This document shows, piece by piece, positions 1 to 64,000 of a stretch of 64,000 nt of DNA. The translations under genes were made by a program, and so were the position numbers. The notes under the pieces are model-generated. The model saw nothing but the letters and a program-made list of their open reading frames with translations, had not been told where the DNA came from and ran no database searches. The stretch covers positions 2,108,001 to 2,172,000 of the forward strand of contig NZ_CP051774.1 of the NCBI RefSeq assembly GCF_012913485.1, written 5' to 3'. How positions within the stretch are numbered: position 1 is the first letter of the stretch; every line of letters starts with the position of its first letter. Source of the DNA: Luteolibacter luteus (GTDB taxonomy: Bacteria > Verrucomicrobiota > Verrucomicrobiia > Verrucomicrobiales > Akkermansiaceae).

Positions 1-1168
1 TCGGCTTGATGAAGCGCTTTTTGCGGCCCACAACATAGCAGAAGCCATTGTCGCCAAGGCGGGCCATGTCGCCGGTAAAGAGACGCCCGCCCAACTCATC
101 GCCCTTCGAGAGATCCCCGCGGCTTTCCGCATAACCGAGCATTACGTTCGGACCACTGTAGACAAGTTCGCCGTCGATGATCTCGAACTTGCCTCCGGGA
201 ATCGGAACGCCGATCGAGCCCGCTCCTTCTTCTGCACGATGACTGGGCACGTAGGAAATTCGGGCGGTGGCTTCCGTCTGGCCGTACATGGTATAGTAGC
301 GGATGCCCTTCCGCTTCGCGAGGCGGATGAAATGGTCCTGCAAGGCGAGATCGAGATAACCGCCCGCCTGGGTCATGGACCGCAGCGAGGGCAAATCCAT
401 CGATTCAAAGCCAATCTCATGGAGGATCTGATAGACGTAGGGAACTCCGGCAAGCGAGGTGGCTCCGTAGGTCCAGGCAAATTGCCAGAATTCCGGGCTG
501 CGGATTTTTTTCGCAGTCTGGATCAGCGTCGCCCCGCGCAGCAGGTGACTGTTGATCACGGAGAGCCCATAGGAGTAGTGCATGGGCAGCGAGGTCACCG
601 GCCTGTCGCGGGGCCCGATCTCCAGGTACTCCGCAATCGATCGCGCGTTCGCCTGAAGATTCGCATAAGACAGGCGCACCATCTTTGGATTGCCGGTGGA
701 TCCGGAGGTCGTGAGCATCAGCGCCAGATCCGGGGAGATGGAAACTTCCGATGCCTCACCTTCACGGCGATACATGCGGTATCCTTCAGAGCCAAAGCCG
801 GAATCACCATATGCACCTTCCCCGATCTCGCGTAGCGACCAGATGAAATCCGGGTGATAGGCCGCCAACAACGGGGCTAACAGCGCCGGCTCCATGTCAT
901 GCGGCAAGAGGACCGCGGCATGTCCGATCTGAAGACAGGCAAGATACGCGGCCAAGGACGGCACGCTCTGGCTGCACATCACGAATACCAATGACTTCAC
1001 GGGAGCCGTGAGAGCCTCCTTGATCGCATCGACTTCCTGCTGGAGAGAGGAATAGGAAAACCTACGGCCGTCGTCGGTGACGACGCAGGTTGAAGAGCGA
1101 TGGTTCAGGTACCAGAAAGGCGCTGGCAGCTGGGGTGCGGCTTCCAAGCGGGGGAGATTGGAATACAT
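1..1168 (-). CDS. AMP-dependent acyl-CoA/acyl-ACP synthetase (3' end cut by window edge)
   Basis: Adenylate-forming enzyme that activates a carboxylic acid as acyl-AMP and normally passes it to CoA or a carrier protein. The first 389 residues are visible and the protein runs off the window. The A3 phosphate loop reads LTTSGSTGNPK (around residue 150), followed by YGQTEAT (A5, around 293) and LFTGDMARL...VGRKKRFIK (A7-A8, around 364-389). These are the diagnostic ANL-superfamily motifs in the right order. I chose the ATG at 1168 because it is the most upstream ATG in frame ahead of the conserved region; no clear ribosome binding site is visible. The substrate cannot be read from the sequence. 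A phosphopantetheinyl transferase lies far away, at 37.5 kb, so no link is claimed. Confidence 0.85.
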   Translation of the reverse strand, partial: MYSNLPRLEAAPQLPAPFWYLNHRSSTCVVTDDGRRFSYSSLQQEVDAIKEALTAPVKSLVFVMCSQSVPSLAAYLACLQIGHAAVLLPHDMEPALLAPLLAAYHPDFIWSLREIGEGAYGDSGFGSEGYRMYRREGEASEVSISPDLALMLTTSGSTGNPKMVRLSYANLQANARSIAEYLEIGPRDRPVTSLPMHYSYGLSVINSHLLRGATLIQTAKKIRSPEFWQFAWTYGATSLAGVPYVYQILHEIGFESMDLPSLRSMTQAGGYLDLALQDHFIRLAKRKGIRYYTMYGQTEATARISYVPSHRAEEGAGSIGVPIPGGKFEIIDGELVYSGPNVMLGYAESRGDLSKGDELGGRLFTGDMARLGDNGFCYVVGRKKRFIKP

Positions 1169-1345
1169 TTTTCATCGGATTTATGGGGGGGACCGATGAT
1201 TGCGCACGAAGACTCCGCAGAGGGAGGCCGAGATTGCAATGCAACTCCGTTTAAGTTTGGGGGGATTGGGAGGGGAGCGCCTGACGTGATATCGGATCTA
1301 GCGGGAATGTTCAAACTTTAAATCTCAAGCGTTTATAACCCGAGT

Positions 1346-1882
1346 TTATCCCACCCAGAAGCAATCGATGAAGAACCAGAGGATCATCACGATCCCGATC
1401 ACCAGCTTCATCCCCATCCCTGCCACGGTCCCGACGACCGAGCCCACTCCTGAAACCGCCGCCGGCTTCAGCTCCTGCTTCGCGAAGCACTTCTCAAAAA
1501 CGAACGCACCGATCAGAGGACCCGCAATGAGGCCTACGGGAAAGAAGAACATGCCCACGAGGCCACCTAACAGTGCACCCCAAGCGCCCCACTTCGTACC
1601 GCCGAACCATTTCGTCCCTGCTGCTCCAGCCGCAAATTCGAGTGCTTGGGAAAGGGCCATCAGGGCTGTCAGGATCACGAAAGACCACCACTCCATGCCT
1701 GAGCCTTCCCGGCCGAGCATCAACCGGTGAGCCACCGCCGCAAAAAGCAGGATCAGATGCCCTGGCAGGATGGGGATGATGCAGCCAATGAAGCCGGCAA
1801 TCAAAAGACAGGAAGTGATGACCCACGCGGCGCCGGTTCCCACCGTTCCCCAGCCGCCCCAATGAGTGATCGTTTCCCACAT
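1346..1882 (-). CDS. DUF456 family integral membrane protein
   Basis: Small membrane protein of 178 residues with five or six hydrophobic stretches. It has the glycine-rich pattern of the DUF456 family: an early GCIIPILPG segment, a middle GTKWGAWGALLGGLVGMFFFPVGLIAGPLIGAF segment (read in parts) and a final hydrophobic helix ending at the C-terminus. The biochemical role of the family is unknown. It lies in the same orientation as the truncated acyl-activating enzyme, which begins 178 bp further on, so the two could share a transcript. The long frame that overlaps it on the same strand lacks membrane character and is a shadow. Confidence 0.8.
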   Translation of the reverse strand: MWETITHWGGWGTVGTGAAWVITSCLLIAGFIGCIIPILPGHLILLFAAVAHRLMLGREGSGMEWWSFVILTALMALSQALEFAAGAAGTKWFGGTKWGAWGALLGGLVGMFFFPVGLIAGPLIGAFVFEKCFAKQELKPAAVSGVGSVVGTVAGMGMKLVIGIVMILWFFIDCFWVG

Positions 1883-2076
1883 GCCGGCGGGACACTAGGA
1901 GTGCCCCCGGCGGCTGTCGAGAGGGGCCCGCGGGATTTGCCGCCGCTCCGGGTGTTTCTTGACCCACGGCGGCGTTTCTGTCGCTTGGAACACCTTGCCA
2001 ACCGCTCGTCGTACCGGGTATCTGGAGATTCGTGGCCCCGGAAAAATCGTGCAGCATCAGGAGGATCGTCCCCGCG

Positions 2077-2787
2077 ATGATCCTATGCGCTGTCCTGCTT
2101 CCGCTCGGATTTTCCTTCTTCAGAGGTGAGCGTCCGAATGCGGATGTGACACAGCAACAGAAGCCAAAGCCAGTCAAACAAGAGCGGCTCAATGACGAAG
2201 CCAAGGAGCTTCAGGAGTCTATCGAGAGATCCAAACAGAGCGCGCTGGAACAACTGGAAGCTCTCACGAATGCGCCAAGTCCGCCCAGTTTCCGCCTGCT
2301 TGTCGGAGGAAGCTTGTCGCCCGACGCGGCGTTTCACACCAATCTTTCCGAGGAGGAAAAAGCCAAGGTGAATACCGTGGTAAGCCGCATGTGGGAGGAG
2401 GCCTCGGCGGAGCTTCGCCAAAGGGCGAGATACGATGCCGATTCCTCCGATCCGGCCGAGCGGAGATGGGTCTATCGGATTCGAGCCAGCCGCGACCGAG
2501 GTAACTCCCTTCGCGAGAATTTAACGCGCGATCTCACCGACATTGTAGGTGAAGAACGCCAGCAACTCCTCACATCGAAGCAGGATTGGGGCGACCCGCT
2601 GGGAAACTTCGGGCGCTACGATGTTCACTTGGAATACGACGAGAAAACGTCCACTTGGAAATGCGAGTACTTCAACCCGGACAACGGAAGGACCGCGTCA
2701 TATGGCCAGCCTGATCAGCTGAACTTTGAAATCCAGTTTGGAACCGGCTTCCTCGAGGAAATGGAAAAGAAGCGAACCAAGGACTAA
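2077..2787 (+). CDS. Membrane-anchored protein of unknown function (paralogue A of tandem pair)
   Basis: Protein of 236 residues that I do not recognise. It begins with a short hydrophobic stretch (MILCAVLLPLGFSFF) fitting a signal anchor. A charged, probably helical segment follows (about 25-65), then a globular region with LSEEEKAKVNTVVSRMWEEA and a C-terminal module NFGRYDVHLEYDEKTSTWKC. The start at 2077 is preferred because AGGAGG sits at 2059-2064 and the hydrophobic segment follows directly; the open frame could begin at 2032. The next gene is a diverged paralogue: its LTETELDHVERATRAMWKQF and SFGQAGRHHVLIEYSPSKG segments align with the two regions above, so the pair arose by local duplication. 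Confidence 0.65.
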   Translation: MILCAVLLPLGFSFFRGERPNADVTQQQKPKPVKQERLNDEAKELQESIERSKQSALEQLEALTNAPSPPSFRLLVGGSLSPDAAFHTNLSEEEKAKVNTVVSRMWEEASAELRQRARYDADSSDPAERRWVYRIRASRDRGNSLRENLTRDLTDIVGEERQQLLTSKQDWGDPLGNFGRYDVHLEYDEKTSTWKCEYFNPDNGRTASYGQPDQLNFEIQFGTGFLEEMEKKRTKD

Positions 2788-2805
2788 CAAGGTCGATTCA
2801 CCGAC

Positions 2806-3585
2806 ATGACGCCCCTGCGAAAAAAGTGGATCATCGTTTCTGTCCTGGCCACGGGGCTGATCATCATCACGATTTCCCTTCTCTTCCCGGGTGAAGCCCC
2901 GGAGTCCCGGCAAAAGGAGATGTCGTCTCCGGCTTCCGGAAAAATCCTGGAAGAAGCGCGGGAAGCAGATCTGCCGCATGCAGTGCTGCTGGAAGAAGTG
3001 TCCGCGTCCCCTGAAGACGACGACGAAACCATCGAAGACGGAATCTACGGACGGACCGACTACCTTTCACCCTCCTCGCCACCGCCTCTCCAGCTTTTCG
3101 CCAATGGCGGCCATGTTCCCACCGGCGCTGCCGAAGCGGCCGGACTAACCGAAACTGAGCTCGATCATGTCGAAAGGGCGACACGGGCGATGTGGAAGCA
3201 ATTCGCGACCTTGTTCAACCAAGCGCTCGCGGTGGACAGGGAAGCGTCCTCGCCGGAGCTGATCACCCTGAAAGCGAAGGCCTTTCCCCAGGCTGCAAAG
3301 GCAGTGATCGCGGAGCTGGAAAAGCAAATCGACGCGGCCACAGATCCGGAAAAGGCCGGGATTCTCAAATCCATCGCCTATCTGCCCCCTTCTTTCGGCC
3401 AAGCGGGACGCCATCACGTCTTGATCGAGTATTCGCCGTCGAAAGGATCCTATTATTACGAGTATCGCGATCCCAAAACCGGAAAGACGATCCTATCGGG
3501 CACCTCGGGAATGGATCATTTTCACAGCCAATTCGGAGACCAGATCGATCTGGACCGGCTCGTGGAAAGCCTGCACGCTCCTTAG
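2806..3585 (+). CDS. Membrane-anchored protein of unknown function (paralogue B of tandem pair)
   Basis: Protein of 259 residues starting 18 bp after its upstream paralogue and surely in the same transcript. An N-terminal lysine/arginine patch and one hydrophobic helix (about residues 8-27, WIIVSVLATGLIIITISLLF) give a single membrane anchor with most of the chain outside the cytoplasm. An acidic linker (about 55-75) precedes the domain shared with the upstream gene. The final 60 residues, with HHVLIEYSPSKGSYYYEYRDP, match paralogue A best. No catalytic motif is visible, and conservation of the C-terminal module in both copies suggests it carries the function. Family unknown. Confidence 0.65.
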   Translation: MTPLRKKWIIVSVLATGLIIITISLLFPGEAPESRQKEMSSPASGKILEEAREADLPHAVLLEEVSASPEDDDETIEDGIYGRTDYLSPSSPPPLQLFANGGHVPTGAAEAAGLTETELDHVERATRAMWKQFATLFNQALAVDREASSPELITLKAKAFPQAAKAVIAELEKQIDAATDPEKAGILKSIAYLPPSFGQAGRHHVLIEYSPSKGSYYYEYRDPKTGKTILSGTSGMDHFHSQFGDQIDLDRLVESLHAP

Positions 3586-3852
3586 GCGGCAAAAGGGCAG
3601 CTCGATCACTTTTGGCCGGGATCAAACCCCGCTCACCCGGCTGTCCCCGAAAGAGGGGATTTCAAACGAAATCGGGCGGAATCCCCGCTGTCTTGGGAAA
3701 TTCCGACACAGGGGGGGCTTGCTAAACCGATTGGGAAGATGCCGTATGAAGGCGGCACCCGGACCGGGGAAGAAATGCGCGCCGTCACAAACGGCAAGCT
3801 TTCCACAGCGGTCCGTAAACCCGACCTCGAACCTCGACGTTACAAAGCACTC

Positions 3853-6150
3853 ATGCGCCCGTACATCGCACCAATCGTCCTCGCCGCCGCTGTCGCGCCG
3901 GTGACTGCCGCTGAATGGTATCAGGAAATGCAAATCGGTCCCGCGTGGGCCAATTCCTTCGCAGGAACCTTCGACGGTCAGGAGCAAATCGCCGCCGTGA
4001 AGGGCGTGCTGGTGGACCTCGGCGACGGCAGCCGCGCCCTTTTCGACACGGAGACGCTCCGCGTCGTGTCCGCCTACAAGGGTGGTGTCCACTGGGGTGG
4101 CACGCCTTGGACCGGTGCCCACGGCCAGTTGGTGAAGATCGCCAACGAAAAGGATTTCGTTTTCAACACCGTCCCGGGTCCCGGCTGGGCCAATGACGCC
4201 GGCAACTTCGAGGACAAGCGGACACCGATGAGCTTCGCGGTCTACAAGGCGGACCGCACCCGCAGCGACGTGACCGCCGCCTGCGGCAACATCCCGGGAG
4301 CCGCTTACAAGGGCTTCTTCCGCAATGGTTCCCAGATTGTCTTCGAGTACACCGTGAACGGTGTCCGCGTGCTCGAGCAGCTTGAGGCCTCGCCGAACGG
4401 CTTGGTCCGCAAGTTCGAGGTCGGCCCGCACGCCAAGCCGCTGACGCTTCTCGCGGCGGATGACGCTTCCGCCTTCACCGTCGCCGAAGGCTCCGCAAAA
4501 GCCGCTTCCGGTCTCTCGGTAGCCGCCGGTGGCAAGGCCGCCGTGCTCGCGGTTTCCGGCGACAAGGCAACCCGGCTGTTGGCCAACCTAGCGCCCGCCG
4601 CCAGCCCGACCACTTTCACGATCAGCTACGCCCGCGGCGGCGATGCCAAGGCCGTCGAGCCTGCCGCCCTCACGTCCCTGACCAAGGGTGGTGAAGGCCT
4701 CTGGAAGGGAACCGTGACCACCAAGGGCACCGTTTCCAATGACAAGAAGTCCGCCTGGGTGACCGACACCATCACCATCCCGGAAAACAATCCTTGGAAG
4801 TCCAACATCCGCTTCGGCGGCTTCGATTTCCTCGATGAGGATTCGGCCGTGCTTTCCACTTGGAACGGCGACGTCTGGACGGTGAAGGGCCTGAAGGGCG
4901 ACCTGAGCAATCTGGAATGGAAGCGTTTCGCTGCCGGTCTCTTCGAACCGCTCGGCGTCAAGGTGGTGGACGGCACGATTTACGTGCATGGCCGCGACCA
5001 GATCACGAAGCTTCAGGACCTGAACAAGGACGGCGAGGCCGACTACTTCGAAAACTTCTTCAACGGAGTGGCCGTCTCCCCGAACTTCCACGAGTTCGCC
5101 TTCGACCTGCAGACCGACAGCAACGGCGATTTCTACTTCTCGAAGGCCTCTCCGGTCCGCCCCGGCGGTCGTGGCTTCGACACCATCTTCCCGAACCACG
5201 GCACGGTGATGCGCCTGTCGAAGGACGCTTCCAGCTTCGAGGTGATCGCCACCGGCCTGCGTGCACCCGGCGGCCTCGGCGTGGGTCCGAACGGCGAAAT
5301 CACCACCGGCGAGAACGAGGGAACCTGGCAGCCTTGCTGCAAGCTCAACTTCATCACCGCAGACCAGCGTCCGGCGTTCTTCGGCACCGAGCCGAGCCGC
5401 CAAGGCCTGAAGGATGCTCCCTACACCGAGCCGCTCTGCTACCTGCCGATGGATGTGGACAATTCCGGTGGTTCCCAAGTCTGGGTGCCGCAGGGCGTGA
5501 AGTGGGGCTTGAAGCCCGGTGAACTGATCCACCTTTCCTACGGCCAGTCTTCTCTCTACCGCGTGCTGAATGCCACGGTGGACGGCACCCTTCAGGGTGG
5601 CGTGGTGAAGATCCCGGTGAGCCTCGGCTCCTCCGCGATGCGCGCCCGCTTCCATCAGGATGGCTCGCTCTACGTGGCCGGCTTCCGCGGCTGGCAGACG
5701 AATGCCGCGAGCGAGTGCGCCGTGCAGCGCATCCGCTACACCGGAGGCACCGTGACGATCCCCGACAAGCTTGAGATCACTGAGAAGGGCGTGCGCCTGC
5801 ACTTCGAGACCAAGCTGGACAAGGAACTGGCCACCGACCCGGAAAGCTACTCCGCCGAGCGCTGGAACTACGTGCGCGGCCCGCAATACGGCTCCGGCGA
5901 ATTCTCGGTGGATAACCCGGACACCCAATCCGAGAAGAATGCTCTCGAGAAGGAGTCGAAGGAGACCCACAAGCGTGACAAGGTGGAAATCACCGCTGCC
6001 CGCCTGCTGGAAGACGGCCAGACCGTCGAAGTCGACCTCGCCGGCCACAAGCCGTCCATGCAGCTGAAAGTTGCTTGGGATTTGGAAGATGCCGAAGGCG
6101 ATGTGCTGCAGGGAGATCTGCACGCCACCGTCCGCAAGATGGGCAAGTGA
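3853..6150 (+). CDS. Large secreted PVC-type beta-propeller-like protein (DUF6797-like, uncertain)
   Basis: Exported protein of about 765 residues. The start at 3853 gives a clear signal peptide (MRPYIAPIVLAAAVAPVTAA, cleavage before EWYQEM); an upstream in-frame start at 3739 would bury it. The middle and C-terminal part resembles the glucose/sorbosone-dehydrogenase-like propellers common in Planctomycetes and Verrucomicrobia, with segments such as FAFDLQTDSNGDFYFSKAS, ATGLRAPGGLGVGPNGEI and GENEGTW. The N-terminal third fits the DUF6797 type by recollection only. No CXXCH heme motif is present in this protein. The following gene encodes a secreted pentaheme cytochrome, so the two may form an extracytoplasmic oxidoreductase unit, although a hairpin separates them. 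Substrate unknown. Confidence 0.6.
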   Translation: MRPYIAPIVLAAAVAPVTAAEWYQEMQIGPAWANSFAGTFDGQEQIAAVKGVLVDLGDGSRALFDTETLRVVSAYKGGVHWGGTPWTGAHGQLVKIANEKDFVFNTVPGPGWANDAGNFEDKRTPMSFAVYKADRTRSDVTAACGNIPGAAYKGFFRNGSQIVFEYTVNGVRVLEQLEASPNGLVRKFEVGPHAKPLTLLAADDASAFTVAEGSAKAASGLSVAAGGKAAVLAVSGDKATRLLANLAPAASPTTFTISYARGGDAKAVEPAALTSLTKGGEGLWKGTVTTKGTVSNDKKSAWVTDTITIPENNPWKSNIRFGGFDFLDEDSAVLSTWNGDVWTVKGLKGDLSNLEWKRFAAGLFEPLGVKVVDGTIYVHGRDQITKLQDLNKDGEADYFENFFNGVAVSPNFHEFAFDLQTDSNGDFYFSKASPVRPGGRGFDTIFPNHGTVMRLSKDASSFEVIATGLRAPGGLGVGPNGEITTGENEGTWQPCCKLNFITADQRPAFFGTEPSRQGLKDAPYTEPLCYLPMDVDNSGGSQVWVPQGVKWGLKPGELIHLSYGQSSLYRVLNATVDGTLQGGVVKIPVSLGSSAMRARFHQDGSLYVAGFRGWQTNAASECAVQRIRYTGGTVTIPDKLEITEKGVRLHFETKLDKELATDPESYSAERWNYVRGPQYGSGEFSVDNPDTQSEKNALEKESKETHKRDKVEITAARLLEDGQTVEVDLAGHKPSMQLKVAWDLEDAEGDVLQGDLHATVRKMGK

Positions 6151-6184
6151 AGTAAGCCCAAGCTCCAGATCCGACGTCTATTAT

Positions 6185-6214
6185 CGAAAGCGCCTGACAA
6201 ACCGGGCGCTTTCG
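6185..6214 (+). terminator. Perfect 10-bp hairpin between propeller and cytochrome genes
   Basis: CGAAAGCGCC (6185-6194) pairs perfectly with GGCGCTTTCG (6205-6214). A T-rich but interrupted tail follows (ttaccctttt, 6221-6230). It lies 35 bp after the stop of the propeller gene and 18 bp before the cytochrome start. It may be a partial terminator or an mRNA-processing hairpin that sets the ratio of the two products. The weak T-run argues against complete termination. Confidence 0.45.
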
Positions 6215-6231
6215 AGCAAATTACCCTTTTC

Positions 6232-8205
6232 GTGATGAACTTCCCGCGTTTCGCCAGTCTCCTCCTGCCCGTTTCGCTGATGCTTGGTGCTGCCCGCGCC
6301 GAGCTGGCCGCCACCTTTGAAGGTGGGGGCGCGACCGATGTCCGTGCCGACCGCCTGCCAGCGCTACTGGTGAAGGCGGGCGAGTCCCCCACCCCTTTCC
6401 TGCCTGCAGGAGAGTTCGGGGTGACGTGGAAGGGCACGCTGGTGCTGGCAGAGCGGCAGCGTCTGGCCTTCTCCTTTGAAGGTGAAGGCAAGGCGACGCT
6501 GACGATCGATGGCGAGGAAGTTCTGGCCGAAGAGGGCACTCTGGGCGCGAAGGCCTCCAAGAGCACACGTCTGAACCGGGGTGATCACGAAATCACGATC
6601 ACCTTCCGCTCGAAGCCGGACGGATCGGGACGTTTCCGCCTTTTCTGGGAAGAACACTCCTTTCCGAAGCAGAGCGTCCCGCCGGCCGCCTTTAAGGCTG
6701 AAGTGACCGAGGATCCGGCTCGCAAGGGCCGCCTCCTCTTCGCGGAGAATCATTGCTCGAAGTGCCACCTTTCCGGTGTCGCCGGAATGCAGGAAATGAT
6801 GGAGAGCGCTCCGCTCCTCTTCTCGACCGGCTCCCGTTTGAACGAAGAGTGGCTCGCCAAATGGATCGCGGATCCTTCGGCACTCCGCGCGGATACACGG
6901 ATGCCTGCACTCGTGGATGCCTCCACAGCCGAAGGCAAGCAACAGGCTGCAGACCTCGCGGCCTGGCTGATGACCCTGAAGGCGGGTGAAGCACCCGCGG
7001 CTCCAGACAAGGCACTGGCCCAAAAGGGCGGGGAGCATTTCCACCGCCTCGGCTGTGCGGCTTGCCACACCTCGCCGGGGGCTTCCGCTGCAGATGCCAC
7101 CCATGGCCGGGTGCCGCTGCACAATGTGGCCGACAAGTTCCAACCGGGGGCGCTGGTGGCCTTCCTGAAGAAGCCGGATGCACTCTATCCGCACATCGGC
7201 ATGCCTGACTTCGCCCTGAGCGATGCCGAGGCGAATGAAATCGCCGCCTTCGTCCTGGATGCTTCCAGCAAGGTGGAGAAGCCGAAGTCCGAATTCCCGA
7301 AGGGAGATGCCACCAAGGGTGCCGCACTTGCCCAAGCGTTGAATTGCGGGGCCTGCCACGCCGGTGCTGCTGCGCCGAGCTTCGCGACACCGGTGGAAAC
7401 CATCTTCACGAAAGATTGGTCTGCCAATGGCTGCGTCTCCGGCAAGCATGGCGGCAAGGTGCCAAAGCTCGCCCTGAACGACGAAGAGCGCGCCGCGCTG
7501 ATCGCCTTCTCGAAGAAGGGCACTGCCCCCCTTTCCCGCCACGTGCCGGCCGAATACGCCGCCGCGAAGGTGAAGGCACTCCGCTGCACCAGCTGCCACG
7601 GCATGGATGGAAAGCCGTCCCTGCTGGATGCGACCCACGTCGAGACGAAGCCGCTCGTCGCTCACGTGCACGGTGAGAATGAAAAGCTCGATCAATCCCG
7701 CCCGCACCTCACCTACATCGGTGAGATGCTCTACTCCTCCTACATGGAGAAGATGATCAACGGCGCTGCCACTCCCCGTCCCCGCCCATGGCTGGACATG
7801 CGCATGCCTGCATTCCATGGCTACGCCACGGATCTCGCGAAGGGCCTAGCTTGCATCCATGGTGTCGAGCCAGGTGCAGCTCCCGATGCCACTCCGGATG
7901 CAAGTCTTGCCGAGATCGGCAAGAAGCTCGCCAGCCTCGATGGCTTCGGCTGCACGACGTGCCACGGTGTCGGTCCGGTGAAGCCTTCCGCGGCGTTTGA
8001 AGTGGAGGGTGTGAACTTTGCACTCTCCCATGAGCGCCTCCGCAAGGAATGGTTCGACCGCTGGATGGACAATCCTCCCGCCGTGACACCGGGTAGCAAA
8101 ATGCCCCGCTACAGTGACGAAGGAAAGTCGCAGCGCCCTGAGTTGGACGGAGATGCGCAAAAGCAATTCGACGCCATCTGGAACTACATCCAGAAGCCGC
8201 AATAA
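6232..8205 (+). CDS. Secreted pentaheme c-type cytochrome with N-terminal PA14-like domain
   Basis: Exported protein of 657 residues with a signal peptide (about residues 1-23, cleavage after LGAARA). Residues 25-145 look like a PA14-type beta-sandwich. Five covalent heme motifs follow: CSKCH (175), CAACH (275), CGACH (372), CTSCH (452) and CTTCH (574). Candidate distal methionines occur in RMPAL, HIGMPDF, RMPAF and KMPRY. Each heme domain resembles a cytochrome c class I fold, so the protein should carry electrons in the periplasm or at the surface. It probably works with the propeller protein upstream. A strong terminator follows at 8242. The start could be either of two adjacent ATGs (6232 or 6235). 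Confidence 0.85.
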   Translation: MMNFPRFASLLLPVSLMLGAARAELAATFEGGGATDVRADRLPALLVKAGESPTPFLPAGEFGVTWKGTLVLAERQRLAFSFEGEGKATLTIDGEEVLAEEGTLGAKASKSTRLNRGDHEITITFRSKPDGSGRFRLFWEEHSFPKQSVPPAAFKAEVTEDPARKGRLLFAENHCSKCHLSGVAGMQEMMESAPLLFSTGSRLNEEWLAKWIADPSALRADTRMPALVDASTAEGKQQAADLAAWLMTLKAGEAPAAPDKALAQKGGEHFHRLGCAACHTSPGASAADATHGRVPLHNVADKFQPGALVAFLKKPDALYPHIGMPDFALSDAEANEIAAFVLDASSKVEKPKSEFPKGDATKGAALAQALNCGACHAGAAAPSFATPVETIFTKDWSANGCVSGKHGGKVPKLALNDEERAALIAFSKKGTAPLSRHVPAEYAAAKVKALRCTSCHGMDGKPSLLDATHVETKPLVAHVHGENEKLDQSRPHLTYIGEMLYSSYMEKMINGAATPRPRPWLDMRMPAFHGYATDLAKGLACIHGVEPGAAPDATPDASLAEIGKKLASLDGFGCTTCHGVGPVKPSAAFEVEGVNFALSHERLRKEWFDRWMDNPPAVTPGSKMPRYSDEGKSQRPELDGDAQKQFDAIWNYIQKPQ

Positions 8206-8241
8206 GCTGACACTCCGCGGATCACCCACCTTTCACGAACG

Positions 8242-8269
8242 AGCCCGGCTGACACCAGCCGGGCTTTTT
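8242..8269 (+). terminator. Rho-independent terminator after the cytochrome gene
   Basis: Perfect 9-bp stem AGCCCGGCT (8242-8250) / AGCCGGGCT (8257-8265), loop GACACC, with a run of five T starting at the end of the stem. It lies 37 bp after the cytochrome stop codon. Confidence 0.9.
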
Positions 8270-8408
8270 CGTTGCAGGGGATGTTCTCCATCCAGGAGCC
8301 GAACTAATGGCGTGATCTACGTATCCATTCGCTTTCCTCAAATTCAAATGACGAAGCTGTCCCATTTGGAACATCGGCTGCTAATTCCGGGCGAACTAGC
8401 AGTCACCC

Positions 8409-8810
8409 ATGAAACCGGTCTTCGCAATCTTCGGCGCGCTCACCGTCACAGTCGGTAGTTACTTTGGATCCACGCAGCTCGGGCTTCGCGCAGAAGGCAG
8501 CTTGGACGTCCAAGTGGAGGCCTCAAGATCTCCCAGCTATGCTGCGGTCGGTCACGATCTTTACACCGCGGATGGCACCAAGCTTCTCCTGAGTTCCATC
8601 ACGCGGCCGAATGGAACCAAGGGCAGCAAGCACATGATCCATGGCACGGTGAAAGGAACGCATCGCTATGCCTTGCAGCTTTTCCCGACCCGCATGGTTC
8701 ACACCTTCTCGATGGACCAGGAGGCTGTCGAAAGGGCCTTGCTCGAAGCCACGGGAGAACCCCAGGGTCCCTTCGTCGCAAGCAATCGCCAGTGGCACGT
8801 GGTGAAGTAA
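8409..8810 (+). CDS. Small secreted or anchored protein of unknown function
   Basis: 133 residues, not recognised. The N-terminus (MKPVFAIFGALTVTVGSYFGS) is a plausible signal peptide or anchor. The remainder is a small, possibly beta-rich domain ending RQWHVVK. It is convergent with the halogenase-like gene, whose stop lies 39 bp downstream. No cysteine pair or catalytic motif is evident. The strand and start are supported by the hydrophobic leader and by its place between a terminator and a convergent gene. Confidence 0.5.
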   Translation: MKPVFAIFGALTVTVGSYFGSTQLGLRAEGSLDVQVEASRSPSYAAVGHDLYTADGTKLLLSSITRPNGTKGSKHMIHGTVKGTHRYALQLFPTRMVHTFSMDQEAVERALLEATGEPQGPFVASNRQWHVVK

Positions 8811-8848
8811 AACCAAGGTGTGCCCGGAACCGCGCCTCACGGCGGCAG

Positions 8849-10150
8849 TCAGGCCTTGATCGCAAAGGTCTCGGCGGGATCGACGTCCCATACGAGGTGC
8901 TTCAACGAGAACCTCAGGAGACGTCGTCCATAGCGGCTGCGGGTAGCGACACCCGAAAGCAGACGCGTGATCTGGGTCGTCAAATGACGCTCCATGATCC
9001 GCGGAAGAGCCCTCTCGCCGTACTGCTTTGACAACTGCTCACCCGCAGCGTGCAGGGCGTACATTCGCCCATCGTAGAAATATTCAATCAGTTCCGACCA
9101 AGCCTCATGCCAGTCGATGAGCTCATCGAAAACCTTCGCATAAGCCCGTTCCAAGTGCTTCGGCTGATTCAGGATCTCCAAGCCATTGGCAAAGACATGC
9201 TGGTCTAACAAGTCTGCCGAATGCATCGCCATGAAGAGTCCGGGCGAGAGCATGGGGTCGACAAACCCGAACGCATCACCGGTGGAGACCCAGCCCGGAC
9301 CATGGCCACGTTCGGAAATGAGCTGGTAATTCGTGTAAGTCATCACCGGGGTCACCCGGCGGCGATCTTTGCCCGCGTCCTTCAGGAAGGGCTCCGAGGC
9401 GATGATCGACTCCAGGCGTTCTTCCGGGGATTCACCATGCTCCTTGGCGAAAGACTTGTCCACGACCACGCCGACGGACAGGCGTCCCGGCAAGGGGATG
9501 CGCCAGCTCCAGCCGCGGCTCAGCGTGGTGATGACCACTTGCCCTTCCCTCATCGCTTCCACATCGAAGCCCTCGAAGTGTGCGAAATAGGCGACGTCAT
9601 TGCGCGTGCCGCGCTTCGTCCCGATGCCGAGCAGCCGGGCAAAAGTGCGCGCGCGGCCGGTGGAATCCACCAGAAGCTTCGGGTGCCGACCCTTCAGTTC
9701 GGGCACAGAGGCCAAGCAATCCGCGGTAAGCTGGATCTCGCGGCCATCGCTACCCTTTTCCAAATCGGCGCGGCGCTTCACGAAGACGACACCCAGTTCT
9801 TCCGCGCGGGTGCGCAGCAGGTTGTCGTACTCGGGCCGGGGAACGTTGTAAGCGTAGTTCGGCATCCCCTTGATCGCCTTTTGCGGGAAGAAGAAATCGA
9901 GACGGCTGCCATCACGGGAGATGAAGCCGACGCCCGGCTTGTATTGGGCGAATTGCTTCACGCGGTCCTCGATCCCGAGCCGGCGCATGAGGCTGATGAC
10001 TCGCGGCAGAAGGGATTCACCCACCAGCAGTTCCGGACGTTTGTCATCGTCGAAGACCACGCTACGGATGCCACGCTGGGCCAAAAGCGCCGCCAAGGTG
10101 CATCCTGCGGGGCCTCCGCCCACGATCGCGACTTCGATCTGTCCGTTCAC
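8849..10150 (-). CDS. FAD-dependent oxidoreductase of the flavin-dependent halogenase family
   Basis: About 433 residues from a GTG start at 10150, preceded by a G-rich stretch (gggggtgc). The open frame extends further upstream, but that part lacks the fold. The N-terminal Rossmann motif VAIVGGGPAG (residues 7-16) is followed by VGESLLP (43-49), a lysine in QYKPGVGF (K71) at the place of the halogenase catalytic lysine, the WxWxIP box as WSWRIP (214-219), and GDAFGFVDPMLSPG (291-304), the FAD/active-site segment. Together these mark the PF04820-type halogenase and related monooxygenase family. Non-halogenating relatives share much of this, so chlorination or bromination activity is inference. 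A separate flavin reductase, which such enzymes need, is not adjacent. It is divergent from the serine protease gene. Confidence 0.7.
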   Translation of the reverse strand: MNGQIEVAIVGGGPAGCTLAALLAQRGIRSVVFDDDKRPELLVGESLLPRVISLMRRLGIEDRVKQFAQYKPGVGFISRDGSRLDFFFPQKAIKGMPNYAYNVPRPEYDNLLRTRAEELGVVFVKRRADLEKGSDGREIQLTADCLASVPELKGRHPKLLVDSTGRARTFARLLGIGTKRGTRNDVAYFAHFEGFDVEAMREGQVVITTLSRGWSWRIPLPGRLSVGVVVDKSFAKEHGESPEERLESIIASEPFLKDAGKDRRRVTPVMTYTNYQLISERGHGPGWVSTGDAFGFVDPMLSPGLFMAMHSADLLDQHVFANGLEILNQPKHLERAYAKVFDELIDWHEAWSELIEYFYDGRMYALHAAGEQLSKQYGERALPRIMERHLTTQITRLLSGVATRSRYGRRLLRFSLKHLVWDVDPAETFAIKA

Positions 10151-10250
10151 GCACCCCCGGTAGCCCGAATAACACCTTCTTGCAAAGGCAAAGCCTCGCG
10201 CAAAATGCGCACTTCCCATCGCCAAGCAACTCCCCTTATCTTCGCCCCGG

Positions 10251-11174
10251 ATGCATCGTCGATATCTTTCCCCCATCTCGATTGCCATCATGGCGGTCTC
10301 AGCCACCGCCAGCGCTTCCACGATCATCGCGCCTGCCGACGATCCTGCCGTAACCGCGCAAATGTACCGGGACGCGGCCCAGCCCTACACCTCGGTGGGG
10401 GAAGTAAAGGGCTCGGGCTTTGGCGGGTCCGGAGTTTCAATTGGCGGTCAATGGGTTCTGACCGCAGGCCATGTGGCACTTTCCAAGCAAAATGGCGGCA
10501 CCTTCGTTTTGGGAGGGCAAACCTACACGGTCCAGAGCGCGATCGTTCATCCGAATTTCACCCTCTCCGGCCCGAACTTCGATGTTGGCTTGCTTTTTCT
10601 CTCCACCGCCGTGAACGGAGTGCCTCCGGCACAAATGTATGACTTCGGCAGCCCTGAATCCATTCTTGGGCAGCAGGCCACCTGGGTCGGATACGGCTTG
10701 GCCGGAACGGGCGCGACGGGCCAGCAGGGCCCCTTCGAATTCCGCGCTTTCACCAACGTGATCGACGTGTTGGGAGACCATCCGCTCTACGAGGGCCTGC
10801 CCTCCACCTCCTTCATCGCGGATTTCGACCGACCGGGCGATCCGACAAAGAATAATCCGGCCTCTGACCCCACACCGACCCTCTTGGAAGGGAATGTCAC
10901 TCCCGGCGACAGCGGCGGAGGGGTATTCGTCACCGTGGCAGGTGTGAACTACCTGGTGGGCATCAACAGCTATAGCGGAACCTTGGATGCCATGTCCGGC
11001 AGCACCAATGGGCGCTACGGCGCCCTAAGCGGGGCCAGTCATCTGAGCCTCTTTTATCCGTGGATTTTCGAGCAAACAGGGATCGCCGCGGTGCCGGAGC
11101 CGACAGCCGCCCTCTTGGTCGCTTTCGGGGGCATGGCGATGCTTTCCCGGCGCCGGCGCGAGATCCACGGGTGA
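10251..11174 (+). CDS. Secreted trypsin-like serine protease with PEP-CTERM sorting tail
   Basis: 307 residues: signal peptide (about 1-22, ending SATASAS), trypsin-fold domain and C-terminal sorting signal. The catalytic triad is visible: His74 in LTAGH, Asp111 in NFDVGLL and Ser221 in PGDSGGG. The last 25 residues start with VPEP, continue as one hydrophobic helix and end in an RRRR cluster. This is the PEP-CTERM signature cut by an exosortase for attachment at the cell surface. The protease should therefore act outside the cell. No exosortase gene is in the window. It shares a roughly 100-bp divergent promoter region with the halogenase-like gene and is followed closely by murI, which probably has its own signals. 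Confidence 0.88.
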   Translation: MHRRYLSPISIAIMAVSATASASTIIAPADDPAVTAQMYRDAAQPYTSVGEVKGSGFGGSGVSIGGQWVLTAGHVALSKQNGGTFVLGGQTYTVQSAIVHPNFTLSGPNFDVGLLFLSTAVNGVPPAQMYDFGSPESILGQQATWVGYGLAGTGATGQQGPFEFRAFTNVIDVLGDHPLYEGLPSTSFIADFDRPGDPTKNNPASDPTPTLLEGNVTPGDSGGGVFVTVAGVNYLVGINSYSGTLDAMSGSTNGRYGALSGASHLSLFYPWIFEQTGIAAVPEPTAALLVAFGGMAMLSRRRREIHG

Positions 11175-11213
11175 AGCTTGCGGGCGGGGGATTTCCCCGC
11201 TTTTCTCCCGCTC

Positions 11214-12011
11214 ATGCGCAACGCCCCTCTGGGCATCTTTGATTCCGGCGTCGGCGGGTTGACCGTCGTTCGTGCCGTACAGCAACTCCTTCCCTCGGAA
11301 GACATTGTCTATCTGGGAGATACCGCCCGTGTCCCATACGGGTCAAAAAGCCCGGAAACCATCCGGCAGTTCTCGCATGAAGACGTGCGCTTCCTCCTAG
11401 ACCGGGGGGTGAAAACCGTGGTCGTGGCTTGCAATACGGCCACCGCCCACGCGCTGCCCTCGCTGCAGGAGCGCTATCAAGTGCCCATCATCGGGGTGAT
11501 CGAACCGGGCGTGGAAGCCGTGCTTGCGGACCCGGGTGCACAGCGCATCGGCATCATCGCCACCCGCGGCACGGTCCGTTCCCATGCCTACCAGCACGCT
11601 CTCGCACTGCGGCGTACGGGCCTGATTTTACATGCGACTCCGGCACCTCTCCTAGTGCCTCTGGTGGAAGAAGACTGGCTGGATCACCCGTCCACCCTCG
11701 CCGCCCTCCATACCTATCTGGACCCGATGCTTGATCGCGGCATCGACACGCTGCTGCTGGCTTGTACACACTACCCGCTGCTGATTCCGGTGCTGAGGCA
11801 TTTCCTGCCGGAAGGCGTGCGGCTCGTCGATTCCGCGACGACCTGCGCGGAGCACGTGAAGAATGATCTCACCAAGCTCGACCTTCTTAGCGAGAAGGCG
11901 GACCCCGGGAAGCTGGAGATCCATCTCACCGACCTCTCGGATCAATTCGAGGATCTCTCGCGACGCTTCCTTGCGAGATCCCCCGGTCGAATCATGAGGG
12001 TGAGCCTGTGA
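11214..12011 (+). CDS. murI: Glutamate racemase
   Basis: Converts L-glutamate to D-glutamate for peptidoglycan synthesis in the cytoplasm. It has 265 residues, normal for MurI. The start at 11214 gives the standard N-terminus MRNAPLGIFDSGVGGLTV with the conserved Asp10-Ser11. The two catalytic cysteines lie in VVACNTATA (Cys73) and LLACTHYPLL (Cys184), and LGDTARVPYG is the typical substrate-binding segment. An in-frame codon at 11178 would add 12 residues not found in the family. The gene begins 40 bp after the protease gene; any coupling is probably incidental. Confidence 0.95.
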   Translation: MRNAPLGIFDSGVGGLTVVRAVQQLLPSEDIVYLGDTARVPYGSKSPETIRQFSHEDVRFLLDRGVKTVVVACNTATAHALPSLQERYQVPIIGVIEPGVEAVLADPGAQRIGIIATRGTVRSHAYQHALALRRTGLILHATPAPLLVPLVEEDWLDHPSTLAALHTYLDPMLDRGIDTLLLACTHYPLLIPVLRHFLPEGVRLVDSATTCAEHVKNDLTKLDLLSEKADPGKLEIHLTDLSDQFEDLSRRFLARSPGRIMRVSL

Positions 12012-12168
12012 TTTTGCGAGAGGGGTTCCATCCGCGAACGGATACGGACGAGGTCTTGAGGACAAGCAGTGGCAGGCGTTGGTAGCCGGGATCGCCCGGA
12101 TGAAATCCCCTACCCGAGGAGGGCTTTGCCATTGTCCCTCGAAAGCGGACCCGGCAAGCTGGATCGCG

Positions 12169-13092
12169 ATGACCCGCCCGGCCTTGCGTCGCCTCCTGGA
12201 TGAAATCGGCCCCGTCGATGCCGTTGGCATTGAAGAGCGGGCCGCCAAATACACCACGCGTTCGATCAAGAAGGGCTCGAAGGTCTTCGGCCTGAAGCTG
12301 GCAGTGACGATGGTGGACCTCACCACGCTGGAGGGAAAGGATACGCCGGGCAAGGTGGAGTCTCTGTGCCAAAAGGCGCTCTATCCGCATGAAGGCGATA
12401 TCCCACGGGTCGCGGCGGTCTGCGTTTATCCCTCGATGGTAAAGCATGCCGCGAAACACGTGAAAGGGAGCGGCGTGAGGATCGCCTCCGTTGCCACGGC
12501 ATTCCCTTCCGGACAAGCGCCGCTGAAGACCCGCCTGGCTGAAGTCCGCCAAGCCGTGGCAGATGGCGCGGACGAGATCGACATGGTGATCAACCGTGGT
12601 GCATTCCATGAGGGCGAGCTGTCCTTGGTCCAGGACGAGATCGCCCAAGTTCGTGAAGCCTGCGGCGAAGCCACGCTCAAGGTGATCCTCGAAACCAGCG
12701 AGCTCGAGACCTATGACAATATCCGTGCCGCCTCCTTTCTGGCGATGCGCGTGCTGCGTCCTGGAGATTTCATTAAAACCAGCACCGGGAAGACCTCTGC
12801 CAACGCTACGCTGGGTAACAACCAAGTGATGATCGAAGCAATCCGCGACTTCTACCTCGCGACCGGCACCGAGATCGCCATGAAGCCTGCCGGAGGCATC
12901 CGCACTGCCAAGCAGGCACTCCAGTTCCTCACGGCGGTGAAGGAAACGCTGGGCGACGCGTGGCTGAACAACCGCCGCTATCGCTTCGGAGCCTCGTCGT
13001 TGTTGAATGACCTCTTGAGGCAGTTGGAGACACAACGAACGGGGGCCTATCAGGCACCGTGGACCTTCAGCGATGATTCATCCGGATACTGA
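12169..13092 (+). CDS. deoC: Deoxyribose-phosphate aldolase
   Basis: Cleaves 2-deoxyribose 5-phosphate to acetaldehyde and glyceraldehyde 3-phosphate. The 307-residue protein is a class I aldolase: the Schiff-base lysine is Lys203 in DFIKTSTGK and the second conserved lysine is Lys239 in MKPAGGIRTA, with DEIDMVIN earlier. The length fits the longer DERA subgroup rather than the 250-residue one. The start at 12169 is an ATG at the family's usual N-terminus; the frame is open upstream only from a TTG at 12079. Two aldehyde dehydrogenase genes follow directly, so acetaldehyde made here is probably oxidised by the next product. No phosphopentomutase or nucleoside phosphorylase is adjacent. Confidence 0.93.
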   Translation: MTRPALRRLLDEIGPVDAVGIEERAAKYTTRSIKKGSKVFGLKLAVTMVDLTTLEGKDTPGKVESLCQKALYPHEGDIPRVAAVCVYPSMVKHAAKHVKGSGVRIASVATAFPSGQAPLKTRLAEVRQAVADGADEIDMVINRGAFHEGELSLVQDEIAQVREACGEATLKVILETSELETYDNIRAASFLAMRVLRPGDFIKTSTGKTSANATLGNNQVMIEAIRDFYLATGTEIAMKPAGGIRTAKQALQFLTAVKETLGDAWLNNRRYRFGASSLLNDLLRQLETQRTGAYQAPWTFSDDSSGY

Positions 13093-13127
13093 GTGGCCAT
13101 AGACCGCCGCTAAATTTTTTCGACACG

Positions 13128-14615
13128 ATGGCGACCAAGAAAAACAACTCCCGCAACGTCCGCCCGCGCGAACTTCTCTTTGGAGATCTGTGGGAATTCG
13201 ATCCCGCGCCGGAATCAGCAGAGCCATGCATCGAAAAGCGCTATGGACTCTTCATCGGTGGCAAGTTTACCGCGCCGAGGTCGAAGAAGTATTTCGACTC
13301 CATCGCACCGCGAAATGGCGAGAAGCTGAGCGAGATCGCTTTGGCAAGCGCTGCAGATGTCGATGCCGCTTATGCCGCCGCCACGAAGGCCTTTCCCTTG
13401 TGGAGCAAGCTGCCTGGCAAAGAGCGCGGCAAGTATCTCTTCCGCATCGCCCGGCTCTTGCAGGATCGCGCACGGGAATTCGCCGTGGCGGAGACGCTCG
13501 ATGGGGGGAAGCCAATCAAGGAAGCGCGCGATTTCGACCTGCCGATGGCGGCGGCCCATTTTTTCTATCACGCCGGCTGGGCGGACAAGCTCGAGTATGT
13601 CTCGCCGGGCCGCAGTCTCGCGCCGCTGGGAGTGGTGGGCCAAGTGATCCCGTGGAATTTCCCACTGCTCATGCTGGCATGGAAGATCGCGCCCGCTCTC
13701 GCCACGGGAAACACGGTGGTGATCAAGCCGGCCGAGACGACATCCATCACCGCGCTGAAGTTCGCAAGCATCCTCTCCGATGCCGGTCTTCCTCCCGGTG
13801 TCGTGAACATCGTCACCGGTGCCGGTGAGACTGGTGCCGCGGTGGTGAATCATCCGGCCGCAGCGAAGATCGCTTTCACCGGCTCGACCGAGGTCGGGAA
13901 GATCATCCAGCGCGCGCTAGCGGGTAGCGGAAAGAAACTCACACTCGAACTCGGAGGCAAGGCGGCGAACATTGTTTTCGACGATGCTCCGCTCGACCAA
14001 GCCGTGGAGGGCATCGTGAACGGGATCTTCTTCAACCAAGGTCACGTGTGCTGCGCCGGTTCTCGCCTACTGGTGCAAGAGAGCGTGGCGGATCTGGTGG
14101 TGGACAAGCTGAAGCGCCGCATGCAGGTGCTACGCGTCGGCGATCCGCTCGACAAGAATACGGACATCGGCGCGATCAACTCCGCCGAACAGCTTGCGAA
14201 GATCAAGGAACTCGTCGCCATCGGCGTGAAGGAAGGTGCGGAGCTGCACCAATCCCCCTGCAAGCTGCCCGCGAAGGGCTTCTACTTCCCTCCTTCCCTC
14301 TTCACCAATGTCACGCAGAGCCACCGGATCGCGAGAGAGGAAATCTTCGGCCCGGTGCTAAGCATCCTTACTTTCCGCACGCCGGAGGAAGCCATCGAGA
14401 AAGCAAACAACACCGCCTTCGGCCTGAGCGCCGGAATCTGGACCGACAAGGGCAGCCGCATCCTCAAGATGGCCAGCGAGCTGAAGGCTGGCGTCGTGTG
14501 GGCGAACACCTACAACAAATTCGATCCTTCTTCACCCTTCGGCGGCTACAAGGAGTCCGGCTTCGGTCGTGAAGGCGGCAGACACGGGCTGCTCGAATAT
14601 GCGAACCTCGAATAG
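13128..14615 (+). CDS. NAD-dependent aldehyde dehydrogenase, full length
   Basis: 495-residue aldehyde dehydrogenase. It has VGQVIPWNFPL (about 170-180), the cofactor lysine in VVIKPAE (Lys200), FTGSTEVGK (250-258), the general base Glu274 in LTLELGGKAANI, and the catalytic cysteine Cys308 in NQGHVCCAGS. The C-terminal KESGFGREGGRHGLLEY is typical. It starts 35 bp after deoC, so its likely in vivo substrate is acetaldehyde or another product of deoxyribose breakdown. It precedes a coiled-coil peptide and a half-length homologue. The arrangement of one active and one inactive aldehyde-dehydrogenase unit resembles the two-domain ALDH16 family, here split into separate genes. Confidence 0.92.
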   Translation: MATKKNNSRNVRPRELLFGDLWEFDPAPESAEPCIEKRYGLFIGGKFTAPRSKKYFDSIAPRNGEKLSEIALASAADVDAAYAAATKAFPLWSKLPGKERGKYLFRIARLLQDRAREFAVAETLDGGKPIKEARDFDLPMAAAHFFYHAGWADKLEYVSPGRSLAPLGVVGQVIPWNFPLLMLAWKIAPALATGNTVVIKPAETTSITALKFASILSDAGLPPGVVNIVTGAGETGAAVVNHPAAAKIAFTGSTEVGKIIQRALAGSGKKLTLELGGKAANIVFDDAPLDQAVEGIVNGIFFNQGHVCCAGSRLLVQESVADLVVDKLKRRMQVLRVGDPLDKNTDIGAINSAEQLAKIKELVAIGVKEGAELHQSPCKLPAKGFYFPPSLFTNVTQSHRIAREEIFGPVLSILTFRTPEEAIEKANNTAFGLSAGIWTDKGSRILKMASELKAGVVWANTYNKFDPSSPFGGYKESGFGREGGRHGLLEYANLE

Positions 14616-14718
14616 CTCCTCAAGCGGTCATGGGGAACCATCACTTTGGAAAGTCAGCTTCCAATCACCGGCTTTAATCGGAATGGCAGGATTCCGGTCC
14701 GATCCCTAGAAATGCATC

Positions 14719-15030
14719 ATGTCTCAAGCTACCGGCAACAAGGTTTCCCTCGGCTGCGGCACGCTGATCCTGATCGCCCTGATCGTGCTGCTATTCGGGA
14801 ATTCCGGCGGAACCAGTGACCTTAAACGCGAAGTCCGCGCCTTAAAGAACGAGTTGCGATCTCTCGACAACAAGACAAGCGAGCTGCATGCAGACGTGAA
14901 GAACATCGAGATCCAGCTCCAGTCTCAAAACGAAGTCTTGAGACAGATGAATAGCATCCTCTCAAAGCTGTCTGCACCGCCACCACCCGCGGAAAAAATG
15001 CCTGCCGATCCCAAGGTTGAATCCGAATAA
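14719..15030 (+). CDS. Small membrane-anchored coiled-coil protein
   Basis: 103 residues: one hydrophobic helix (about 10-27, LGCGTLILIALIVLLFG), then a heptad-rich coiled coil (about 35-85, LKREVRALKNELRSLDNKTSEL and onwards), then a short proline/acidic tail. It sits between the complete aldehyde dehydrogenase and the truncated one, only 14 bp ahead of the latter. A scaffolding or membrane-tethering role for the pair is possible but inferred only from position. No enzymatic motif is present. Confidence 0.6.
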   Translation: MSQATGNKVSLGCGTLILIALIVLLFGNSGGTSDLKREVRALKNELRSLDNKTSELHADVKNIEIQLQSQNEVLRQMNSILSKLSAPPPPAEKMPADPKVESE

Positions 15031-15044
15031 ATCATTTCGTTCCC

Positions 15045-15902
15045 ATGAGCCTCAAGATCACCAAGACCCCGAAGTGCTACGTTGGCGGCGCCTTCATCCG
15101 CTCCGAATCCGGGCGCGTCTATCCGCTGCATGATGTGAGCGGCGCATTCTTCGCGAACATTCCGCAGTGCACCAAGAAGGACCTGCGCAATGCCGTGGAG
15201 GCCGCGGCGAAGGCAGGTGCGGGATGGGCCAGACGCACGCCCTACAACCGCGCACAGATCCTCTATCGCCTCGCGGAGATGCTAGAGGCGCGCAAGGCGG
15301 AGATGGCCGGAGCAATCTCTCTGGACGGCACTTCCGCGGCCCATGCGGCGAAGGAAGTCGCGGCGACCATCGATCGCATCGTCCACTATGCCGGTTGGGC
15401 GGATAAATACGAGCAAGTGCTGGGCAGCGTGAACCCGGTAGCCTCGCCGCACTTCAATTTCACGGTCACCGAGCCGGTCGGCGTTGTAGGCATCCTGGCA
15501 CCGGAGGAAGCCCCGCTTCTGGCCCTGATGACCTTGATCCTTCCGGCCATCACCGCGGGCAATTCCGTCATCGCCCTCGCATCACAACGCGCGCCCTACC
15601 CTTCCATTTTGCTGGGCGAAATGCTTGCCACCAGCGACCTGCCCGGTGGCGTGGTGAATCTCCTCACCGGCGAGCGGAAGGACTTCCTCGCCACCTTCGC
15701 CACCCACGAGCATATCCGCGCCCTCGCTGCGGCGGCTGGCAAGGAAGAGGCAACGCTTCTCCAGCAAGGGGCCGCCGAAAGCGTGAAGCGAGTGAAGCTT
15801 CATGAACCGGGAACCGATTGGCACTCCGCCAAGCACGAGTCTGCTTGGGCGATCAAGGACTTCGTCGAGGCGAAGACGGTGTGGCATCCGATCGGCAGTT
15901 GA
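15045..15902 (+). CDS. Half-length aldehyde dehydrogenase-like protein lacking the catalytic domain
   Basis: 285 residues matching only the NAD-binding half of the aldehyde dehydrogenase fold: the YVGGAFIRSESGRVYPLHD N-terminus, WARRTPYNRAQILYRLAEML and EPVGVVGILAPEEAPLL. The segments that would hold the base Glu (ELGGK) and nucleophilic Cys are absent. The protein ends in a tail unlike the family (DWHSAKHESAWAIKDFVEAK). The frame is intact and the codon use looks normal, so this is a maintained non-catalytic protein rather than a decayed gene. In ALDH16 a second, inactive unit packs against the active one; this product may do the same for the enzyme at 13128. Confidence 0.8.
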   Translation: MSLKITKTPKCYVGGAFIRSESGRVYPLHDVSGAFFANIPQCTKKDLRNAVEAAAKAGAGWARRTPYNRAQILYRLAEMLEARKAEMAGAISLDGTSAAHAAKEVAATIDRIVHYAGWADKYEQVLGSVNPVASPHFNFTVTEPVGVVGILAPEEAPLLALMTLILPAITAGNSVIALASQRAPYPSILLGEMLATSDLPGGVVNLLTGERKDFLATFATHEHIRALAAAAGKEEATLLQQGAAESVKRVKLHEPGTDWHSAKHESAWAIKDFVEAKTVWHPIGS

Positions 15903-16130
15903 GGGGCATTTCAGAGGGGGGCGCACGAGGGGTTCCGAAGGTGTCGAACAGATACCCGGCCCACACCCTTTCAAATGAAGGGATTGGAGTTCTTTCGATT
16001 TCTTTCCCATTGGGAATGAATCATTTCGGCATTTCTGAAGATCAGGCATTGCGGACCAAAGGCCCACGCTCCTAACAAGCGCCCGCTGTTTTTTCTCGAG
16101 AACAGCGTTGTTCATCCCACCCCCTTCAAA

Positions 16131-16823
16131 ATGAAGTCATCAACATTCAAGATGGCCCTGTGCGCCATCTCTGCCCTCGCGTTGCCTCAAATCGCAAGCG
16201 CTTCCCTGCTGGTCGGATTCCATCGATTCGACGACAGCACTGACATCCAGACGGTGCTGTCCGGATCCGCCACCAACTACGCCGCCACCGGATTCCGGGG
16301 TGACCTGTTCAAGAATGGTGCAAACAGCGAAGCCGACGGCGGTTCGATCGATGGCACTTACGGAGATCGCGATTTCGGTGCCCTCAATCCCGCTTCCGGA
16401 GATGGATACGGCCGGAGCCTGAATGCCGGAGACCCGGTGCTGCGAATCACCAACGTGACCGGGAGCTCTGTCTTGCTCGATGCTCTCCTGTTCGATGCCG
16501 CATCGATCTCAACGGGCCGGACGATCTACGTCACCTATCAGATCAATGGCGATGGCTTCAAGGACCTCGCTTCCGGAAGCCTTCCGGGCACCGCGGGCAG
16601 TGGAGTGTATGGGAACTTTGCGATCGATCTGAAATCCCTGATCACCGAGACCTTCGGTCCCGGCGACTGGATCGAATTCAAGTTCAACGGCGTCACCAAC
16701 GGCCGAATCGACAACATCGCCCTGACCGCGATCCCCGAGGCCGGAAATGCGTTGGCATGCGCCGGCCTCCTTTCCGGCGGTATCTTCTTCCGGTCCCGCC
16801 GTCGTGCGGCAAGCCGCGGTTGA
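16131..16823 (+). CDS. Secreted PEP-CTERM-like surface protein
   Basis: 230 residues with a signal peptide (about 1-24, ending ASA) and a single beta-rich domain typical of secreted Verrucomicrobia proteins (GFHRFDDS near the start, GDWIEFKFNG, GRIDNIALTAIPEAG near the end). The C-terminus has IPEAG followed by a hydrophobic helix and an RSRRRAASR basic end, a variant of the PEP-CTERM exosortase signal. The mature domain has no recognisable catalytic site. The gene is monocistronic: 228 bp of non-coding DNA precede it and a strong terminator follows. Confidence 0.75.
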   Translation: MKSSTFKMALCAISALALPQIASASLLVGFHRFDDSTDIQTVLSGSATNYAATGFRGDLFKNGANSEADGGSIDGTYGDRDFGALNPASGDGYGRSLNAGDPVLRITNVTGSSVLLDALLFDAASISTGRTIYVTYQINGDGFKDLASGSLPGTAGSGVYGNFAIDLKSLITETFGPGDWIEFKFNGVTNGRIDNIALTAIPEAGNALACAGLLSGGIFFRSRRRAASRG

Positions 16824-16847
16824 TCCCAACTCCCTTCCAAGCCTGAG

Positions 16848-16875
16848 AAGCGCGTCCGAAAGGACGCGCTTTTTT
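16848..16875 (+). terminator. Rho-independent terminator after the PEP-CTERM-like gene
   Basis: Perfect 10-bp stem AAGCGCGTCC (16848-16857) / GGACGCGCTT (16862-16871) closed by a GAAA tetraloop and followed by T6 (16870-16875). Very stable and typical. Confidence 0.93.
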
Positions 16876-17120
16876 GTTTCCAGAGCTTCACCCGTACAAC
16901 TTCCGCGCCCTTGGCAGGCGGAATCCGTCGCGAGCGAGCACACAATTGCAATTCACCGACTTCACAAAGTATTCACAAAAGAAGTCTAGACCCTCAGAGA
17001 AAAAATCATAACACGGATAGTTAATCCGGAACCGCTCCTGCCATCTCCTGAAACCCATTCTTGGCGAGCTTCTCCTCCCAAGGGGAGTTCCATGAGCGGT
17101 TCCGGCAACAACCTGAATCC

Positions 17121-19595
17121 GTGAAAACTTCTCCATCCCTCCGCCCTTCCCTGCTTTCCCGGCTGTTCTGCTTCTCCGGCTTGGGGATGATCCTCTCCGT
17201 CTCACCTCCCGCGAGCGGTGTGCCTCTCGAACAACAAGCCTACGTGAAGGCGAGCAATACGGGCAGCGACGACTGGTTCGGCGGATCGGTGGCTATCGAC
17301 TTGGACACCATGGTCGTGGGAGCGCCCCTCGAAGACAGCAGCTATCACGGAGTCGATCCGAAGAAAGACGACGATCAAACCCGGGATGCCGGTGCGGTCT
17401 ACGTCTACACGAGGACCGATGGAGTCTGGACGCAACAGGCTCAAATCAAGGCGAGCAACCCGGGTGTGGGAGACCAGTTCGGATACTCCGTGGCGCTCTC
17501 CGGCGATACTTTGATCGTGGGAGCACCCGGGGAACGTAGTAATGCCACGGGCATAAACGGTAACCAAGCTGACAACTCGCTCTCGGACGCTGGTGCCGTC
17601 TACGTTTTCAACCGGACCGGAACGCGGTGGAGCCAGCAAGCCTACATCAAGGCAAGCAATCCCGACAGCGGGGACAAGTTTGGATACTCCGTGGCATATG
17701 ATGGGAAGCTTCTGGCCGTGGGAGCTCCCTACGAGGACAACGGATCAGCGATAATCAATGGCGATCAAACAGCGAACAACGCGGTCTCGGCAGGTGCCGC
17801 CTATGCTTTCCGGAGGTTAGGGACGGGCTGGAGTCAAAGTGCCTACCTGAAAGCGAGCAACGCCCAGCAGCAGGACTTCTTCGGCTACTCCGTGGGCGTC
17901 TTCAACGATGTGGTGGTGGTTGGCGCTCCAGGCGAAGACAGCACATCCAAGGGGATCAATGGGAGCCAAACCAACGACCTCAATGTCACGGACCGCTACG
18001 GTGCGGTCTACGCGTTCCGGGGAGAAGGAAGCGTCTGGCGGCAAGAAAGCTACATCAAGTCGAGCATTCCGGATCCTCTCGGCGCTTTCGGCAGCTCCCT
18101 ATCCTTTAGCGCCACGACCATGGTCGTCGGCGCCCCGGGTAATACACGCAACACCGGGAATGCTTTCGTCTTCGTCCGCAACCAGACCAACTGGAGGGAT
18201 GAAGCAGTGCTGAGGGCGAGCAATCCGGGATTCACCGATTACTTCGGCAAATCGGTAGCAATCTCCGGCGATGCCATCATCGTGGGAGCCCATCAGGAAG
18301 GCAGCAAGGCCACCGGCATCAATGGAGCCCAAGGGGATAATAGCGCCCTTGCTTCCGGAGCTGCCTATGTCTTCATCCGGGCGAGGACGCTTTGGAAGCA
18401 GCAGGCCTACTTGAAGGCGAGCAACACCGATACCACGGGCCGGGGCGGACAGTTGAGCTCGGATCCCTCGCCTACCAGCGACTTCTTCGGTGAAGCAGTG
18501 GCGATCGACGGATCAACGGCAGTGGTCGGAGCGAAGGCGGAAGACAGTGCAGCAACCGGTATCAATGGGGACCAGAACGATGAAAGCGCTATCGCGGCAG
18601 GTGCCGCGTATGTCTTCACCGGCTTCGGTCCGGCCAGCGACATTGCCCTGACCTACGAGGTCATCAATAGCCCGGTGCTCGCGGGCGGCGAGGCACGTAC
18701 GATCTTCCGGCTCAACGCCACGAACAACGGCGTGAGCAATGCGACCGACATCCGGATCCGCCAAACGCTATCCGCCGAGGTCGAAGCAAGTGCCGACCCG
18801 TCATCAGGCACCTATGCAGACAACGTCTGGAGCTTAAACCTCGCGACAGGCAGAACCGCCACCCTGAGCTTTTCCCTCAGAATCCCCCACCAAGCCACGG
18901 CCATTCGCGACCTGATGATCTCGAGCGTCCTGGACGCGGTGGTTCCGGCGGACTCCAACCCGTCCAATAACTCCACGGCCTTGGAAATCCCCGTGGTCAG
19001 CGTCCCGAGGACAGAGGTCACCATCACGAGCACTCCAGCGGTGAACAACCAGAGCGGGCTCCTGGTCTCCACCGTCACCATCACGAACAACAACAGCGGA
19101 CCAATTCCCGCCTTCCGCCTGCGGGTGCGCGACCTCCCGGAGGGAATAAAGGTCTACAATGCCCATAACAGCGATGTCCCGGGCGAAATACCTTACCTTC
19201 TCTACAATCAGGAACTGGCTGCGGGTGCGAGCGTGACACTCACGGTGGAATTCCACCGGCCCTCGCTCGATGCCAATTTCTCACCGCAATACTCGGTGGA
19301 ACTACTCGAGTCGCCGCTAACCTTGCCAACGGGCGGGGGGATCATCATTCAGGCTTCGCGGGTCCAAGCACTCGCCAACGGCGACATGCTCATCGAGACC
19401 GCCTCGATACCGGGAACCACCTATGCGGTGGAATATTCCCACGACTTGCAGGAGTGGACGCGGGTCAGCGGATCGGTCACCGCGGCCGGCAACCGGCTCC
19501 AATGGATCGATAGCGGGCCGCCGAAAACGGCGAGCCATCCATCCACGGTGAAGAGCCGCATGTACCGCTTCATCCAGCTCCCTGCCTCGAACTGA
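17121..19595 (+). CDS. Secreted FG-GAP (integrin-type) seven-repeat beta-propeller protein
   Basis: About 824 residues. The GTG at 17121 gives a signal peptide (basic start, hydrophobic LLSRLFCFSGLGMILSV, then PPASG); the frame also opens at a TTG 60 bp upstream. The first 520 residues contain seven repeats, each with a KASN-x(n)-D-x-FG-x-SVA core followed by IVGAP and AGAAYVF. Seven blades would close a propeller. Residues about 530-720 look like one or two DUF11/CARDB-like beta-sandwiches (DIALTYEVINSPVLAGGEAR). The last 100 resemble the C-terminal domain frequent in secreted Verrucomicrobia proteins (YAVEYSHDLQEWTRVSG). Likely a surface adhesion or scaffold protein. The next gene, an outer-membrane barrel, starts 19 bp later and is probably cotranscribed. 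Confidence 0.8.
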   Translation: MKTSPSLRPSLLSRLFCFSGLGMILSVSPPASGVPLEQQAYVKASNTGSDDWFGGSVAIDLDTMVVGAPLEDSSYHGVDPKKDDDQTRDAGAVYVYTRTDGVWTQQAQIKASNPGVGDQFGYSVALSGDTLIVGAPGERSNATGINGNQADNSLSDAGAVYVFNRTGTRWSQQAYIKASNPDSGDKFGYSVAYDGKLLAVGAPYEDNGSAIINGDQTANNAVSAGAAYAFRRLGTGWSQSAYLKASNAQQQDFFGYSVGVFNDVVVVGAPGEDSTSKGINGSQTNDLNVTDRYGAVYAFRGEGSVWRQESYIKSSIPDPLGAFGSSLSFSATTMVVGAPGNTRNTGNAFVFVRNQTNWRDEAVLRASNPGFTDYFGKSVAISGDAIIVGAHQEGSKATGINGAQGDNSALASGAAYVFIRARTLWKQQAYLKASNTDTTGRGGQLSSDPSPTSDFFGEAVAIDGSTAVVGAKAEDSAATGINGDQNDESAIAAGAAYVFTGFGPASDIALTYEVINSPVLAGGEARTIFRLNATNNGVSNATDIRIRQTLSAEVEASADPSSGTYADNVWSLNLATGRTATLSFSLRIPHQATAIRDLMISSVLDAVVPADSNPSNNSTALEIPVVSVPRTEVTITSTPAVNNQSGLLVSTVTITNNNSGPIPAFRLRVRDLPEGIKVYNAHNSDVPGEIPYLLYNQELAAGASVTLTVEFHRPSLDANFSPQYSVELLESPLTLPTGGGIIIQASRVQALANGDMLIETASIPGTTYAVEYSHDLQEWTRVSGSVTAAGNRLQWIDSGPPKTASHPSTVKSRMYRFIQLPASN

Positions 19596-19614
19596 TCCTC
19601 CAAAAACTCTCCTC

Positions 19615-20685
19615 ATGAAACCCAAGCTTGTTTTCCTGCCCCTGCTTTCCACATCCCTGATCGCGGGCGAGCCACTGCCATCGACTGGACCGCTTACCGA
19701 TGCGAAAGCCAGCATCACTCCCGCTCCGCCAACAACGAACCCGTGGCGCATCGGTGCCGGGGTCATGTGGAGGACGCTCGGAGAGACCACGGTGAGTCCG
19801 AATCTGGGAGGCGGCGCACTATCCGGGAACTTTCCGGAGATCGGGGATCCCGGTGAGTATGCGGACCGGTTCTACGACGACGGCCATGTCGGGATCGGCG
19901 CCGCGACACCTGGCACCGGTCTGACGACGAACTGGAGCTACCAGAACTCGTCCCAGGTAGCAGGAGACACCTTGAGCTTCACCCGTAGCGGATTCTCGGG
20001 ACTATCCTCCATCGGTGGGGCCCGCGATGACGACAGCAGCAGCGCCGCACCTTACGTGGAGATCAGCTATATGCGGCCAATCGGTGAAAAGCTGGAGATC
20101 GGACCCGCGCTCAATTTCTCCTTCACCAATCTCGACAGCTCCATCGCGCGATCCGTCACCGGATACGATGTATCAGTCACGGATACCTACGATCTCGGCG
20201 GGGTGATTCCACCGGAGGCTCCGTATGAGGGAAGCTTCGAGGGCCCCGGTCCCCTGATTCCGAATATCCCGGCATCACGCGACGCCCTGCTGACCCCCGT
20301 GAGCAGGGGCTCCTATCTTTTTGAGAGCGATGTCGATCTCTACAGCCTCGCACTCGGATGCGACCTGCATTGGAAGCCGACCGCTTCATGGTACATCGGT
20401 GCCGGAGCTGGCGCGGTGGTCAACTACGCCGATTGGGAAGCCCGCTGGCGAATCCCCATGACTCTGCCCGGTGCCGTGCACCGTGGCTACGGCAGCGACC
20501 AGGAGTTCCTCGGGGGCCTCTATGTGAAAGCAAACGCGGGCTACCGGATCAACGAGCAGTGGAGCGTGGATGGCTTTGTCCGCTACGATTGGAACGAAGA
20601 CTTGGAAGGCCAAGCGGGCCGCACGAGCTTCAAAACCGATCTTTCGGGATGGAGCACGGGCTTCAGCGTGGGTTTCCACTTTTAG
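19615..20685 (+). CDS. Outer-membrane beta-barrel protein
   Basis: 356 residues with a signal peptide (about 1-18, MKPKLVFLPLLSTSLIAG). The chain alternates in the way of a porin-like barrel: repeated amphipathic strands (APYVEISYMRPIGEKLEIGPAL, WYIGAGAGAVVNYADWEARW, GLYVKANAGYRINEQWSVDGFV) and a final strand ending in phenylalanine (FSVGFHF), the BAM recognition pattern. Its start lies 19 bp after the propeller gene, so it may anchor or export that protein. No specific channel family is recognised. Confidence 0.7.
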   Translation: MKPKLVFLPLLSTSLIAGEPLPSTGPLTDAKASITPAPPTTNPWRIGAGVMWRTLGETTVSPNLGGGALSGNFPEIGDPGEYADRFYDDGHVGIGAATPGTGLTTNWSYQNSSQVAGDTLSFTRSGFSGLSSIGGARDDDSSSAAPYVEISYMRPIGEKLEIGPALNFSFTNLDSSIARSVTGYDVSVTDTYDLGGVIPPEAPYEGSFEGPGPLIPNIPASRDALLTPVSRGSYLFESDVDLYSLALGCDLHWKPTASWYIGAGAGAVVNYADWEARWRIPMTLPGAVHRGYGSDQEFLGGLYVKANAGYRINEQWSVDGFVRYDWNEDLEGQAGRTSFKTDLSGWSTGFSVGFHF

Positions 20686-20770
20686 CCGCTCCCACACGCA
20701 ACTGTTGCCGATTCTTGACCCACTGATCCGAAGCGGGTTAAGTTCAAGCAGCGGATAACCGTCATGCCAT

Positions 20771-21379
20771 ATGGGAGCGGATGTGATCTGGTGCAGCGTG
20801 AAATGGAAGCTGGTGGAGAAGGCCGCACAGGAAGGGAATCTCCACGGCGACTTTTTCGAAGAGGAAGCGGACGAGCCCGGCGAGCTCTTCGAGGGCGAGG
20901 AAATCGAATTCGAACACGAAGCGCTGACCTGGCTCGGCAGTTGGTGGCCGATGATGGGTCTCACCGAAGAGTTCCTGGCAACCTCCTTGCCCCGCCCCGC
21001 AGGCTTCGAAGAAAAAGCGGCCCTCCTTCGGCAACTCGGCATCCTCTGGGGAAAGACTTGGGAGGAACACGAGGTCACATCGGGAGCTACAGGAATGCGC
21101 CGGGATCTGGAACTGCCCGACAACAAAGACCAAGATCCACCTTTCACCGGGGCCATTTCGCCGGAGTCATTGAAGTCGCTCGCTAAGGAAATCCACGATC
21201 AGGACTGGACCAGCTTCATTGCCTACCTTGATGAGATTCGCGAGGAAGAGGATCCCACGGGCGAAAGCCGGAAACGTCCCGATACCGGAGAACTCGCCGA
21301 GCTCGTCCGGGAGCTACCCGAATTTCTCGAGTCCCTCGCCGCACATGATCGCGGCGTGTTGACCTACCTTTCTTACTAA
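20771..21379 (+). CDS. Small acidic cytoplasmic protein, unknown function
   Basis: 202 residues, strongly acidic, without signal peptide or membrane helix. It contains an acidic run around residues 30-50 (FFEEEADEPGELFEGEEIEFEH in parts), WLGSWWPMMGLTEEF, and a helical C-terminus ending VLTYLSY. It resembles the small DUF-type proteins found next to toxin or immunity genes in other bacteria, but I cannot name a family and no toxin is adjacent. It is convergent with prc, 12 bp from the protease stop codon. An ATG 7 bp upstream opens a different, shorter frame and is rejected. Confidence 0.55.
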   Translation: MGADVIWCSVKWKLVEKAAQEGNLHGDFFEEEADEPGELFEGEEIEFEHEALTWLGSWWPMMGLTEEFLATSLPRPAGFEEKAALLRQLGILWGKTWEEHEVTSGATGMRRDLELPDNKDQDPPFTGAISPESLKSLAKEIHDQDWTSFIAYLDEIREEEDPTGESRKRPDTGELAELVRELPEFLESLAAHDRGVLTYLSY

Positions 21380-21391
21380 ACGGCGGCTCCT

Positions 21392-23641
21392 TCAGCGGGA
21401 GGCCTGCTTCAGCAAGCCTGCCATGCGGGCATTGCGCTCGGTGCTCACCATATCACGCAGGATCATCAGGCTCTCGCGCTCCTGCAGGTCGAGCGAACTC
21501 GGCCACGCGGGCGAGGAATCAGACTCGCCGGCCTTCTCCGGCGCGGAACGCAAGTAGCGGCTGGAGAACTTGCCGGGATCTTCCGCAACGAGCGGCTTGC
21601 CCTCTGCCACGTCATCCAAGGTGAGCTGGTAAAAGGTCATCGCCAGCTTGTCCTTCGCCTCGATCGCCGCGAAGCGCGGCTTGCGGTCGGCATCCCTCGC
21701 TTTCTCGCGGGCATTGAAATCTTCCAGCTCTTTGCGACGGAGGTCCGCATTCAGGGAAATCCGATTCTCGCGAAGTTTGGTCCGCGTCTCCGCGGCATCC
21801 TGGACCAGCCAGGCGAAATCCTTCGAGGCGTTCACCCGGGCTTGGCTGAGCTCCTTCAGGTGCGGGATGAAAAGCATCTTGCGATCGTAGGCTCTCAGCT
21901 CCGGTGCCGGACGGATCATATCGTGCGGCAAGGGATGATCGAGATAGGCTTCCCCGATCTCCTCGGCATCACTGGCATTCGGCAGGATGATGTCGGGGAC
22001 CACCCCCTTGTTCTGCGTGGAGGACCCGGAGGGGCGGTAGAATTTCTGAATCGTCAGCTTCAGTGTGCCCGCCATGCTGCTCGATGAGAAGAAGGGCATC
22101 GTGGAAGCAATGCTCAGCGTCTGCTGGACGGTGCCTTTTCCGAAGGTCGAGGACTGACCCACGATCACCGCGCGGTTTGTGTCCTGCAGCGCGCCGGCGA
22201 GAATCTCGCTGGCAGATGCACTGTTCTTGTCGGTAAGGACGATCATCGGTCCGCCATAGACCGGCTCGCGCATGCCGGAGTTCAGCACCTTGATCTTGCC
22301 GACCGAATCTCTCACCTGCACGACCGGGCTCTCACCAAGAAAAAGGCCGGCCACGCGCTGGACTTCCGGCAGCGAGCCACCGCCATTCATACGGAGGTCA
22401 AGAATCAGGCCGTCGATGTTCTCATTCCGCAGGCGGCGCAGCAGCTGCTCCACGTCCGCGGCGCAGCCATCCTTCTTGCCGTCGAAGTCCACGTAAAAGG
22501 AAGGCAGGGTAATGATGCCAAGACGGCAACTCTCGTCGCTATCGGTCTTCGTTTGGATGATGGTGGCGCTGGCGAGCGAGGTCTTGATGTCCATCTTTCC
22601 GCGGACGATCTCGATCAGCTCTTCCTTCGCAGGAGTTCCATTATGCTCGACCTTCAGGGTCACCGGGGTGCCGTCCTTGCCACGCACCAGATCGGCGACC
22701 TTGTCATCCGGCATGAACATCACGGACACCAAGCCCTTCGGACCGTGGGCACCATCGGGATCGACGCCGAGAATGCGGTCGTCCGGCTTCAAGGCACCCT
22801 GCCGATCGGCCGGACCGCCAATCACGATCCCCGTCACACGGGTCGCGCCTTCTTCCTCCGCGAAGAGTTCCACGCCAATGCCGACCACCTGATTCCGCAG
22901 GTCATCCTTGAAGCGGTCCATCTCCAAATCCGCGAGGTAATCCGAGTGTGGATCATAGGACTGTGCCACCGCGCTGTAAAGGAGGCCGGTGATTTCGGCG
23001 GGCTCGATCTCGTCCCTCACTTCATTCCGCAACCGGGTATAGTGGAGGGATACCATCGAGGCTGCGGACGCCACCTTGGCCAAGGGATCCGGCCGGCCCT
23101 TCTCCTTCGCGTCCTTGGCGCTCTGCTCGCGGCGGACTTTCTCATTGAGCCACGCCTCCTTCACGCGCTGGCCCCAGATCAGGGAAGCTTGCGCCTCATC
23201 CTTCGGCCACGCCTCCTTGCGACGGTCCGCGCGGATGTATTCGTCCTTCGAGAAATCCGGCTCCGGGCCCTCGAGAATCGCCTCCGCCTCGGCGATGCGG
23301 GCCTCCACCCGCTTCTGGTAAACTGCATGGATGGCCTCGGCTGCCTGAGGGCCTTTGTTCGTCAGCAGCATCTTCGAGAGCTGCGTGCCGTAATCCTTCC
23401 GGAAAACATCGACGTCGCTCTGGAGGAAAAATTCCCGCTGTGGATCCAGCAGGGAAAGATATTCATCCAGGAAGCGCTGGCTCATCTCCGAGAAAGGCGG
23501 ACGGCTGAAATGTCCGTTCTGGAGCATGCGGGACATATAGCTTCCCACCTCTCCCAAATCCGCGCGTCCAGCGCCTTCCGCGGCGGCGAGCGGCAAAAGA
23601 AACGCGGCAATCGCGGCAGCCCGGAACGAAGACTTTCTCAT
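21392..23641 (-). CDS. prc: Tail-specific (C-terminal processing) protease, Prc type
   Basis: Periplasmic serine protease of about 749 residues. The start at 23641 gives a signal peptide (MRKSSFRAAAIAAFLLPLAAAEGA); a further upstream codon would bury it. The order is that of Prc: an N-terminal helical domain, a PDZ domain (roughly 240-340), and the S41 protease core. That core has the oxyanion region LILDLRMNGGGSLPE, the Ser of SASASE (near 476), the Lys of FGKGTVQ (near 502), and a C-terminal DUF3340-type region. Such enzymes degrade or trim envelope proteins by their C-termini. Its leader holds two interleaved inverted repeats, noted separately. It is downstream of the ABC exporter operon on the same strand. 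Confidence 0.92.
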   Translation of the reverse strand: MRKSSFRAAAIAAFLLPLAAAEGAGRADLGEVGSYMSRMLQNGHFSRPPFSEMSQRFLDEYLSLLDPQREFFLQSDVDVFRKDYGTQLSKMLLTNKGPQAAEAIHAVYQKRVEARIAEAEAILEGPEPDFSKDEYIRADRRKEAWPKDEAQASLIWGQRVKEAWLNEKVRREQSAKDAKEKGRPDPLAKVASAASMVSLHYTRLRNEVRDEIEPAEITGLLYSAVAQSYDPHSDYLADLEMDRFKDDLRNQVVGIGVELFAEEEGATRVTGIVIGGPADRQGALKPDDRILGVDPDGAHGPKGLVSVMFMPDDKVADLVRGKDGTPVTLKVEHNGTPAKEELIEIVRGKMDIKTSLASATIIQTKTDSDESCRLGIITLPSFYVDFDGKKDGCAADVEQLLRRLRNENIDGLILDLRMNGGGSLPEVQRVAGLFLGESPVVQVRDSVGKIKVLNSGMREPVYGGPMIVLTDKNSASASEILAGALQDTNRAVIVGQSSTFGKGTVQQTLSIASTMPFFSSSSMAGTLKLTIQKFYRPSGSSTQNKGVVPDIILPNASDAEEIGEAYLDHPLPHDMIRPAPELRAYDRKMLFIPHLKELSQARVNASKDFAWLVQDAAETRTKLRENRISLNADLRRKELEDFNAREKARDADRKPRFAAIEAKDKLAMTFYQLTLDDVAEGKPLVAEDPGKFSSRYLRSAPEKAGESDSSPAWPSSLDLQERESLMILRDMVSTERNARMAGLLKQASR

Positions 23642-23700
23642 ACGATCGGCCCATCCGATATACGGACTGCCTCCCGGAATCAAGATAAGGAAGCCTTCTC

Positions 23701-23741
23701 AGGAATTTCACGAATGGCTGCGCGAAATTCCTTGCAGCCAT
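23701..23741 (-). promoter_or_regulatory. Interleaved inverted repeats (pseudoknot-compatible) upstream of prc
   Basis: AGGAATTTC (23701-23709) pairs with GAAATTCCT (23724-23732), and ATGGCTGC (23714-23721) pairs with GCAGCCAT (23734-23741). The pairings interleave (1-2-1'-2'), so the RNA can form an H-type pseudoknot or two mutually exclusive hairpins. It lies 59-100 nt before the prc start codon and immediately after the stop of the ABC permease gene. No T-run follows, so it is not a standard terminator. Confidence 0.55.
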
Positions 23742-23751
23742 CCCGCCGAAA

Positions 23752-24939
23752 TCAGGTTTCCCGCAACGCCGAGGCAATCGGCAGCCGCGCCGCCCGGACC
23801 GCCGGAAACACCCCTCCGAGGAGGCCCAGCACCACCGACCAGATGATCGCCTGGACCAGAAGGGCAGGCGTCACTGCGAAGGCAAAGGTCACCTGACTGA
23901 AAGTCGCCCAGTTCAAGGTGGATGCTTGATAGCCATCGAAGGCGATCCACGCGATGGCGGCCCCGACGATCCCTCCGATGAGGGAAAGCACCACCGACTC
24001 CACGAGAACCGAAACCACCACCGGGCCGGACCCGAAACCCAAGGCCCGGAGGGTCGAAATCTCCCGGGTGCGGGAAGATACCGCTCCATACATCGTGTTC
24101 AGTGCGCCAAAGAGGGCTCCACAGGCCATCAGCACGGCGATCATGACCCCGATCTGGGAAATGAAATCGCTGACCATGGTGGTCTGGTCGGCGTAGAATT
24201 CACTGAGCCGCGCCACCTTCGGCTTGAGCTGTGGATTCAGCGACAGTGCATCCTTGAACTCATTGAAGGAGCCCGGGCTATTCAGCTTGGCATAGACGGA
24301 CTGGAAGGTATCGCCCCGCTTGTAAGCGGGCTGGAGGATGGAGGCATCCGTCCAGATTTCGGATTCCGCAATCCCGCCCTCCGCCGAAAAAATGCCGACC
24401 ACCTGCCAAGTGTTCGAGCCGATCTTGATCGAGCTTCCCACCTCCAGACCTGCGAAGGAACGCGCGGCCCCGGCACCCGCAATCACCTCGTTTTTCCCCG
24501 GCTCGAAGAAGCGGCCCTCGCGGAGGACCACATTGCCGCGGACTTCATAGGCATTCGCCCCCACGCCGCGCAGCGGGACGTTCGCGGAGGTTCCGGTCGA
24601 GCGCTTCGGCAGATCGATGATCACAAAAAGCTCGGCGGAAGTCAGCGGACCCTTCGAGCCGCGGGCAATGCCGGGAGCATCGGAAATCACGCGTGTCTCC
24701 TCCCGGGAAAGCCCGCTGTTCATTTCCGAGTCCGAGCCGCTGCGCAGCACCACCGCAACATCCGGCGCACCGGTCGCGGTGACCGCTTTCTTAAAGCCCT
24801 CCGCAATCGCCAGCACGGCAGTGAGCACCAGCACCACGCCGGCAATGCCAAAGGCCGCGGAAAGCGCGGAGCCCTTCCGCTCCGGCAGCGCGCGGAGATT
24901 GAAGAAGGAAATCGAGAGGATCTGGGTGAGCCAGTTCAT
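23752..24939 (-). CDS. ABC transporter permease, MacB/FtsX type (second permease)
   Basis: 395 residues. It has an N-terminal membrane helix (about 20-45), a large extracytoplasmic domain (about 55-265) and three C-terminal helices (about 270-390). RTREISTLRALGFG is the conserved cytoplasmic loop seen in MacB/LolCE permeases. It starts 22 bp after the stop of the first permease, as the fourth gene of a membrane-fusion protein / ATPase / permease / permease operon. It should be half of a mechanotransmission-type exporter that moves lipoproteins, peptides or toxic compounds from the periplasm. No outer-membrane TolC-like gene is present nearby. Confidence 0.9.
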   Translation of the reverse strand: MNWLTQILSISFFNLRALPERKGSALSAAFGIAGVVLVLTAVLAIAEGFKKAVTATGAPDVAVVLRSGSDSEMNSGLSREETRVISDAPGIARGSKGPLTSAELFVIIDLPKRSTGTSANVPLRGVGANAYEVRGNVVLREGRFFEPGKNEVIAGAGAARSFAGLEVGSSIKIGSNTWQVVGIFSAEGGIAESEIWTDASILQPAYKRGDTFQSVYAKLNSPGSFNEFKDALSLNPQLKPKVARLSEFYADQTTMVSDFISQIGVMIAVLMACGALFGALNTMYGAVSSRTREISTLRALGFGSGPVVVSVLVESVVLSLIGGIVGAAIAWIAFDGYQASTLNWATFSQVTFAFAVTPALLVQAIIWSVVLGLLGGVFPAVRAARLPIASALRET

Positions 24940-24961
24940 GGAGAATGCAAAGTTTCCTGGT

Positions 24962-26109
24962 TCAGTTCCGTCTCAGGGCAGTGGCGATCTGAAGTCGCAT
25001 CGCCTGGATGGCAGGCAGCGCTCCGGCGACCATCCCGAGGGCGAGGGCAGCAAGGACTCCGGTAATGAGATCCCGGTGCGGTAGATTGAAGGAAGGCAAC
25101 ACGGTCGCGAAGGGATTCGCCTCGGAAATCGCGGCAGCCAGCGCGAGGCCGACAACGCCGCCGAAAAGGGCGATCGCGCAGGACTCTGCCAGCACCAGCA
25201 CCAGCACAAGGCCATTGGTAAAGCCCATCGCTTTCAGCACGCCGATCTCCTCGGTGCGCTCGCGCACGGACTGGCTCATCGTGTTCCCGGCAACGAGCAG
25301 GATGGTGAAGAAGACCGCGCTCACCACACCGGCAACGATCGTTCCGATGTCGCCGATTTGCTGCGCGAAGGAGGAAGCAAAGGCACCCTCCCCTTCCGTC
25401 ACGGTTTCATAAGGAGAGTTCGCGAACTCGGCATCGATCGCCTTTGCCACCGCCGTGGCCTGGTCCTTGTTCTTCACACGGATGGTCAGCCAGCCGATCA
25501 GGCCCTTTTGCTCTACCTTACCCTCATCGAAGTAGTCCCAGCGGAAATACATCGAGGAAGTGTCGCCGCCTTTTTTCGTCGATTCATAAGCTCCGACGAT
25601 TTTGAACTCCCAGGCGGCCTGATCCTTCGGCTGGCCCCAGATGGGCGAGGTGAGCGGAACGGTATCGCCAACCTTCCAGCCGAATTTCTTCATCAGGGAC
25701 TCACCAACGATCGCGCCGTTCCGTGTAGCAAGCCACTCCTTCTTCGTCTCCTCAGAGACCGGATACTCGCGGAAGACATCGAGGAAAGTCTCCGGATCGA
25801 CCGGCATGGTGGCAAAGAAGTTCTTCGGATCCTGGTAGATACCGCCGAACCAAGTGAGTGCCGCCACGGAATCGACCCCGGGGATGTTCGCGATCCGGTT
25901 CTTGTAGTTCACCGGCAGCGGCTGGATCAGGGTGATTTTGTTCCGCACTACCAGGCGGTCGGCATCCGCCATGTTCACGCCGGCGAGAAGGCCCTCCTTC
26001 AGCGCGCAGAGCAGTCCGAAAAGCAGGAAAGCCACGATGGCCGAAAGTACGGTGAGCACCGTACGCAGCTTCTTGCGTTTCAGGTTGCCGATGACCAGCG
26101 AGAGGAATT

Positions 26110-26113
<4 letters not shown>
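24962..26113 (-). CDS. ABC transporter permease, MacB/FtsX type (first permease)
   Basis: 383 residues, same fold as the following permease: one N-terminal helix (about 15-40), a periplasmic domain (about 45-255) and three C-terminal helices. The loop reads RTEEIGVLKAMGFT. Its start codon overlaps the ATPase stop by 4 bp (ATGA), showing translational coupling. Two different permease subunits argue for a heterodimeric exporter like LolCE or DevC-type systems rather than a MacB homodimer, in which permease and ATPase are fused. Confidence 0.9.
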
Positions 26114-26795
<682 letters not shown>

Positions 26796-26799
<4 letters not shown>

Positions 26800-28016
26800 T
26801 TGTCGGAGGTTTTGACGCGGCGGCCATCTTCGAGGGTCGCGGAACTTTCAGTGACGATGGTTTCGCCGGGCGTGAGACCGGCAGAGACGGTGGATTGATC
26901 GCCGGTGGTCTGGCTGACCGAGACGGCTCGCCGCTCGACTTTTTCGCCGCTCAGCACCCATACGACGTTTTGCCCCCCGTCATCCTGGACAGCAGATTTC
27001 GGAATCGTGAGAGATTTTCCGGTCAGGGTCGCCGTTTCATCGGCTTGGAAGGCTACCTTCACCCCCATGTCCGGCAGGATCCGCGGGTCGAGTTGGTCGA
27101 AGCCCACGCGCACCTTCACCGTCGCCTTCTGGCGATCGGCGGTCGGAATGATCGCGATCACCTTCGCGGGGATCTTCCAGTCCTGATAGGAATCAAGGGT
27201 CGCCTCCACCCGCTGGCCGGGCTTCACGCGGTTGATGTGGCTCTCGTTCACGTCGACTTCGATCTCCAGGGACTTCATGTCGACGATCGTGCAGATGCCG
27301 GTACGGGTGAAACCACCGACGGACATCGGTGAGATCATCTCCCCTGGCTGCGCGTTCTTGGAGGTCACGATCCCACTGAAGGGGGCCAGAATGGTATTGT
27401 CCTCCACCTGCTGCTTCCACTGGGCGACGTCGGCTTCCGCCACGGCAACATCCGCGGTCTGCTTGGCGAGACGCGCACCGAGCGCACGGGCTTGCGCGGT
27501 GGCCCGGTCAAAGTCCGACTCACTGGCCGCGCCCGATCTCGAAAGGCCGGTGAAGCGTACCAGCTCCTTCTTCGCGAGATCGAGATTCGAAATCGTTTCC
27601 TCCAAAGTGGTGCGGGTCGCCACAAGCTGGGCCTCGGCATAGCGCAGGCCGGCCGACACATTCGAGGCATCGAGCCTGGCCAGCAGCTGGCCCTCCTTCA
27701 CCTCCATGCCTTCATCCACCAGCACCTCCACCACCTTGCCGGTGACCTTCGAGGAAACCGTGGCCGAACGCCGGGCCGTTACATAGCCGGAGGCATTGAG
27801 AAGGGTCGCACGGCTCGAACCGCCACTACTGACCTCGGTCACCTTCGCGGTCTTCACCACGGGGACATCGGCCCGCTTGGAAAAGAAGAATGCCGCCACA
27901 CCGCCGATCACCAGCAGGAGGAAAACCCACCAGATCCAAGCATTCCCATGCCGGTCCGGTGGAATGGCCGATCGGTCGATCCGAAGGGCGTCGAGTGAAG
28001 GTTTCGAAGAACTCAT
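26796..28016 (-). CDS. Periplasmic adaptor (membrane fusion) protein, MacA/HlyD type
   Basis: About 406 residues from an ATG at 28016, chosen because the open frame upstream is low-complexity and lacks homology. A cytoplasmic tail precedes one membrane helix (WIWWVFLLLVIGGVAAFFF, about 27-45). A lipoyl-like half follows (ASGYVTARRSATVSSKVTG), then an alpha-hairpin (about 120-200), the matching lipoyl half (ILAPFSGIVTSKNAQPGE) and beta-barrel domains. It links the inner-membrane permeases to an outer-membrane channel and is the first gene of the exporter operon. The promoter probably lies in 28017-28224, where I see no clear -35/-10 pair. Confidence 0.9.
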
Positions 28017-28224
28017 GCCGCCGGAAGAAACTGCGGCACGTTGCGCCAATGCGCGGGCAAGGCGAGTCGAAACTTGTCCCCGCCCCTTGGACAGAAAGCC
28101 GAAGAACCGGCACAAGCACCTGAAAACAAGCAGCAAGCGGAGGGGCGGGTCCGACGGTTAGAAAACCCCGTCATGAATCCACCCGCTCCGCAGGCATACC
28201 ATGAAATCGACGTAGAAGCCGGGA

Positions 28225-29838
28225 TCAGGCGTGAACCACGGCCGGCTTGCCGCTTTCGACCACGAAGGAAGCCGGGGTCTTCAACGGGGCATCCGGACGC
28301 GTCACGTAGTTCACCGTGCGGAAGTCGGTGCGCCACTCAGTATTGTTGATGACACAGCTCACGTAGCCACGGCGGGCGCTGTGGAACTTCACGAAGGGAT
28401 TCTCCGCGATCATCTCTTCCAAGCCCTTCGGCTTCTCGACACCATCGGCATTCGAGGTGATCGAGGTGCAGACAAACTCACTGCCCACCACCGGGGCATC
28501 CGGGCGTCCGGGCATGAGGGTCAGCTCATTCGCCCAGTGCGTGTGGATGTCGCCAGTGAGGACGATTGGATTGGAAACCTTCAGGTCTTGAAAGGCCTTC
28601 AAGACTGCCTGGCGCTCGAATTCGTAGCCGGGCCACTGATCCATGCTGCAGCTTTCCTGCTCACCGATCGCACGATCCACGCGGGCCATCATGATCTGCT
28701 GGGCGAGCACGTTCCAAGTGGCGCGGGACTTGCCGAGTTCGGCAAAGAGCCACTCGCGCTGGATTTTGCCAAGCAGCGTGCCGTTCGGATCCATCGCGGC
28801 CTTGCCCGGGCGCTTCATCCCATCACCATTCGGCTGGTCGGTGCGGTACTGGCGGGTGTCGAGCACGTGGAAATCCACCAAGCTGCCGTGGCGCACGCTG
28901 CGATAAAGCTGCATGCCAGGCCCCTTCGGAACACACGCGGCGCGAAGCGGCATGTGCTCGTAGTAGGCTTGGTAAGCTGCGGCGCGGCGCTTCAGGAAGG
29001 TCTCGGTATCGACCCAGCCCTTCTCTTCCGGAATGTCACCCGCATAGTTGTTGTCGAGTTCGTGGTCGTCCCAGGTCACCACCCATGGCGCGGCAGCGTG
29101 CATCGCTTGGAGCGAGGGATCGGACTTGTACTGCGCGTGGCGGTTGCGGTAATCGAGCAGGCTGACGATCTCCGGGCTGTTATGGCGGCGGACTTGGCCA
29201 TCGCGGCTCGGGCCTTCATAAATGTAGTCGCCGAGGTGGAAGACGATGTCCGGGCTCTCCTCGAGCATGTGCTTGTAGGCGGTGTAGAAGCCGGTCTCGA
29301 AATGCTGGCAAGAGGCGAAAGCCATCTTCAGCTGGGAGGTCTGGTTCGCAGCCTTGTTCGGGCTTTCCAGCGTGCGGCTGCGGCCTTTCTGGCTGATCTC
29401 GGCACCCGCCTTGAATTGATACCAGTACCAGCGGTCCGCCTGCAGGCCGGTGACCTCAACGTGCACGGAGTGCGCCCAGTCCGGGCTGGCCAGCTCTTTG
29501 CCGCTGGCGACGACCTTGGTCATCGCTTCATCCTCGGCCACTTGCCAGTACACCCACACCGCTTCATTCGGCATGCCGCCACCTTCGAGCGGCTGGGGCG
29601 CGAGGCGCGTCCAAAGCACGAAGCCATCGGCGGAAGGGTCACCGGAGGCGACGCCCAGCTGGAAAGGATAGGCTTGGAAAGAGGGGTTCTCCTTGGCGAC
29701 AAGGGCATTTCCCCAGACCCGCCCGGCACTCAGGGCGAGGAGCATGGAACCCGAGGCCCCGAGGAAGGACCGGCGGGAATGACGCGAGGCATCGATCGGA
29801 AAGAGCGGCTGCATGGGCTGCGGATACTGCGCATTCAT
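28225..29838 (-). CDS. phoD: PhoD-type alkaline phosphatase / phosphodiesterase (Tat-exported)
   Basis: 537 residues with a twin-arginine signal (SRRSFLGASG, about 22-31) and an h-region ending near AGRVWG. The PhoD N-terminal domain (FQLGVASGDPSADGFVLWTRL) precedes the metallophosphatase domain with FASCQ, HLGDYIYEG, WDDHELDNNYAGD and LTGDIHTHW, which supply the calcium/iron ligands. It should hydrolyse phosphate esters in the periplasm or outside the cell. It is alone between the ABC operon and the purine permease; no Pho box is recognised upstream. A 23-nt-loop dyad lies just before the start. Confidence 0.93.
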   Translation of the reverse strand: MNAQYPQPMQPLFPIDASRHSRRSFLGASGSMLLALSAGRVWGNALVAKENPSFQAYPFQLGVASGDPSADGFVLWTRLAPQPLEGGGMPNEAVWVYWQVAEDEAMTKVVASGKELASPDWAHSVHVEVTGLQADRWYWYQFKAGAEISQKGRSRTLESPNKAANQTSQLKMAFASCQHFETGFYTAYKHMLEESPDIVFHLGDYIYEGPSRDGQVRRHNSPEIVSLLDYRNRHAQYKSDPSLQAMHAAAPWVVTWDDHELDNNYAGDIPEEKGWVDTETFLKRRAAAYQAYYEHMPLRAACVPKGPGMQLYRSVRHGSLVDFHVLDTRQYRTDQPNGDGMKRPGKAAMDPNGTLLGKIQREWLFAELGKSRATWNVLAQQIMMARVDRAIGEQESCSMDQWPGYEFERQAVLKAFQDLKVSNPIVLTGDIHTHWANELTLMPGRPDAPVVGSEFVCTSITSNADGVEKPKGLEEMIAENPFVKFHSARRGYVSCVINNTEWRTDFRTVNYVTRPDAPLKTPASFVVESGKPAVVHA

Positions 29839-29850
29839 TCAATTTTTTCA

Positions 29851-29889
29851 ATCAACGGAATGGTCACCAAAGCCCCCTCGACCGTTGAT
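29851..29889 (-). promoter_or_regulatory. Inverted repeat just upstream of phoD
   Basis: ATCAACGG (29851-29858) and CCGTTGAT (29882-29889) form an 8-bp dyad with a 23-nt spacer. It lies between the purine permease stop and the phoD ATG, 12 bp from the latter. On the transcribed strand no T-run follows, so an operator or leader hairpin is more likely than a terminator. Weak evidence. Confidence 0.3.
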
Positions 29890-29908
29890 GCTGGATGAGC
29901 TGGGAAGC

Positions 29909-31252
29909 TTATTTCCCGATCATCCGGAAGAGCAGCGGTTCCATGAAGTGAATCAGGAAGACCACCGCGAGACCACAGGTGAAAGGCGTCAGGCTCTCGC
30001 GGTTCTTTCCGGTCCCGAGAGCGATCGCCACCATCGTGATAACTCCGATGCCGATGCCTGTGCTAATGCTAAAGGCCATCGGCATGGTGGCGATGGTCAG
30101 CACCGCAGGAGCGGCAATCTCGAAGCGTGAGAGATCGATCTCCATCACGCTGCTGAACATCAGGATGCCGACCACGACCAAGACCGGTGCCACGGCCACC
30201 GTGGGGATCGCAAGGATGAGCGGCGTAAAGACCAGCGCCACCAGGAAGAGGATCGCCACGACCACGGCAGTCAGTCCCGTCCGCCCGCCAGCTTGAGCAC
30301 CGGTCGCGCTTTCGACATAACTGACCACGGTGGAGGTGCCGAGCAGCGAGGAAAGGATGGCCGCCAGCGAGTCCGCCACGAGGGCTCGCGAGAGTCCGGG
30401 AATCTCCCCTTTTTCATTCACCAGCCCGGCGCGCTTCGTGACGGCGATGAGCGTGCCGAGGTTATCGAAGAGATCCACCAGCAGCAGCGCGAGGACAACG
30501 GGCAGCGCCTTCAGCGGCTCCTTCAGGATGAAACTGAAGTCGAGCTTGAGAAAAAGCGGCTCGAGCGAGGCAGGTGGGGAAACGAGCGATGCGGGAAGCT
30601 TCGTGATCATTCCACCCTGCCCGTCCGGCACGGCAAATCCTGCAAGGGCAAGCACGGTGATCGCGATGAGCACCGCTGCGGGAGCACCCCGTGCGATCAG
30701 TACACACGTGAGCAAGATCCCCACTGCGAAGAGTGCAACCGGCGGCTGGGTGAGATCGCCCAAAGCGACGAAGGTCGCGGGGTGGGCGACGATCATTCCT
30801 CCGTTCTTCAATCCGATGAAGGCAATGAAGAGACCGATACCGGCGCAAATCGCCGCCTTCAGCGAAATCGGCAGGGCATGCACGATACGCTCGCGGACGC
30901 CGCTCAAGGAGAGCAGCAGGAAGATGACGCCATTGAGAAAGACCAGCGCGAGCGCACTCTGCCAAGGCACGCCCATGCCGATGCAAACCGCATAAGCAAA
31001 GAAGGCATTGATGCCCATCCCTGGTGCCATCGCGAGTGGCAGATTCGCTAGTAAGGCCATTAGCAAGCTCGCGATGGCCGCCCCGAGCGCTGTGGCTGTA
31101 ACCAAGGCTTCACGCGGCATCCCGGCGTCCGCGAGGATCGTGGGATTCACGATCAGGATGTAGGCCATCGCGGCGAAAGTGGTGCAGCCGGCGATGAGTT
31201 CCGTGGCGGGCGTGGTTCCCTTTTCGCGGAGACGGAAGAGGCGCTCTAGCAT
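29909..31252 (-). CDS. NCS2-family purine permease, AzgA/PbuG type
   Basis: 447 residues with about 12-14 membrane helices. The AzgA-group motifs are GCTTFAAMAYILIVNP near the N-terminus, APGMGINAFFAYAVC (helix 3), a DLFDNLGTLIAV segment (helix 8) and the GTSTVVSYVESATGAQAGGRTGLTAVV region. This group imports hypoxanthine, guanine or adenine with protons. The specific base cannot be read. A purine riboswitch was looked for upstream and not found. The molybdenum hydroxylase at 41-44 kb is 10 kb away and probably unrelated. Confidence 0.9.
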   Translation of the reverse strand: MLERLFRLREKGTTPATELIAGCTTFAAMAYILIVNPTILADAGMPREALVTATALGAAIASLLMALLANLPLAMAPGMGINAFFAYAVCIGMGVPWQSALALVFLNGVIFLLLSLSGVRERIVHALPISLKAAICAGIGLFIAFIGLKNGGMIVAHPATFVALGDLTQPPVALFAVGILLTCVLIARGAPAAVLIAITVLALAGFAVPDGQGGMITKLPASLVSPPASLEPLFLKLDFSFILKEPLKALPVVLALLLVDLFDNLGTLIAVTKRAGLVNEKGEIPGLSRALVADSLAAILSSLLGTSTVVSYVESATGAQAGGRTGLTAVVVAILFLVALVFTPLILAIPTVAVAPVLVVVGILMFSSVMEIDLSRFEIAAPAVLTIATMPMAFSISTGIGIGVITMVAIALGTGKNRESLTPFTCGLAVVFLIHFMEPLLFRMIGK

Positions 31253-31316
31253 GATTCGGATAAGTCCTATATGACCTATTTTTACCGGGAGACAGCCCTC
31301 GCTCTAAAAAAATCGC

Positions 31317-31349
31317 GGACAGTGTCCAGAAATCGGCCGACCGTTCGTC
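31317..31349 (+). promoter_or_regulatory. Candidate ECF-type promoter with overlapping palindrome upstream of the sigma operon
   Basis: TGTCCA (31323-31328) and CGTC (31346-31349) are 17 nt apart, about 70 nt before the first operon ATG. The pattern is close to the TGTCGA/CG(A or T)C promoter that I recall for ECF42 sigma factors. The -35 half overlaps a perfect GGACA-G-TGTCC palindrome (31317-31327), which could bind another regulator of this operon or of the divergent permease. Hypothetical. Confidence 0.35.
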
Positions 31350-31418
31350 TTCCTATTGAAAGCCGCCAATCCATTGGCAGCGCAGTTTGCAACGAACCAA
31401 ACCTAAACAACGATTCAC

Positions 31419-31979
31419 ATGAAGACCCGTTCCTTCCTCCAAAGCCTTTTCGCCTCCCTCATGCTCGGTAGCACCGCCCTCTTCGCCCAGGAAATGCCCG
31501 AGATGCCGAAGCCACAGTCCGAGCACAAGTGGCTCGAACAATTCGTCGGCGAATGGCAGTCCGAAATGGAATGCCACATGGGCCCTGACCAAGAGCCCAT
31601 GAAAAACAAGATGACCGAGAAGGCCCGCTCGGTCGGTGGCTTCTGGCTTGTCTCCGAGGGAAGCGGCGAGGCCATGGGCACCCCCTTCACCAGCATCCTC
31701 ACCCTCGGGTATGACCCCCAGAAGAAGAAGTTCATCGGCACCTGGGTCGATTCGATGATGGGCAAGATGTGGAACTACGAGGGCAGCCTCTCCGATGACC
31801 AGAAGACCCTCACCCTGAACACGGAGGGTCCCTGCCCGATGCAAGGCGGCAAAATCTGCCAATTCAAGGAAGTGATCACGCTTCAGGACAAGGACCACAA
31901 GACTTTCACCAGCAGCGTGAAGGGCGAAGATGGAAAGTGGACCACGATCATGAACGCAAAGTCCACCCGCACCAAATAA
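31419..31979 (+). CDS. Secreted DUF1579 family protein
   Basis: 186 residues: a signal peptide (about 1-23, MKTRSFLQSLFASLMLGSTALFA) and a DUF1579 domain recognisable by HKWLEQFVGEWQSEMEC, GGFWLVSEGSGEAMGTPF and GYDPQKKKFIGTWVDSM. The family fold is a small beta-barrel of unknown function. It is the first of six genes reading toward the ECF sigma factor and probably carries the operon promoter. DUF1579 proteins often co-occur with DGPF and SnoaL-like proteins, as here. Confidence 0.85.
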   Translation: MKTRSFLQSLFASLMLGSTALFAQEMPEMPKPQSEHKWLEQFVGEWQSEMECHMGPDQEPMKNKMTEKARSVGGFWLVSEGSGEAMGTPFTSILTLGYDPQKKKFIGTWVDSMMGKMWNYEGSLSDDQKTLTLNTEGPCPMQGGKICQFKEVITLQDKDHKTFTSSVKGEDGKWTTIMNAKSTRTK

Positions 31980-32036
31980 CCCCGAGTGTCCCGATCGGCC
32001 CTCCCCGTTCGTCATATTCATGAACCCCATCGAATC

Positions 32037-32816
32037 ATGAGCACGCAATCATCAACCTTGGAACCGGAAGCCACCCTGGAGAATCATCCGGTAGTCTCCC
32101 GTGAGAAATGGCTCGCGGCCCGTAAGGAGCTACTGAAAAAGGAGAAGGAGCTCTACCGGACACGTGATCGGCTCTGCGCCCAACGCCGCGAGCTTCCCTG
32201 GGTGAAGGTGGACGAGAACTACATCTTCGACGGACCTGAGGGAAAGGTTACGCTCTCCGATCTCTTCCGCGGCCGGAGCCAGCTCATCATCTATCATTTC
32301 ATGTTCGGGCCCGGCTGGAAGGAGGGCTGTGGCGGCTGCTCCTTCCTCTGCGACCACTTCGACAGCGCGCGCCTGCACTTCGAGCATCGGGATGTCGCTT
32401 TCGCGGCGGTGTCACGGGCTCCGCTGGCGGAGTTCGCGGGCTTCAAGAAGCGCATGGGCTGGAAGTTCCCATGGGTTTCCTCCGCAAACAACGACTTCAA
32501 CTACGACTACCATGTCTCCTTCACCGAGGAGCAGGTAGCCAAGGGCGACGCGAGCTATAACTACGCACCGGAAACCGAGGCCGGCGAATCGCACGGCATG
32601 AGCGTCTTCTACAAGAACGAGGCCGGCGAGATCTTCCACACCTACTCCACCTATGCGCGGGGTGGCGAGGAAGCGCTGACAACCTTCATGATGATGGATC
32701 TCACGCCGAAGGGCCGGAATGAAGAAGGAACCATGAGCTGGGTCCGCCTTCACGACACCTACGACGAGTCGGAGAAGTCACCCTGCGGTTGCAGCTCGAA
32801 GGAGGACAAAGCATGA
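32037..32816 (+). CDS. DUF899 family thioredoxin-fold protein
   Basis: 259 residues. The start at 32037 is the first ATG that gives the family N-terminus (VVSREKWLAARKELL). The conserved LIIYHFMFGPGWKEGCGGCSF contains the CxxC-like pair of the thioredoxin-type fold, and FPWVSSANNDFNYDYHVSF is the other hallmark. The C-terminus carries an extra CGCSS motif. Likely a cytosolic thiol or redox protein; no substrate is known for the family. The next gene starts inside its stop codon (ATGA), so translation is coupled. Confidence 0.88.
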   Translation: MSTQSSTLEPEATLENHPVVSREKWLAARKELLKKEKELYRTRDRLCAQRRELPWVKVDENYIFDGPEGKVTLSDLFRGRSQLIIYHFMFGPGWKEGCGGCSFLCDHFDSARLHFEHRDVAFAAVSRAPLAEFAGFKKRMGWKFPWVSSANNDFNYDYHVSFTEEQVAKGDASYNYAPETEAGESHGMSVFYKNEAGEIFHTYSTYARGGEEALTTFMMMDLTPKGRNEEGTMSWVRLHDTYDESEKSPCGCSSKEDKA

Positions 32817-33118
32817 ACCCGTGCTGCAAGAGAAGGATCGTTCACAAGCGATCGAAGGATACGACGCTACGCCGCGGACTTTCCGCTTCGGCGTGGCTCG
32901 TTCCCGGCAGCATGCTGGTGCTGATGCCGAAGTGCCCGGTGTGCCTCGCCGCCTACATCGCACTCTTCACGGGCATGGGCATCTCCATTCCCGTGGCATC
33001 GGGACTGCGGATCTTCCTGATCATCGCCTGCTGCGCGTCCCTTCTCTTGCTCGCATTCCTTTACATCAGGAGATTCTTGGCCTCGAAGAACGAGAACACC
33101 AAACCCATCTTGCCATGA
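32813..33118 (+). CDS. Small two-helix membrane protein with CPxC motif
   Basis: 101 residues. A basic N-terminus with CC (MNPCCKRR) precedes two membrane helices (about 28-53 and 62-88); the first includes MPKCPVCLAAY. The cysteine pair next to a helical hairpin recalls MerC/MerF-like metal carriers, but the match is only a motif. It overlaps the DUF899 stop by 4 bp and the next start by 4 bp (ATGA both times), so all three proteins are made together. The short upstream extension of the frame (from 32789) lies inside the DUF899 gene and is ignored. Confidence 0.7.
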   Translation: MNPCCKRRIVHKRSKDTTLRRGLSASAWLVPGSMLVLMPKCPVCLAAYIALFTGMGISIPVASGLRIFLIIACCASLLLLAFLYIRRFLASKNENTKPILP

Positions 33119-33555
33119 CAACGCTCGCCCGAAACGAGGAACAACAGATCCGCGACCTGGTGGCCGATTGGCTAAAAGCCGTTCACGCTCGTGACGTGGA
33201 TGCCGTGATGAAGGACTACGCGCCCGACTTCACCGGCTACGATCTCTTCGCGCCGACGAAAGTCACCGGCGCGGGCGATTACCGGAAGAACTACCAGATG
33301 TGGTTCGACCATTGCAGTGGTCCGCCGACCTACGAGATCCGCGAACTGGATGTCACCGCGGGCGAAGACGTTGCCTTTTGCCGCAGCCTCAACCGCATGA
33401 TGAGCCCGAAGGAGGGCGGCGGCACCGAGGAATGCTGGCTGCGCGTCACCGTCTGCTTCAAGAAGATCGCCGGCTCGTGGAAAGTGGTCCATGAGCACGT
33501 CTCCGTGCCGCTGGACATGGAAACGCAGAAAGGCGTCTTCGATTTCCGGCCGTGA
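33115..33555 (+). CDS. SnoaL-like / nuclear-transport-factor-2-fold protein
   Basis: 146 residues of the SnoaL/ketosteroid-isomerase-like fold: IRDLVADWLKAVHARDVDAVMKDYAPDF at the N-terminus and GSWKVVHEHVSVPLD at the C-terminus. Small hydrolases, isomerases or binding domains share this fold. In some ECF sigma factors (ECF41) a SnoaL domain is fused to the sigma itself; here it is a free protein in a sigma operon. The start overlaps the preceding stop by 4 bp. The longer open frame upstream runs through the previous genes and is not real. Confidence 0.85.
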   Translation: MTTLARNEEQQIRDLVADWLKAVHARDVDAVMKDYAPDFTGYDLFAPTKVTGAGDYRKNYQMWFDHCSGPPTYEIRELDVTAGEDVAFCRSLNRMMSPKEGGGTEECWLRVTVCFKKIAGSWKVVHEHVSVPLDMETQKGVFDFRP

Positions 33556-33590
33556 CTCGAACCCCGACTTCATTCAATCCCTTGTAAAAC

Positions 33591-33995
33591 ATGAACAACT
33601 ACAGCAACTCGAATGGATACCTGCTGCTTTTCCGCGGCACCGATTGGCACAAGGAGCTCTCGCCCGAACTGATCCAGCAGATCATGGGCGATTGGAGCAC
33701 TTGGTTCGACCGCCTGACCCAGCAGGGCAAGCTCTCCGCGGCGAATCCCCTGGAGAACGAAGGCGTGGTCATCACGGGAAAGTCCCGCACGCTCTCCGAC
33801 GGCCCCTTCGCCGAATCGAAGGAAGCAGTCGGCGGCTTCTTCCTCCTGACCGTCGATACCTTTGAAGAGGCACTGGAGATCGGCAAGGAGTGCCCCGCCC
33901 TGCCCTACGGCATCATCGTGGAAGTTCGTCCGGTGGCACCTGCCTGCCCGGCCGAGCGCATGCGCCGCGAAGCGGAGCTCCAAGCCCTCGCCTGA
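33591..33995 (+). CDS. YCII-related (DGPF) domain protein
   Basis: 134 residues with the DGPF signature: SRTLSDGPFAESKEAVGGFFLLTVDTFEEALEIGKECPA. The DGPF/YCII family is the classic genomic partner of TPR-tailed ECF sigma factors, and here it is immediately followed by that sigma factor (13 bp). The fold is a ferredoxin-like dimer; the biochemical role is unknown. Its presence strengthens the ECF42-like assignment of the next gene. Confidence 0.9.
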   Translation: MNNYSNSNGYLLLFRGTDWHKELSPELIQQIMGDWSTWFDRLTQQGKLSAANPLENEGVVITGKSRTLSDGPFAESKEAVGGFFLLTVDTFEEALEIGKECPALPYGIIVEVRPVAPACPAERMRREAELQALA

Positions 33996-34008
33996 AATCG
34001 ATCACCCC

Positions 34009-35331
34009 GTGAGCGCGCCTCCTTCGCCCAATCCCGAGATCCCGAAGCTGACCGAGCACCTCTTCCGGCATGAGACCGGCAAGCTGGTCTCGGCCCTGAC
34101 CCGGATCTTCGGCATTCACCGCCTGCAATTGGCGGAGGATGTGGTTCAGGAGGCGATGATCCGGGCACTACAAACCTGGCCCTACTACGGGGTTCCCGAC
34201 AATCCCGCCGCTTGGCTGATGCAAACGGCAAAGCGGCGGGCGCTCGATATCATCCGGCGCGAAAAGCTGTTCCACGAAAAGCAGCCGGAAATCGCAGCCT
34301 CGATCGAGCGCCTACCCGAAGAAATTGATGGCCCGCAATTCGAGGACGAGATCCGCGACGATCGCCTGCGCCTCATCTTCGCCTGCTGTCACCCCCTGAT
34401 CTCGCTGGAAGACCAGACCGCCCTCGCCTTGAAGACGCTGTGCGGATTCGGCATTCCCGAAATCGCCAGCGCCTTTCTAACAAGCGAAGCCGCCATCGCA
34501 AAGCGGCTCACCCGTGCGAAGCAGCGCATCCAGGATCAGGGCATCCCTTTCGAGATTCCCGCGGGTGCGGAACTCGAGTCCCGGCTCGATGGCGTTTTAC
34601 ACGTGCTCTATCTCCTTTTCAACGAAGGCTACAAGGCATCGAACGGCCACAGCGTGGTGCGGGAGGATCTCTGCCGCGAAGCCATCCGTCTCGCCAGCCT
34701 GCTCGCCGCGCATCCCGCGGGAGACCTGCCGCGCACGCACGCACTCCTCTCCGTGATGCTGCTCGACTCCGCGCGCATTCCCGCGCGCGAGGACGACCAG
34801 GGAAACATCCTGCGCCTCAAAGACCAGGATCGCAGCCACTGGGATCACGGTCTCATCGGCGCGGGCATCATGCATCTGGCCAGAGCCTCCACCGGTAATC
34901 ACCTCAGCGAGTATCACCTGCAAGCGGGCATCGCCGCCTGCCACTGCACCGCGCCGGACTATGCGGATACCGATTGGACCCGCATCCTTTCCCACTACGA
35001 CCGCTGGGTGGAAATCAGCGATTCACCGATCGTCGCCCTGAACCGCGCCGTTGCCGTCGCCAATGTCCACGGCGCGCAAGCCGGGATGGAAGCGATCAAG
35101 GCCATCGCCAAGCCCGAGCAACTGGAGACCTACTACCTCTTCCACGCGGTCATCGGTGACTTTGAAGAGCGCCTCGATCGCCGCTTGGAAGCCGCCGCCC
35201 GTTTCAGCAAGGCCATGGAGCTGACCGGCGTCGCCTCAGAGCGCTCGTTCCTCGAAGAACGCCAGCGCGCCTGTGAAACGAACACGCCCTTCCGCCCCGG
35301 CAAGCACAAGGGCCCTTCCCGCAGCTCCTGA
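34009..35331 (+). CDS. ECF sigma factor with C-terminal TPR-like extension (DUF6596, ECF42-like)
   Basis: About 440 residues. The N-terminal 170 are sigma2 (LQLAEDVVQEAMIRALQTW) and sigma4 (CGFGIPEIASAFLTSEAAIAKRLTRAKQRI). The remaining 260 are the DUF6596/TPR region with YLLFNEGYKAS, LRLKDQDRSHWD and SPIVALNRAVAVANVHGA. The GTG at 34009 is 13 bp after the DGPF gene; an upstream start would overlap that gene. ECF42-type factors lack a classical anti-sigma factor, and their C-terminal extension is thought to regulate them. None is adjacent here either. The operon presumably autoregulates. A hairpin lies 17 bp downstream. Confidence 0.9.
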   Translation: MSAPPSPNPEIPKLTEHLFRHETGKLVSALTRIFGIHRLQLAEDVVQEAMIRALQTWPYYGVPDNPAAWLMQTAKRRALDIIRREKLFHEKQPEIAASIERLPEEIDGPQFEDEIRDDRLRLIFACCHPLISLEDQTALALKTLCGFGIPEIASAFLTSEAAIAKRLTRAKQRIQDQGIPFEIPAGAELESRLDGVLHVLYLLFNEGYKASNGHSVVREDLCREAIRLASLLAAHPAGDLPRTHALLSVMLLDSARIPAREDDQGNILRLKDQDRSHWDHGLIGAGIMHLARASTGNHLSEYHLQAGIAACHCTAPDYADTDWTRILSHYDRWVEISDSPIVALNRAVAVANVHGAQAGMEAIKAIAKPEQLETYYLFHAVIGDFEERLDRRLEAAARFSKAMELTGVASERSFLEERQRACETNTPFRPGKHKGPSRSS

Positions 35332-35348
35332 CCGGTCACCGCGAAAGA

Positions 35349-35380
35349 AAACGACCGCCCGGTTTCCCGGACGGCCGTTT
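35349..35380. terminator. Bidirectional hairpin terminator between the sigma operon and glutamine synthetase
   Basis: AAACGACCGCCCGG (35349-35362) and CCGGACGGCCGTTT (35367-35380) form a 14-bp stem with two mismatches and a TTTC loop. On the minus strand it is followed by TTTTCTTT, a good terminator for glutamine synthetase, whose stop lies 27 bp away. On the plus strand the T-run is weaker. Confidence 0.65.
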
Positions 35381-35407
35381 CGCGAAACAACAATGGTCCA
35401 ATAAGAC

Positions 35408-36430
35408 TTACGGAAGCGGCACTTCCGAGATCGTCTTCAGCACGCGGCTGGCGATCTGGTACGGGTCGCCCTGCGAGTTCGGACGGCGGTCTTCAAGGTA
35501 GCCCTTGTAGCCGGCGTTGATAAAGCTGTGCGGGACGCGCACGGAGGAACCGCGGTCGGCGATGCCGTAGGTGAACTTGTCGATGGACTGGGTCTCGTGG
35601 AGACCGGTCAGACGCATGTGGTTGTCCGGACCATAGACGGCGATGTGCTCGTCGAGGTTCTTGCCGAAAGCAGCCATGAGCGCTTCGAAGTACTCCTTGC
35701 CGCCGGTTTCACGCATGTACTTCGTGGAGAAGTTGCAGTGCATGCCGGAGCCGTTCCAGTCGAGGTCCTTGCCGAGCGGCTTGCAGTGGTAGTTCACATC
35801 CACGCCGTAGCTTTCGCAGAGGCGGTTCAGGATGTAGCGGGCGACCCAGATCTGGTCGGCGCAGGTCTTCGAGCCCTTGCCGAAGATCTGGAATTCCCAC
35901 TGGCCCTTCGCCACTTCGGCGTTGATGCCTTCGTGGTTGATGCCGGCCTCAAGGCAGAGCTCGAGGTGCTCTTCGACGATCTGGCGGGCAACGTCACCGA
36001 CATTGCTGAAGCCCACGCCGCAGTAGTACGGACCTTGCGGACCCGGGTAGCCACCCTTCGGGAAACCGAGGGGAGCACCGTCTTCCCAGAGGAAGTATTC
36101 CTGCTCGAAGCCGAACCAGGTGTCGGCGTCGTCGAGGATGGTGGCGCGGCTGTTGGACGGGTGCGGGGTGACGCCATCGGGCATCATGACTTCGCACATC
36201 ACGAGGATGCCGTTGTTGCGGCTGCCGTCTGGGTAAAGCGCAACCGGCTTCAGCACGCAATCCGAGCTACGGCCTTCGGCCTGCTGGGTGGAGGAACCGT
36301 CGAAGCCCCAGTTCGGAAGCTGCTCGAGGGTCGGGAAGGAGTCGAAATCCTTCAGCTGAGTCTTGCTACGGAGGTTCGGGACAGGCGTGTAGCCGTCGAG
36401 CCAGATGTACTCCAATTTGAACTTGGGCAT
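35408..36430 (-). CDS. glnII: Glutamine synthetase type II (eukaryote-type)
   Basis: 340 residues, the GSII length rather than the 470 of bacterial GSI. The start at 36430 gives MPKFKLEYIWLDGY, the GSII N-terminus; codons further upstream are in low-complexity sequence. Hallmarks are NWGFDGSSTQQAEG, WFGFEQEYFLWE, AGINHEGINAEVAKGQWEFQIF and DLDWNGSGMHCNFSTKYMRE. It makes glutamine from glutamate, ammonia and ATP. GSII is frequent in Verrucomicrobia and a few other groups. The divergent intergenic region (187 bp) probably serves it and the PP2C gene. No adenylylation-site tyrosine of the GSI kind is expected. Confidence 0.94.
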   Translation of the reverse strand: MPKFKLEYIWLDGYTPVPNLRSKTQLKDFDSFPTLEQLPNWGFDGSSTQQAEGRSSDCVLKPVALYPDGSRNNGILVMCEVMMPDGVTPHPSNSRATILDDADTWFGFEQEYFLWEDGAPLGFPKGGYPGPQGPYYCGVGFSNVGDVARQIVEEHLELCLEAGINHEGINAEVAKGQWEFQIFGKGSKTCADQIWVARYILNRLCESYGVDVNYHCKPLGKDLDWNGSGMHCNFSTKYMRETGGKEYFEALMAAFGKNLDEHIAVYGPDNHMRLTGLHETQSIDKFTYGIADRGSSVRVPHSFINAGYKGYLEDRRPNSQGDPYQIASRVLKTISEVPLP

Positions 36431-36617
36431 CGTATTCTTAGGTTGTGGTTCGGATCGCGGGGATTCGTGCGGATGATCAGGGGGCGTGCAAGCCCTCAGT
36501 GCGTGCATGCGCCAGCACCGACGCCCGAGAAAGCAGTTCGCAGGCCAAGACGCAAGCAAGCCCGGTTTTTTTCTTTTTGCCGCGGCCACGGCAGACGCTC
36601 AGATTTGCGCACGAAAC

Positions 36618-37442
36618 GTGACCTCGCCCGACCCCGAAAACCCGTCCCATCCCCTTGAAATCAACTGGTCCGGCATGACCCATGTCGGCAGGTTCCGGAC
36701 CAACAACGAGGATGCCTTCCTCGCCCTGAATTTCGACGCCCATGAGATCCGCTACCTCGGCAAGACCGGAAGCGGGACCATGAAGGAGTCGGACTACGTT
36801 TTCGCCGTCAGCGACGGCATGGGCGGGGCCAAGTCAGGAGAGTTCGCCAGCAAGATCGCGGTGGAAAAGATCACCCGCCTGCTACCTCCCAGCTTCGGCA
36901 TGGCCGCGCAGCATCTGGAATCCGGCTTCTCCGACATCTTGCGGGAGCTCTTCGAGCGGATCCACGGGTCCATCAGTGATTTGGGCCGCTACTACCCGGA
37001 GTGCCACGGCATGGGTGCCACCCTTAGCCTCTGCTGGTTCATGCCCGGCTGGATGTGCTTCAGCCACATCGGGGACAGCCGCATCTATTACCTCCCGCAG
37101 GAGGGAGAAATGCTACAGGTCACCCACGACCACTCCCACGTCGGCTGGCTCCGCCGCTCAGGAAAAATCAATGAACGCGAAGCCCGCACCCACCCGGGAC
37201 GCAGCTCGCTGTCGCAAGCGCTCGGCGGTGGGAACCAGAAGATCGACCCCCACATCGGCCGCGTCCAATGCCGTCCGGGCGACCGCTTTCTCATTTGCTC
37301 GGACGGTCTGGTGGACGGCCTTTGGGATCGCCGCCTGAATGAACTCTCGCGAAAGCATCTCTGCGCGGAGACCCTGGTGAACGAAGCCGTGGCCGACTCC
37401 GGCCGGGACAACACCACCGCGCTGATCATCGAGGTAAAATAG
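36618..37442 (+). CDS. PP2C-type serine/threonine protein phosphatase
   Basis: About 274 residues from GTG 36618, chosen because the frame before it is arginine-rich junk and because SGMTHVGRFRTNNEDAFL, the first metal-binding motif, follows at once. Others are FAVSDGMGGAKSGE, FSHIGDSRIYYL, ICSDGLVDGLW and GRDNTTALIIEVK: the full set of aspartates for the Mn/Mg pair. It is a soluble PP2C without an attached sensor domain. No partner kinase lies in the window. A phosphopantetheinyl transferase follows 35 bp later. Confidence 0.92.
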   Translation: MTSPDPENPSHPLEINWSGMTHVGRFRTNNEDAFLALNFDAHEIRYLGKTGSGTMKESDYVFAVSDGMGGAKSGEFASKIAVEKITRLLPPSFGMAAQHLESGFSDILRELFERIHGSISDLGRYYPECHGMGATLSLCWFMPGWMCFSHIGDSRIYYLPQEGEMLQVTHDHSHVGWLRRSGKINEREARTHPGRSSLSQALGGGNQKIDPHIGRVQCRPGDRFLICSDGLVDGLWDRRLNELSRKHLCAETLVNEAVADSGRDNTTALIIEVK

Positions 37443-37477
37443 ATCGCATCCACGCGGCAGGTGGCCATCCTTGCCCT

Positions 37478-38158
37478 GTGCCAGCATCACTGCCAACTCC
37501 CGGGTGTGTGATCGTTCACGTGGTCGATCCCTCGGCCCTTGCGGACGAGGACGCGCTGCTTTCCCTAACGGCGCTCGAGCACGAGCAGGCAGCGCGCTTC
37601 CGATTTGAGAAGGATGCCCGCCACTGGCGCGCCTGCCGCAGCGCCCTGCGCCGGATCCTCGGGGAGATTCTGGAGATCGAGTCGGTCTTTGTCCCTTTGG
37701 ACTTCGCGGAGTTCGGCAAACCCTTCCTCCGCGATCCCTTCGGCGACCTGCATTTCAATCTATCCCACTGCCACGACCTCGCGCTGGTTGCGGTTTCCTG
37801 TGATGGCCCTGTCGGTGTGGACCTCGAAGCCGAGAACCGCGGCCGGAGCCTCCTTGGCTGCGAACAAGCCTTCTGCCATCCGGAGGAAATGGCGACCCTT
37901 CCGGAAGACGAGGAATTACGGAGCGGCACCCTGCTTGACCTCTGGACCGGTAAGGAAGCCCTCTTGAAAGGGCTGGGCACCGGCATGTCCCTCGCCCCGG
38001 AAACGGTCTCTTTGATCCCAAGAGGCGAGCACGGCGCCGGCACCTATCCCCGCTTGCAGGGCTTCAAGCTTCATCGCCTCGACCATCCGCGCCTGGAACA
38101 ACACGTGGCCCGCTTGGCTGCCCCCCTCTCCTCGGAACGGATCCTGATTGTCGGCTAA
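37478..38158 (+). CDS. 4'-phosphopantetheinyl transferase (Sfp/AcpT family)
   Basis: 226 residues from GTG 37478 (a second GTG at 37508 is possible). The family motifs are present: FNLSHCHDLALVAVS, GPVGVDLEAENRG with the Mg-binding Asp-x-Glu, and LLDLWTGKEALLKGLGTGM with the catalytic Glu/Lys pair. It moves phosphopantetheine from CoA to acyl- or peptidyl-carrier proteins. No carrier-protein or synthase gene is adjacent, so its partner is elsewhere; it may be the only or the secondary-metabolism PPTase of the genome. Likely cotranscribed with the PP2C gene. Confidence 0.9.
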   Translation: MPASLPTPGCVIVHVVDPSALADEDALLSLTALEHEQAARFRFEKDARHWRACRSALRRILGEILEIESVFVPLDFAEFGKPFLRDPFGDLHFNLSHCHDLALVAVSCDGPVGVDLEAENRGRSLLGCEQAFCHPEEMATLPEDEELRSGTLLDLWTGKEALLKGLGTGMSLAPETVSLIPRGEHGAGTYPRLQGFKLHRLDHPRLEQHVARLAAPLSSERILIVG

Positions 38159-38209
38159 CATCGACATCTTCCACTCCTTCATGGCAAAAGGGCCACGCCG
38201 AGCGAATCC

Positions 38210-39628
38210 ATGCCCGATGTGATCCAATTTCACTGCCCTGCCTGCGGGATCTCCCTGCGGGTGCCTGTGGAAGCATCGGGCTTTCAAGGGCCCTGCCCCC
38301 GCTGCCGGCAGGAAATCATAGGACCTGACATCGCGACCGGTGCTGGCCCGCGAAGAGTGTCTTCGCCGCCACCTCTCTCTCCGCCCATCCGGCCACCAGT
38401 ACCGAGCAAGCGCGACGACCCCTTCAATCCCTTCATCGGATCGCAATGGCAGCCCGCACCAGATCCCGGGACAGAGTCTCCGCAGCCGGACTCCCAATCT
38501 GAAACTGAAGCCGAGCCTTCACTGCCGGTAGATCCCCAAGAACCCGGAATAGTCGCCCCTCGACCACCGACTCAAACGGAGGCCCGGCTCGAAGCACCAC
38601 GACTGGTAACTCACCCCCCGGAACAGGAGCCCGAGATTCCAGCACAGCCCCCCGAAGCCCCTTCGGAACCTCGCCCGTTACCATTTTCCCAGCCCTTCCT
38701 CGAAACCGCCGCTCCCCCCATCCGCACAGCGGGACCACCCCCACAACGGGATGGCCGGAAATGGACAAGCTGCGCGCTCGTCCTTTCTTCGCTTATCGCC
38801 GGCATCCTGGGCTTAGCCACGGGCTTCGCCATCGGATTCTACAAAGCGCCTTCCCAGCAAGCGGCACCGGAAATGCCCGAGCAGCCGGTTAGCCCCCATG
38901 TCCCCGAAACCGCTCTCAGCCCCCCAACGCCCGAACGGCCTCTCGAACCAGTTCCTGAAATCACACATGAAGATCAGCCAAGCGGAGAGCTCAAGGTGAT
39001 CTCGGCACCGGAGGCAGCCCTCAAGGCCTTCCTCTCGGCTCCGGACTGGCGATCACGGCTCAAGCACTCGCTACATGGCGCGAACATCGGTCCCAAGATG
39101 GAGACCTATTATGCCGAGTTCGCCGATGGACCGATCAGGCCGATCGCGATCACGGCACAGCTCACACGCAACGACGGGGAATCCGGCGTCAAACTCGCGA
39201 CCTTCGGAGTCACCACGGAATCGCATTCCAAGCCGATCGATGTAACACTGCTCGAAACTAGGGAAGGCTGGAAAGTGGATTGGGAAACCTTCGTCGAATT
39301 CCAGAATGACCACCTCGCCAAATTCGCAGGCGGGCAAGGCAGTGACACCGGAGCCTTTCACGTCGAGGTCCGCACCACCGAGATTACCAAGTTTCCCGGC
39401 GGAGAAAACATGGCCGCCTATCGGCTCGATCTGCCTTGGTATGAACAGAGCTATTTCGGCTTCGTCGAGACCGGATCCACCACCCATCGGGGCTTGGCCG
39501 CCGCTGTCCGGCCCGGAAACCCGATTGCTCCGGTACTCCAATTGACCCGGCGAAGGACCGCCGACGGAAAACCTTATCTGGAGATCATGGGGATTGCGGC
39601 TTCGAACTGGCATCCCGAGCCCGAGTGA
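38210..39628 (+). CDS. Zinc-ribbon, proline-rich single-pass membrane protein of unknown function
   Basis: 472 residues in four parts: a zinc-ribbon-like N-terminus (CPAC at 9-12 and CPRC near 29-32), a long proline/glutamate-rich linker (about 45-185), one membrane helix (about 190-215, ALVLSSLIAGILGLATGFAIGFY), and a C-terminal globular domain (about 265-472) of unknown family. That domain includes APEAALKAFLSAPDWRSRL and VTLLETREGWKVDWETFVEF. The layout suits a cytoplasmic metal-binding head with an external sensor or scaffold domain; this architecture is common in PVC bacteria but unstudied as far as I know. Its last 44 bp overlap the convergent mocA-like gene. Confidence 0.65.
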   Translation: MPDVIQFHCPACGISLRVPVEASGFQGPCPRCRQEIIGPDIATGAGPRRVSSPPPLSPPIRPPVPSKRDDPFNPFIGSQWQPAPDPGTESPQPDSQSETEAEPSLPVDPQEPGIVAPRPPTQTEARLEAPRLVTHPPEQEPEIPAQPPEAPSEPRPLPFSQPFLETAAPPIRTAGPPPQRDGRKWTSCALVLSSLIAGILGLATGFAIGFYKAPSQQAAPEMPEQPVSPHVPETALSPPTPERPLEPVPEITHEDQPSGELKVISAPEAALKAFLSAPDWRSRLKHSLHGANIGPKMETYYAEFADGPIRPIAITAQLTRNDGESGVKLATFGVTTESHSKPIDVTLLETREGWKVDWETFVEFQNDHLAKFAGGQGSDTGAFHVEVRTTEITKFPGGENMAAYRLDLPWYEQSYFGFVETGSTTHRGLAAAVRPGNPIAPVLQLTRRRTADGKPYLEIMGIAASNWHPEPE

Positions 39629-40202
39629 ATCTCTCCCAAACTTCCGGCGAATCGATATCCCAAGCCCCCTCCGGAAATGGCACTTTCCCCACCGCCTCCG
39701 GGTGCCGGGACGCAATCACCCTAGCCCCTTGATCTCCGCCAAGCCCAAGCAGCCGGTCAAAGTGCTCGGCAGCGAAAAGAGCAGGAGGTCCCGTTGCCTC
39801 CCCGTGATCACAAAGAACGATCGAGGGCACCGGCTCCCGCAGTGCGGCAAACATCGCCTCTAACAGGTCAGTTGTGACTGCAGGCTGATCCGAAAGCAGC
39901 ACCAGTACCGCCTCAATATCAGGAGCAAGGTCCAGCAGATGCCTGACTCCGGAGGCGAGCGAACTTCCCATTCCCTGCTCCCAATCCGCGTGATGGAAGG
40001 TCCACACCCGGGCAGGACATTCGCGGGCAAGGATCTCCTCCGCGTGTGCGCCGATGACGCGGAGCACCGGATCACAGCCCGCGGCGAGCGCGGTGAGGCA
40101 TGCGCGATCCAGCAGGGTCACGCCATCAATCTCCAGCAGCTGCTTCGGGGAGCCGAAGCGGCTCGCCTTTCCCGCCGCCAGCACAAGCGCTCCGATCTTC
40201 AT
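39585..40202 (-). CDS. MocA-like nucleotidyltransferase (molybdenum cofactor cytidylyl/guanylyltransferase)
   Basis: 205 residues with the MobA/MocA motif LVLAAGKASRFGSPKQLLEIDG at the N-terminus and LLSDQPAV in the middle. It attaches CMP to molybdopterin for xanthine-dehydrogenase-family enzymes. As last gene of the four-gene molybdenum hydroxylase operon it overlaps the stop of xdhC by 4 bp. The C-terminus overlaps the convergent membrane-protein gene by 44 bp. Assignment as MocA rather than MobA follows from the neighbours. Confidence 0.9.
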   Translation of the reverse strand: MKIGALVLAAGKASRFGSPKQLLEIDGVTLLDRACLTALAAGCDPVLRVIGAHAEEILARECPARVWTFHHADWEQGMGSSLASGVRHLLDLAPDIEAVLVLLSDQPAVTTDLLEAMFAALREPVPSIVLCDHGEATGPPALFAAEHFDRLLGLGGDQGARVIASRHPEAVGKVPFPEGAWDIDSPEVWERFTRARDASSKPQSP

Positions 40203-41146
40203 GCGGAAACGGAGACGGCATGGATCGAGCCCTTGCGGTCGCGCAGGAATCCTGCGGGCGCACCAGCGAGGGCAGCCTGGATCTCCGCAACAATCGCGAG
40301 CGCAATCGACGCGGGATGATGCCCGCCAAGATCGAGCCCGACCGGTGCATAAAAGCGATCGGTGACGGAAGGATCTTCGAGAAGCCCCAACGAGCCCAGC
40401 TCACCGAGCAAGGTCTCGCGACGCCTTCGCGATCCCAACAAACCGACATAGCCATAGCCCGCCGGCAGGATTTCGCGCAGGAAGGCGAGGTCCGTCGCCA
40501 GGTGATGGGTCATCATCAGTACTGCCGTGGAGTCATCGGGCACGTAGTGTTCCCTCAGTTCGTCGGCAGAGAGTGCACGGATTGCTTCCCCCGCCACCCG
40601 AGGCGTCTCGGCAATCATCCGCTGCTCTCGCACCACCCGGTGGCGCTGCCAACCAAGTGAAGCCGCGAAGGACAGCACCGGCTCGATGTCCGGCGTCCAA
40701 CCGACCACGATCAAGCGGACCGGCGGCTCCACCTTTTCGATCAGGGCTTCATCGGAGCCTCGTGATCCGACGCGCGTGCCCGCATCATCGGTCACCAAGC
40801 TGATGGGTCGCCGCTCACGGAGTGCTGACTCCACAACCAACGGAAGCGCAGCAGGAATCTCCTCGATCAGAACGTGCAATTTCCCCGGACAGCCGAAGTG
40901 CGGACGCGTATCGATCGTCATCTTCCGCGGCGCACCTTCGGCAAACACCTGGCGCGCAGCGTTGGCGATGCCTTCCTCAAGACACCCTCCACTCAGCGAG
41001 CCCGTGAAGCTGCCGTCCTCCGCAATCAACATTCGCGCGCCTGGCTGCCGGTAGCTCGAACCTTCACGAGCCACCAGCGAGGCAAGCGCAAGCCTGCCCT
41101 CCCGATGCTTGCGGGCGAAGTCGAAGAGAAATGGCCAATCGCTCAT
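40199..41146 (-). CDS. xdhC: XdhC/CoxI family molybdenum-hydroxylase maturation factor
   Basis: 315 residues. The N-terminal half has the XdhC_CoxI domain (LVAREGSSYRQPGARMLIAEDGSFTGSLSGGCLE). The C-terminal half has the Rossmann-like domain (VGLLGSRRRRETL and FYAPVGLDLGGHHPASIALAIVAEIQA). XdhC binds the molybdenum cofactor, sulfurates it with its partner and inserts it into the large subunit. It is encoded 12 bp after the large subunit and overlaps the MocA-like gene by 4 bp, so enzyme and maturation proteins are made together. Confidence 0.94.
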   Translation of the reverse strand: MSDWPFLFDFARKHREGRLALASLVAREGSSYRQPGARMLIAEDGSFTGSLSGGCLEEGIANAARQVFAEGAPRKMTIDTRPHFGCPGKLHVLIEEIPAALPLVVESALRERRPISLVTDDAGTRVGSRGSDEALIEKVEPPVRLIVVGWTPDIEPVLSFAASLGWQRHRVVREQRMIAETPRVAGEAIRALSADELREHYVPDDSTAVLMMTHHLATDLAFLREILPAGYGYVGLLGSRRRRETLLGELGSLGLLEDPSVTDRFYAPVGLDLGGHHPASIALAIVAEIQAALAGAPAGFLRDRKGSIHAVSVSA

Positions 41147-41158
41147 CGGCAGATAACG

Positions 41159-43339
41159 TCAGCTCCAGCTTAGATCCTGTTTCGCCAAGGGCAAGGTGCG
41201 GACACGCTTTCCGGTGGCGGCGAAGATCGCATTGCAGATCGCGGACGCTGTCGGCGGCAGCGCCGGTTCGCCAAGCCCGGTCGGCGGATAGTCCGACTTT
41301 GCGAAGTGAACCTCTACCTTGGGCGCATCCTTCATCGTGAGCAGCGGATAGTCATGGAAGCCCTTCTGCTGGACCGCCCCATTTTCGACGAGGATCTCCT
41401 GGAACCACGCGGCGCTGAGACCATCGATCATCGATCCCTCCACCTGGTTCTCGGCACCGCTGAGATTCATGATCGGTCCGACATCCACACCGGCGGAGAG
41501 CTTGTTCACCTTCAGCTTGCCGTCCTTGCTGACGGTCACATCGGCGACCACGGCCACGTACCCGAGATGGCTGAAGTGGAAGGCGATGCCCCTGCCATGG
41601 CCGGGCTCGAGCTTCTCGCCCCAGCCGGATTTTTCGGCGACGAGCTTCAGCACGCCCTTCATCCGCGCGGCATTGTAGGATTGGCCACGTCCACCGGTGG
41701 CAGGCACCTCGGGCTGATCCCCCAGCAGCTCGAGCCGGAAGTCGAGCGGGTCCTTCTTCGCGGCATGCGCCATCTCATCGATGAATCCCTGGATCGCCCA
41801 TGCAAGCGCACAGGAACCCGGCGCGCGCCACCAACCCAAGGGCGTGTTGCTAGGGAAAATGGTGCGCTCCAGCAGCAGGTTCGGCACGAAGCGGCTGGGG
41901 AATTCATCTCCGCCGAGGTCCGCTCCATTGCCGGTGCGCTCGTCGCTATTGAGGCCAAAGGTCACGAAGTGATCGGCCCAGTGACTGAGCTTTCCGGCAT
42001 CGTCCACGCGGCCGCGGAAATGGTGCCATCCACCGGCGCGATAATAGTCGTGTGTAAGATCCTGATCGCGGGTCCACGTCACTTTCACTGGAGAGCCTTC
42101 CAGCTTCTGCGCGATCGCGGCGCACTCGATCATGAAGTCGCCCATCAGGCGCCGGCCGAAGCCACCGCCGATGCGGGTCATGTGGATCGTGATTTTGTCC
42201 TTCGCGATATTCAGCGCCTTCGCGATGCCATCCAGTCCGCCTCCGGGATTCTGGGTTGGCGCCCAGATCTCGACCGCGCCGTTCTTGAACACGGCGGTGC
42301 AATTCTGCGGCTCGAGGTTCGCATGAGCGAGGTGTGGATAGTGGTAGCTCGCGACCACCGTCTTGCCATCATCGGGAAACTCGGGCTCGCCGGTCTTGCG
42401 GATCTCACCCGAACCCTTGCCTTTCATCACTTCGGCAGCTTTCGCCGCGTGCGCCGCGAAGCTTTCCTTGGCATCGGCATCCCAAGTCACTTGCAAGGCA
42501 TTCTTCGCCTTGAACGCGCTCCACGTATCCTTGGCGATGATCGCCACGCCCGGCAGCAAGCCATAGTGGTCGCCGCTGCCCTCGATCACGAAGGCATCCG
42601 TCACTCCGGGAAGCTTCTTCACCGCATCCAAGTCCGCCTCCTTCACCTTCCCGGCGAAAACAGGGCAGCGCACGTAGCTCGCGTATCTCAGCCCTTCATG
42701 CTTTTGATCGATGCCGAATAGCGGCTGTCCGGTGACAATCTTCGGATTGTCCACGCCGCCGATCCGCTTCCCGAGCAACTTGAACTCCTCGACCTTCTTC
42801 AGCTTCACCGATTTCGCATCGGGCACCGGAAGCTTCGAAGCGGCGGAGGCCAGCGCGCCGTAGCCCGCCTTTCTACCGGAGGACTTGTGAATCACTTCCC
42901 CGGCAGTGGCTTCGCACTCCTCGGCAGGAACACCCCATTCCTTCGCAGCTGCTTCCACCAGCATCGTGCGGGCGATGGCTCCCATTCTACGAAGGTTATC
43001 GTAGTTCGTCGGGGTGGACATGCTGCCGCCAGCCATCTGGCGGCCAAAGGCCTTCTCATCGACCGGGGCCTGCTCGACCGTCACCTTTTCCCAAGGCACT
43101 TCGAGCTCCTCCGCGATGATCATTGGCAGCGAGGTTTTGATCCCCTGCCCCACTTCCGGGTTCTTCGAGAAAATCGTGATCACTCCTTCCAGAGTGATCC
43201 GGATAAAGGCATTCGGGGAAAAGGCAGTGGCCGCGGCTTCCGCGGCGCTCGACCAGGAGCCAAGCATGAAGCCTCCGCCCACCAGCGCGCCGATCCGGAA
43301 GAATCCGCGGCGGTCCATCATGTCAGGTGTCGCGTTCAT
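41159..43339 (-). CDS. Molybdenum hydroxylase large subunit (isoquinoline 1-oxidoreductase beta / IorB type), Tat-exported
   Basis: 726 residues with a twin-arginine leader (MMDRRGFFRIGALVGGG), so the folded holoenzyme should be exported to the periplasm. The molybdopterin-binding motifs are visible: EPQNCTA, GGGFGRRLMGDF, WWRAPGSC and the catalytic glutamate in GLGEPALPP near the C-terminus. The N-terminal IorB-type block (VEQAPVDEKAFGRQMAGGSMST) distinguishes it from cytosolic xanthine dehydrogenase. It pairs with the small [2Fe-2S] subunit encoded 3 bp upstream. There is no FAD subunit, which fits enzymes that pass electrons to a cytochrome. Substrate (aldehyde or N-heterocycle) unknown. 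Confidence 0.93.
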   Translation of the reverse strand: MNATPDMMDRRGFFRIGALVGGGFMLGSWSSAAEAAATAFSPNAFIRITLEGVITIFSKNPEVGQGIKTSLPMIIAEELEVPWEKVTVEQAPVDEKAFGRQMAGGSMSTPTNYDNLRRMGAIARTMLVEAAAKEWGVPAEECEATAGEVIHKSSGRKAGYGALASAASKLPVPDAKSVKLKKVEEFKLLGKRIGGVDNPKIVTGQPLFGIDQKHEGLRYASYVRCPVFAGKVKEADLDAVKKLPGVTDAFVIEGSGDHYGLLPGVAIIAKDTWSAFKAKNALQVTWDADAKESFAAHAAKAAEVMKGKGSGEIRKTGEPEFPDDGKTVVASYHYPHLAHANLEPQNCTAVFKNGAVEIWAPTQNPGGGLDGIAKALNIAKDKITIHMTRIGGGFGRRLMGDFMIECAAIAQKLEGSPVKVTWTRDQDLTHDYYRAGGWHHFRGRVDDAGKLSHWADHFVTFGLNSDERTGNGADLGGDEFPSRFVPNLLLERTIFPSNTPLGWWRAPGSCALAWAIQGFIDEMAHAAKKDPLDFRLELLGDQPEVPATGGRGQSYNAARMKGVLKLVAEKSGWGEKLEPGHGRGIAFHFSHLGYVAVVADVTVSKDGKLKVNKLSAGVDVGPIMNLSGAENQVEGSMIDGLSAAWFQEILVENGAVQQKGFHDYPLLTMKDAPKVEVHFAKSDYPPTGLGEPALPPTASAICNAIFAATGKRVRTLPLAKQDLSWS

Positions 43340-43342
43340 GGC

Positions 43343-43804
43343 TTACTTGGCGGCGGCTGCGGTGTGGATGGCCTTGCGGATGCGCGTGTAGGTAGCGCAG
43401 CGGCAGAGATTTCCGGACATCGCGAGGTCGATATCCTCGTCGGTCGGAGTCGGCTTCTCGCGGAGCAGGGCGGTCGCGCACATGATCTGGCCGGCCTGGC
43501 AGTAGCCGCACTGGGCGACATCGAGGTCACACCATGCCTGCTGCAGCGCGGTGAGCTTTCCGTCCGTGGCCAGTCCTTCGATCGTCGTGACCTTCTTGTC
43601 ACCGACGGCTGAAATGGGCGTCACGCAAGAGCGCATCGCCTCGCCATTCAAGTGCACGGTGCAGGCACCGCACATGGCCATGCCGCAGCCGAATTTCGTT
43701 CCTACCAGATCGAGGTGGTCGCGGAGCACCCAGAGGAGCGGGGTGTCCTCCTCGACCTCGGCCTTCCGTTCCTGGCCGTTGACGTTGAGAGTGAAGGTTT
43801 TCAT
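43343..43804 (-). CDS. [2Fe-2S] small subunit of the molybdenum hydroxylase (IorA type)
   Basis: 153 residues from ATG 43804; the extended frame adds an unrelated tail. The plant-type cluster uses [16 protein letters not shown] plus a later cysteine, and the second cluster uses [11 protein letters not shown] and CRCATYTRI. This is the two-cluster subunit of the xanthine dehydrogenase family. It forms the electron path out of the molybdenum site. It is the first gene of the operon and has no signal of its own, so it is presumably carried across by the Tat leader of its partner. Confidence 0.94.
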
Positions 43805-43885
43805 GCGGTTTTCCGGTAATCTTCGCAGCGTAGCGGTTTCACCACGCGGCGCAGCCAAAAAACCGGCACGAAGTGAACCGGAGGC

Positions 43886-44224
43886 TCAGAGCGATTTCGC
43901 TGCCGGCTTCTTCCCGGTTTTCTTCGCTTTCTCGCGCATCACGAGATCGAGCAATCCCGGAAAACGCTTCTCCATTTCCTCGGTTCGCACGGAAGTCATG
44001 CAGCGCGTGCCCTCGGTGCGTGTCAGCACCAAGCCCGCCTCACGCAGCACCGCGAAATGATGCGAACGCGTCGCTTTCGAGATATCCAGCGGGATATCCC
44101 CGCAGGCCAGTTCCCCTTCTTCCATCAGTGCGCGCAGGATTTCGATCCGGCAGGGATCGGACAGCGCTTGCATCACCGTGGGCAGGGTGACGTCCTGAGG
44201 TTCGGGGTGACTGTAGGGTTTCAT
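43886..44224 (-). CDS. ArsR-family transcriptional repressor
   Basis: 112 residues from ATG 44224; an earlier in-frame ATG (44260) would put codons over the proposed operator. It has the winged-helix ArsR fold: VMQALSDPCRIEILRALMEEGELACGDIP and the recognition helix KATRSHHFAVLREAGLV. No CxC metal-binding pair is present in the helices, so it is unlikely to be a metal sensor; cysteines at about 39 and 76 might sense electrophiles or redox changes. It is divergent from the oxidoreductase cassette and flanked by a repeated dyad. Related small ArsR proteins often repress adjacent reductase genes. Confidence 0.9.
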   Translation of the reverse strand: MKPYSHPEPQDVTLPTVMQALSDPCRIEILRALMEEGELACGDIPLDISKATRSHHFAVLREAGLVLTRTEGTRCMTSVRTEEMEKRFPGLLDLVMREKAKKTGKKPAAKSL

Positions 44225-44252
44225 TGCGACACAAAATAGCATACCCTCATTG

Positions 44253-44268
44253 TTCGACAATCATCGAA
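44253..44268. promoter_or_regulatory. Inverted repeat TTCGA-N6-TCGAA, copy 1 (ArsR operator candidate)
   Basis: TTCGA (44253-44257), spacer CAATCA, TCGAA (44264-44268). It lies 28 bp upstream of the ArsR start. The same dyad with the same spacer length recurs 51 bp downstream, on the other side of the divergent promoter region. Confidence 0.7.
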
Positions 44269-44303
44269 TTATCGTTTGACGGCGCAGAAATTGGGTTTAG
44301 ATG

Positions 44304-44319
44304 TTCGATGAGTCTCGAA
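44304..44319. promoter_or_regulatory. Inverted repeat TTCGA-N6-TCGAA, copy 2 (ArsR operator candidate)
   Basis: TTCGA (44304-44308), spacer TGAGTC, TCGAA (44315-44319); one further base pair on each side (G...C) extends it to GTTCGA-N6-TCGAAC. It is 17 bp before the aldo/keto reductase ATG, well placed to block the cassette promoter. Confidence 0.75.
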
Positions 44320-44336
44320 CAACACGCGTCCCCACC

Positions 44337-45368
44337 ATGGAATTCCGACATCTCGGCGGATCGGGCCTCAAGGTCCCGGTATTGACCCTCGGCACCGGCA
44401 CCTTCGGCGGCAATGGCCCGCTCTTTTCCGCATGGGGAAACAGCGGCGTCGAGGAAGCGAAGAAGCTCATCGATATCAGCCTCGAAGCCGGGCTGAACAT
44501 GTTCGATAGCGCGGACGTTTACTCCGCCGGGCAGGCCGAGGAGATCCTCGGCAAGGCCATCGAAGGCAAGCGCGACCAAGTCCTCATTTCCACGAAGGCC
44601 ACCTTCCGCACCGGCGAAGGCCCGAATGACATCGGCTCCTCCCGCCATCACCTGATCGAGTCAATCAATGGCAGCCTGAAGCGCCTCGGAACCGACTACA
44701 TCGACCTGTTCCAACTCCACGGCTTCGACGCGCAGACGCCGATCGAAGAAACACTTTCCACTCTCGATGACCTCGTCCGCGCCGGAAAGATCCGCTACCT
44801 CGGCGTTTCGAATTTCTCCGGCTGGCACCTGATGAAGTCGCTGGCCATCGCCGAAAAATATGGCTGGGCCCGCTACGTCGCCCACCAGGCCTACTACTCG
44901 CTGATCGGCCGCAGCTACGAATGGGAACTGATGCCGCTCGGCATCGACCAGAAGATTGGCGCAGTTGTCTGGAGCCCGCTCGGCTGGGCCCGTCTCACCG
45001 GCAAGATCCGCCGTGGAACCCCTCTCCCGGAGAACAGCCGCCTGCAATCGCAGCTCAATGTGGATGTGGGCCCGCCGGTGGATGATGAATACCTCTACCG
45101 CGTGGTGGATGCCCTCGACGAAGTCGCCTCGGAAACCGGTAAGACCATCCCGCAGATCGCGATCAACTGGCTACTCCAGCGCCCGACCGTTTCCACGATC
45201 GTGATCGGCGCGCGCAACGAAGATCAGTTGCGCCAGAACCTGGGTGCTGTTGGTTGGAACCTCACCAAGGAGCAGGTGGCCAAGCTGGACGCCGCCAGCG
45301 ACACCGCTCTCGCCTACCCTTATTTCCACCAAGCCGGCTTCGAGCGGAATCCCTCGCCCGTCGCCTGA
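44337..45368 (+). CDS. Aldo/keto reductase
   Basis: 343 residues from ATG 44337; the frame upstream covers the operator. It is an NADPH-dependent carbonyl reductase with the AKR barrel: the LKVPVLTLGTGTFGG start, FDSADVYSAGQAEEILG with the catalytic Asp/Tyr, LISTKATF containing the active-site lysine, DYIDLFQLHGFD with the histidine, and TVSTIVIGARNEDQLRQNLGAVGW near the end. First gene of a five-oxidoreductase operon (gaps of 21-35 bp). Probably repressed by the divergent ArsR protein. Confidence 0.92.
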   Translation: MEFRHLGGSGLKVPVLTLGTGTFGGNGPLFSAWGNSGVEEAKKLIDISLEAGLNMFDSADVYSAGQAEEILGKAIEGKRDQVLISTKATFRTGEGPNDIGSSRHHLIESINGSLKRLGTDYIDLFQLHGFDAQTPIEETLSTLDDLVRAGKIRYLGVSNFSGWHLMKSLAIAEKYGWARYVAHQAYYSLIGRSYEWELMPLGIDQKIGAVVWSPLGWARLTGKIRRGTPLPENSRLQSQLNVDVGPPVDDEYLYRVVDALDEVASETGKTIPQIAINWLLQRPTVSTIVIGARNEDQLRQNLGAVGWNLTKEQVAKLDAASDTALAYPYFHQAGFERNPSPVA

Positions 45369-45389
45369 AATGCTCAATCCACCACCACC

Positions 45390-46184
45390 ATGGACCTCCA
45401 ACTCACCGGCAAACTCGCCCTCGTCACCGGCTCGACCGCCGGCATCGGCCTCGCCATTGCGAAGACTCTCGCAGCAGAAGGGGCCCGCGTCATCATCAAT
45501 GGCCGCACGCAGGCCCGTGTCGATGAGGCCATCGCTGCCATCCGGCAGGATGTCCCGGACGCATCCCTCGAAAGCTTCGCCGGCGATCTTGCCAAGGTGG
45601 AGGAGAGCGACCGAATCGCCATGGAGTTTCCGGACGTGGAGATCCTCGTCAACAACCTGGGCATCTTCGAGCCGAAGCCCTTCGAGGAAATCCCCGATGC
45701 CGATTGGTATCGCTTCTTCGAGACCAACTTCATGAGCGGGATGCGCCTGAGCCGCACCTACCTCCCCAAGATGAAGTCGCGCGATTGGGGCCGCATCATC
45801 TTCATCTCCAGCGAGTCTTCCTCCGACGTGCCCGCGGAGATGATCCACTACGGCGTGACGAAGACCATGCAGGTCTCGCTTTCCCGCGGCCTCGCCGGTC
45901 TCACCACCGGTACCGGCGTCACGGTGAATACCATCATGCCCGGCCCAACCTGGTCGGAAGGCGTGGAGCAGTTCGTCAAAGATCTCGCCCGCGACCAGAA
46001 CAAGCCGGCTGAACAAGTGGAGAAGGAATTCTTCACCAACATGCGGCCGAACTCGTTGCTGCGCCGCTTCATCCAGACGGATGAGATCGCCTCCTTCGTC
46101 GCCTACGTCGCCAGCCCGCGTTCCGCCGCGACGAATGGTGCCGCCCTCCGTGCCGAAGGTGGCTTGCTCCACAGCCTTTTCTAA
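45390..46184 (+). CDS. Short-chain dehydrogenase/reductase
   Basis: 264 residues. Cofactor motif TGSTAGIG (residues 14-21), LVNNLG, catalytic Ser in FISSESS and the Tyr/Lys pair in HYGVTK. The arginine in INGRTQAR after strand 2 suggests NADP(H). It starts 21 bp after the aldo/keto reductase. Substrate unknown; the operon context implies carbonyl reduction. Confidence 0.92.
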   Translation: MDLQLTGKLALVTGSTAGIGLAIAKTLAAEGARVIINGRTQARVDEAIAAIRQDVPDASLESFAGDLAKVEESDRIAMEFPDVEILVNNLGIFEPKPFEEIPDADWYRFFETNFMSGMRLSRTYLPKMKSRDWGRIIFISSESSSDVPAEMIHYGVTKTMQVSLSRGLAGLTTGTGVTVNTIMPGPTWSEGVEQFVKDLARDQNKPAEQVEKEFFTNMRPNSLLRRFIQTDEIASFVAYVASPRSAATNGAALRAEGGLLHSLF

Positions 46185-46219
46185 CAAAAACGAGAACCGC
46201 CTCTTCTCCCCTACCCGAC

Positions 46220-47269
46220 ATGAGCTCCTCCAGATCCTACGCCGCCCAAAGCGCCACCGCCGCCCTTGCTCCTCTCAGCATTGAACGCCGCGAGCCCGGG
46301 GCCACCGATGTCCAGATCGAGATCCTCTACTGCGGGGTCTGCCACTCGGACCTCCATCAGGCCCGCAATGAATGGCACAACACCATTTACCCCTGCGTCC
46401 CCGGCCATGAGATCGTGGGCCGCGTCACAAAGGTCGGGCCGCAGGTGACCAAGTTCAAGGAGGGCGATCTCGCCGCCGTAGGCTGCATGGTTGATTCCTG
46501 TCGCACCTGCGAAAACTGCCAAGCGGGCATGGAGCAATACTGCCTCAAGTTCCCGACCTTCACTTACAACGGCGAAGACAAGCATCTGGGTGGCATCACC
46601 TACGGCGGCTACTCGGATGCCATCGTGGTCGATGAAGCCTTCACCCTGAAGGTTCCCGCCAATCTCAATCCCGCCGCTGTCGCGCCGCTGCTCTGCGCCG
46701 GCATCACCACCTACTCGCCGCTGCATCACTGGAAAGTCGGCCCCGGCAAGAAGGTCGGCATCGTTGGACTTGGCGGTCTTGGCCATATGGGCGTGAAGTT
46801 CGCCCGCGCTCTGGGGGCCCACACCGTTCTCTTCACAACTTCTCCTTCCAAGGTGGAGGACGGCCTGAAGCTCGGTGCCGATGAAGTGGTGATTTCGAAG
46901 GATGCCAACGCAATGGCCAAGCATGCCTCCAGCTTCGACTTCATCCTCGATGCAGTCTCGGCCGATCACGACATCAACGCCTACCTCTCCCTGCTGAAGC
47001 TCGACGGCAACCTCACTCTCGTGGGTGCTCCGGAGAACCCGCTTCCCGTCGCCGCCTTCAATCTCTTGCTGCCACGCCGCAGCTTCTCCGGCTCCGCCAT
47101 CGGCGGCATCGCCGAGACCCAGGAGATGCTCGATTTCTGCGGCGAGAAGGGGATCGTGAGCGAGATCGAGATGATCTCGATCCAGCAGGTCAACGAGGCC
47201 TACGACCGCCTTCTCAAGAGCGATGTGAAGTACCGCTTCGTCATCGACATGGCCTCCCTCAAGAACTGA
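46220..47269 (+). CDS. Zinc-dependent NAD(P)-alcohol dehydrogenase (YahK/cinnamyl-alcohol type)
   Basis: 349 residues. The catalytic zinc site is in YCGVCHSDLHQ and GHEIVG. The structural zinc cysteines are in GCMVDSCRTCENCQAGMEQYC. The cofactor motif is GIVGLGGLGHMGVKFARALGA. This is the medium-chain group that reduces broad aldehydes with NADPH (YahK, YqhD-like function). Third gene of the reductase operon; the 35-bp gap carries no terminator. Confidence 0.94.
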   Translation: MSSSRSYAAQSATAALAPLSIERREPGATDVQIEILYCGVCHSDLHQARNEWHNTIYPCVPGHEIVGRVTKVGPQVTKFKEGDLAAVGCMVDSCRTCENCQAGMEQYCLKFPTFTYNGEDKHLGGITYGGYSDAIVVDEAFTLKVPANLNPAAVAPLLCAGITTYSPLHHWKVGPGKKVGIVGLGGLGHMGVKFARALGAHTVLFTTSPSKVEDGLKLGADEVVISKDANAMAKHASSFDFILDAVSADHDINAYLSLLKLDGNLTLVGAPENPLPVAAFNLLLPRRSFSGSAIGGIAETQEMLDFCGEKGIVSEIEMISIQQVNEAYDRLLKSDVKYRFVIDMASLKN

Positions 47270-47303
47270 GGAGCCCGCTTTTTACAACAACCGATCCATT
47301 ATC

Positions 47304-48374
47304 ATGTCCCTGCTTCAACAGCCCATCCGCATCGGTGCCTGGGAACTCCGCAACCGCATCGTCATGGCACCGCTCACCCGCTGCCGTTCCAGTGAAGGCC
47401 GCGTGCCGAATGCGCTGATGGCCGAATACTACCGCCAGCGCGCCGGTGCCGGGCTGATCCTTTCCGAAGCCACCTCCGTCACCCCGATGGGCGTGGGCTA
47501 TCCAGACACTCCCGGCCTCTGGTCGCAGGAGCAGGTTGAAGGCTGGAAGCTCGTCACCAAGGCGGTGCATGAAGCAGGCGGCACGATCATCGCCCAACTC
47601 TGGCACGTTGGACGCGTCTCCGATCCCTACTACCTGAATGGCGAACTCCCCGTCGCCCCCAGCGCCATCGCGCTGCCGGGCCACGTCAGCCTGATCCGCC
47701 CGCAGAAGCCCTATGTCACGCCTCGGGCCTTGGAACTTCAGGAGATCCCCGGCATCATCGAGGACTACCGCAAGGCTGCCTTCAATGCGAAGGAAGCCGG
47801 CTTCGATGGCGTCGAGATCCACGGCGCGAATGGCTACCTGCCTCAGCAGTTCCTGAACGACGAATCGAACAAGCGCACCGACTCCTACGGCGGCAGCATC
47901 GAGAACCGCGCCCGCTTCATGCTGGAAGCCCTCGACGCCGCAATCTCCGTCTGGGGACCGGACCGCGTGGGACTCCACCTGTCACCCGCCCTTCCGGCGA
48001 ATGGCAATGGCGACTCCGATCCCGCTGCGACCTACGGCTACGTGGCCCGTGAAGCCAGTGCCCGCGGCATCGCTTTCCTCTTCGTCCGCGAAGCTCTTGA
48101 TTCCCCGCGCTTCAGCAAGGGCATCCGCAAGGCCTTCACCGGCGACTTCATTGCCAATCAGGAGCTCACCGCCGGCGAAGGCGAAGAGCTGCTGGAGAAT
48201 GATGAAGCCGACGCCATCTCCTACGGCCGCCTCTTCATCTCGAATCCGGATCTGCCGCAACGCTTTGCTCTCGGCGCCCCGCTGAACGAACCGGATCCGG
48301 GCAGCTTCTACGGCCAAGGCCCGGAAGGATACACCGACTACCCGACCCTCGATCAACTGGCCCAGCCAGCCTGA
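47304..48374 (+). CDS. Old yellow enzyme (alkene reductase, NemA/OYE family)
   Basis: 356 residues, FMN-binding TIM barrel: [16 protein letters not shown] at the first strand, [11 protein letters not shown], the substrate-binding pair in [33 protein letters not shown], and [16 protein letters not shown] at the phosphate site. Reduces activated C=C bonds (enones, maleimides, nitro compounds) with NADPH. E. coli NemA is controlled by a repressor that senses electrophiles, which supports an electrophile-detoxification role for this cassette. Confidence 0.95.
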
Positions 48375-48397
48375 TCGATCGCGCCCGATCTCACACC

Positions 48398-49420
48398 ATG
48401 AAGCTGCTCTCCGAAATCCCGCTCTCCGTTCTCGACCTTTCACCGATCGTGGAAGGCGGCACGATTTCGGAGAGCTTCCGGAATAGCGTCGATCTCGCGC
48501 AACACGTCGAGAAGCTGGGCTACACCCGCTTCTGGCTCGCCGAGCATCACAATATCCCTGGCATCGCCAGTGCTGCGACATCGGTCCTCATCGGCCATGT
48601 CGCGGCGGGCACCAGCACCCTGCGCATCGGCTCCGGCGGCATCATGCTGCCGAACCACGCACCTCTGATCATCGCCGAGCAATTCGGCACTCTTGAGGCC
48701 CTCTATCCCGGCCGCATCGACCTCGGACTCGGTCGTGCTCCTGGCACCGATCAAACCACATCGCGCGCCCTCCGCCGCGATCCCACCGCAGCCGATGATT
48801 TCCCGGATCAGGTTCAGGAGCTCATCGCTCTCTTGGGCCGCCCGAATCCCGCGCAGCGCGTGAAAGCCATCCCGGGCATGAATTCCCACGTGCCCGTCTG
48901 GCTGCTCGGCTCCAGCACCTTCAGCGCCCAGCTCGCCGCCTTCCTCGGCTTGCCTTTCGCCTTCGCCGCCCACTTCGCCCCGCGCCTGCTTCACCAGGCG
49001 CTCAAGATCTACCGCGACAACTTCCAGCCCTCCGAACGCTGGCCGGAACCTCACGCCATGGTCGGCGTCCCCGTGATCGCCGCGGATAGCGATGAAGAGG
49101 CGCGCCACCTCTCCACCTCCGTCCAGCAGCAGATCCTCAATCTCATCCGCCACGCACCGACACCCGTGCCCCCGCCGATTCCCAGCCTCGATGGCCGCTG
49201 GAGCCCGCAGGAAAAAGCCGCGGTCATGGATCACCTCGGCGCCCTCATCATCGGCGGCCCGGAAACCGTGAAATCGAAGCTCGAGGAATTCGTCGCATCC
49301 ACTGGCGCGGATGAACTTATCATCCACTCCGGCTTCTATCGCCACGAAGATCGCAGGCGCAGCTACGAGATCGTCGCCCAAGCCGCAGGCCTTCCGCGCG
49401 TCACGGTTCCATCCGCTTGA
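48398..49420 (+). CDS. Luciferase-like (LLM class) flavin-dependent oxidoreductase
   Basis: 340 residues of the bacterial-luciferase-like fold: [83 protein letters not shown], and [16 protein letters not shown]. It uses reduced FMN or F420-like flavin for oxidation or reduction of unknown compounds. Fifth and last oxidoreductase of the operon. Its last 20 bp overlap the convergent TraB/GumN gene, leaving no room for a terminator between them. Confidence 0.92.
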
Positions 49421-50360
49421 CCGTGTAGCCCTTCTTCGCAAGGTGGGCGCGCACGCCGTTCCTCCCGGTGTAGTGCGCCGCTCCCGCCGCGAAAAAATGC
49501 ACCTCATCCGGTGACTTCTTCAGGGTCGCATCGATGTAATTCGCCATGATCACATCGCGATCCGTCAGCAGCCGCTTGATCAGCCGCTCGCCCAGTTCGC
49601 GATGCTCTCCTTCGGAAGTCGCCTTCAGTGCCTTGTCGCACTCCGCCTCGATCTTGTCCACGTCTCCCGAGATGTAAGCATCCACGAGATCCTTCGTGGA
49701 ATCCTTTCTCTCATCGCGGTCCTTCTTCAGCAGGCGCAGCGTTTCCTTGAGCAGCACCACCTGCTCCTTCTCGTTGAAGTCGTGGAATCCCGCGAGCTGC
49801 TCCGCCGTCGTCTGCATCCCGGCAACCTTCTTCCCATCCTTTTCCGCCCGATCCCATAGCGCCATGTCAAGCGGCTTCCCGCCCTCCAGTTGGAAAGGCA
49901 GCATCGGCAGCATGATCGCGACGTACCAGGTCTTCAGCGGCTGAAAGGGAGTGGAATCCAGCTGCGGATTGATCAGCTTCAACTCCTCCTCAAGCCGCTT
50001 CCCCAGCTGTGGCCCGATCGAATCAGAGAGCTGCTTTCCATCGCGCCGGAGCACCAATTGCACCGCCCCTACCTGCGTCGCCGCATCAAAGGGAGCTTCG
50101 GTGTGCACCGCCGTCGCCTCCTTGAAGGCCTTCTCCGCCGCGGGGTGCAGCGTTGCCGCCGGTCCTGTTCCCACATGGATCGTGCCGAAAAGATAGGCCG
50201 GCTTCTTCACATCCTTCCCCTCGATCTTCCACAGCAGTGGCTTCACCGGATGGTCCGGCTCATCGGCGGCAAACAAGGGTGCCGCCAGCGCGGACGCCAG
50301 CCCTGCCAGCAGCACGCGGCAGGATCGGGAGAAGAAACGGGAGAGGAGCATTTCGCCCAA
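49401..50360 (-). CDS. TraB/GumN family protein, secreted
   Basis: 319 residues with a signal peptide (about 1-32, ending [10 protein letters not shown]). Domain hallmarks are [12 protein letters not shown] and [17 protein letters not shown]-like FFAAGAAHY near the end, plus many charged helices between. The family (TraB/GumN/PrgY) includes putative metalloproteases such as TIKI; the GTIH and AAHY histidines are the conserved ones. It is probably periplasmic. Convergent with the luciferase-like gene and in the same orientation as the phospholipase-like gene, 36 bp downstream of it. Confidence 0.85.
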
Positions 50361-50396
50361 ACAATGCCCGAGAACCCCGCCCGGACAAGACCCGGT

Positions 50397-50945
50397 TTAC
50401 GCCTCCCGGTCGAGCGGATCCGGGCAGCGATCCCTCAAACGGCAGCGCCCGCAGTAGTCCCCCAGGAAAAGTTCATCCACCCAGCCGACCAGCTTTTCAA
50501 GATCCTCCGCCTCATCGGTCAGGAAGCCCGCCTCGAAGTTCCGCTTGTCCGCATGCTTCGCCCCCATCCCCGCACCGGTCAGATTCGGCGACCCCACAAA
50601 GGCCCGCTTCCCGTCCGCGATCACCGACTTCGTATGCACCCGCGGGCACAGCACCCGCTCGAACAAATCGCTCTCAAGCAGCACCGGATAGCGGTCGAAG
50701 TCCTCGCGGAAACGCGGCCCCGGCTCCTTCGCATGGATCAGCCGCACCGCCACGCCCTCCTCTACCAATTCCGCCAGCACCCGCAGGAACGGCACCGACC
50801 GCTTCCCCCGCGCGACATGCATGTCCTTGATGTCCGCCGTGACGATCCACAAAAAGCGCCGCGCCGAAGGCACCAGCTCCCCGATCACCCGGGTGTGGAT
50901 CTCTTCGTTAAGGATCAGCTCGCGCACGCGGATATTGAAAGCCAC
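50397..50945 (-). CDS. Small single-HKD phospholipase D-like protein with cysteine cluster
   Basis: About 182 residues if the GTG at 50945 is used; the much longer open frame continues antiparallel-free through the MFS gene in another frame and is not real. One HKD motif is visible: VHTKSVIADGKRAFVGSPNLTG (His104, Lys106, Asp111, Gly118, Asn121 in this start). The C-terminus carries CGRCRLRDRC (Cys165, 168, 174), suggesting a metal site. PLD-superfamily nucleases of this size act as dimers so that two HKD motifs meet. No signal peptide, so it is cytoplasmic. It lies 26 bp after the MFS gene. A CTG or other start a few codons upstream cannot be excluded. Confidence 0.7.
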   Translation of the reverse strand: MAFNIRVRELILNEEIHTRVIGELVPSARRFLWIVTADIKDMHVARGKRSVPFLRVLAELVEEGVAVRLIHAKEPGPRFREDFDRYPVLLESDLFERVLCPRVHTKSVIADGKRAFVGSPNLTGAGMGAKHADKRNFEAGFLTDEAEDLEKLVGWVDELFLGDYCGRCRLRDRCPDPLDREA

Positions 50946-50971
50946 GTGCGCGGCTTCGTCGATGCTTCCGC

Positions 50972-52183
50972 TCAGGCCAATTCCGGATCTTCCGGAGCGC
51001 GGCTCGCCCCTTGGCTGAGCAAGGCCACCGCCACCGAACCCAAGCTCACCAAGCCAGCGATCCACGGGATATTGGCCAGGCCCGGACCATGCAGGATCAC
51101 GAAGCCACCGAGCCAAGCGCCGATCGCATTGCCCAGATTGAAGGCACCGATGTTCAAGCTGGATGCAAGCGTCTGGCTCCCTGAGCCCGCGTGACGCAGT
51201 ACCCGCATCTGCAAGGGAGCCACCGTCGCAAAAGCCCCCGCACCGAGCAGCCCGGTGAAGACCACCACGGCCGCCTTGCTGTGGATCGCAAAACTCATCA
51301 AGCCCAAGACCGCCGCGAGGAAGATCAAGGAGCCGAACAAGGTCGCCGTCAGCCTCCTGTCGGCCAAGCGACCACCAATCAAGTTTCCCACGATCATTCC
51401 CCCACCGAATGCCAGCAGGATCGGCGAGACCGCCTTCTCGCTGAATCCGGAGATCCCCGTCAGGATTGGCTGGATATAGGTGAAGACCGCAAAAACCCCG
51501 GCCCAACTCAGCACCGTCATCAAAAGCCCGCTCAGCACCTTCGCACCGGTGACAGCAGCAATCTCCGAGCGAATATCGGACGGAGCTTCAGCCTTTCCCT
51601 TCTCCGCAGGCACCAGCCACGCGATCGCCGCAAGCCCCAGCACCCCGAGAATCGCCACCGCCCAAAAGGTCGCCCTCCAGCCCAGTTGCAAGCCCAGCCA
51701 CGCGCCCGCCGGCACCCCGATCAGCGTCGCGAAGGTCAGTCCGGTGAACATCACCGAGATCGCCGAAGCCTTCCGCTCCTCGTTCACCAGCGTCGTCGCG
51801 ACTACGGCTCCCACTCCGAAGAAAGTCCCGTGCGCCATCGAGGTGATCACCCGCGCCACCATCAGCAACGCATAGTTGGAAGCCACCGCACAGACCACGT
51901 TTCCCACGATGAAAATCCCCATCAGCGCGAGTAGCACTGACTTCCGCGGCCACCGGCTTGTGGCGAGCGTGAGCACTGGCGCCCCCAGGAAAACGCCCAG
52001 CGCATAGCCGCTGATCAGCAGCCCTGCCGCAGCAATTGTGACCTGCAGATCCGCGGCCACCTGCTGCAGCAAGCCCATGATCACAAATTCCGTGGTGCCG
52101 ATCCCGAAGGCACCGACGGTGAGTGCGTAGACGGCCGCAGGCATCCGGCCGCCGCCGGAGGGAGAATCATGTGGAGCATGCAT
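50972..52183 (-). CDS. MFS transporter, DHA1 (AraJ/YdhP-like) drug or sugar efflux type
   Basis: 403 residues, twelve membrane helices. The N-terminal half has GAFGIGTTEFVIMGLLQQVAADL, the conserved GYALGVFLGAPVL and RWPRKSVLLALMGIF loop 2-3 region, and the ARVITSMAHGTFFGVG helix typical of the AraJ/YdhP/PmrA group. It expels small molecules using the proton gradient. It is divergent from the LysR regulator, which probably controls it. The next gene on the same strand is the HKD protein. Confidence 0.92.
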   Translation of the reverse strand: MHAPHDSPSGGGRMPAAVYALTVGAFGIGTTEFVIMGLLQQVAADLQVTIAAAGLLISGYALGVFLGAPVLTLATSRWPRKSVLLALMGIFIVGNVVCAVASNYALLMVARVITSMAHGTFFGVGAVVATTLVNEERKASAISVMFTGLTFATLIGVPAGAWLGLQLGWRATFWAVAILGVLGLAAIAWLVPAEKGKAEAPSDIRSEIAAVTGAKVLSGLLMTVLSWAGVFAVFTYIQPILTGISGFSEKAVSPILLAFGGGMIVGNLIGGRLADRRLTATLFGSLIFLAAVLGLMSFAIHSKAAVVVFTGLLGAGAFATVAPLQMRVLRHAGSGSQTLASSLNIGAFNLGNAIGAWLGGFVILHGPGLANIPWIAGLVSLGSVAVALLSQGASRAPEDPELA

Positions 52184-52246
52184 AGGCCGCCATCTTACCG
52201 CCTCGCCCTTGATTCATCCAATCTCTTGATCTAATCATATCGATAG

Positions 52247-53233
52247 ATGGCAACGATCAAAGAAGGCATCACCGAACTGCGCCACCTCCGCTATTTTCTC
52301 GCGGTCGCGGAGACGCGGAACTTCCGGAAGGCAGCCCAAAACCTCTTTCTCTCCCAGCCCACGCTTTCCCATCAGATCAAGCAGCTGGAGATGCAGATGG
52401 GTGCACCGCTCTTCGAACGCCTGAGCCGCACCGTGCGCCTCACCGCCGCTGGCGAAATCCTGCGCAAGCGCGCGGTCTCGATGCTCCGCGAGCTCGACGA
52501 CGCCAAGCGAGAGATCTCCGAGCTGCTCAGCATGGCCAGCGGCGAACTTCGCATCGGCATCGTCTCCACCGTGAATGTCGCCGTGATTCCGGAAGCGGTC
52601 GGCAATTTCCGGAACTCCCATCCTGGGGTTTCCGTTTCGGTGCGGGAACTCCAGATGGAACTCCTCGAAGCCGAACTGCTCGCCGGAAATCTCGACCTCG
52701 GCATCAGCTTCATGCACGAACGCCACGGCAAGCGCCTCGATACCGAGATGCTCTTCGTCGAACGCCTCGTCGCCGTCCTGCCGAAAGGCCATCCTCTCGC
52801 GAAACGGAAAAAAATCACCCTGCCCGACATGCTGACTCAGCCGATGGTCCTGCTCAGCCACGGCTTCTGCACCCGCGAACTCGTCCTCGAAAGCGTTTCC
52901 CTCCAGGGACTCGAACGCGTGCTCCGCCCCTCGATCGAAATGAACTCGATCGAGGGAGTGCTCGCCACCGTCCGGCAGACGAACATGGTAACTCTCATGC
53001 CCGAATCCGCCGTCCGCTGGGCCGCCTATCCGGACCTCGTCGTGAAACCGCTCGCCGACAAGGCGGAGAATCTCTCCTTCCGCCGTGTCGGCCTGGCATG
53101 GGTGAATGGAGGCCATCGCACCGCCGCTGCCTGCGCCTTTGCGGACGAAGTGAAGGCGGTGATCCGCAAGGAAGAGAAGGCCTGCAAGGGCAAGCGCATC
53201 AATCCTTCCGCTTCAGCAACGGGAAAAGGATGA
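52247..53233 (+). CDS. LysR-family transcriptional regulator
   Basis: 328 residues. The N-terminal helix-turn-helix (LRHLRYFLAVAETRNFRKAAQNLFLSQPTLSHQIKQLE) and the effector-binding domain (ELRIGIVSTVNVAVIPEAVGNFRNSHPGVSV) are standard for the CynR/CbbR-like group. The target is probably the divergent MFS gene across a 63-bp gap containing TGAT-CTA-ATCA (52228-52238), a possible LysR half-site pair. Its last 35 bp overlap the end of convergent lysS. Confidence 0.93.
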   Translation: MATIKEGITELRHLRYFLAVAETRNFRKAAQNLFLSQPTLSHQIKQLEMQMGAPLFERLSRTVRLTAAGEILRKRAVSMLRELDDAKREISELLSMASGELRIGIVSTVNVAVIPEAVGNFRNSHPGVSVSVRELQMELLEAELLAGNLDLGISFMHERHGKRLDTEMLFVERLVAVLPKGHPLAKRKKITLPDMLTQPMVLLSHGFCTRELVLESVSLQGLERVLRPSIEMNSIEGVLATVRQTNMVTLMPESAVRWAAYPDLVVKPLADKAENLSFRRVGLAWVNGGHRTAAACAFADEVKAVIRKEEKACKGKRINPSASATGKG

Positions 53234-54668
53234 CGTCGCGGATCGTCGGCGCTCCGGTAAGCATCATGATCAGGCGATCGATGCCGATACCGATGCCACC
53301 GGCCGGCGGCATGCCGTGCTCCATGGTCTCGATGAAATCGTAGTCCACCTTCTGCGTCTCCTCGCCGGACTGGTGCTCCAGGCGCGCGCGCTGGACATCG
53401 GGGTCATTGAGCTCCGAGTAACCGGGCGAAATCTCCTGTCCATTGATCACCAGCTCGTAGACCTCCACGGTCTTGCCGCCGGGGCTCAGCTTCGCGAGCG
53501 GAACCAGCTCGCTGGAAACGCGGGTCACGAAGCAAGGATCGAAAGACTTCTCCTCCACCAGCTTCTCGAAGACCTGCTGGACAACTTCGTGGTCCTCCAT
53601 CTCGGGCGAGATCTGCACGCCGAGTTGGTCGCAACGCTCGCGGCGCTGCTCCGGGGTGATCGTGAAGAAATCCGCACCCGCCGCTTCCGCCACGAGGTCG
53701 TTGTAATCCGCGCGCTTCCAAGGACGCTCCAGATTGATGGTGCGGACGACATTGCCTTCCTCATCCTTGTGCTCCAGCTTCAGCGTGCCGCGGAACTTCT
53801 CCGCGAGGTGGCAGATCAGGGATTCCACAAGATCCGCCATGATCTCGAAGTCGGCGAAAGCCTGGTAGGCCTCCAGCATCGTGAACTCCGGATTGTGGCG
53901 GCGGGAAATGCCTTCGTTGCGGAAATTACGGTTCAGTTCGAAGACCTTCGTGAAGCCACCTACCAGCAGGCGCTTCAGGAACAGCTCCGGCGCGATGCGC
54001 ATCGTCAGCGGCATGCCCAGCGCATTGTGGAAAGTTTCAAAGGGACGCGCCGCGGCACCGCCGGGGATGTCCTGCAGCATCGGCGTTTCCACTTCGAGGT
54101 AACCGCGCTCGTGGAAGAAGGCGCGCATCTCTGCCACCATCTTGCTGCGGGTCACGAAAACCTCCGCGCTTTCCTCATTCGACATCAGGTCGAGGTGGCG
54201 CTTGCGGTACTTGATCTCGCGATCCGCCACACCGTGCCACTTGTCAGGCATCGGCCGCAGCGACTTGGAGAGGACCGTGAACTTCGACACCTTGATCGAT
54301 GGCTCGCCGGTGCGGGTCACGAAGGTTTCACCCTCGATGCCGAGCCAATCGCCGCGATCAAGGCATTCGAAAATCGCGAGATCTTCCGGCGAGAGCTCTT
54401 TGATCGAAAGGTAACCCTGGATCCCGCCGTGAATGTCACCCACGTGGAAGAAGCAAGACTTGCCCATGTTTCGCAGGCCGGTGATGCGGCCGGCCACCTT
54501 CACTTGCAGGCCCTCGGTGAAATTCTCACGCAGATCACCCGGAGTGTGCGTGGTTTCATAGGCGGAGCCGTAGGGATCCACGCCGAGTTCGCGCAGTTTA
54601 CCCAGCTTCTCACGGCGGACGGCGATGAGTTCAGCTTCGGTGGAATGCGGTTGAGTTGCTTCGGACAT
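53199..54668 (-). CDS. lysS: Lysyl-tRNA synthetase, class II
   Basis: 489 residues from ATG 54668 (MSEATQPHST); the frame continues upstream without family homology. The N-terminal OB fold binds the anticodon (VKVAGRITGLRNMGKSCFFHV). The catalytic core has motif 2 FRNEGISRRHNPEFTMLEAYQAF and motif 3 GIGIGIDRLIMMLTG. It charges tRNA-Lys and is essential. No tRNA-Lys is adjacent. The gene is convergent with LysR. Confidence 0.97.
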   Translation of the reverse strand: MSEATQPHSTEAELIAVRREKLGKLRELGVDPYGSAYETTHTPGDLRENFTEGLQVKVAGRITGLRNMGKSCFFHVGDIHGGIQGYLSIKELSPEDLAIFECLDRGDWLGIEGETFVTRTGEPSIKVSKFTVLSKSLRPMPDKWHGVADREIKYRKRHLDLMSNEESAEVFVTRSKMVAEMRAFFHERGYLEVETPMLQDIPGGAAARPFETFHNALGMPLTMRIAPELFLKRLLVGGFTKVFELNRNFRNEGISRRHNPEFTMLEAYQAFADFEIMADLVESLICHLAEKFRGTLKLEHKDEEGNVVRTINLERPWKRADYNDLVAEAAGADFFTITPEQRRERCDQLGVQISPEMEDHEVVQQVFEKLVEEKSFDPCFVTRVSSELVPLAKLSPGGKTVEVYELVINGQEISPGYSELNDPDVQRARLEHQSGEETQKVDYDFIETMEHGMPPAGGIGIGIDRLIMMLTGAPTIRDVILFPLLKRKD

Positions 54669-54777
54669 GGCGGCGCAGGCAGTAAAGGGCGGAGGCGAAA
54701 GAGTCCAGAGCCCAAATACAAGACACTGAAAAAGAAAGGACCGCGGCCCCGGCATGGACAGGCCCCGAATACGGAAA

Positions 54778-54805
54778 ACCGCGCCCGTCCGGAGCCGGAC
54801 GCGGT
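54778..54805 (-). terminator. Terminator-like hairpin after the autotransporter-repeat gene
   Basis: On the minus strand ACCGC and GTCC pair with GGAC and GCGGT around a GGCTCC loop, with one 4-nt bulge, and the stem is followed by TTTTCC. It is 25 bp after the gene's stop codon and before lysS on the same strand. Confidence 0.55.
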
Positions 54806-54829
54806 ACGAATCCCCGATCAAAGAAGGGT

Positions 54830-56815
54830 TCAGGGAACTTGGGTGACCACCAGACGCAGGAAGGATTTCCCTTCGCTCGCGCCCGCGACGCGGAAGCTGC
54901 GCAGCGCAAATCCGGCTGCCGGAACAGTCACTCCCGTCGTCACTGCCGTGACTTCCTCCACGCTGGCATCCCAGTTCGAAAGATCGGTGCTGCCTTCTAC
55001 CTCGTAGCGGATTCCATCAACCTCTGCAATGCGACGCCCCCCCTCAGCAGTGAAGCTCGCTCCGTTGCGAGCCGCGATCGTGAGCACTCCGCCCTGCACT
55101 TGCGGGACGATCACGCGGACACCCGGACTCGTCAGTTCGGTCGGATTGCCCCCGGTGGCAAACTCGATCAGGTTGGCCACGCCATCGGAGTCGCCATCTG
55201 CATCCGCTCCGGTCAGGGCCGCAGGCAGGCCGGTGCCGAGGATCCAGCTTTCAAAGGCCGTCTCCGCGGCACCATTCGTGACATTCAGGAAGCCATAGCC
55301 CGCGAGATTCGGATGGATGTGCTGGGCACCGGAGCCCGGCGCGCCCCAGACACCGGTCGCAAGGGTCTGACTGCCGATCACCACCGAGCGCACGGTATCC
55401 ACTTCCGCGTGATAGAGATCCAGCGTCGCCGTCGAAGCGATGTTCAGTGTGCTGCGATCGTCCAAGGTCGGATAGATCATCGCCAGCGTCCCGGCTTCCA
55501 CCTTGGTCGGGCCATTATAAGAGCTTGGCTGATCCAGCAGCAGCGTGCCCGGCCCCTTCTTCGTGAGACCGCCATCCTTGTGCGCACCCACCTCGGGGGA
55601 ATGCGCCAGTTCCTGTGAAATGGATGCCTCCTGGCCATCCGCGATCTCGATCTTCAGACCTTTCTCGCCGATATAGGCATGGGTGAGGTTCGAAATGAAG
55701 GGACCACCGAAGAAGTTCGCCCCCGGGCGGATCTCCGTGCCGTTGAAGTTCACCGTCCCGCGCGTCGGGGCGCTGCCGCCGAGACCATCCACCGTCAGCA
55801 TGCCGCCATTCAGGTTCACCATCGCATCGTCCCGATTCAGCTGGATATTCCGCGCGGTCGCAGTGCCGCCATCCAGCGTGAAGATTCCCCAGCCATTGCG
55901 GCCCACCACGATCTGCCCGTCGTCGAGCATCAAGGTGCCTCCGGTCTGCACATAGCTGCCGCCGGCACCTCCGTCGCCCACCCACATCGGCCCGTTGACG
56001 AGATGGAAATCCCCGGAGCCCATCGAAATCAGGCCGGTATTCCCGTTGCCGATCACCACCGCTCCATCCGCAGCCTGCCCGCTTACATTCACGGTGCCAC
56101 CATTGATCAGCATCTTGGAAGTCGTCGTCGCGTCGCCATCACGCCCCACCGAGATGAAACGGAAGCCACTGAAGGAAAGGCTCCCTGAGTTCACCTCCAC
56201 GCGTGAACCCTTCGAGACGTAGGTGCGGGTGTTCGCCACGGTCGCGGTGAAGTTCGCGCTGCCACCATTGACCAGCAGCGCATCGTCACCGCTCTGCTTG
56301 CCGATGTGTACCGCGAAGTTGTTGTTCGCGGTTTGCGATCCGGAGGTGACGACATTGAGCGAGCCGCCGCCGATCTCATAGGTCCCCGAGGAGGTCCCGC
56401 CATCCGACATGAACCAGCCGCGGTCGATGCTCGAATTCACGACGCCACCGGTCTGGACAATGGAAGCCGGCTGGTTGATCGAGACGATGAAGTAATTACC
56501 CGTTTGGCTCAGCGTGCCGCCGTTCACCTGAAAGTCTCCGGTGCCGCCGCTACCATTCAGGAAGCGACCGTTCTGGATCGTCAGCGAGGCGTCGCCGGAC
56601 AGTGTGGAAAGCGCGGCGCGGTCCAAGTTGCCATTCCGCACGGCAGTTCCGGTGCTCATCTCAATCGCTTCGGTGGTGGCAGGAACCGTGCTCGGATTCC
56701 AGTTCAGCGCATCGTTGTAGTCGGTGCTATTCGCCCCGGTCCATAGCGTGGCACCTTGAGCGGAAAGAACGAGGGAGGAGGCCAGAAAGGCGCGATGAAG
56801 GACGTAACGGTTCAT
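54830..56815 (-). CDS. Secreted autotransporter-associated beta-strand repeat protein
   Basis: 661 residues from ATG 56815, with a signal peptide (MNRYVLHRAFLASSLVLSAQG). It shows many short parallel beta-helix repeats (NGGTLSQTG, NGGSANFTA, NGGTVNVSG, DGGTATARN, NGGMLTVDG) and the PATR hallmark KKGPGTLLLDQPSSYNGPTKVEAGTLAM. The C-terminal 150 residues (DADGDSDGVANLIEFATGGNP) are the calcium-binding-like tail of secreted Verrucomicrobia proteins. No translocator barrel is attached, so it is secreted as such. Probably a surface or polysaccharide-related protein. Two possible operators lie upstream. Confidence 0.8.
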   Translation of the reverse strand: MNRYVLHRAFLASSLVLSAQGATLWTGANSTDYNDALNWNPSTVPATTEAIEMSTGTAVRNGNLDRAALSTLSGDASLTIQNGRFLNGSGGTGDFQVNGGTLSQTGNYFIVSINQPASIVQTGGVVNSSIDRGWFMSDGGTSSGTYEIGGGSLNVVTSGSQTANNNFAVHIGKQSGDDALLVNGGSANFTATVANTRTYVSKGSRVEVNSGSLSFSGFRFISVGRDGDATTTSKMLINGGTVNVSGQAADGAVVIGNGNTGLISMGSGDFHLVNGPMWVGDGGAGGSYVQTGGTLMLDDGQIVVGRNGWGIFTLDGGTATARNIQLNRDDAMVNLNGGMLTVDGLGGSAPTRGTVNFNGTEIRPGANFFGGPFISNLTHAYIGEKGLKIEIADGQEASISQELAHSPEVGAHKDGGLTKKGPGTLLLDQPSSYNGPTKVEAGTLAMIYPTLDDRSTLNIASTATLDLYHAEVDTVRSVVIGSQTLATGVWGAPGSGAQHIHPNLAGYGFLNVTNGAAETAFESWILGTGLPAALTGADADGDSDGVANLIEFATGGNPTELTSPGVRVIVPQVQGGVLTIAARNGASFTAEGGRRIAEVDGIRYEVEGSTDLSNWDASVEEVTAVTTGVTVPAAGFALRSFRVAGASEGKSFLRLVVTQVP

Positions 56816-56880
56816 AGAGGTTCGTGTGGTCAACGGGGCGGCAAAAAGCCCCTCGAACCCCGTTCTCTCAACGCCCGCTT

Positions 56881-56893
56881 TGAAACGCTTTCG
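56881..56893 (-). promoter_or_regulatory. LacI-family-like operator upstream of the autotransporter-repeat gene
   Basis: TGAAACGCTTTCG (56881-56893) has the TGAAA-CG-CTTTC pattern with a central CG typical of LacI/GalR-family operators. It lies 66 bp before the start of the autotransporter-repeat gene. No LacI gene is in the window, so the assignment is by pattern only. Confidence 0.4.
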
Positions 56894-56944
56894 CCTTTAA
56901 AATCAATTGCTTTGGGTGAACGTCTTCACCCCCTCGAAGGTTGT

Positions 56945-56958
56945 TGACGTTATCGTCA
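56945..56958. promoter_or_regulatory. Perfect dyad TGACG-TTAT-CGTCA in the divergent promoter region
   Basis: TGACG (56945-56949), TTAT spacer, CGTCA (56954-56958). It lies in the 268-bp AT-richer region between the autotransporter-repeat gene and the antiporter gene. The half-sites resemble the outer arms of the BlaI-like operators at 60984 and 61018 but the spacing differs (4 versus 8 bp), so a different protein is likely. Confidence 0.45.
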
Positions 56959-57083
56959 CGGAGAAATCCGACGCCATTCCGATCTATTGATTTCAATGAA
57001 AATATAATATAACCATTGCATATTGCAGTTAGATTATAATCCCGGTTGCCTTCCACAGCCGGAGTGCCGGAAGCTCGTCCCGT

Positions 57084-58370
57084 ATGCACGCGCTCTCCGC
57101 TTCGTTCTTCCTCCAAATGGCCGTGATCCTCGTGGTCTGCCGCTTGGTAGGCCTCCTGGCGAAAAAAGTCGGTCAACCGCAAGTAGTCGGGGAGATGATC
57201 GCGGGCGTCCTGATCGGCCCCTCGCTGCTCGGGTATTTTTGGCCGGATCTCATGTCGGCGATTTTCACGAAGGAATCCCGCGGCATCCTCTACGCCGGGG
57301 CACAGCTCGGGGTGGGACTCTACATGTTCCTCGTGGGCCTTGAGTTCAATACTTCCCACTTCCGCTCGCGTGCTCGCAGCGCGGCCTGCGTTTCCGTCGC
57401 CGGAATGCTCGTTCCTTTCATCCTCGGTGCGCTGCTCGTCCTATGGCTGCAACACGTCCCCGGCATCTTCTCTCCGAAGGTCCGCTACTTTGAAGGAGCT
57501 CTCTTCCTCGGCGCGGCAATCGCGATCACCGCCTTCCCGATGCTCGCCCGCATCATTTCAGAGCGCGGCCTTTCCGGAACTTCCCTTGGGACCCTTGCCC
57601 TCGCTGCAGGTGCCATCGATGACGCCGCTGCATGGTGCGTGCTGGCCGTGGTGCTCGCCACCTTCGGCGCTTCGCAGCCGCTGGTTGTCGGCGGCATGAC
57701 CATCGGCGCGGAAGTGGTCGCCATCGGCGGTGCCGCACTTTACGGCATCGTCGCCCTCACGGTCGGACGCAAGTGGCTCGCCGGACTTGGCCGCCGGGCA
57801 GAGAAAGCCGGCGAAGTCAGCCAGCCGATGATGGCCCTGGTGCTCGCACTCTTCTGCCTCGCTGCATGGTACGCCGACATCATTGGCGTCCACGCCGTCT
57901 TCGGTGGCTTCATCCTCGGCATCGCAATGCCCCGTGGCGTCTTCGCGGACGACATCCGGAAGAAGATCGAGCCCTTCGCCGTGGTCTTCTTGCTTCCCAT
58001 GTTCTTCACCTTCTCCGGCCTGAACACGAAGCTGAACGTGCTGATGCAGCCGAATCTCATCCTCGTGGCCGTGGCCATCCTGCTCGCCTCCGTGCTCGGC
58101 AAGGGCGTGGCCTGCTGGGCCGCCGCCCGCCTCAATGGGGAAGACAATGCCACCTCCCTCGCCGTCGGCACCCTGATGAACGCCCGCGGCCTCATGGAGC
58201 TCATCATCATCAATATCGGCCTCCAGCGCGGCATCATTGGCGAGGCCCTGTTCTCCATCCTGGTCGTGATGGCCATCGTCACCACCCTCATGACCTCCCC
58301 GGTCTTCGAACTCGTCTACGGTCGGAAGAAAAGGGAAGTAGCAATACCCGCCGATGCGGCCGGAGCCTGA
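57084..58370 (+). CDS. Cation:proton antiporter, CPA2 (KefB/NapA) type
   Basis: 428 residues with about 12-13 membrane helices. The Asp-Asp pair in AAGAIDDAAAWCVLA is the ion-binding site of the electrogenic CPA2 group. GLYMFLVGLEFNTSHF, GVHAVFGGFILGIAMPRG and LNARGLMELIIINIGL-like segments are typical. There is no C-terminal TrkA/RCK domain, so it is a bare transporter. It exchanges sodium or potassium for protons and could set pH or salt tolerance. Monocistronic, with a clear terminator after it. Confidence 0.92.
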   Translation: MHALSASFFLQMAVILVVCRLVGLLAKKVGQPQVVGEMIAGVLIGPSLLGYFWPDLMSAIFTKESRGILYAGAQLGVGLYMFLVGLEFNTSHFRSRARSAACVSVAGMLVPFILGALLVLWLQHVPGIFSPKVRYFEGALFLGAAIAITAFPMLARIISERGLSGTSLGTLALAAGAIDDAAAWCVLAVVLATFGASQPLVVGGMTIGAEVVAIGGAALYGIVALTVGRKWLAGLGRRAEKAGEVSQPMMALVLALFCLAAWYADIIGVHAVFGGFILGIAMPRGVFADDIRKKIEPFAVVFLLPMFFTFSGLNTKLNVLMQPNLILVAVAILLASVLGKGVACWAAARLNGEDNATSLAVGTLMNARGLMELIIINIGLQRGIIGEALFSILVVMAIVTTLMTSPVFELVYGRKKREVAIPADAAGA

Positions 58371-58384
58371 GGCGAACACCGACA

Positions 58385-58412
58385 AAAGCACCGCCCGTCG
58401 CGGTGCTTTCTC
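58385..58412 (+). terminator. Rho-independent terminator after the antiporter gene
   Basis: Perfect 10-bp stem AAAGCACCGC (58385-58394) / GCGGTGCTTT (58400-58409), loop CCGTC, followed by a short T-rich tail. It is convergent with the BlaR1-like gene, whose stop lies at 58416-58418. Confidence 0.85.
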
Positions 58413-58415
58413 GTT

Positions 58416-60578
58416 TCAGTCTGCAGGATCAAGTTCCAAGATCATCATGCGCTGGGGCCCCTTCTCGTTCGGAAGAACATGAAGCAAAGCAGCAGAGCTC
58501 CTCGGAATCAGCCTCTCGGCTGTCGGAGTTCCTCTGGCATCCGTGCCCCTGAAGCCGGTTCTCATGGGGCGAAACTTCACATTGGCGGAGGAAGCATCGC
58601 CTAGAAACTCGGCCGAAAACGAAAGCTCCTTCACCTCGTCCCAAGGGACGCGGAACTCCCCGCTCGGAATGACCACCTCGGGCAGCTCGATGACCGGCGT
58701 CTTGCTGGTTTCCTTCATCTTCATCGCCGTCTCCCTCAGGATCGAAACCACTGCCGGCGAAATGCTCCCGTCCCCGAAACTTGCCCGGGCATCGTCATTT
58801 ACTTCAATCAAGGAACCCCGGACTTTCAAATTCCCCTTGATCGCGGGTAACAGCTCGTATCCGGCGGCCTCGAAATCCGGGACTTCCACCCCGATCACAT
58901 CGACCGGGGTCACCGTGATGAAAACCACACCATGATGCCCGGGCATCACTTCCCCTAGGGAAATCGCCATCGTATCTCCAGGTGCCAGGCTCCCCGTGGC
59001 CGCACCCTTCCGGTGGACCAACTTGTCCCAAGCGACCTCGATGTTCACTTCATCCTCGAGCCGCTCGGTCCCTTTCTCCCAAGCGGCCACATCCAGCGCA
59101 AAGTGCTCTCCCGGAACGAAGCCGTAGCCGATCCGTGCCTCCACCCGGAGCTTCTGTCCTTCCAGTTGTGATTCCAAGCGGTAGCTCCATCCCGCGAACC
59201 CTTCGGGTCGTTCCCCGGGGTTCTTGGCGTCGGGCTGCCATGGCGGTTTCGCGGGATTTTCCCGCACCACTTCGATCATCGTCGCCTCGCCGGCCCGCAT
59301 GGTGACCACCGGTGGTGTCATCAGCATCGCTCCCTTCTCTTGGGCTGCCTCCCTCATCAGCAATTGCATTTCGGCATCCGTGCGAACCGAAGCGTTGGCT
59401 GCCAGTTCGTCCGTTGTGACCAGAACCTTCATCCTCACCTTCACCTGAACGATCTTTTCCAATCCGCCTTCTGCTTGGTTTGGTTCATCCTCCGCAAATG
59501 CCATCCCGCCGGACGGGCTGTCCTGCACCACGCCGAACTCCCCCGCTCCAGATAAAGTCGAAAGGTCACTACCGACCCGCACCCCCGAGATAAGCAGCGC
59601 GACCCCTAACAGGCCACAACACGCCGAGAGGAGGACCCCCTTTTCAAATGGCGTCCCGCTGCCCGGCGTGGCTTCGAGGATCGTGACAATTCTCGCCCTC
59701 AGCGCTTTCAGCCTCTGCTTGCGAACCATGGTGACTGCCAGTGGATTTCGGGAAGTCTGCCGGGACGCCATCGCGATCAGAAACTCGCCATAGGTCGACC
59801 GGTCCTCATCATTCTCCGCCGCCGAAAGATCGCAGATGAATTCACGCGTGATCTTCCATCGCGCGATCAGGAGATGCACCACCGGATTCCACCAATGAAT
59901 CGCACGGATCAATTCAAGGATCATGGTCCAACGTGAATCCCCACCACGCCAGTGGCGCAGTTCGTGTCGCAAAGCCCACCGAAGCTCCCGCTCTTTATCC
60001 TGCTCCAGCAGATAAGCCGGCACCACGATCAGGGGACGGAAGAATCCGGCCACGCAAGGACTCCCGCTTCCGGATGAAGTGCGGAAAGAGTCGCGCGATG
60101 GAACGTCCCCAAGGTTCTCGGAAAGCCTGCACCACGCCTCTTCATCCATCGGATGAAGGGAACGTCGCCAACTCACGATGCGCAGGGAAGCGATGCCCAG
60201 ACCAAGTAGCAGCACGCCTCCACCCGCCGCCCAGCCATAGGCCAAAAGAGCATCCGGACTCGGCAAAGCCATTGGCTTCTTAGCTTTCACCGCCACGGCC
60301 GACTCTTGGACCCGCGCCGCCGGGATGCGGATCACCGTCCATTGTGGCAAGGCTGCGGGAGAGACTGACACTCGGTCCGACTTACTCCTCTCGGCCGTTT
60401 TCTCACCTGTTCTCCATGCGGAGAACCAAGGAAGAATCGCAATCGCAAGCAGTCCCGACAAGGCCGCCACTGCGACCCGCTGCGGCTTCCGCATGAAAAG
60501 GATGGCCGCGAACACCAGGATCGAAAGACCCGTCGCATGCAGCGCGACATTGAACAAATAATGCTCCGGGAAGTTCAC
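58416..60578 (-). CDS. BlaR1-type M56 membrane metalloprotease with non-penicillin-binding C-terminal domain
   Basis: 720 residues. Membrane helices are at about 13-30, 36-52, 113-135 and 315-335. The M56 protease domain is on the cytoplasmic loop with HELRH (205-209) and FICDLSAAEND. In BlaR1/MecR1 a C-terminal penicillin-binding sensor triggers this protease to cut the BlaI repressor. Here residues about 345-720 do not show the SxxK/KTG motifs of a penicillin-binding domain; they include VKVRMKVLVTTDELAA, WDKLVHRKGAATGSLAPGD and VPWDEVKELSFSAEF. The signal sensed is therefore unknown. The start overlaps the stop of the BlaI-like gene by 4 bp. Many PVC genomes hold such pairs (recollection). 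Confidence 0.85.
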   Translation of the reverse strand: MNFPEHYLFNVALHATGLSILVFAAILFMRKPQRVAVAALSGLLAIAILPWFSAWRTGEKTAERSKSDRVSVSPAALPQWTVIRIPAARVQESAVAVKAKKPMALPSPDALLAYGWAAGGGVLLLGLGIASLRIVSWRRSLHPMDEEAWCRLSENLGDVPSRDSFRTSSGSGSPCVAGFFRPLIVVPAYLLEQDKERELRWALRHELRHWRGGDSRWTMILELIRAIHWWNPVVHLLIARWKITREFICDLSAAENDEDRSTYGEFLIAMASRQTSRNPLAVTMVRKQRLKALRARIVTILEATPGSGTPFEKGVLLSACCGLLGVALLISGVRVGSDLSTLSGAGEFGVVQDSPSGGMAFAEDEPNQAEGGLEKIVQVKVRMKVLVTTDELAANASVRTDAEMQLLMREAAQEKGAMLMTPPVVTMRAGEATMIEVVRENPAKPPWQPDAKNPGERPEGFAGWSYRLESQLEGQKLRVEARIGYGFVPGEHFALDVAAWEKGTERLEDEVNIEVAWDKLVHRKGAATGSLAPGDTMAISLGEVMPGHHGVVFITVTPVDVIGVEVPDFEAAGYELLPAIKGNLKVRGSLIEVNDDARASFGDGSISPAVVSILRETAMKMKETSKTPVIELPEVVIPSGEFRVPWDEVKELSFSAEFLGDASSANVKFRPMRTGFRGTDARGTPTAERLIPRSSAALLHVLPNEKGPQRMMILELDPAD

Positions 60579-60967
60579 GCCTTGCCTCCCTTCCGGTGAT
60601 CTTTGATCAGGTCGTTCAGCTCCTTGATCTCCGCATCGCTCAAGCCTCCCTCTTCCACCAGACAGCGCACCAGCGAAAGCCCCGACCCGCCAAAGAGCCG
60701 CTCCTTCAGCTCCGAGAGGATCTTTCCACGACCACGCTTCTCCGGTACTGCCGCGCTGTAGTGGCGCACCTTTTCCCCGTCCTCATGCCTCAGCCAGCCC
60801 TTCGCCTCCAGCCGCGTGAGCTGCGTCTGCAAAGTGTTCCGGCTAATCGGCTCGGCACGCTCGGCATTGACTAACTCCAGCAGCGCCGCCACCGGCACAG
60901 GCTGCTTCTGCCAGATCAAGTCCATGAGCGCCTGCTCGGCGGCGGAGAGTGCGGGAAGCGATTTCAT
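60575..60967 (-). CDS. BlaI/MecI-family transcriptional repressor
   Basis: 130 residues from ATG 60967 (MKSLPALSAAEQALMDLIWQ); the open frame upstream runs through the operators and is not used. The winged-helix domain (AEPISRNTLQTQLTRLEAKGWLRHEDGEKVRHYSA) and dimerisation tail (LVRCLVEEGGLSDAEIKELNDLI) fit the BlaI family. It represses its own operon; the sensor-protease encoded next, overlapping by 4 bp, would inactivate it. Two palindromic operators lie 16 and 50 bp upstream, exactly where repression is expected. Targets elsewhere in the genome should carry the same operator. Confidence 0.93.
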   Translation of the reverse strand: MKSLPALSAAEQALMDLIWQKQPVPVAALLELVNAERAEPISRNTLQTQLTRLEAKGWLRHEDGEKVRHYSAAVPEKRGRGKILSELKERLFGGSGLSLVRCLVEEGGLSDAEIKELNDLIKDHRKGGKA

Positions 60968-60983
60968 GATCGTCAAACCACAC

Positions 60984-61001
60984 TGACGACAAATGTCGTC
61001 A
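60984..61001. promoter_or_regulatory. BlaI-type operator, proximal copy
   Basis: TGACGACAAATGTCGTCA, an 18-bp palindrome perfect except for the central AA/TT. It matches the bla/mec operator core (ACA-N-ATGT). It ends 16 bp before the repressor start codon. Confidence 0.88.
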
Positions 61002-61017
61002 CCCGTCCATCCAAAAA

Positions 61018-61035
61018 TGACGACATTTGTCGTCA
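61018..61035. promoter_or_regulatory. BlaI-type operator, distal copy
   Basis: TGACGACATTTGTCGTCA, the exact reverse complement of the proximal operator, with centres 34 bp apart (about three helical turns), so two repressor dimers can bind on the same face. Confidence 0.88.
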
Positions 61036-61560
61036 CGCAAGGAAGACTCCAACAAGGCGGCCGGGAGATAGCCTGGGATAGCCACACAACACACCCCCTT
61101 CTAGAGCCCCAACGGGACGGACGGCAGATAGCCTAGGATAGCCGCGCAACACACCCCTTCTAGAGTCCCAATGGGGCGGTCGGCAGATAGCCCAGGACAA
61201 CCGCACAACACGCCCTCTTCCAGAGCCCCAACGGGGCGGTCGGCAGATAGCCCAGGGTAACCGCACAACACGCCCTCTTCTAGAGCCCCAACGGGGCGGT
61301 CGGCAGATAGCCCAGGGTAACCGCACAACACGCCCTCTTCCAGAGCCCCAACGGGACGGTCGGCAGATAGCCCAGGGTAACCGCACAACACGCCCTCTTC
61401 TAGAGCCCCAACGGGACGGTCGGCAGATAGCCCAGGACAACCGCACAACACGCCCTCTTCTAGAGCCCCAACGGGGCGGTCGGGAGATAGCCCAGGACAA
61501 CCGCACAACACGCCCTCTTCTAGAGCCCCAACGGGGCGGTCGGGAGATAGCCCAGGGTAA
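61035..61560. repeat. Tandem array of 60-bp hairpin-bearing repeats (about eight units plus a partial)
   Basis: From 61081 to 61560 a unit of about 60 bp is repeated eight times with a few substitutions; a ninth partial unit precedes it. Each unit has the palindrome GCCCC-AAC-GGGGC (or with one changed base), followed by CGGTCGGCAGATAGCCC. The later six units are nearly identical, so expansion was recent. Two open frames on the minus strand read through it as a 20-residue repeat (with GLSADRPVGALEEG), but both lack any other protein character. It lies just upstream of the BlaI operators, an extragenic position. Confidence 0.9.
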
Positions 61561-61574
61561 GCGCGCAGCGCGCA

Positions 61575-61598
61575 ACCCTGGGTCTTCACGACCAGGGT
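61575..61598. repeat. Hairpin at the end of the tandem array
   Basis: ACCCTGG (61575-61581) and CCAGGGT (61592-61598) form a 7-bp stem with a 10-nt loop, directly after a GCGCGCAGCGCGC stretch. Another hairpin, GCTCCC-N5-GGGAGC, follows near 61602-61618. These belong with the array as GC hairpin repeats seen outside genes in planctomycete and verrucomicrobial genomes (recollection). Confidence 0.5.
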
Positions 61599-61618
61599 AC
61601 TGCTCCCTGAAGGGGAGC

Positions 61619-61929
61619 CGGGAGGCCCCTAAGTTCCTTCATCTCCATTAAAGCCGACCTTGGCAGTAGAAACCCACCCTCGCATCTGCGAATCTCTTGG
61701 CAAACATGTTCCCCGTCCACGCACCCATCCTCTCCTGTTCGCCCCCGCGAAGCGCGCTTCGTTTGATGATTGGCAGATTGATGATTGGTGATTTCTCCCT
61801 CCGCCCGCCTGTTAATTTCCCTGATATAACAGGCGGAACAGGTGGCAAATTTCAAAGCCTCGGAATCCCACCCCCTCCCGAATCGTGACAGCCACAGAAA
61901 CATTCCCGCTTTACCCGCGTTCCCTCCCC
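61619..61929. other. Non-coding stretch between the repeat array and the GH43 gene
   Basis: About 310 bp without a credible gene. It holds a near-duplicate GATGATTGG pair (around 61765-61785) and the dyad at 61805-61836. Frames crossing it on the minus strand are low-complexity extensions. It is the probable promoter region of the GH43 gene. Confidence 0.6.
61805..61836. promoter_or_regulatory. Perfect 10-bp inverted repeat upstream of the GH43 gene
   Basis: CCGCCTGTTA (61805-61814) and TAACAGGCGG (61827-61836) with a 12-nt spacer, 93 bp before the GH43 start. No T-run follows on either strand. It could be an operator or a leader hairpin for the sugar-hydrolase gene. Confidence 0.5.
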
Positions 61930-62874
61930 ATGCTCCGGCCGCTTCTCCTGGCAAGTCTCGCTTTCATCCTCCCCGCAGCGGCCCAATTCCACCGGGACGA
62001 TCCCTATCCGCGCATCCACGACCCCTCCACCGTTGTGGACGATGCCGGAAGCACTTTGATGCTCTGCACCGGCCACGGCGTGCCGCTGCTCAAGCGGGAG
62101 GCCGATGGCCGATGGAAGCGCGAAGGTCTGCTCTTCTCCGACTATCCGGCGTGGCACAAGAAAGAGATCCCCGAAAACCGAGGTCACCTCTGGGCCCCGG
62201 ACATCATCCGCATCGGCAGCCAATGGTTCGTCTACTACTCGGTCTCCAGCTTCGGCTCGAACGAATCCGCCATCGGCCTGGCGACCAACAAGACCCTCGA
62301 TCCCGCCTCCAAGGACTACGCCTGGAAAGACGAAGGCATGATCATCCGCTCCCGCGGCTCGAATCACTACAATGCGATCGACCCGGCGCTCATCATGGAT
62401 GATGGCCGCCTCTGGATGAGCTTCGGCTCCTTCTGGGAAGGCACCCAGCTCATCGAGCTCGATCCGAAGACCGGCCTTCGCAAGAACGCTGGCCAGCAGC
62501 CGATCCGGCTCGCCACTCATCAGGAGATCGAAGCCCCCTTCATCCACAAGCACGGCGACGACTATTACCTCTTCGTGAATTGGGGAAAATGCTGCAAGGG
62601 CGTGGACAGCACCTACGAGATCCGCATTGGCAGGAGCAAGCAGATCACCGGTCCTTATCTCGACAAGGAGGGCGTGGACCTCAAGGACGGCGGCGGCGCG
62701 CCGTTTCTCGCCACCGAAGGCAAGTTCATCGGCCCCGGCCACGCGTCCATCTACAAGGAAAAGGGCCGGGAGATGCTCGTGCACCACTACTACGACAAGG
62801 ACCGCAACGGCAGATCCGACCTCCGCATGCTTCCCCTCGAATGGAAGGACGGCTGGCCGCTCATCGCGAGATAG
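61930..62874 (+). CDS. Glycoside hydrolase family 43, endo-arabinanase-like, secreted
   Basis: 314 residues from ATG 61930, chosen because it yields a signal peptide (MLRPLLLASLAFILPAAAQ). The five-bladed GH43 fold is shown by RIHDPST (base Asp31), GHLWAPDIIRIGSQWFVYYS, NAIDPAL (Asp151) and HQEIEAPFI (acid Glu201). The wording of these blocks matches arabinan endo-1,5-alpha-L-arabinosidases. It should cut pectin side-chain arabinan outside the cell. No transporter or other sugar gene is adjacent. The gene is convergent with the PagL-like gene 15 bp away. Confidence 0.92.
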   Translation: MLRPLLLASLAFILPAAAQFHRDDPYPRIHDPSTVVDDAGSTLMLCTGHGVPLLKREADGRWKREGLLFSDYPAWHKKEIPENRGHLWAPDIIRIGSQWFVYYSVSSFGSNESAIGLATNKTLDPASKDYAWKDEGMIIRSRGSNHYNAIDPALIMDDGRLWMSFGSFWEGTQLIELDPKTGLRKNAGQQPIRLATHQEIEAPFIHKHGDDYYLFVNWGKCCKGVDSTYEIRIGRSKQITGPYLDKEGVDLKDGGGAPFLATEGKFIGPGHASIYKEKGREMLVHHYYDKDRNGRSDLRMLPLEWKDGWPLIAR

Positions 62875-62889
62875 AACCGTAGAACGGAA

Positions 62890-63465
62890 CTACCACCTCC
62901 ATCCCAAACCAATCGTGAACCCCAAGGCATCGATCCCCGGATTCGGATCCGTCTGCCCGCCGTTCGAATGATGGATGAAGTACGCCCCGCCTAATACCGA
63001 GAGGTTGTTCGAGATCTCCTGCCTCATCCCGAGCTGTGAGAACCAGTTCAAGGTGAAATCCTGCCCCTGTCCCTCCGGCTCACCCGTCGAGTTCGTCCAA
63101 CCGACCCCGCCCCCGATCGAAAAGAACAAGGAGGTCTTCTGGTTCGGAAACCAATACTCGATCGAAGGCGCGCCCGAGATCCCGAAGTAGTAGTCCTCAG
63201 GACCCTCCACGATCGACTCCGTCAGCAACGACACCCGGCTTCGCACCACCAGCCGCGAACCATCATCGCCCGCGAACCAATTCAATACCGTGGGACTGCG
63301 CAGCGTGAACTGCGTCGGGGCAATCTCATAGTCGATCGCGGTATTGTTCCCGATGTTCCAGAGATAACCGGATTCCAAAGTGAGTTCCCAGGCATCAGCC
63401 GGATGGGCGGCATCATTCGCAAGGGCCAGCGAGGCAGTGGCAAGAAGGAGAGCAATCGGTTTCAT
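62890..63465 (-). CDS. PagL-like outer-membrane barrel (lipid A deacylase family)
   Basis: 191 residues from ATG 63465 with a signal peptide (MKPIALLLATASLALA). It has eight-strand barrel features and ends in an aromatic residue (GLGWRW). The C-terminal active-site block reads HHSNGGQTDPNPGID: His165 and Ser167 align with the PagL catalytic His and Ser. The third catalytic residue, a glutamate in Pseudomonas PagL, is replaced by Asp179. It may remove the 3-O-acyl chain from lipid A or be a structural relative. Probably cotranscribed with the YbjN-like gene, 16 bp upstream. Confidence 0.75.
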   Translation of the reverse strand: MKPIALLLATASLALANDAAHPADAWELTLESGYLWNIGNNTAIDYEIAPTQFTLRSPTVLNWFAGDDGSRLVVRSRVSLLTESIVEGPEDYYFGISGAPSIEYWFPNQKTSLFFSIGGGVGWTNSTGEPEGQGQDFTLNWFSQLGMRQEISNNLSVLGGAYFIHHSNGGQTDPNPGIDALGFTIGLGWRW

Positions 63466-63481
63466 GGGGCGGTCTTTTTTC

Positions 63482-63997
63482 TCAAGGAAGGTCATCTTCA
63501 TCCCCCGGTACCGGCGGGATGAAATCCTCACGCTGCAAGAGGCGCTTGATGTCGAGATCGTCGAGCAGATCCTCCGGCGTGCGGATCACCGTCGAGGCAT
63601 ACGGGGCGATCCGGTCGAGCTCCGCCACCGCGCAGTGAACCATCGAGGTCACGATGTCCGCATCATAGAGCTCCCGGTCGAAGAGGTTGGTGATCCGGAA
63701 GACCAGCCGCTGGCGATCGAGGTCGTATTCGAAGCCTCCGAGGTTGAGCGTCTTGTTCGCCCGGGCGAGCAACTCCAACAGGTAAGGCTGGTGCTCCTCG
63801 CTCACCGGCAGCGGCATCTCGCCCATCACTGCCAGCGCATTCATCGGAATGTAGGCCTGCACGACCATCTCGATCCGGGTGTGGTGGGCCGAAAAGACCG
63901 CACGCAGGACATCGCGCCCTTCCACCGGCTCGCAATGCCAGCCGTTTCGCCCGAAGGCATCTTCTACCGATTGGATCTGACGGGATGGCGGTCGCAT
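63482..63997 (-). CDS. YbjN domain-containing protein
   Basis: 171 residues without signal peptide. The central part has the YbjN pattern: PLPVSEEHQPYLLELLARANKTLNLGGFEYDLDRQRLVFRI, and DADIVTSMVHCAVAELDRIAPY near the C-terminus. The fold resembles a type III secretion chaperone and is thought to aid folding or sensing; the role is unknown. The start ATG at 63997 is the last possible one before the window edge, so an upstream start cannot be excluded. Confidence 0.75.
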   Translation of the reverse strand: MRPPSRQIQSVEDAFGRNGWHCEPVEGRDVLRAVFSAHHTRIEMVVQAYIPMNALAVMGEMPLPVSEEHQPYLLELLARANKTLNLGGFEYDLDRQRLVFRITNLFDRELYDADIVTSMVHCAVAELDRIAPYASTVIRTPEDLLDDLDIKRLLQREDFIPPVPGDEDDLP

Positions 63998-64000
63998 GCG

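Follow-up and report, generated by a model that had tools for sequence, protein, structure and literature searches.

The gene pair analyzed here most closely resembles the BlaR1/BlaI systems of Staphylococcus aureus and Bacillus licheniformis. In BlaR1, the catalytic residues are given as H201EXXH, D210, E242XXXD, Y261, and R294 (PMC9834060). The BlaI/MecI operator motif is described as TACA/TGTA (PMC5460165), and two or three operators are present in the known bla systems that two accounts cover (PMC5460165, PMC3305447). One of these, on B. licheniformis, favors a model in which a peptidoglycan fragment acts on the repressor as a coactivator (PMC3305447).

The window, the 64,000 nucleotides of Luteolibacter luteus DNA that we analyzed, encodes on its minus strand a 720-amino-acid M56 membrane metalloprotease with a GTG start (58416..60578). 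The protease domain, residues 97-299 (59682..60290, minus strand), matches PF05569 at 2.9e-25 and scores 89.5 bits against a cut-off of 31. Its zinc site is present, with HEXXH read as HELRH at residues 205-209 (59952..59966, minus strand) and EXXXD at E246 and D250. The whole catalytic set (H205/E206/H209, D214, E246/D250, Y263, and R296) is found in the window protease and is invariant in all eight rows of an alignment with seven relatives. Hydropathy predicts helical segments in the membrane part, the last transmembrane-like one before the ectodomain covering residues 315-333 (59580..59636, minus strand). By sequence comparison, the window protease is identified as a BlaR1 homologue with the BlaR1 catalytic residues intact, in line with the preliminary description, which had named a BlaR1-type M56 protease with a HELRH motif. 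NF000326, the full-length BlaR1/MecR1 equivalog model, scores 58.3 bits against a cut-off of 400, its match covering only residues 167-323 in the protease half.

The start of the protease gene overlaps by 4 bp the stop of a gene for a BlaI/MecI-type repressor of 130 amino acids (60575..60967, minus strand; stop codon 60575-60577), the arrangement that had been described. Searched as the longer open reading frame 60575-61087, the repressor matches PF03965 at 2.3e-19 and 70.3 bits (curated cut-off 22.6), and BlaI in the PDB (1sd4) matches it at 1.7e-10. Its start is most likely the ATG at 60967, because the 130-residue form aligns to BlaI from residue 7 and a frame opening at 61087 would span both operators. 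The mechanical start at 61087 is considered less likely. The scissile Asn-Phe of BlaI is not kept in the window repressor, where Cys-Leu is aligned with it.

Just upstream of the repressor gene lie two putative 18-bp operators, neither assigned to a strand. O1 (60984-61001; TGACGACAAATGTCGTCA) is a perfect 8+8 palindrome with an ACA-N2-TGT core, and its end is 16 bp from the likely ATG. O2 (61018-61035; TGACGACATTTGTCGTCA) starts 34 bp from the start of O1, and the gap between the sites is 16 bp. The preliminary description had reported both in this position and as mutual reverse complements, and both were found exactly. The reverse complementarity itself adds little, because the site is an 8+8 palindrome and the two copies differ only in the 2-bp centre, AA versus TT. 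With up to 3 mismatches allowed, the window holds four matches (each site on both strands), a number reached in 0 of 100 window shuffles (shuffle mean 0.03). A sigma-70 promoter scan of 58300-62100 found none.

Similar cassettes recur, mainly in Verrucomicrobiota, and a repressor gene is beside the M56 gene in 24 of the 25 loci scanned. The positions of O1 and O2 are conserved in relatives. Two operator-like palindromes precede the cassette in 20 of 24 loci and one does in the other four, compared with two in 1 of 4800 control shuffles. Computed in this way, paired operator-like palindromes are conserved before related cassettes. Twin operators are not special to the window locus, being seen again in these related loci and in known bla systems. 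The cassette has a patchy distribution: of the 18 listed genomes of the same genus, only 4 gave long matches. L. pohnpeiensis (L065), a cultured species, carries it.

The regulon had been expected to be predictable from the operator. A prediction could be made, but it is limited to the operon itself, because the genome of the window carries the exact core only at O1 and O2 and relaxed matches come at close to chance frequency. Allowing up to 3 mismatches, a genome search for the 18-bp site gives 21 places, of which two are exact; the pattern read backwards gives 3. Diverged targets may exist elsewhere in the genome, as this relaxed search beat its backward control. The count is not clearly above the shuffle expectation of about 14.5 (8 for the reverse pattern), a rough figure scaled to the genome from dinucleotide shuffles of the window that gave 29 hits in 200 shuffles. 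The 14-bp core is found 113 times with up to 2 mismatches, versus 111 in the control and about 138 expected, and 6 times with up to 1 mismatch, versus about 5.5 expected. Eight of the 19 inexact 18-bp places were inspected (L003-L010); seven are in long open frames and one, L004 with 3 mismatches, is possibly intergenic. All four core sites with 1 mismatch (L150-L153) are inside open frames. Across eight genomes scanned, 12 of 13 exact-core sites are at the cassettes themselves, and no conserved target gene was found around related cassettes. In one genome, G101, a sigma-70-family gene is preceded by an exact 18-bp operator-type site. No such site is seen upstream of this gene's G000 and G056 orthologues, and the G006 orthologue has only a weak partial match inside its coding start.

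In Verrucomicrobia, the type IV pilus outer-membrane channel is PilQ, the Amuc_1098-family secretin. Compared as a profile with the PDB, the ectodomain of the window protein had eight hits at E<=10, all of them type II secretins (best E 2.3e-4), and it is partially matched by NF042912 at 1.5e-6. Residues 392-451 (59226..59405, minus strand) align to residues 626-689 of the same genome's PilQ-type secretin with 28 of 64 columns identical (44%; E 1e-11 in a one-sequence comparison). The AF2 model of 361 residues has a mean pLDDT of only 55.9, with ten-residue blocks averaging 65-89 across the core and 37-55 across two loops. With VIA-align, secretin entries supplied all of the top 27 rows, with Z of 8.1-10.5 and rmsd of 3.8-7.8 over 125-154 aligned residues, and the next row was a designed protein at Z 7.8. 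The two Foldseek hits below 0.001 were pIV and PilQ, with low whole-model TM-scores of 0.19-0.20. The model, its fold matches, and the profile assign a secretin core fold to residues of about 374-564 (58887..59459, minus strand). Pfam Secretin (PF00263) has no match at E<=1 in the window protein or in its seven nearest M56 relatives (L050-L052, L054-L057); of the 10 M56 proteins profiled, three more distant relatives (L074, L083, L089) score above its cut-off. The secretin assignment is therefore drawn from the profile, the fold, and these more distant relatives. In the M56 tree the secretin-type receptors cluster. The sensor had been described as an unknown domain; it does lack penicillin-binding motifs, as described, but it can no longer be called unknown.

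The C-terminal part, residues 582-720 (58419..58835, minus strand; AF2 mean pLDDT 46.6), may be a degenerate second unit. An internal repeat was first suggested by eye; the self-similarity is weak by profile comparison (E 0.0054, probability 6.7%) and the AF2 structure is not decisive. A lipobox after the last helix was present in only a few relatives among the 18 of 24 proteins scanned, and the idea was abandoned. A search of the open-licence PMC literature, where absence is not proof, found no paper linking M56 peptidases to secretins, and none of the papers on BlaR1 and Verrucomicrobia deals, by title, with such a receptor.

We read the locus, with a probability of about 0.68, as a BlaI/BlaR1-type switch that regulates itself and in which a secretin-derived domain is the receptor's sensor. 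A repressor dimer on O1 and O2 would shut its own promoter. A periplasmic signal met by the secretin-like unit would move the transmembrane helices, and the cytoplasmic zinc site would cut the repressor and derepress the operon. The direct output in the window genome would be the operon itself, making the receptor both the sensor and the main regulated product. The likeliest class of signal is the state of the cell envelope, for example a protein that partners with secretins or an alteration in the peptidoglycan or the outer membrane. A bolder extension, which we consider rather unlikely, is that Verrucomicrobia turned pieces of their own secretins into receptors, the core on one BlaR1-type protease and the N-domain on a second, both watching secretin or type IV pilus assembly through shared partners or stray subunits and reporting by BlaI cleavage. 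If true, the BlaR1 signaling scaffold is a chassis with a swappable sensor, here a secretin module, and a group of Verrucomicrobial receptors gains a sensor-partner hypothesis that is concrete and testable.

A name taken from the M56 model alone would imply antibiotic sensing. Both partners are homologous to BlaI and BlaR1, and the same genome encodes a transpeptidase-bearing M56 paralogue (L058; PF00905 at 1.2e-38), as might be expected if the receptor detected beta-lactams by other chemistry or through cell-wall damage felt by the secretin-like domain. The ectodomain does not support that name. SXXK is absent from residues 345-720 (the C-terminal 376 residues) and PF00905 has no match at E<=1 in the window protein, bearing out the earlier claim that penicillin-binding motifs are lacking. 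The structure prediction that had been called for gave a secretin-like fold, and with these two absences it rules out a diverged transpeptidase fold. Pfam profiles of the neighboring genes, a Na+/H+ exchanger (PF00999) and a GH43 gene (PF04616), also agree with the earlier statement that no beta-lactamase adjoins the pair. Acylation of the sensor by a beta-lactam is unlikely, and beta-lactam sensing by the other routes is highly improbable. The GH43 gene raises another reading, in which the operators also control this divergent neighbor and so regulate polysaccharide use. Three relatives within the genus share this divergent neighbor with the window, and in G006 it starts 63 bp from the distal operator (PF04616 at 1.8e-37). 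However, in the window about 894 bp, which include a repeat array, separate its start (61930) from O2, the distance is about 790-840 bp in the other two relatives, and by eye no GH43 gene was recognized among the upstream frames at loci of other genera. We regard such control as quite improbable.

The M56 protein might instead serve chiefly as a protease for envelope quality or as an effector that interferes with secretins, sensing little and being kept at a constant amount by the repressor. The confinement of nearly all exact-core sites to the cassettes, with no conserved target gene, would fit this. Against it stand the retained BlaR1 catalytic residues, the near-constant company of the repressor gene, and the site in front of the sigma-70-family gene in G101, which is what a true regulator would show; we hold this alternative unlikely. 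A stronger possibility, at somewhat below even odds and compatible with the self-regulated switch, is that the secretin-like unit is a mere beta-rich binding module for an unrelated ligand with no tie to secretins or pili. The unit is also used in non-M56 proteins of related genomes and the window genome (L053, L062, L063). The frames flanking the cassettes differ among the loci, no pilus gene was recognized among them by eye, and the PilQ locus has no operator-like excess (3 matches versus 4.33 expected). Yet two paralogues of the same genome carry different PilQ-type parts at 44-46% identity, which exceeds what a generic module would need.

That second paralogue, L059, resembles the window protein in its adjoining BlaI-type repressor gene and in an ectodomain related to the PilQ-type secretin. 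It differs in carrying a secretin N-terminal domain, 46% identical over 136 residues to PilQ 275-410 (PF07660 at 0.0009, below the cut-off), in its separate place in the M56 tree, and in its nearest palindrome, CTACATTTGTAG, which has 2 exact sites in the genome against 7 for the control. With PilQ and the Amuc_1098 family, the window ectodomain shares the fold of residues 374-564 and the 64-residue stretch of identity. Unlike PilQ, the unit is on a membrane protease, no N-domain is recognized before it, there is no sign of a membrane barrel, and by eye the VPxxGDIPxxGxLF stretch of PilQ has no counterpart. From the BlaR1/BlaI systems of S. aureus and B. licheniformis, the locus differs in having a secretin-like ectodomain rather than a penicillin-binding domain, no adjoining beta-lactamase, TGACG/CGTCA operator flanks, Cys-Leu where BlaI has its Asn-Phe cut site, and an exact operator core that the genome carries nowhere else. 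Like them, it has an M56 gluzincin protease with the BlaR1 catalytic residues, a BlaI-type repressor, several palindromic, here putative, operators with an ACA-N2-TGT core, and a C-terminal ectodomain beyond the last transmembrane helix.

The repressor and M56 protease pair of the window is a real and conserved system. Each of its two operators, O1 (60984-61001) and O2 (61018-61035), is a perfect 8+8 palindrome around a 2-bp centre, with 34 bp from start to start. They lie upstream of a BlaI-type repressor gene that most likely begins at the ATG at 60967. Its stop overlaps the GTG start of the protease gene (58416-60578, minus strand) by 4 bp, and the arrangement looks like a two-gene unit. 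For the palindromes, the repressor, and the protease, the positions in the preliminary description were borne out in the sequence. Between O2 and the divergent GH43 gene is a tandem repeat with a 60-bp unit (61049-61564; 8.6 copies, 92% matches). With up to three mismatches the repeat core is found at 30 places in the genome, nine of them at 61049-61564; at three further spots its copies lie 59-60 bp apart.

We scanned 25 loci for similar operators. L082, with no repressor by phmmer, was left out, leaving the window and 23 relatives, including one planctomycete (L089) and one locus whose ectodomain was unseen (L073). Two palindromes with an ACA-N2-TGT core are present at most 130 bp upstream of the repressor in 20 of the 24 loci, though the independent number is below 24 given the near-copies L072/L076/L078, L074/L075, and L067/L068. 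The other four (L056, L068, L073, and L089) have a single palindrome. The two palindromes are spaced 31-36 bp apart in all but one of the 20 two-site loci, the exception being L083 (19 bp). In dinucleotide-shuffled sequences at least one site was found in 124 of 4800 and two sites in one of 4800, with a scoring chosen when the window site was already known.

It had been proposed that the operator would predict a regulon. Searching the genome with the 18-bp operator returned the exact core only at O1 and O2, and relaxed matches are near chance both by shuffles and by a control for the 14-bp core, so the predicted regulon is the operon itself. The relaxed 18-bp search found 21 places against three for the backward control; shuffles expect 14.5 and 8, explaining the excess only in part. 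Across eight genomes the exact core occurs at 13 sites, 12 of them at a cassette, with none in G061. The one site away from a cassette is in G101, where a full 18-bp match lies about 60 bp ahead of the probable start of a gene carrying sigma-70 regions 2 and 4. This operator-type site (L174:1499-1516; core at 417441-417454 of contig C4) comes from one of the eight genomes scanned, and orthologues of the sigma-70-family gene in three other genomes have no comparable site upstream. Genes neighbouring the cassette are common to close relatives but not across the whole set. With 12 of 13 exact sites at cassettes and neighbours not conserved across the set, the conserved output would, as far as exact sites tell, be the cassette itself.

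The protease is predicted to be active, since counterparts of the BlaR1 residues are present and invariant. The residues named for BlaR1 in PMC9834060 are H201EXXH205, D210, E242XXXD246, Y261, and R294. Their counterparts, H205/H209, D214, E246/D250, Y263, and R296, are invariant in the window protein and seven relatives, with D214, Y263, and R296 paired by spacing rather than from an alignment. BlaI is cut at Asn101-Phe102 according to the same paper; a Cys-Leu is aligned there in our repressor, and a hydrophobic residue after the cut position is kept. The ectodomain would signal to the protease, which would then cleave the repressor; we infer both this relay and a ligand.

In the 720-residue protein four hydrophobic regions exceed the threshold; about 390 residues follow the last of them (residues 315-333). 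Peptidase_M56 is the only Pfam match above cut-off. The Pfam Secretin model has no match at E≤1 in the window protein or its seven nearest M56 relatives, which counts against a secretin assignment. NCBIfam gives a short match to the Amuc_1098 secretin family (residues 397-440, E 1.5e-6), with 26.6 bits far below the 750-bit cut-off. Of 195 genomes of the family searched with the C-terminal 376 residues, 141 were matched at E≤0.001. Apart from the window itself, G056 (42%), G101 (44%), and G006 (36%) of the same genus have long matches; G036, G143, and G061 have weaker long ones. Among the remaining matches listed, most are short and cover about query residues 48-120, and the open frames that hold them are mostly 850-970 aa long. 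The short match in the window's own genome is a PilQ-type secretin (L115:3600-6278), with 28 of 64 residues identical (E 1e-11, one-sequence comparison). A profile combining the window's ectodomain with 15 stretches taken from 14 named loci hit only type II secretion secretins in the PDB (eight of eight at E≤10; best 2.3e-4).

An AlphaFold2 model of the ectodomain has a mean pLDDT of 55.9, with ten-residue block means of 65-89 over model residues 21-210 (protein 380-569) except in two loops (37-55). In Foldseek the phage pore pIV and PilQ were the only matches below 0.001. A second look with VIA-align placed secretin entries in the 27 top rows (Z 8.1-10.5, 125-154 residues aligned, rmsd 3.8-7.8), ahead of a designed protein as best non-secretin row (Z 7.8); one further secretin row scored 7.0. 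Whole-model TM-scores are low (0.19-0.20), as expected because the confident part of the model is one unit only. For residues 582-720, modelling from three rows gave no confident structure (mean pLDDT 46.6). They could represent a degenerate second unit, but the profile comparison is weak.

The search for related loci returned 50. A profile of the secretin-like unit (residues 374-564), built from the window and unnamed relatives, matched 15 open frames in 14 of 25 loci at E≤1. All are M56 proteins from Verrucomicrobiota by record title, including Luteolibacter pohnpeiensis, Prosthecobacter, Verrucomicrobium, and Brevifollis; the L078 frame belongs to a gene that is split in two, of which it is the second part. 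Among ten M56 proteins, Pfam Secretin is above cut-off in three (L074, L083, and L089), below it in L066, L069, and L082, and without a match in the two of L065, L058, and L059. We placed 61 M56 domains in a tree, leaving out any stretch shorter than 110 residues. A single starred group of 23 rows holds all 22 receptors that the profile labels secretin-type; its one other member is L073, a gene running off its contig. The label needs two changes against a shuffled mean of 18.1, with a profile built partly from the sequences labelled. L083 branches just outside this group. L089 (Pirellula), itself matched by the Secretin model, is placed elsewhere in the tree, suggesting that acquisition happened a second time. 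In a class-wide sample the full-length profile matched 90 of 285 genomes at 1e-10, mostly in the M56 part. Among the matches listed, those running from protease through secretin unit are in G000, G056, G006, G036, and G026. The cassette is patchy within the genus, with long matches in four of the 18 genomes listed in the search with the C-terminal residues.

Other arrangements were also observed. L. pohnpeiensis (L065:3821-8232) has one repressor, then two tandem secretin-type M56 genes and a 139-aa frame weakly matching the window's C-terminal part (E 0.0004). Protease-less proteins of 367-449 aa, by eye apparently anchored or secreted, are encoded at L062:4383-6798, L053:3846-5165, and L063:4591-5919; one per locus matches the secretin-like unit, and L062 has two related tandem frames.

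The window's genome encodes three other M56 proteins. L059, a second M56/BlaI pair, has an ectodomain 46% identical to PilQ 275-410 over 136 residues (E 4e-33, one-sequence comparison), L058 carries a transpeptidase domain (PF00905, 1.2e-38), and L060 is short (300 aa). With the window protein, L058 and L059 thus give one genome penicillin-binding, secretin-core, and secretin-N ectodomains on BlaR1-type receptors. The strangest point is that two of these receptors each resemble a different part of one channel, which makes the idea of secretin monitoring worth testing. The secretin N-domain cassette (L059:752-6477) and a secretin-core cassette (L054:3464-10206) adjoin dnaE genes that share 81.5% identity between two genera, a hint that receptor cassettes have been exchanged at a single locus.

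Among the papers searched, we found none describing a fusion of M56 with secretin modules. The organism's better BlaR1-like candidate is the transpeptidase-domain M56 protein with its adjoining BlaI-type gene (L058:3806-6567). By design the window system works in the manner of BlaR1/BlaI, but it does not pass the test that defines a beta-lactam receptor.
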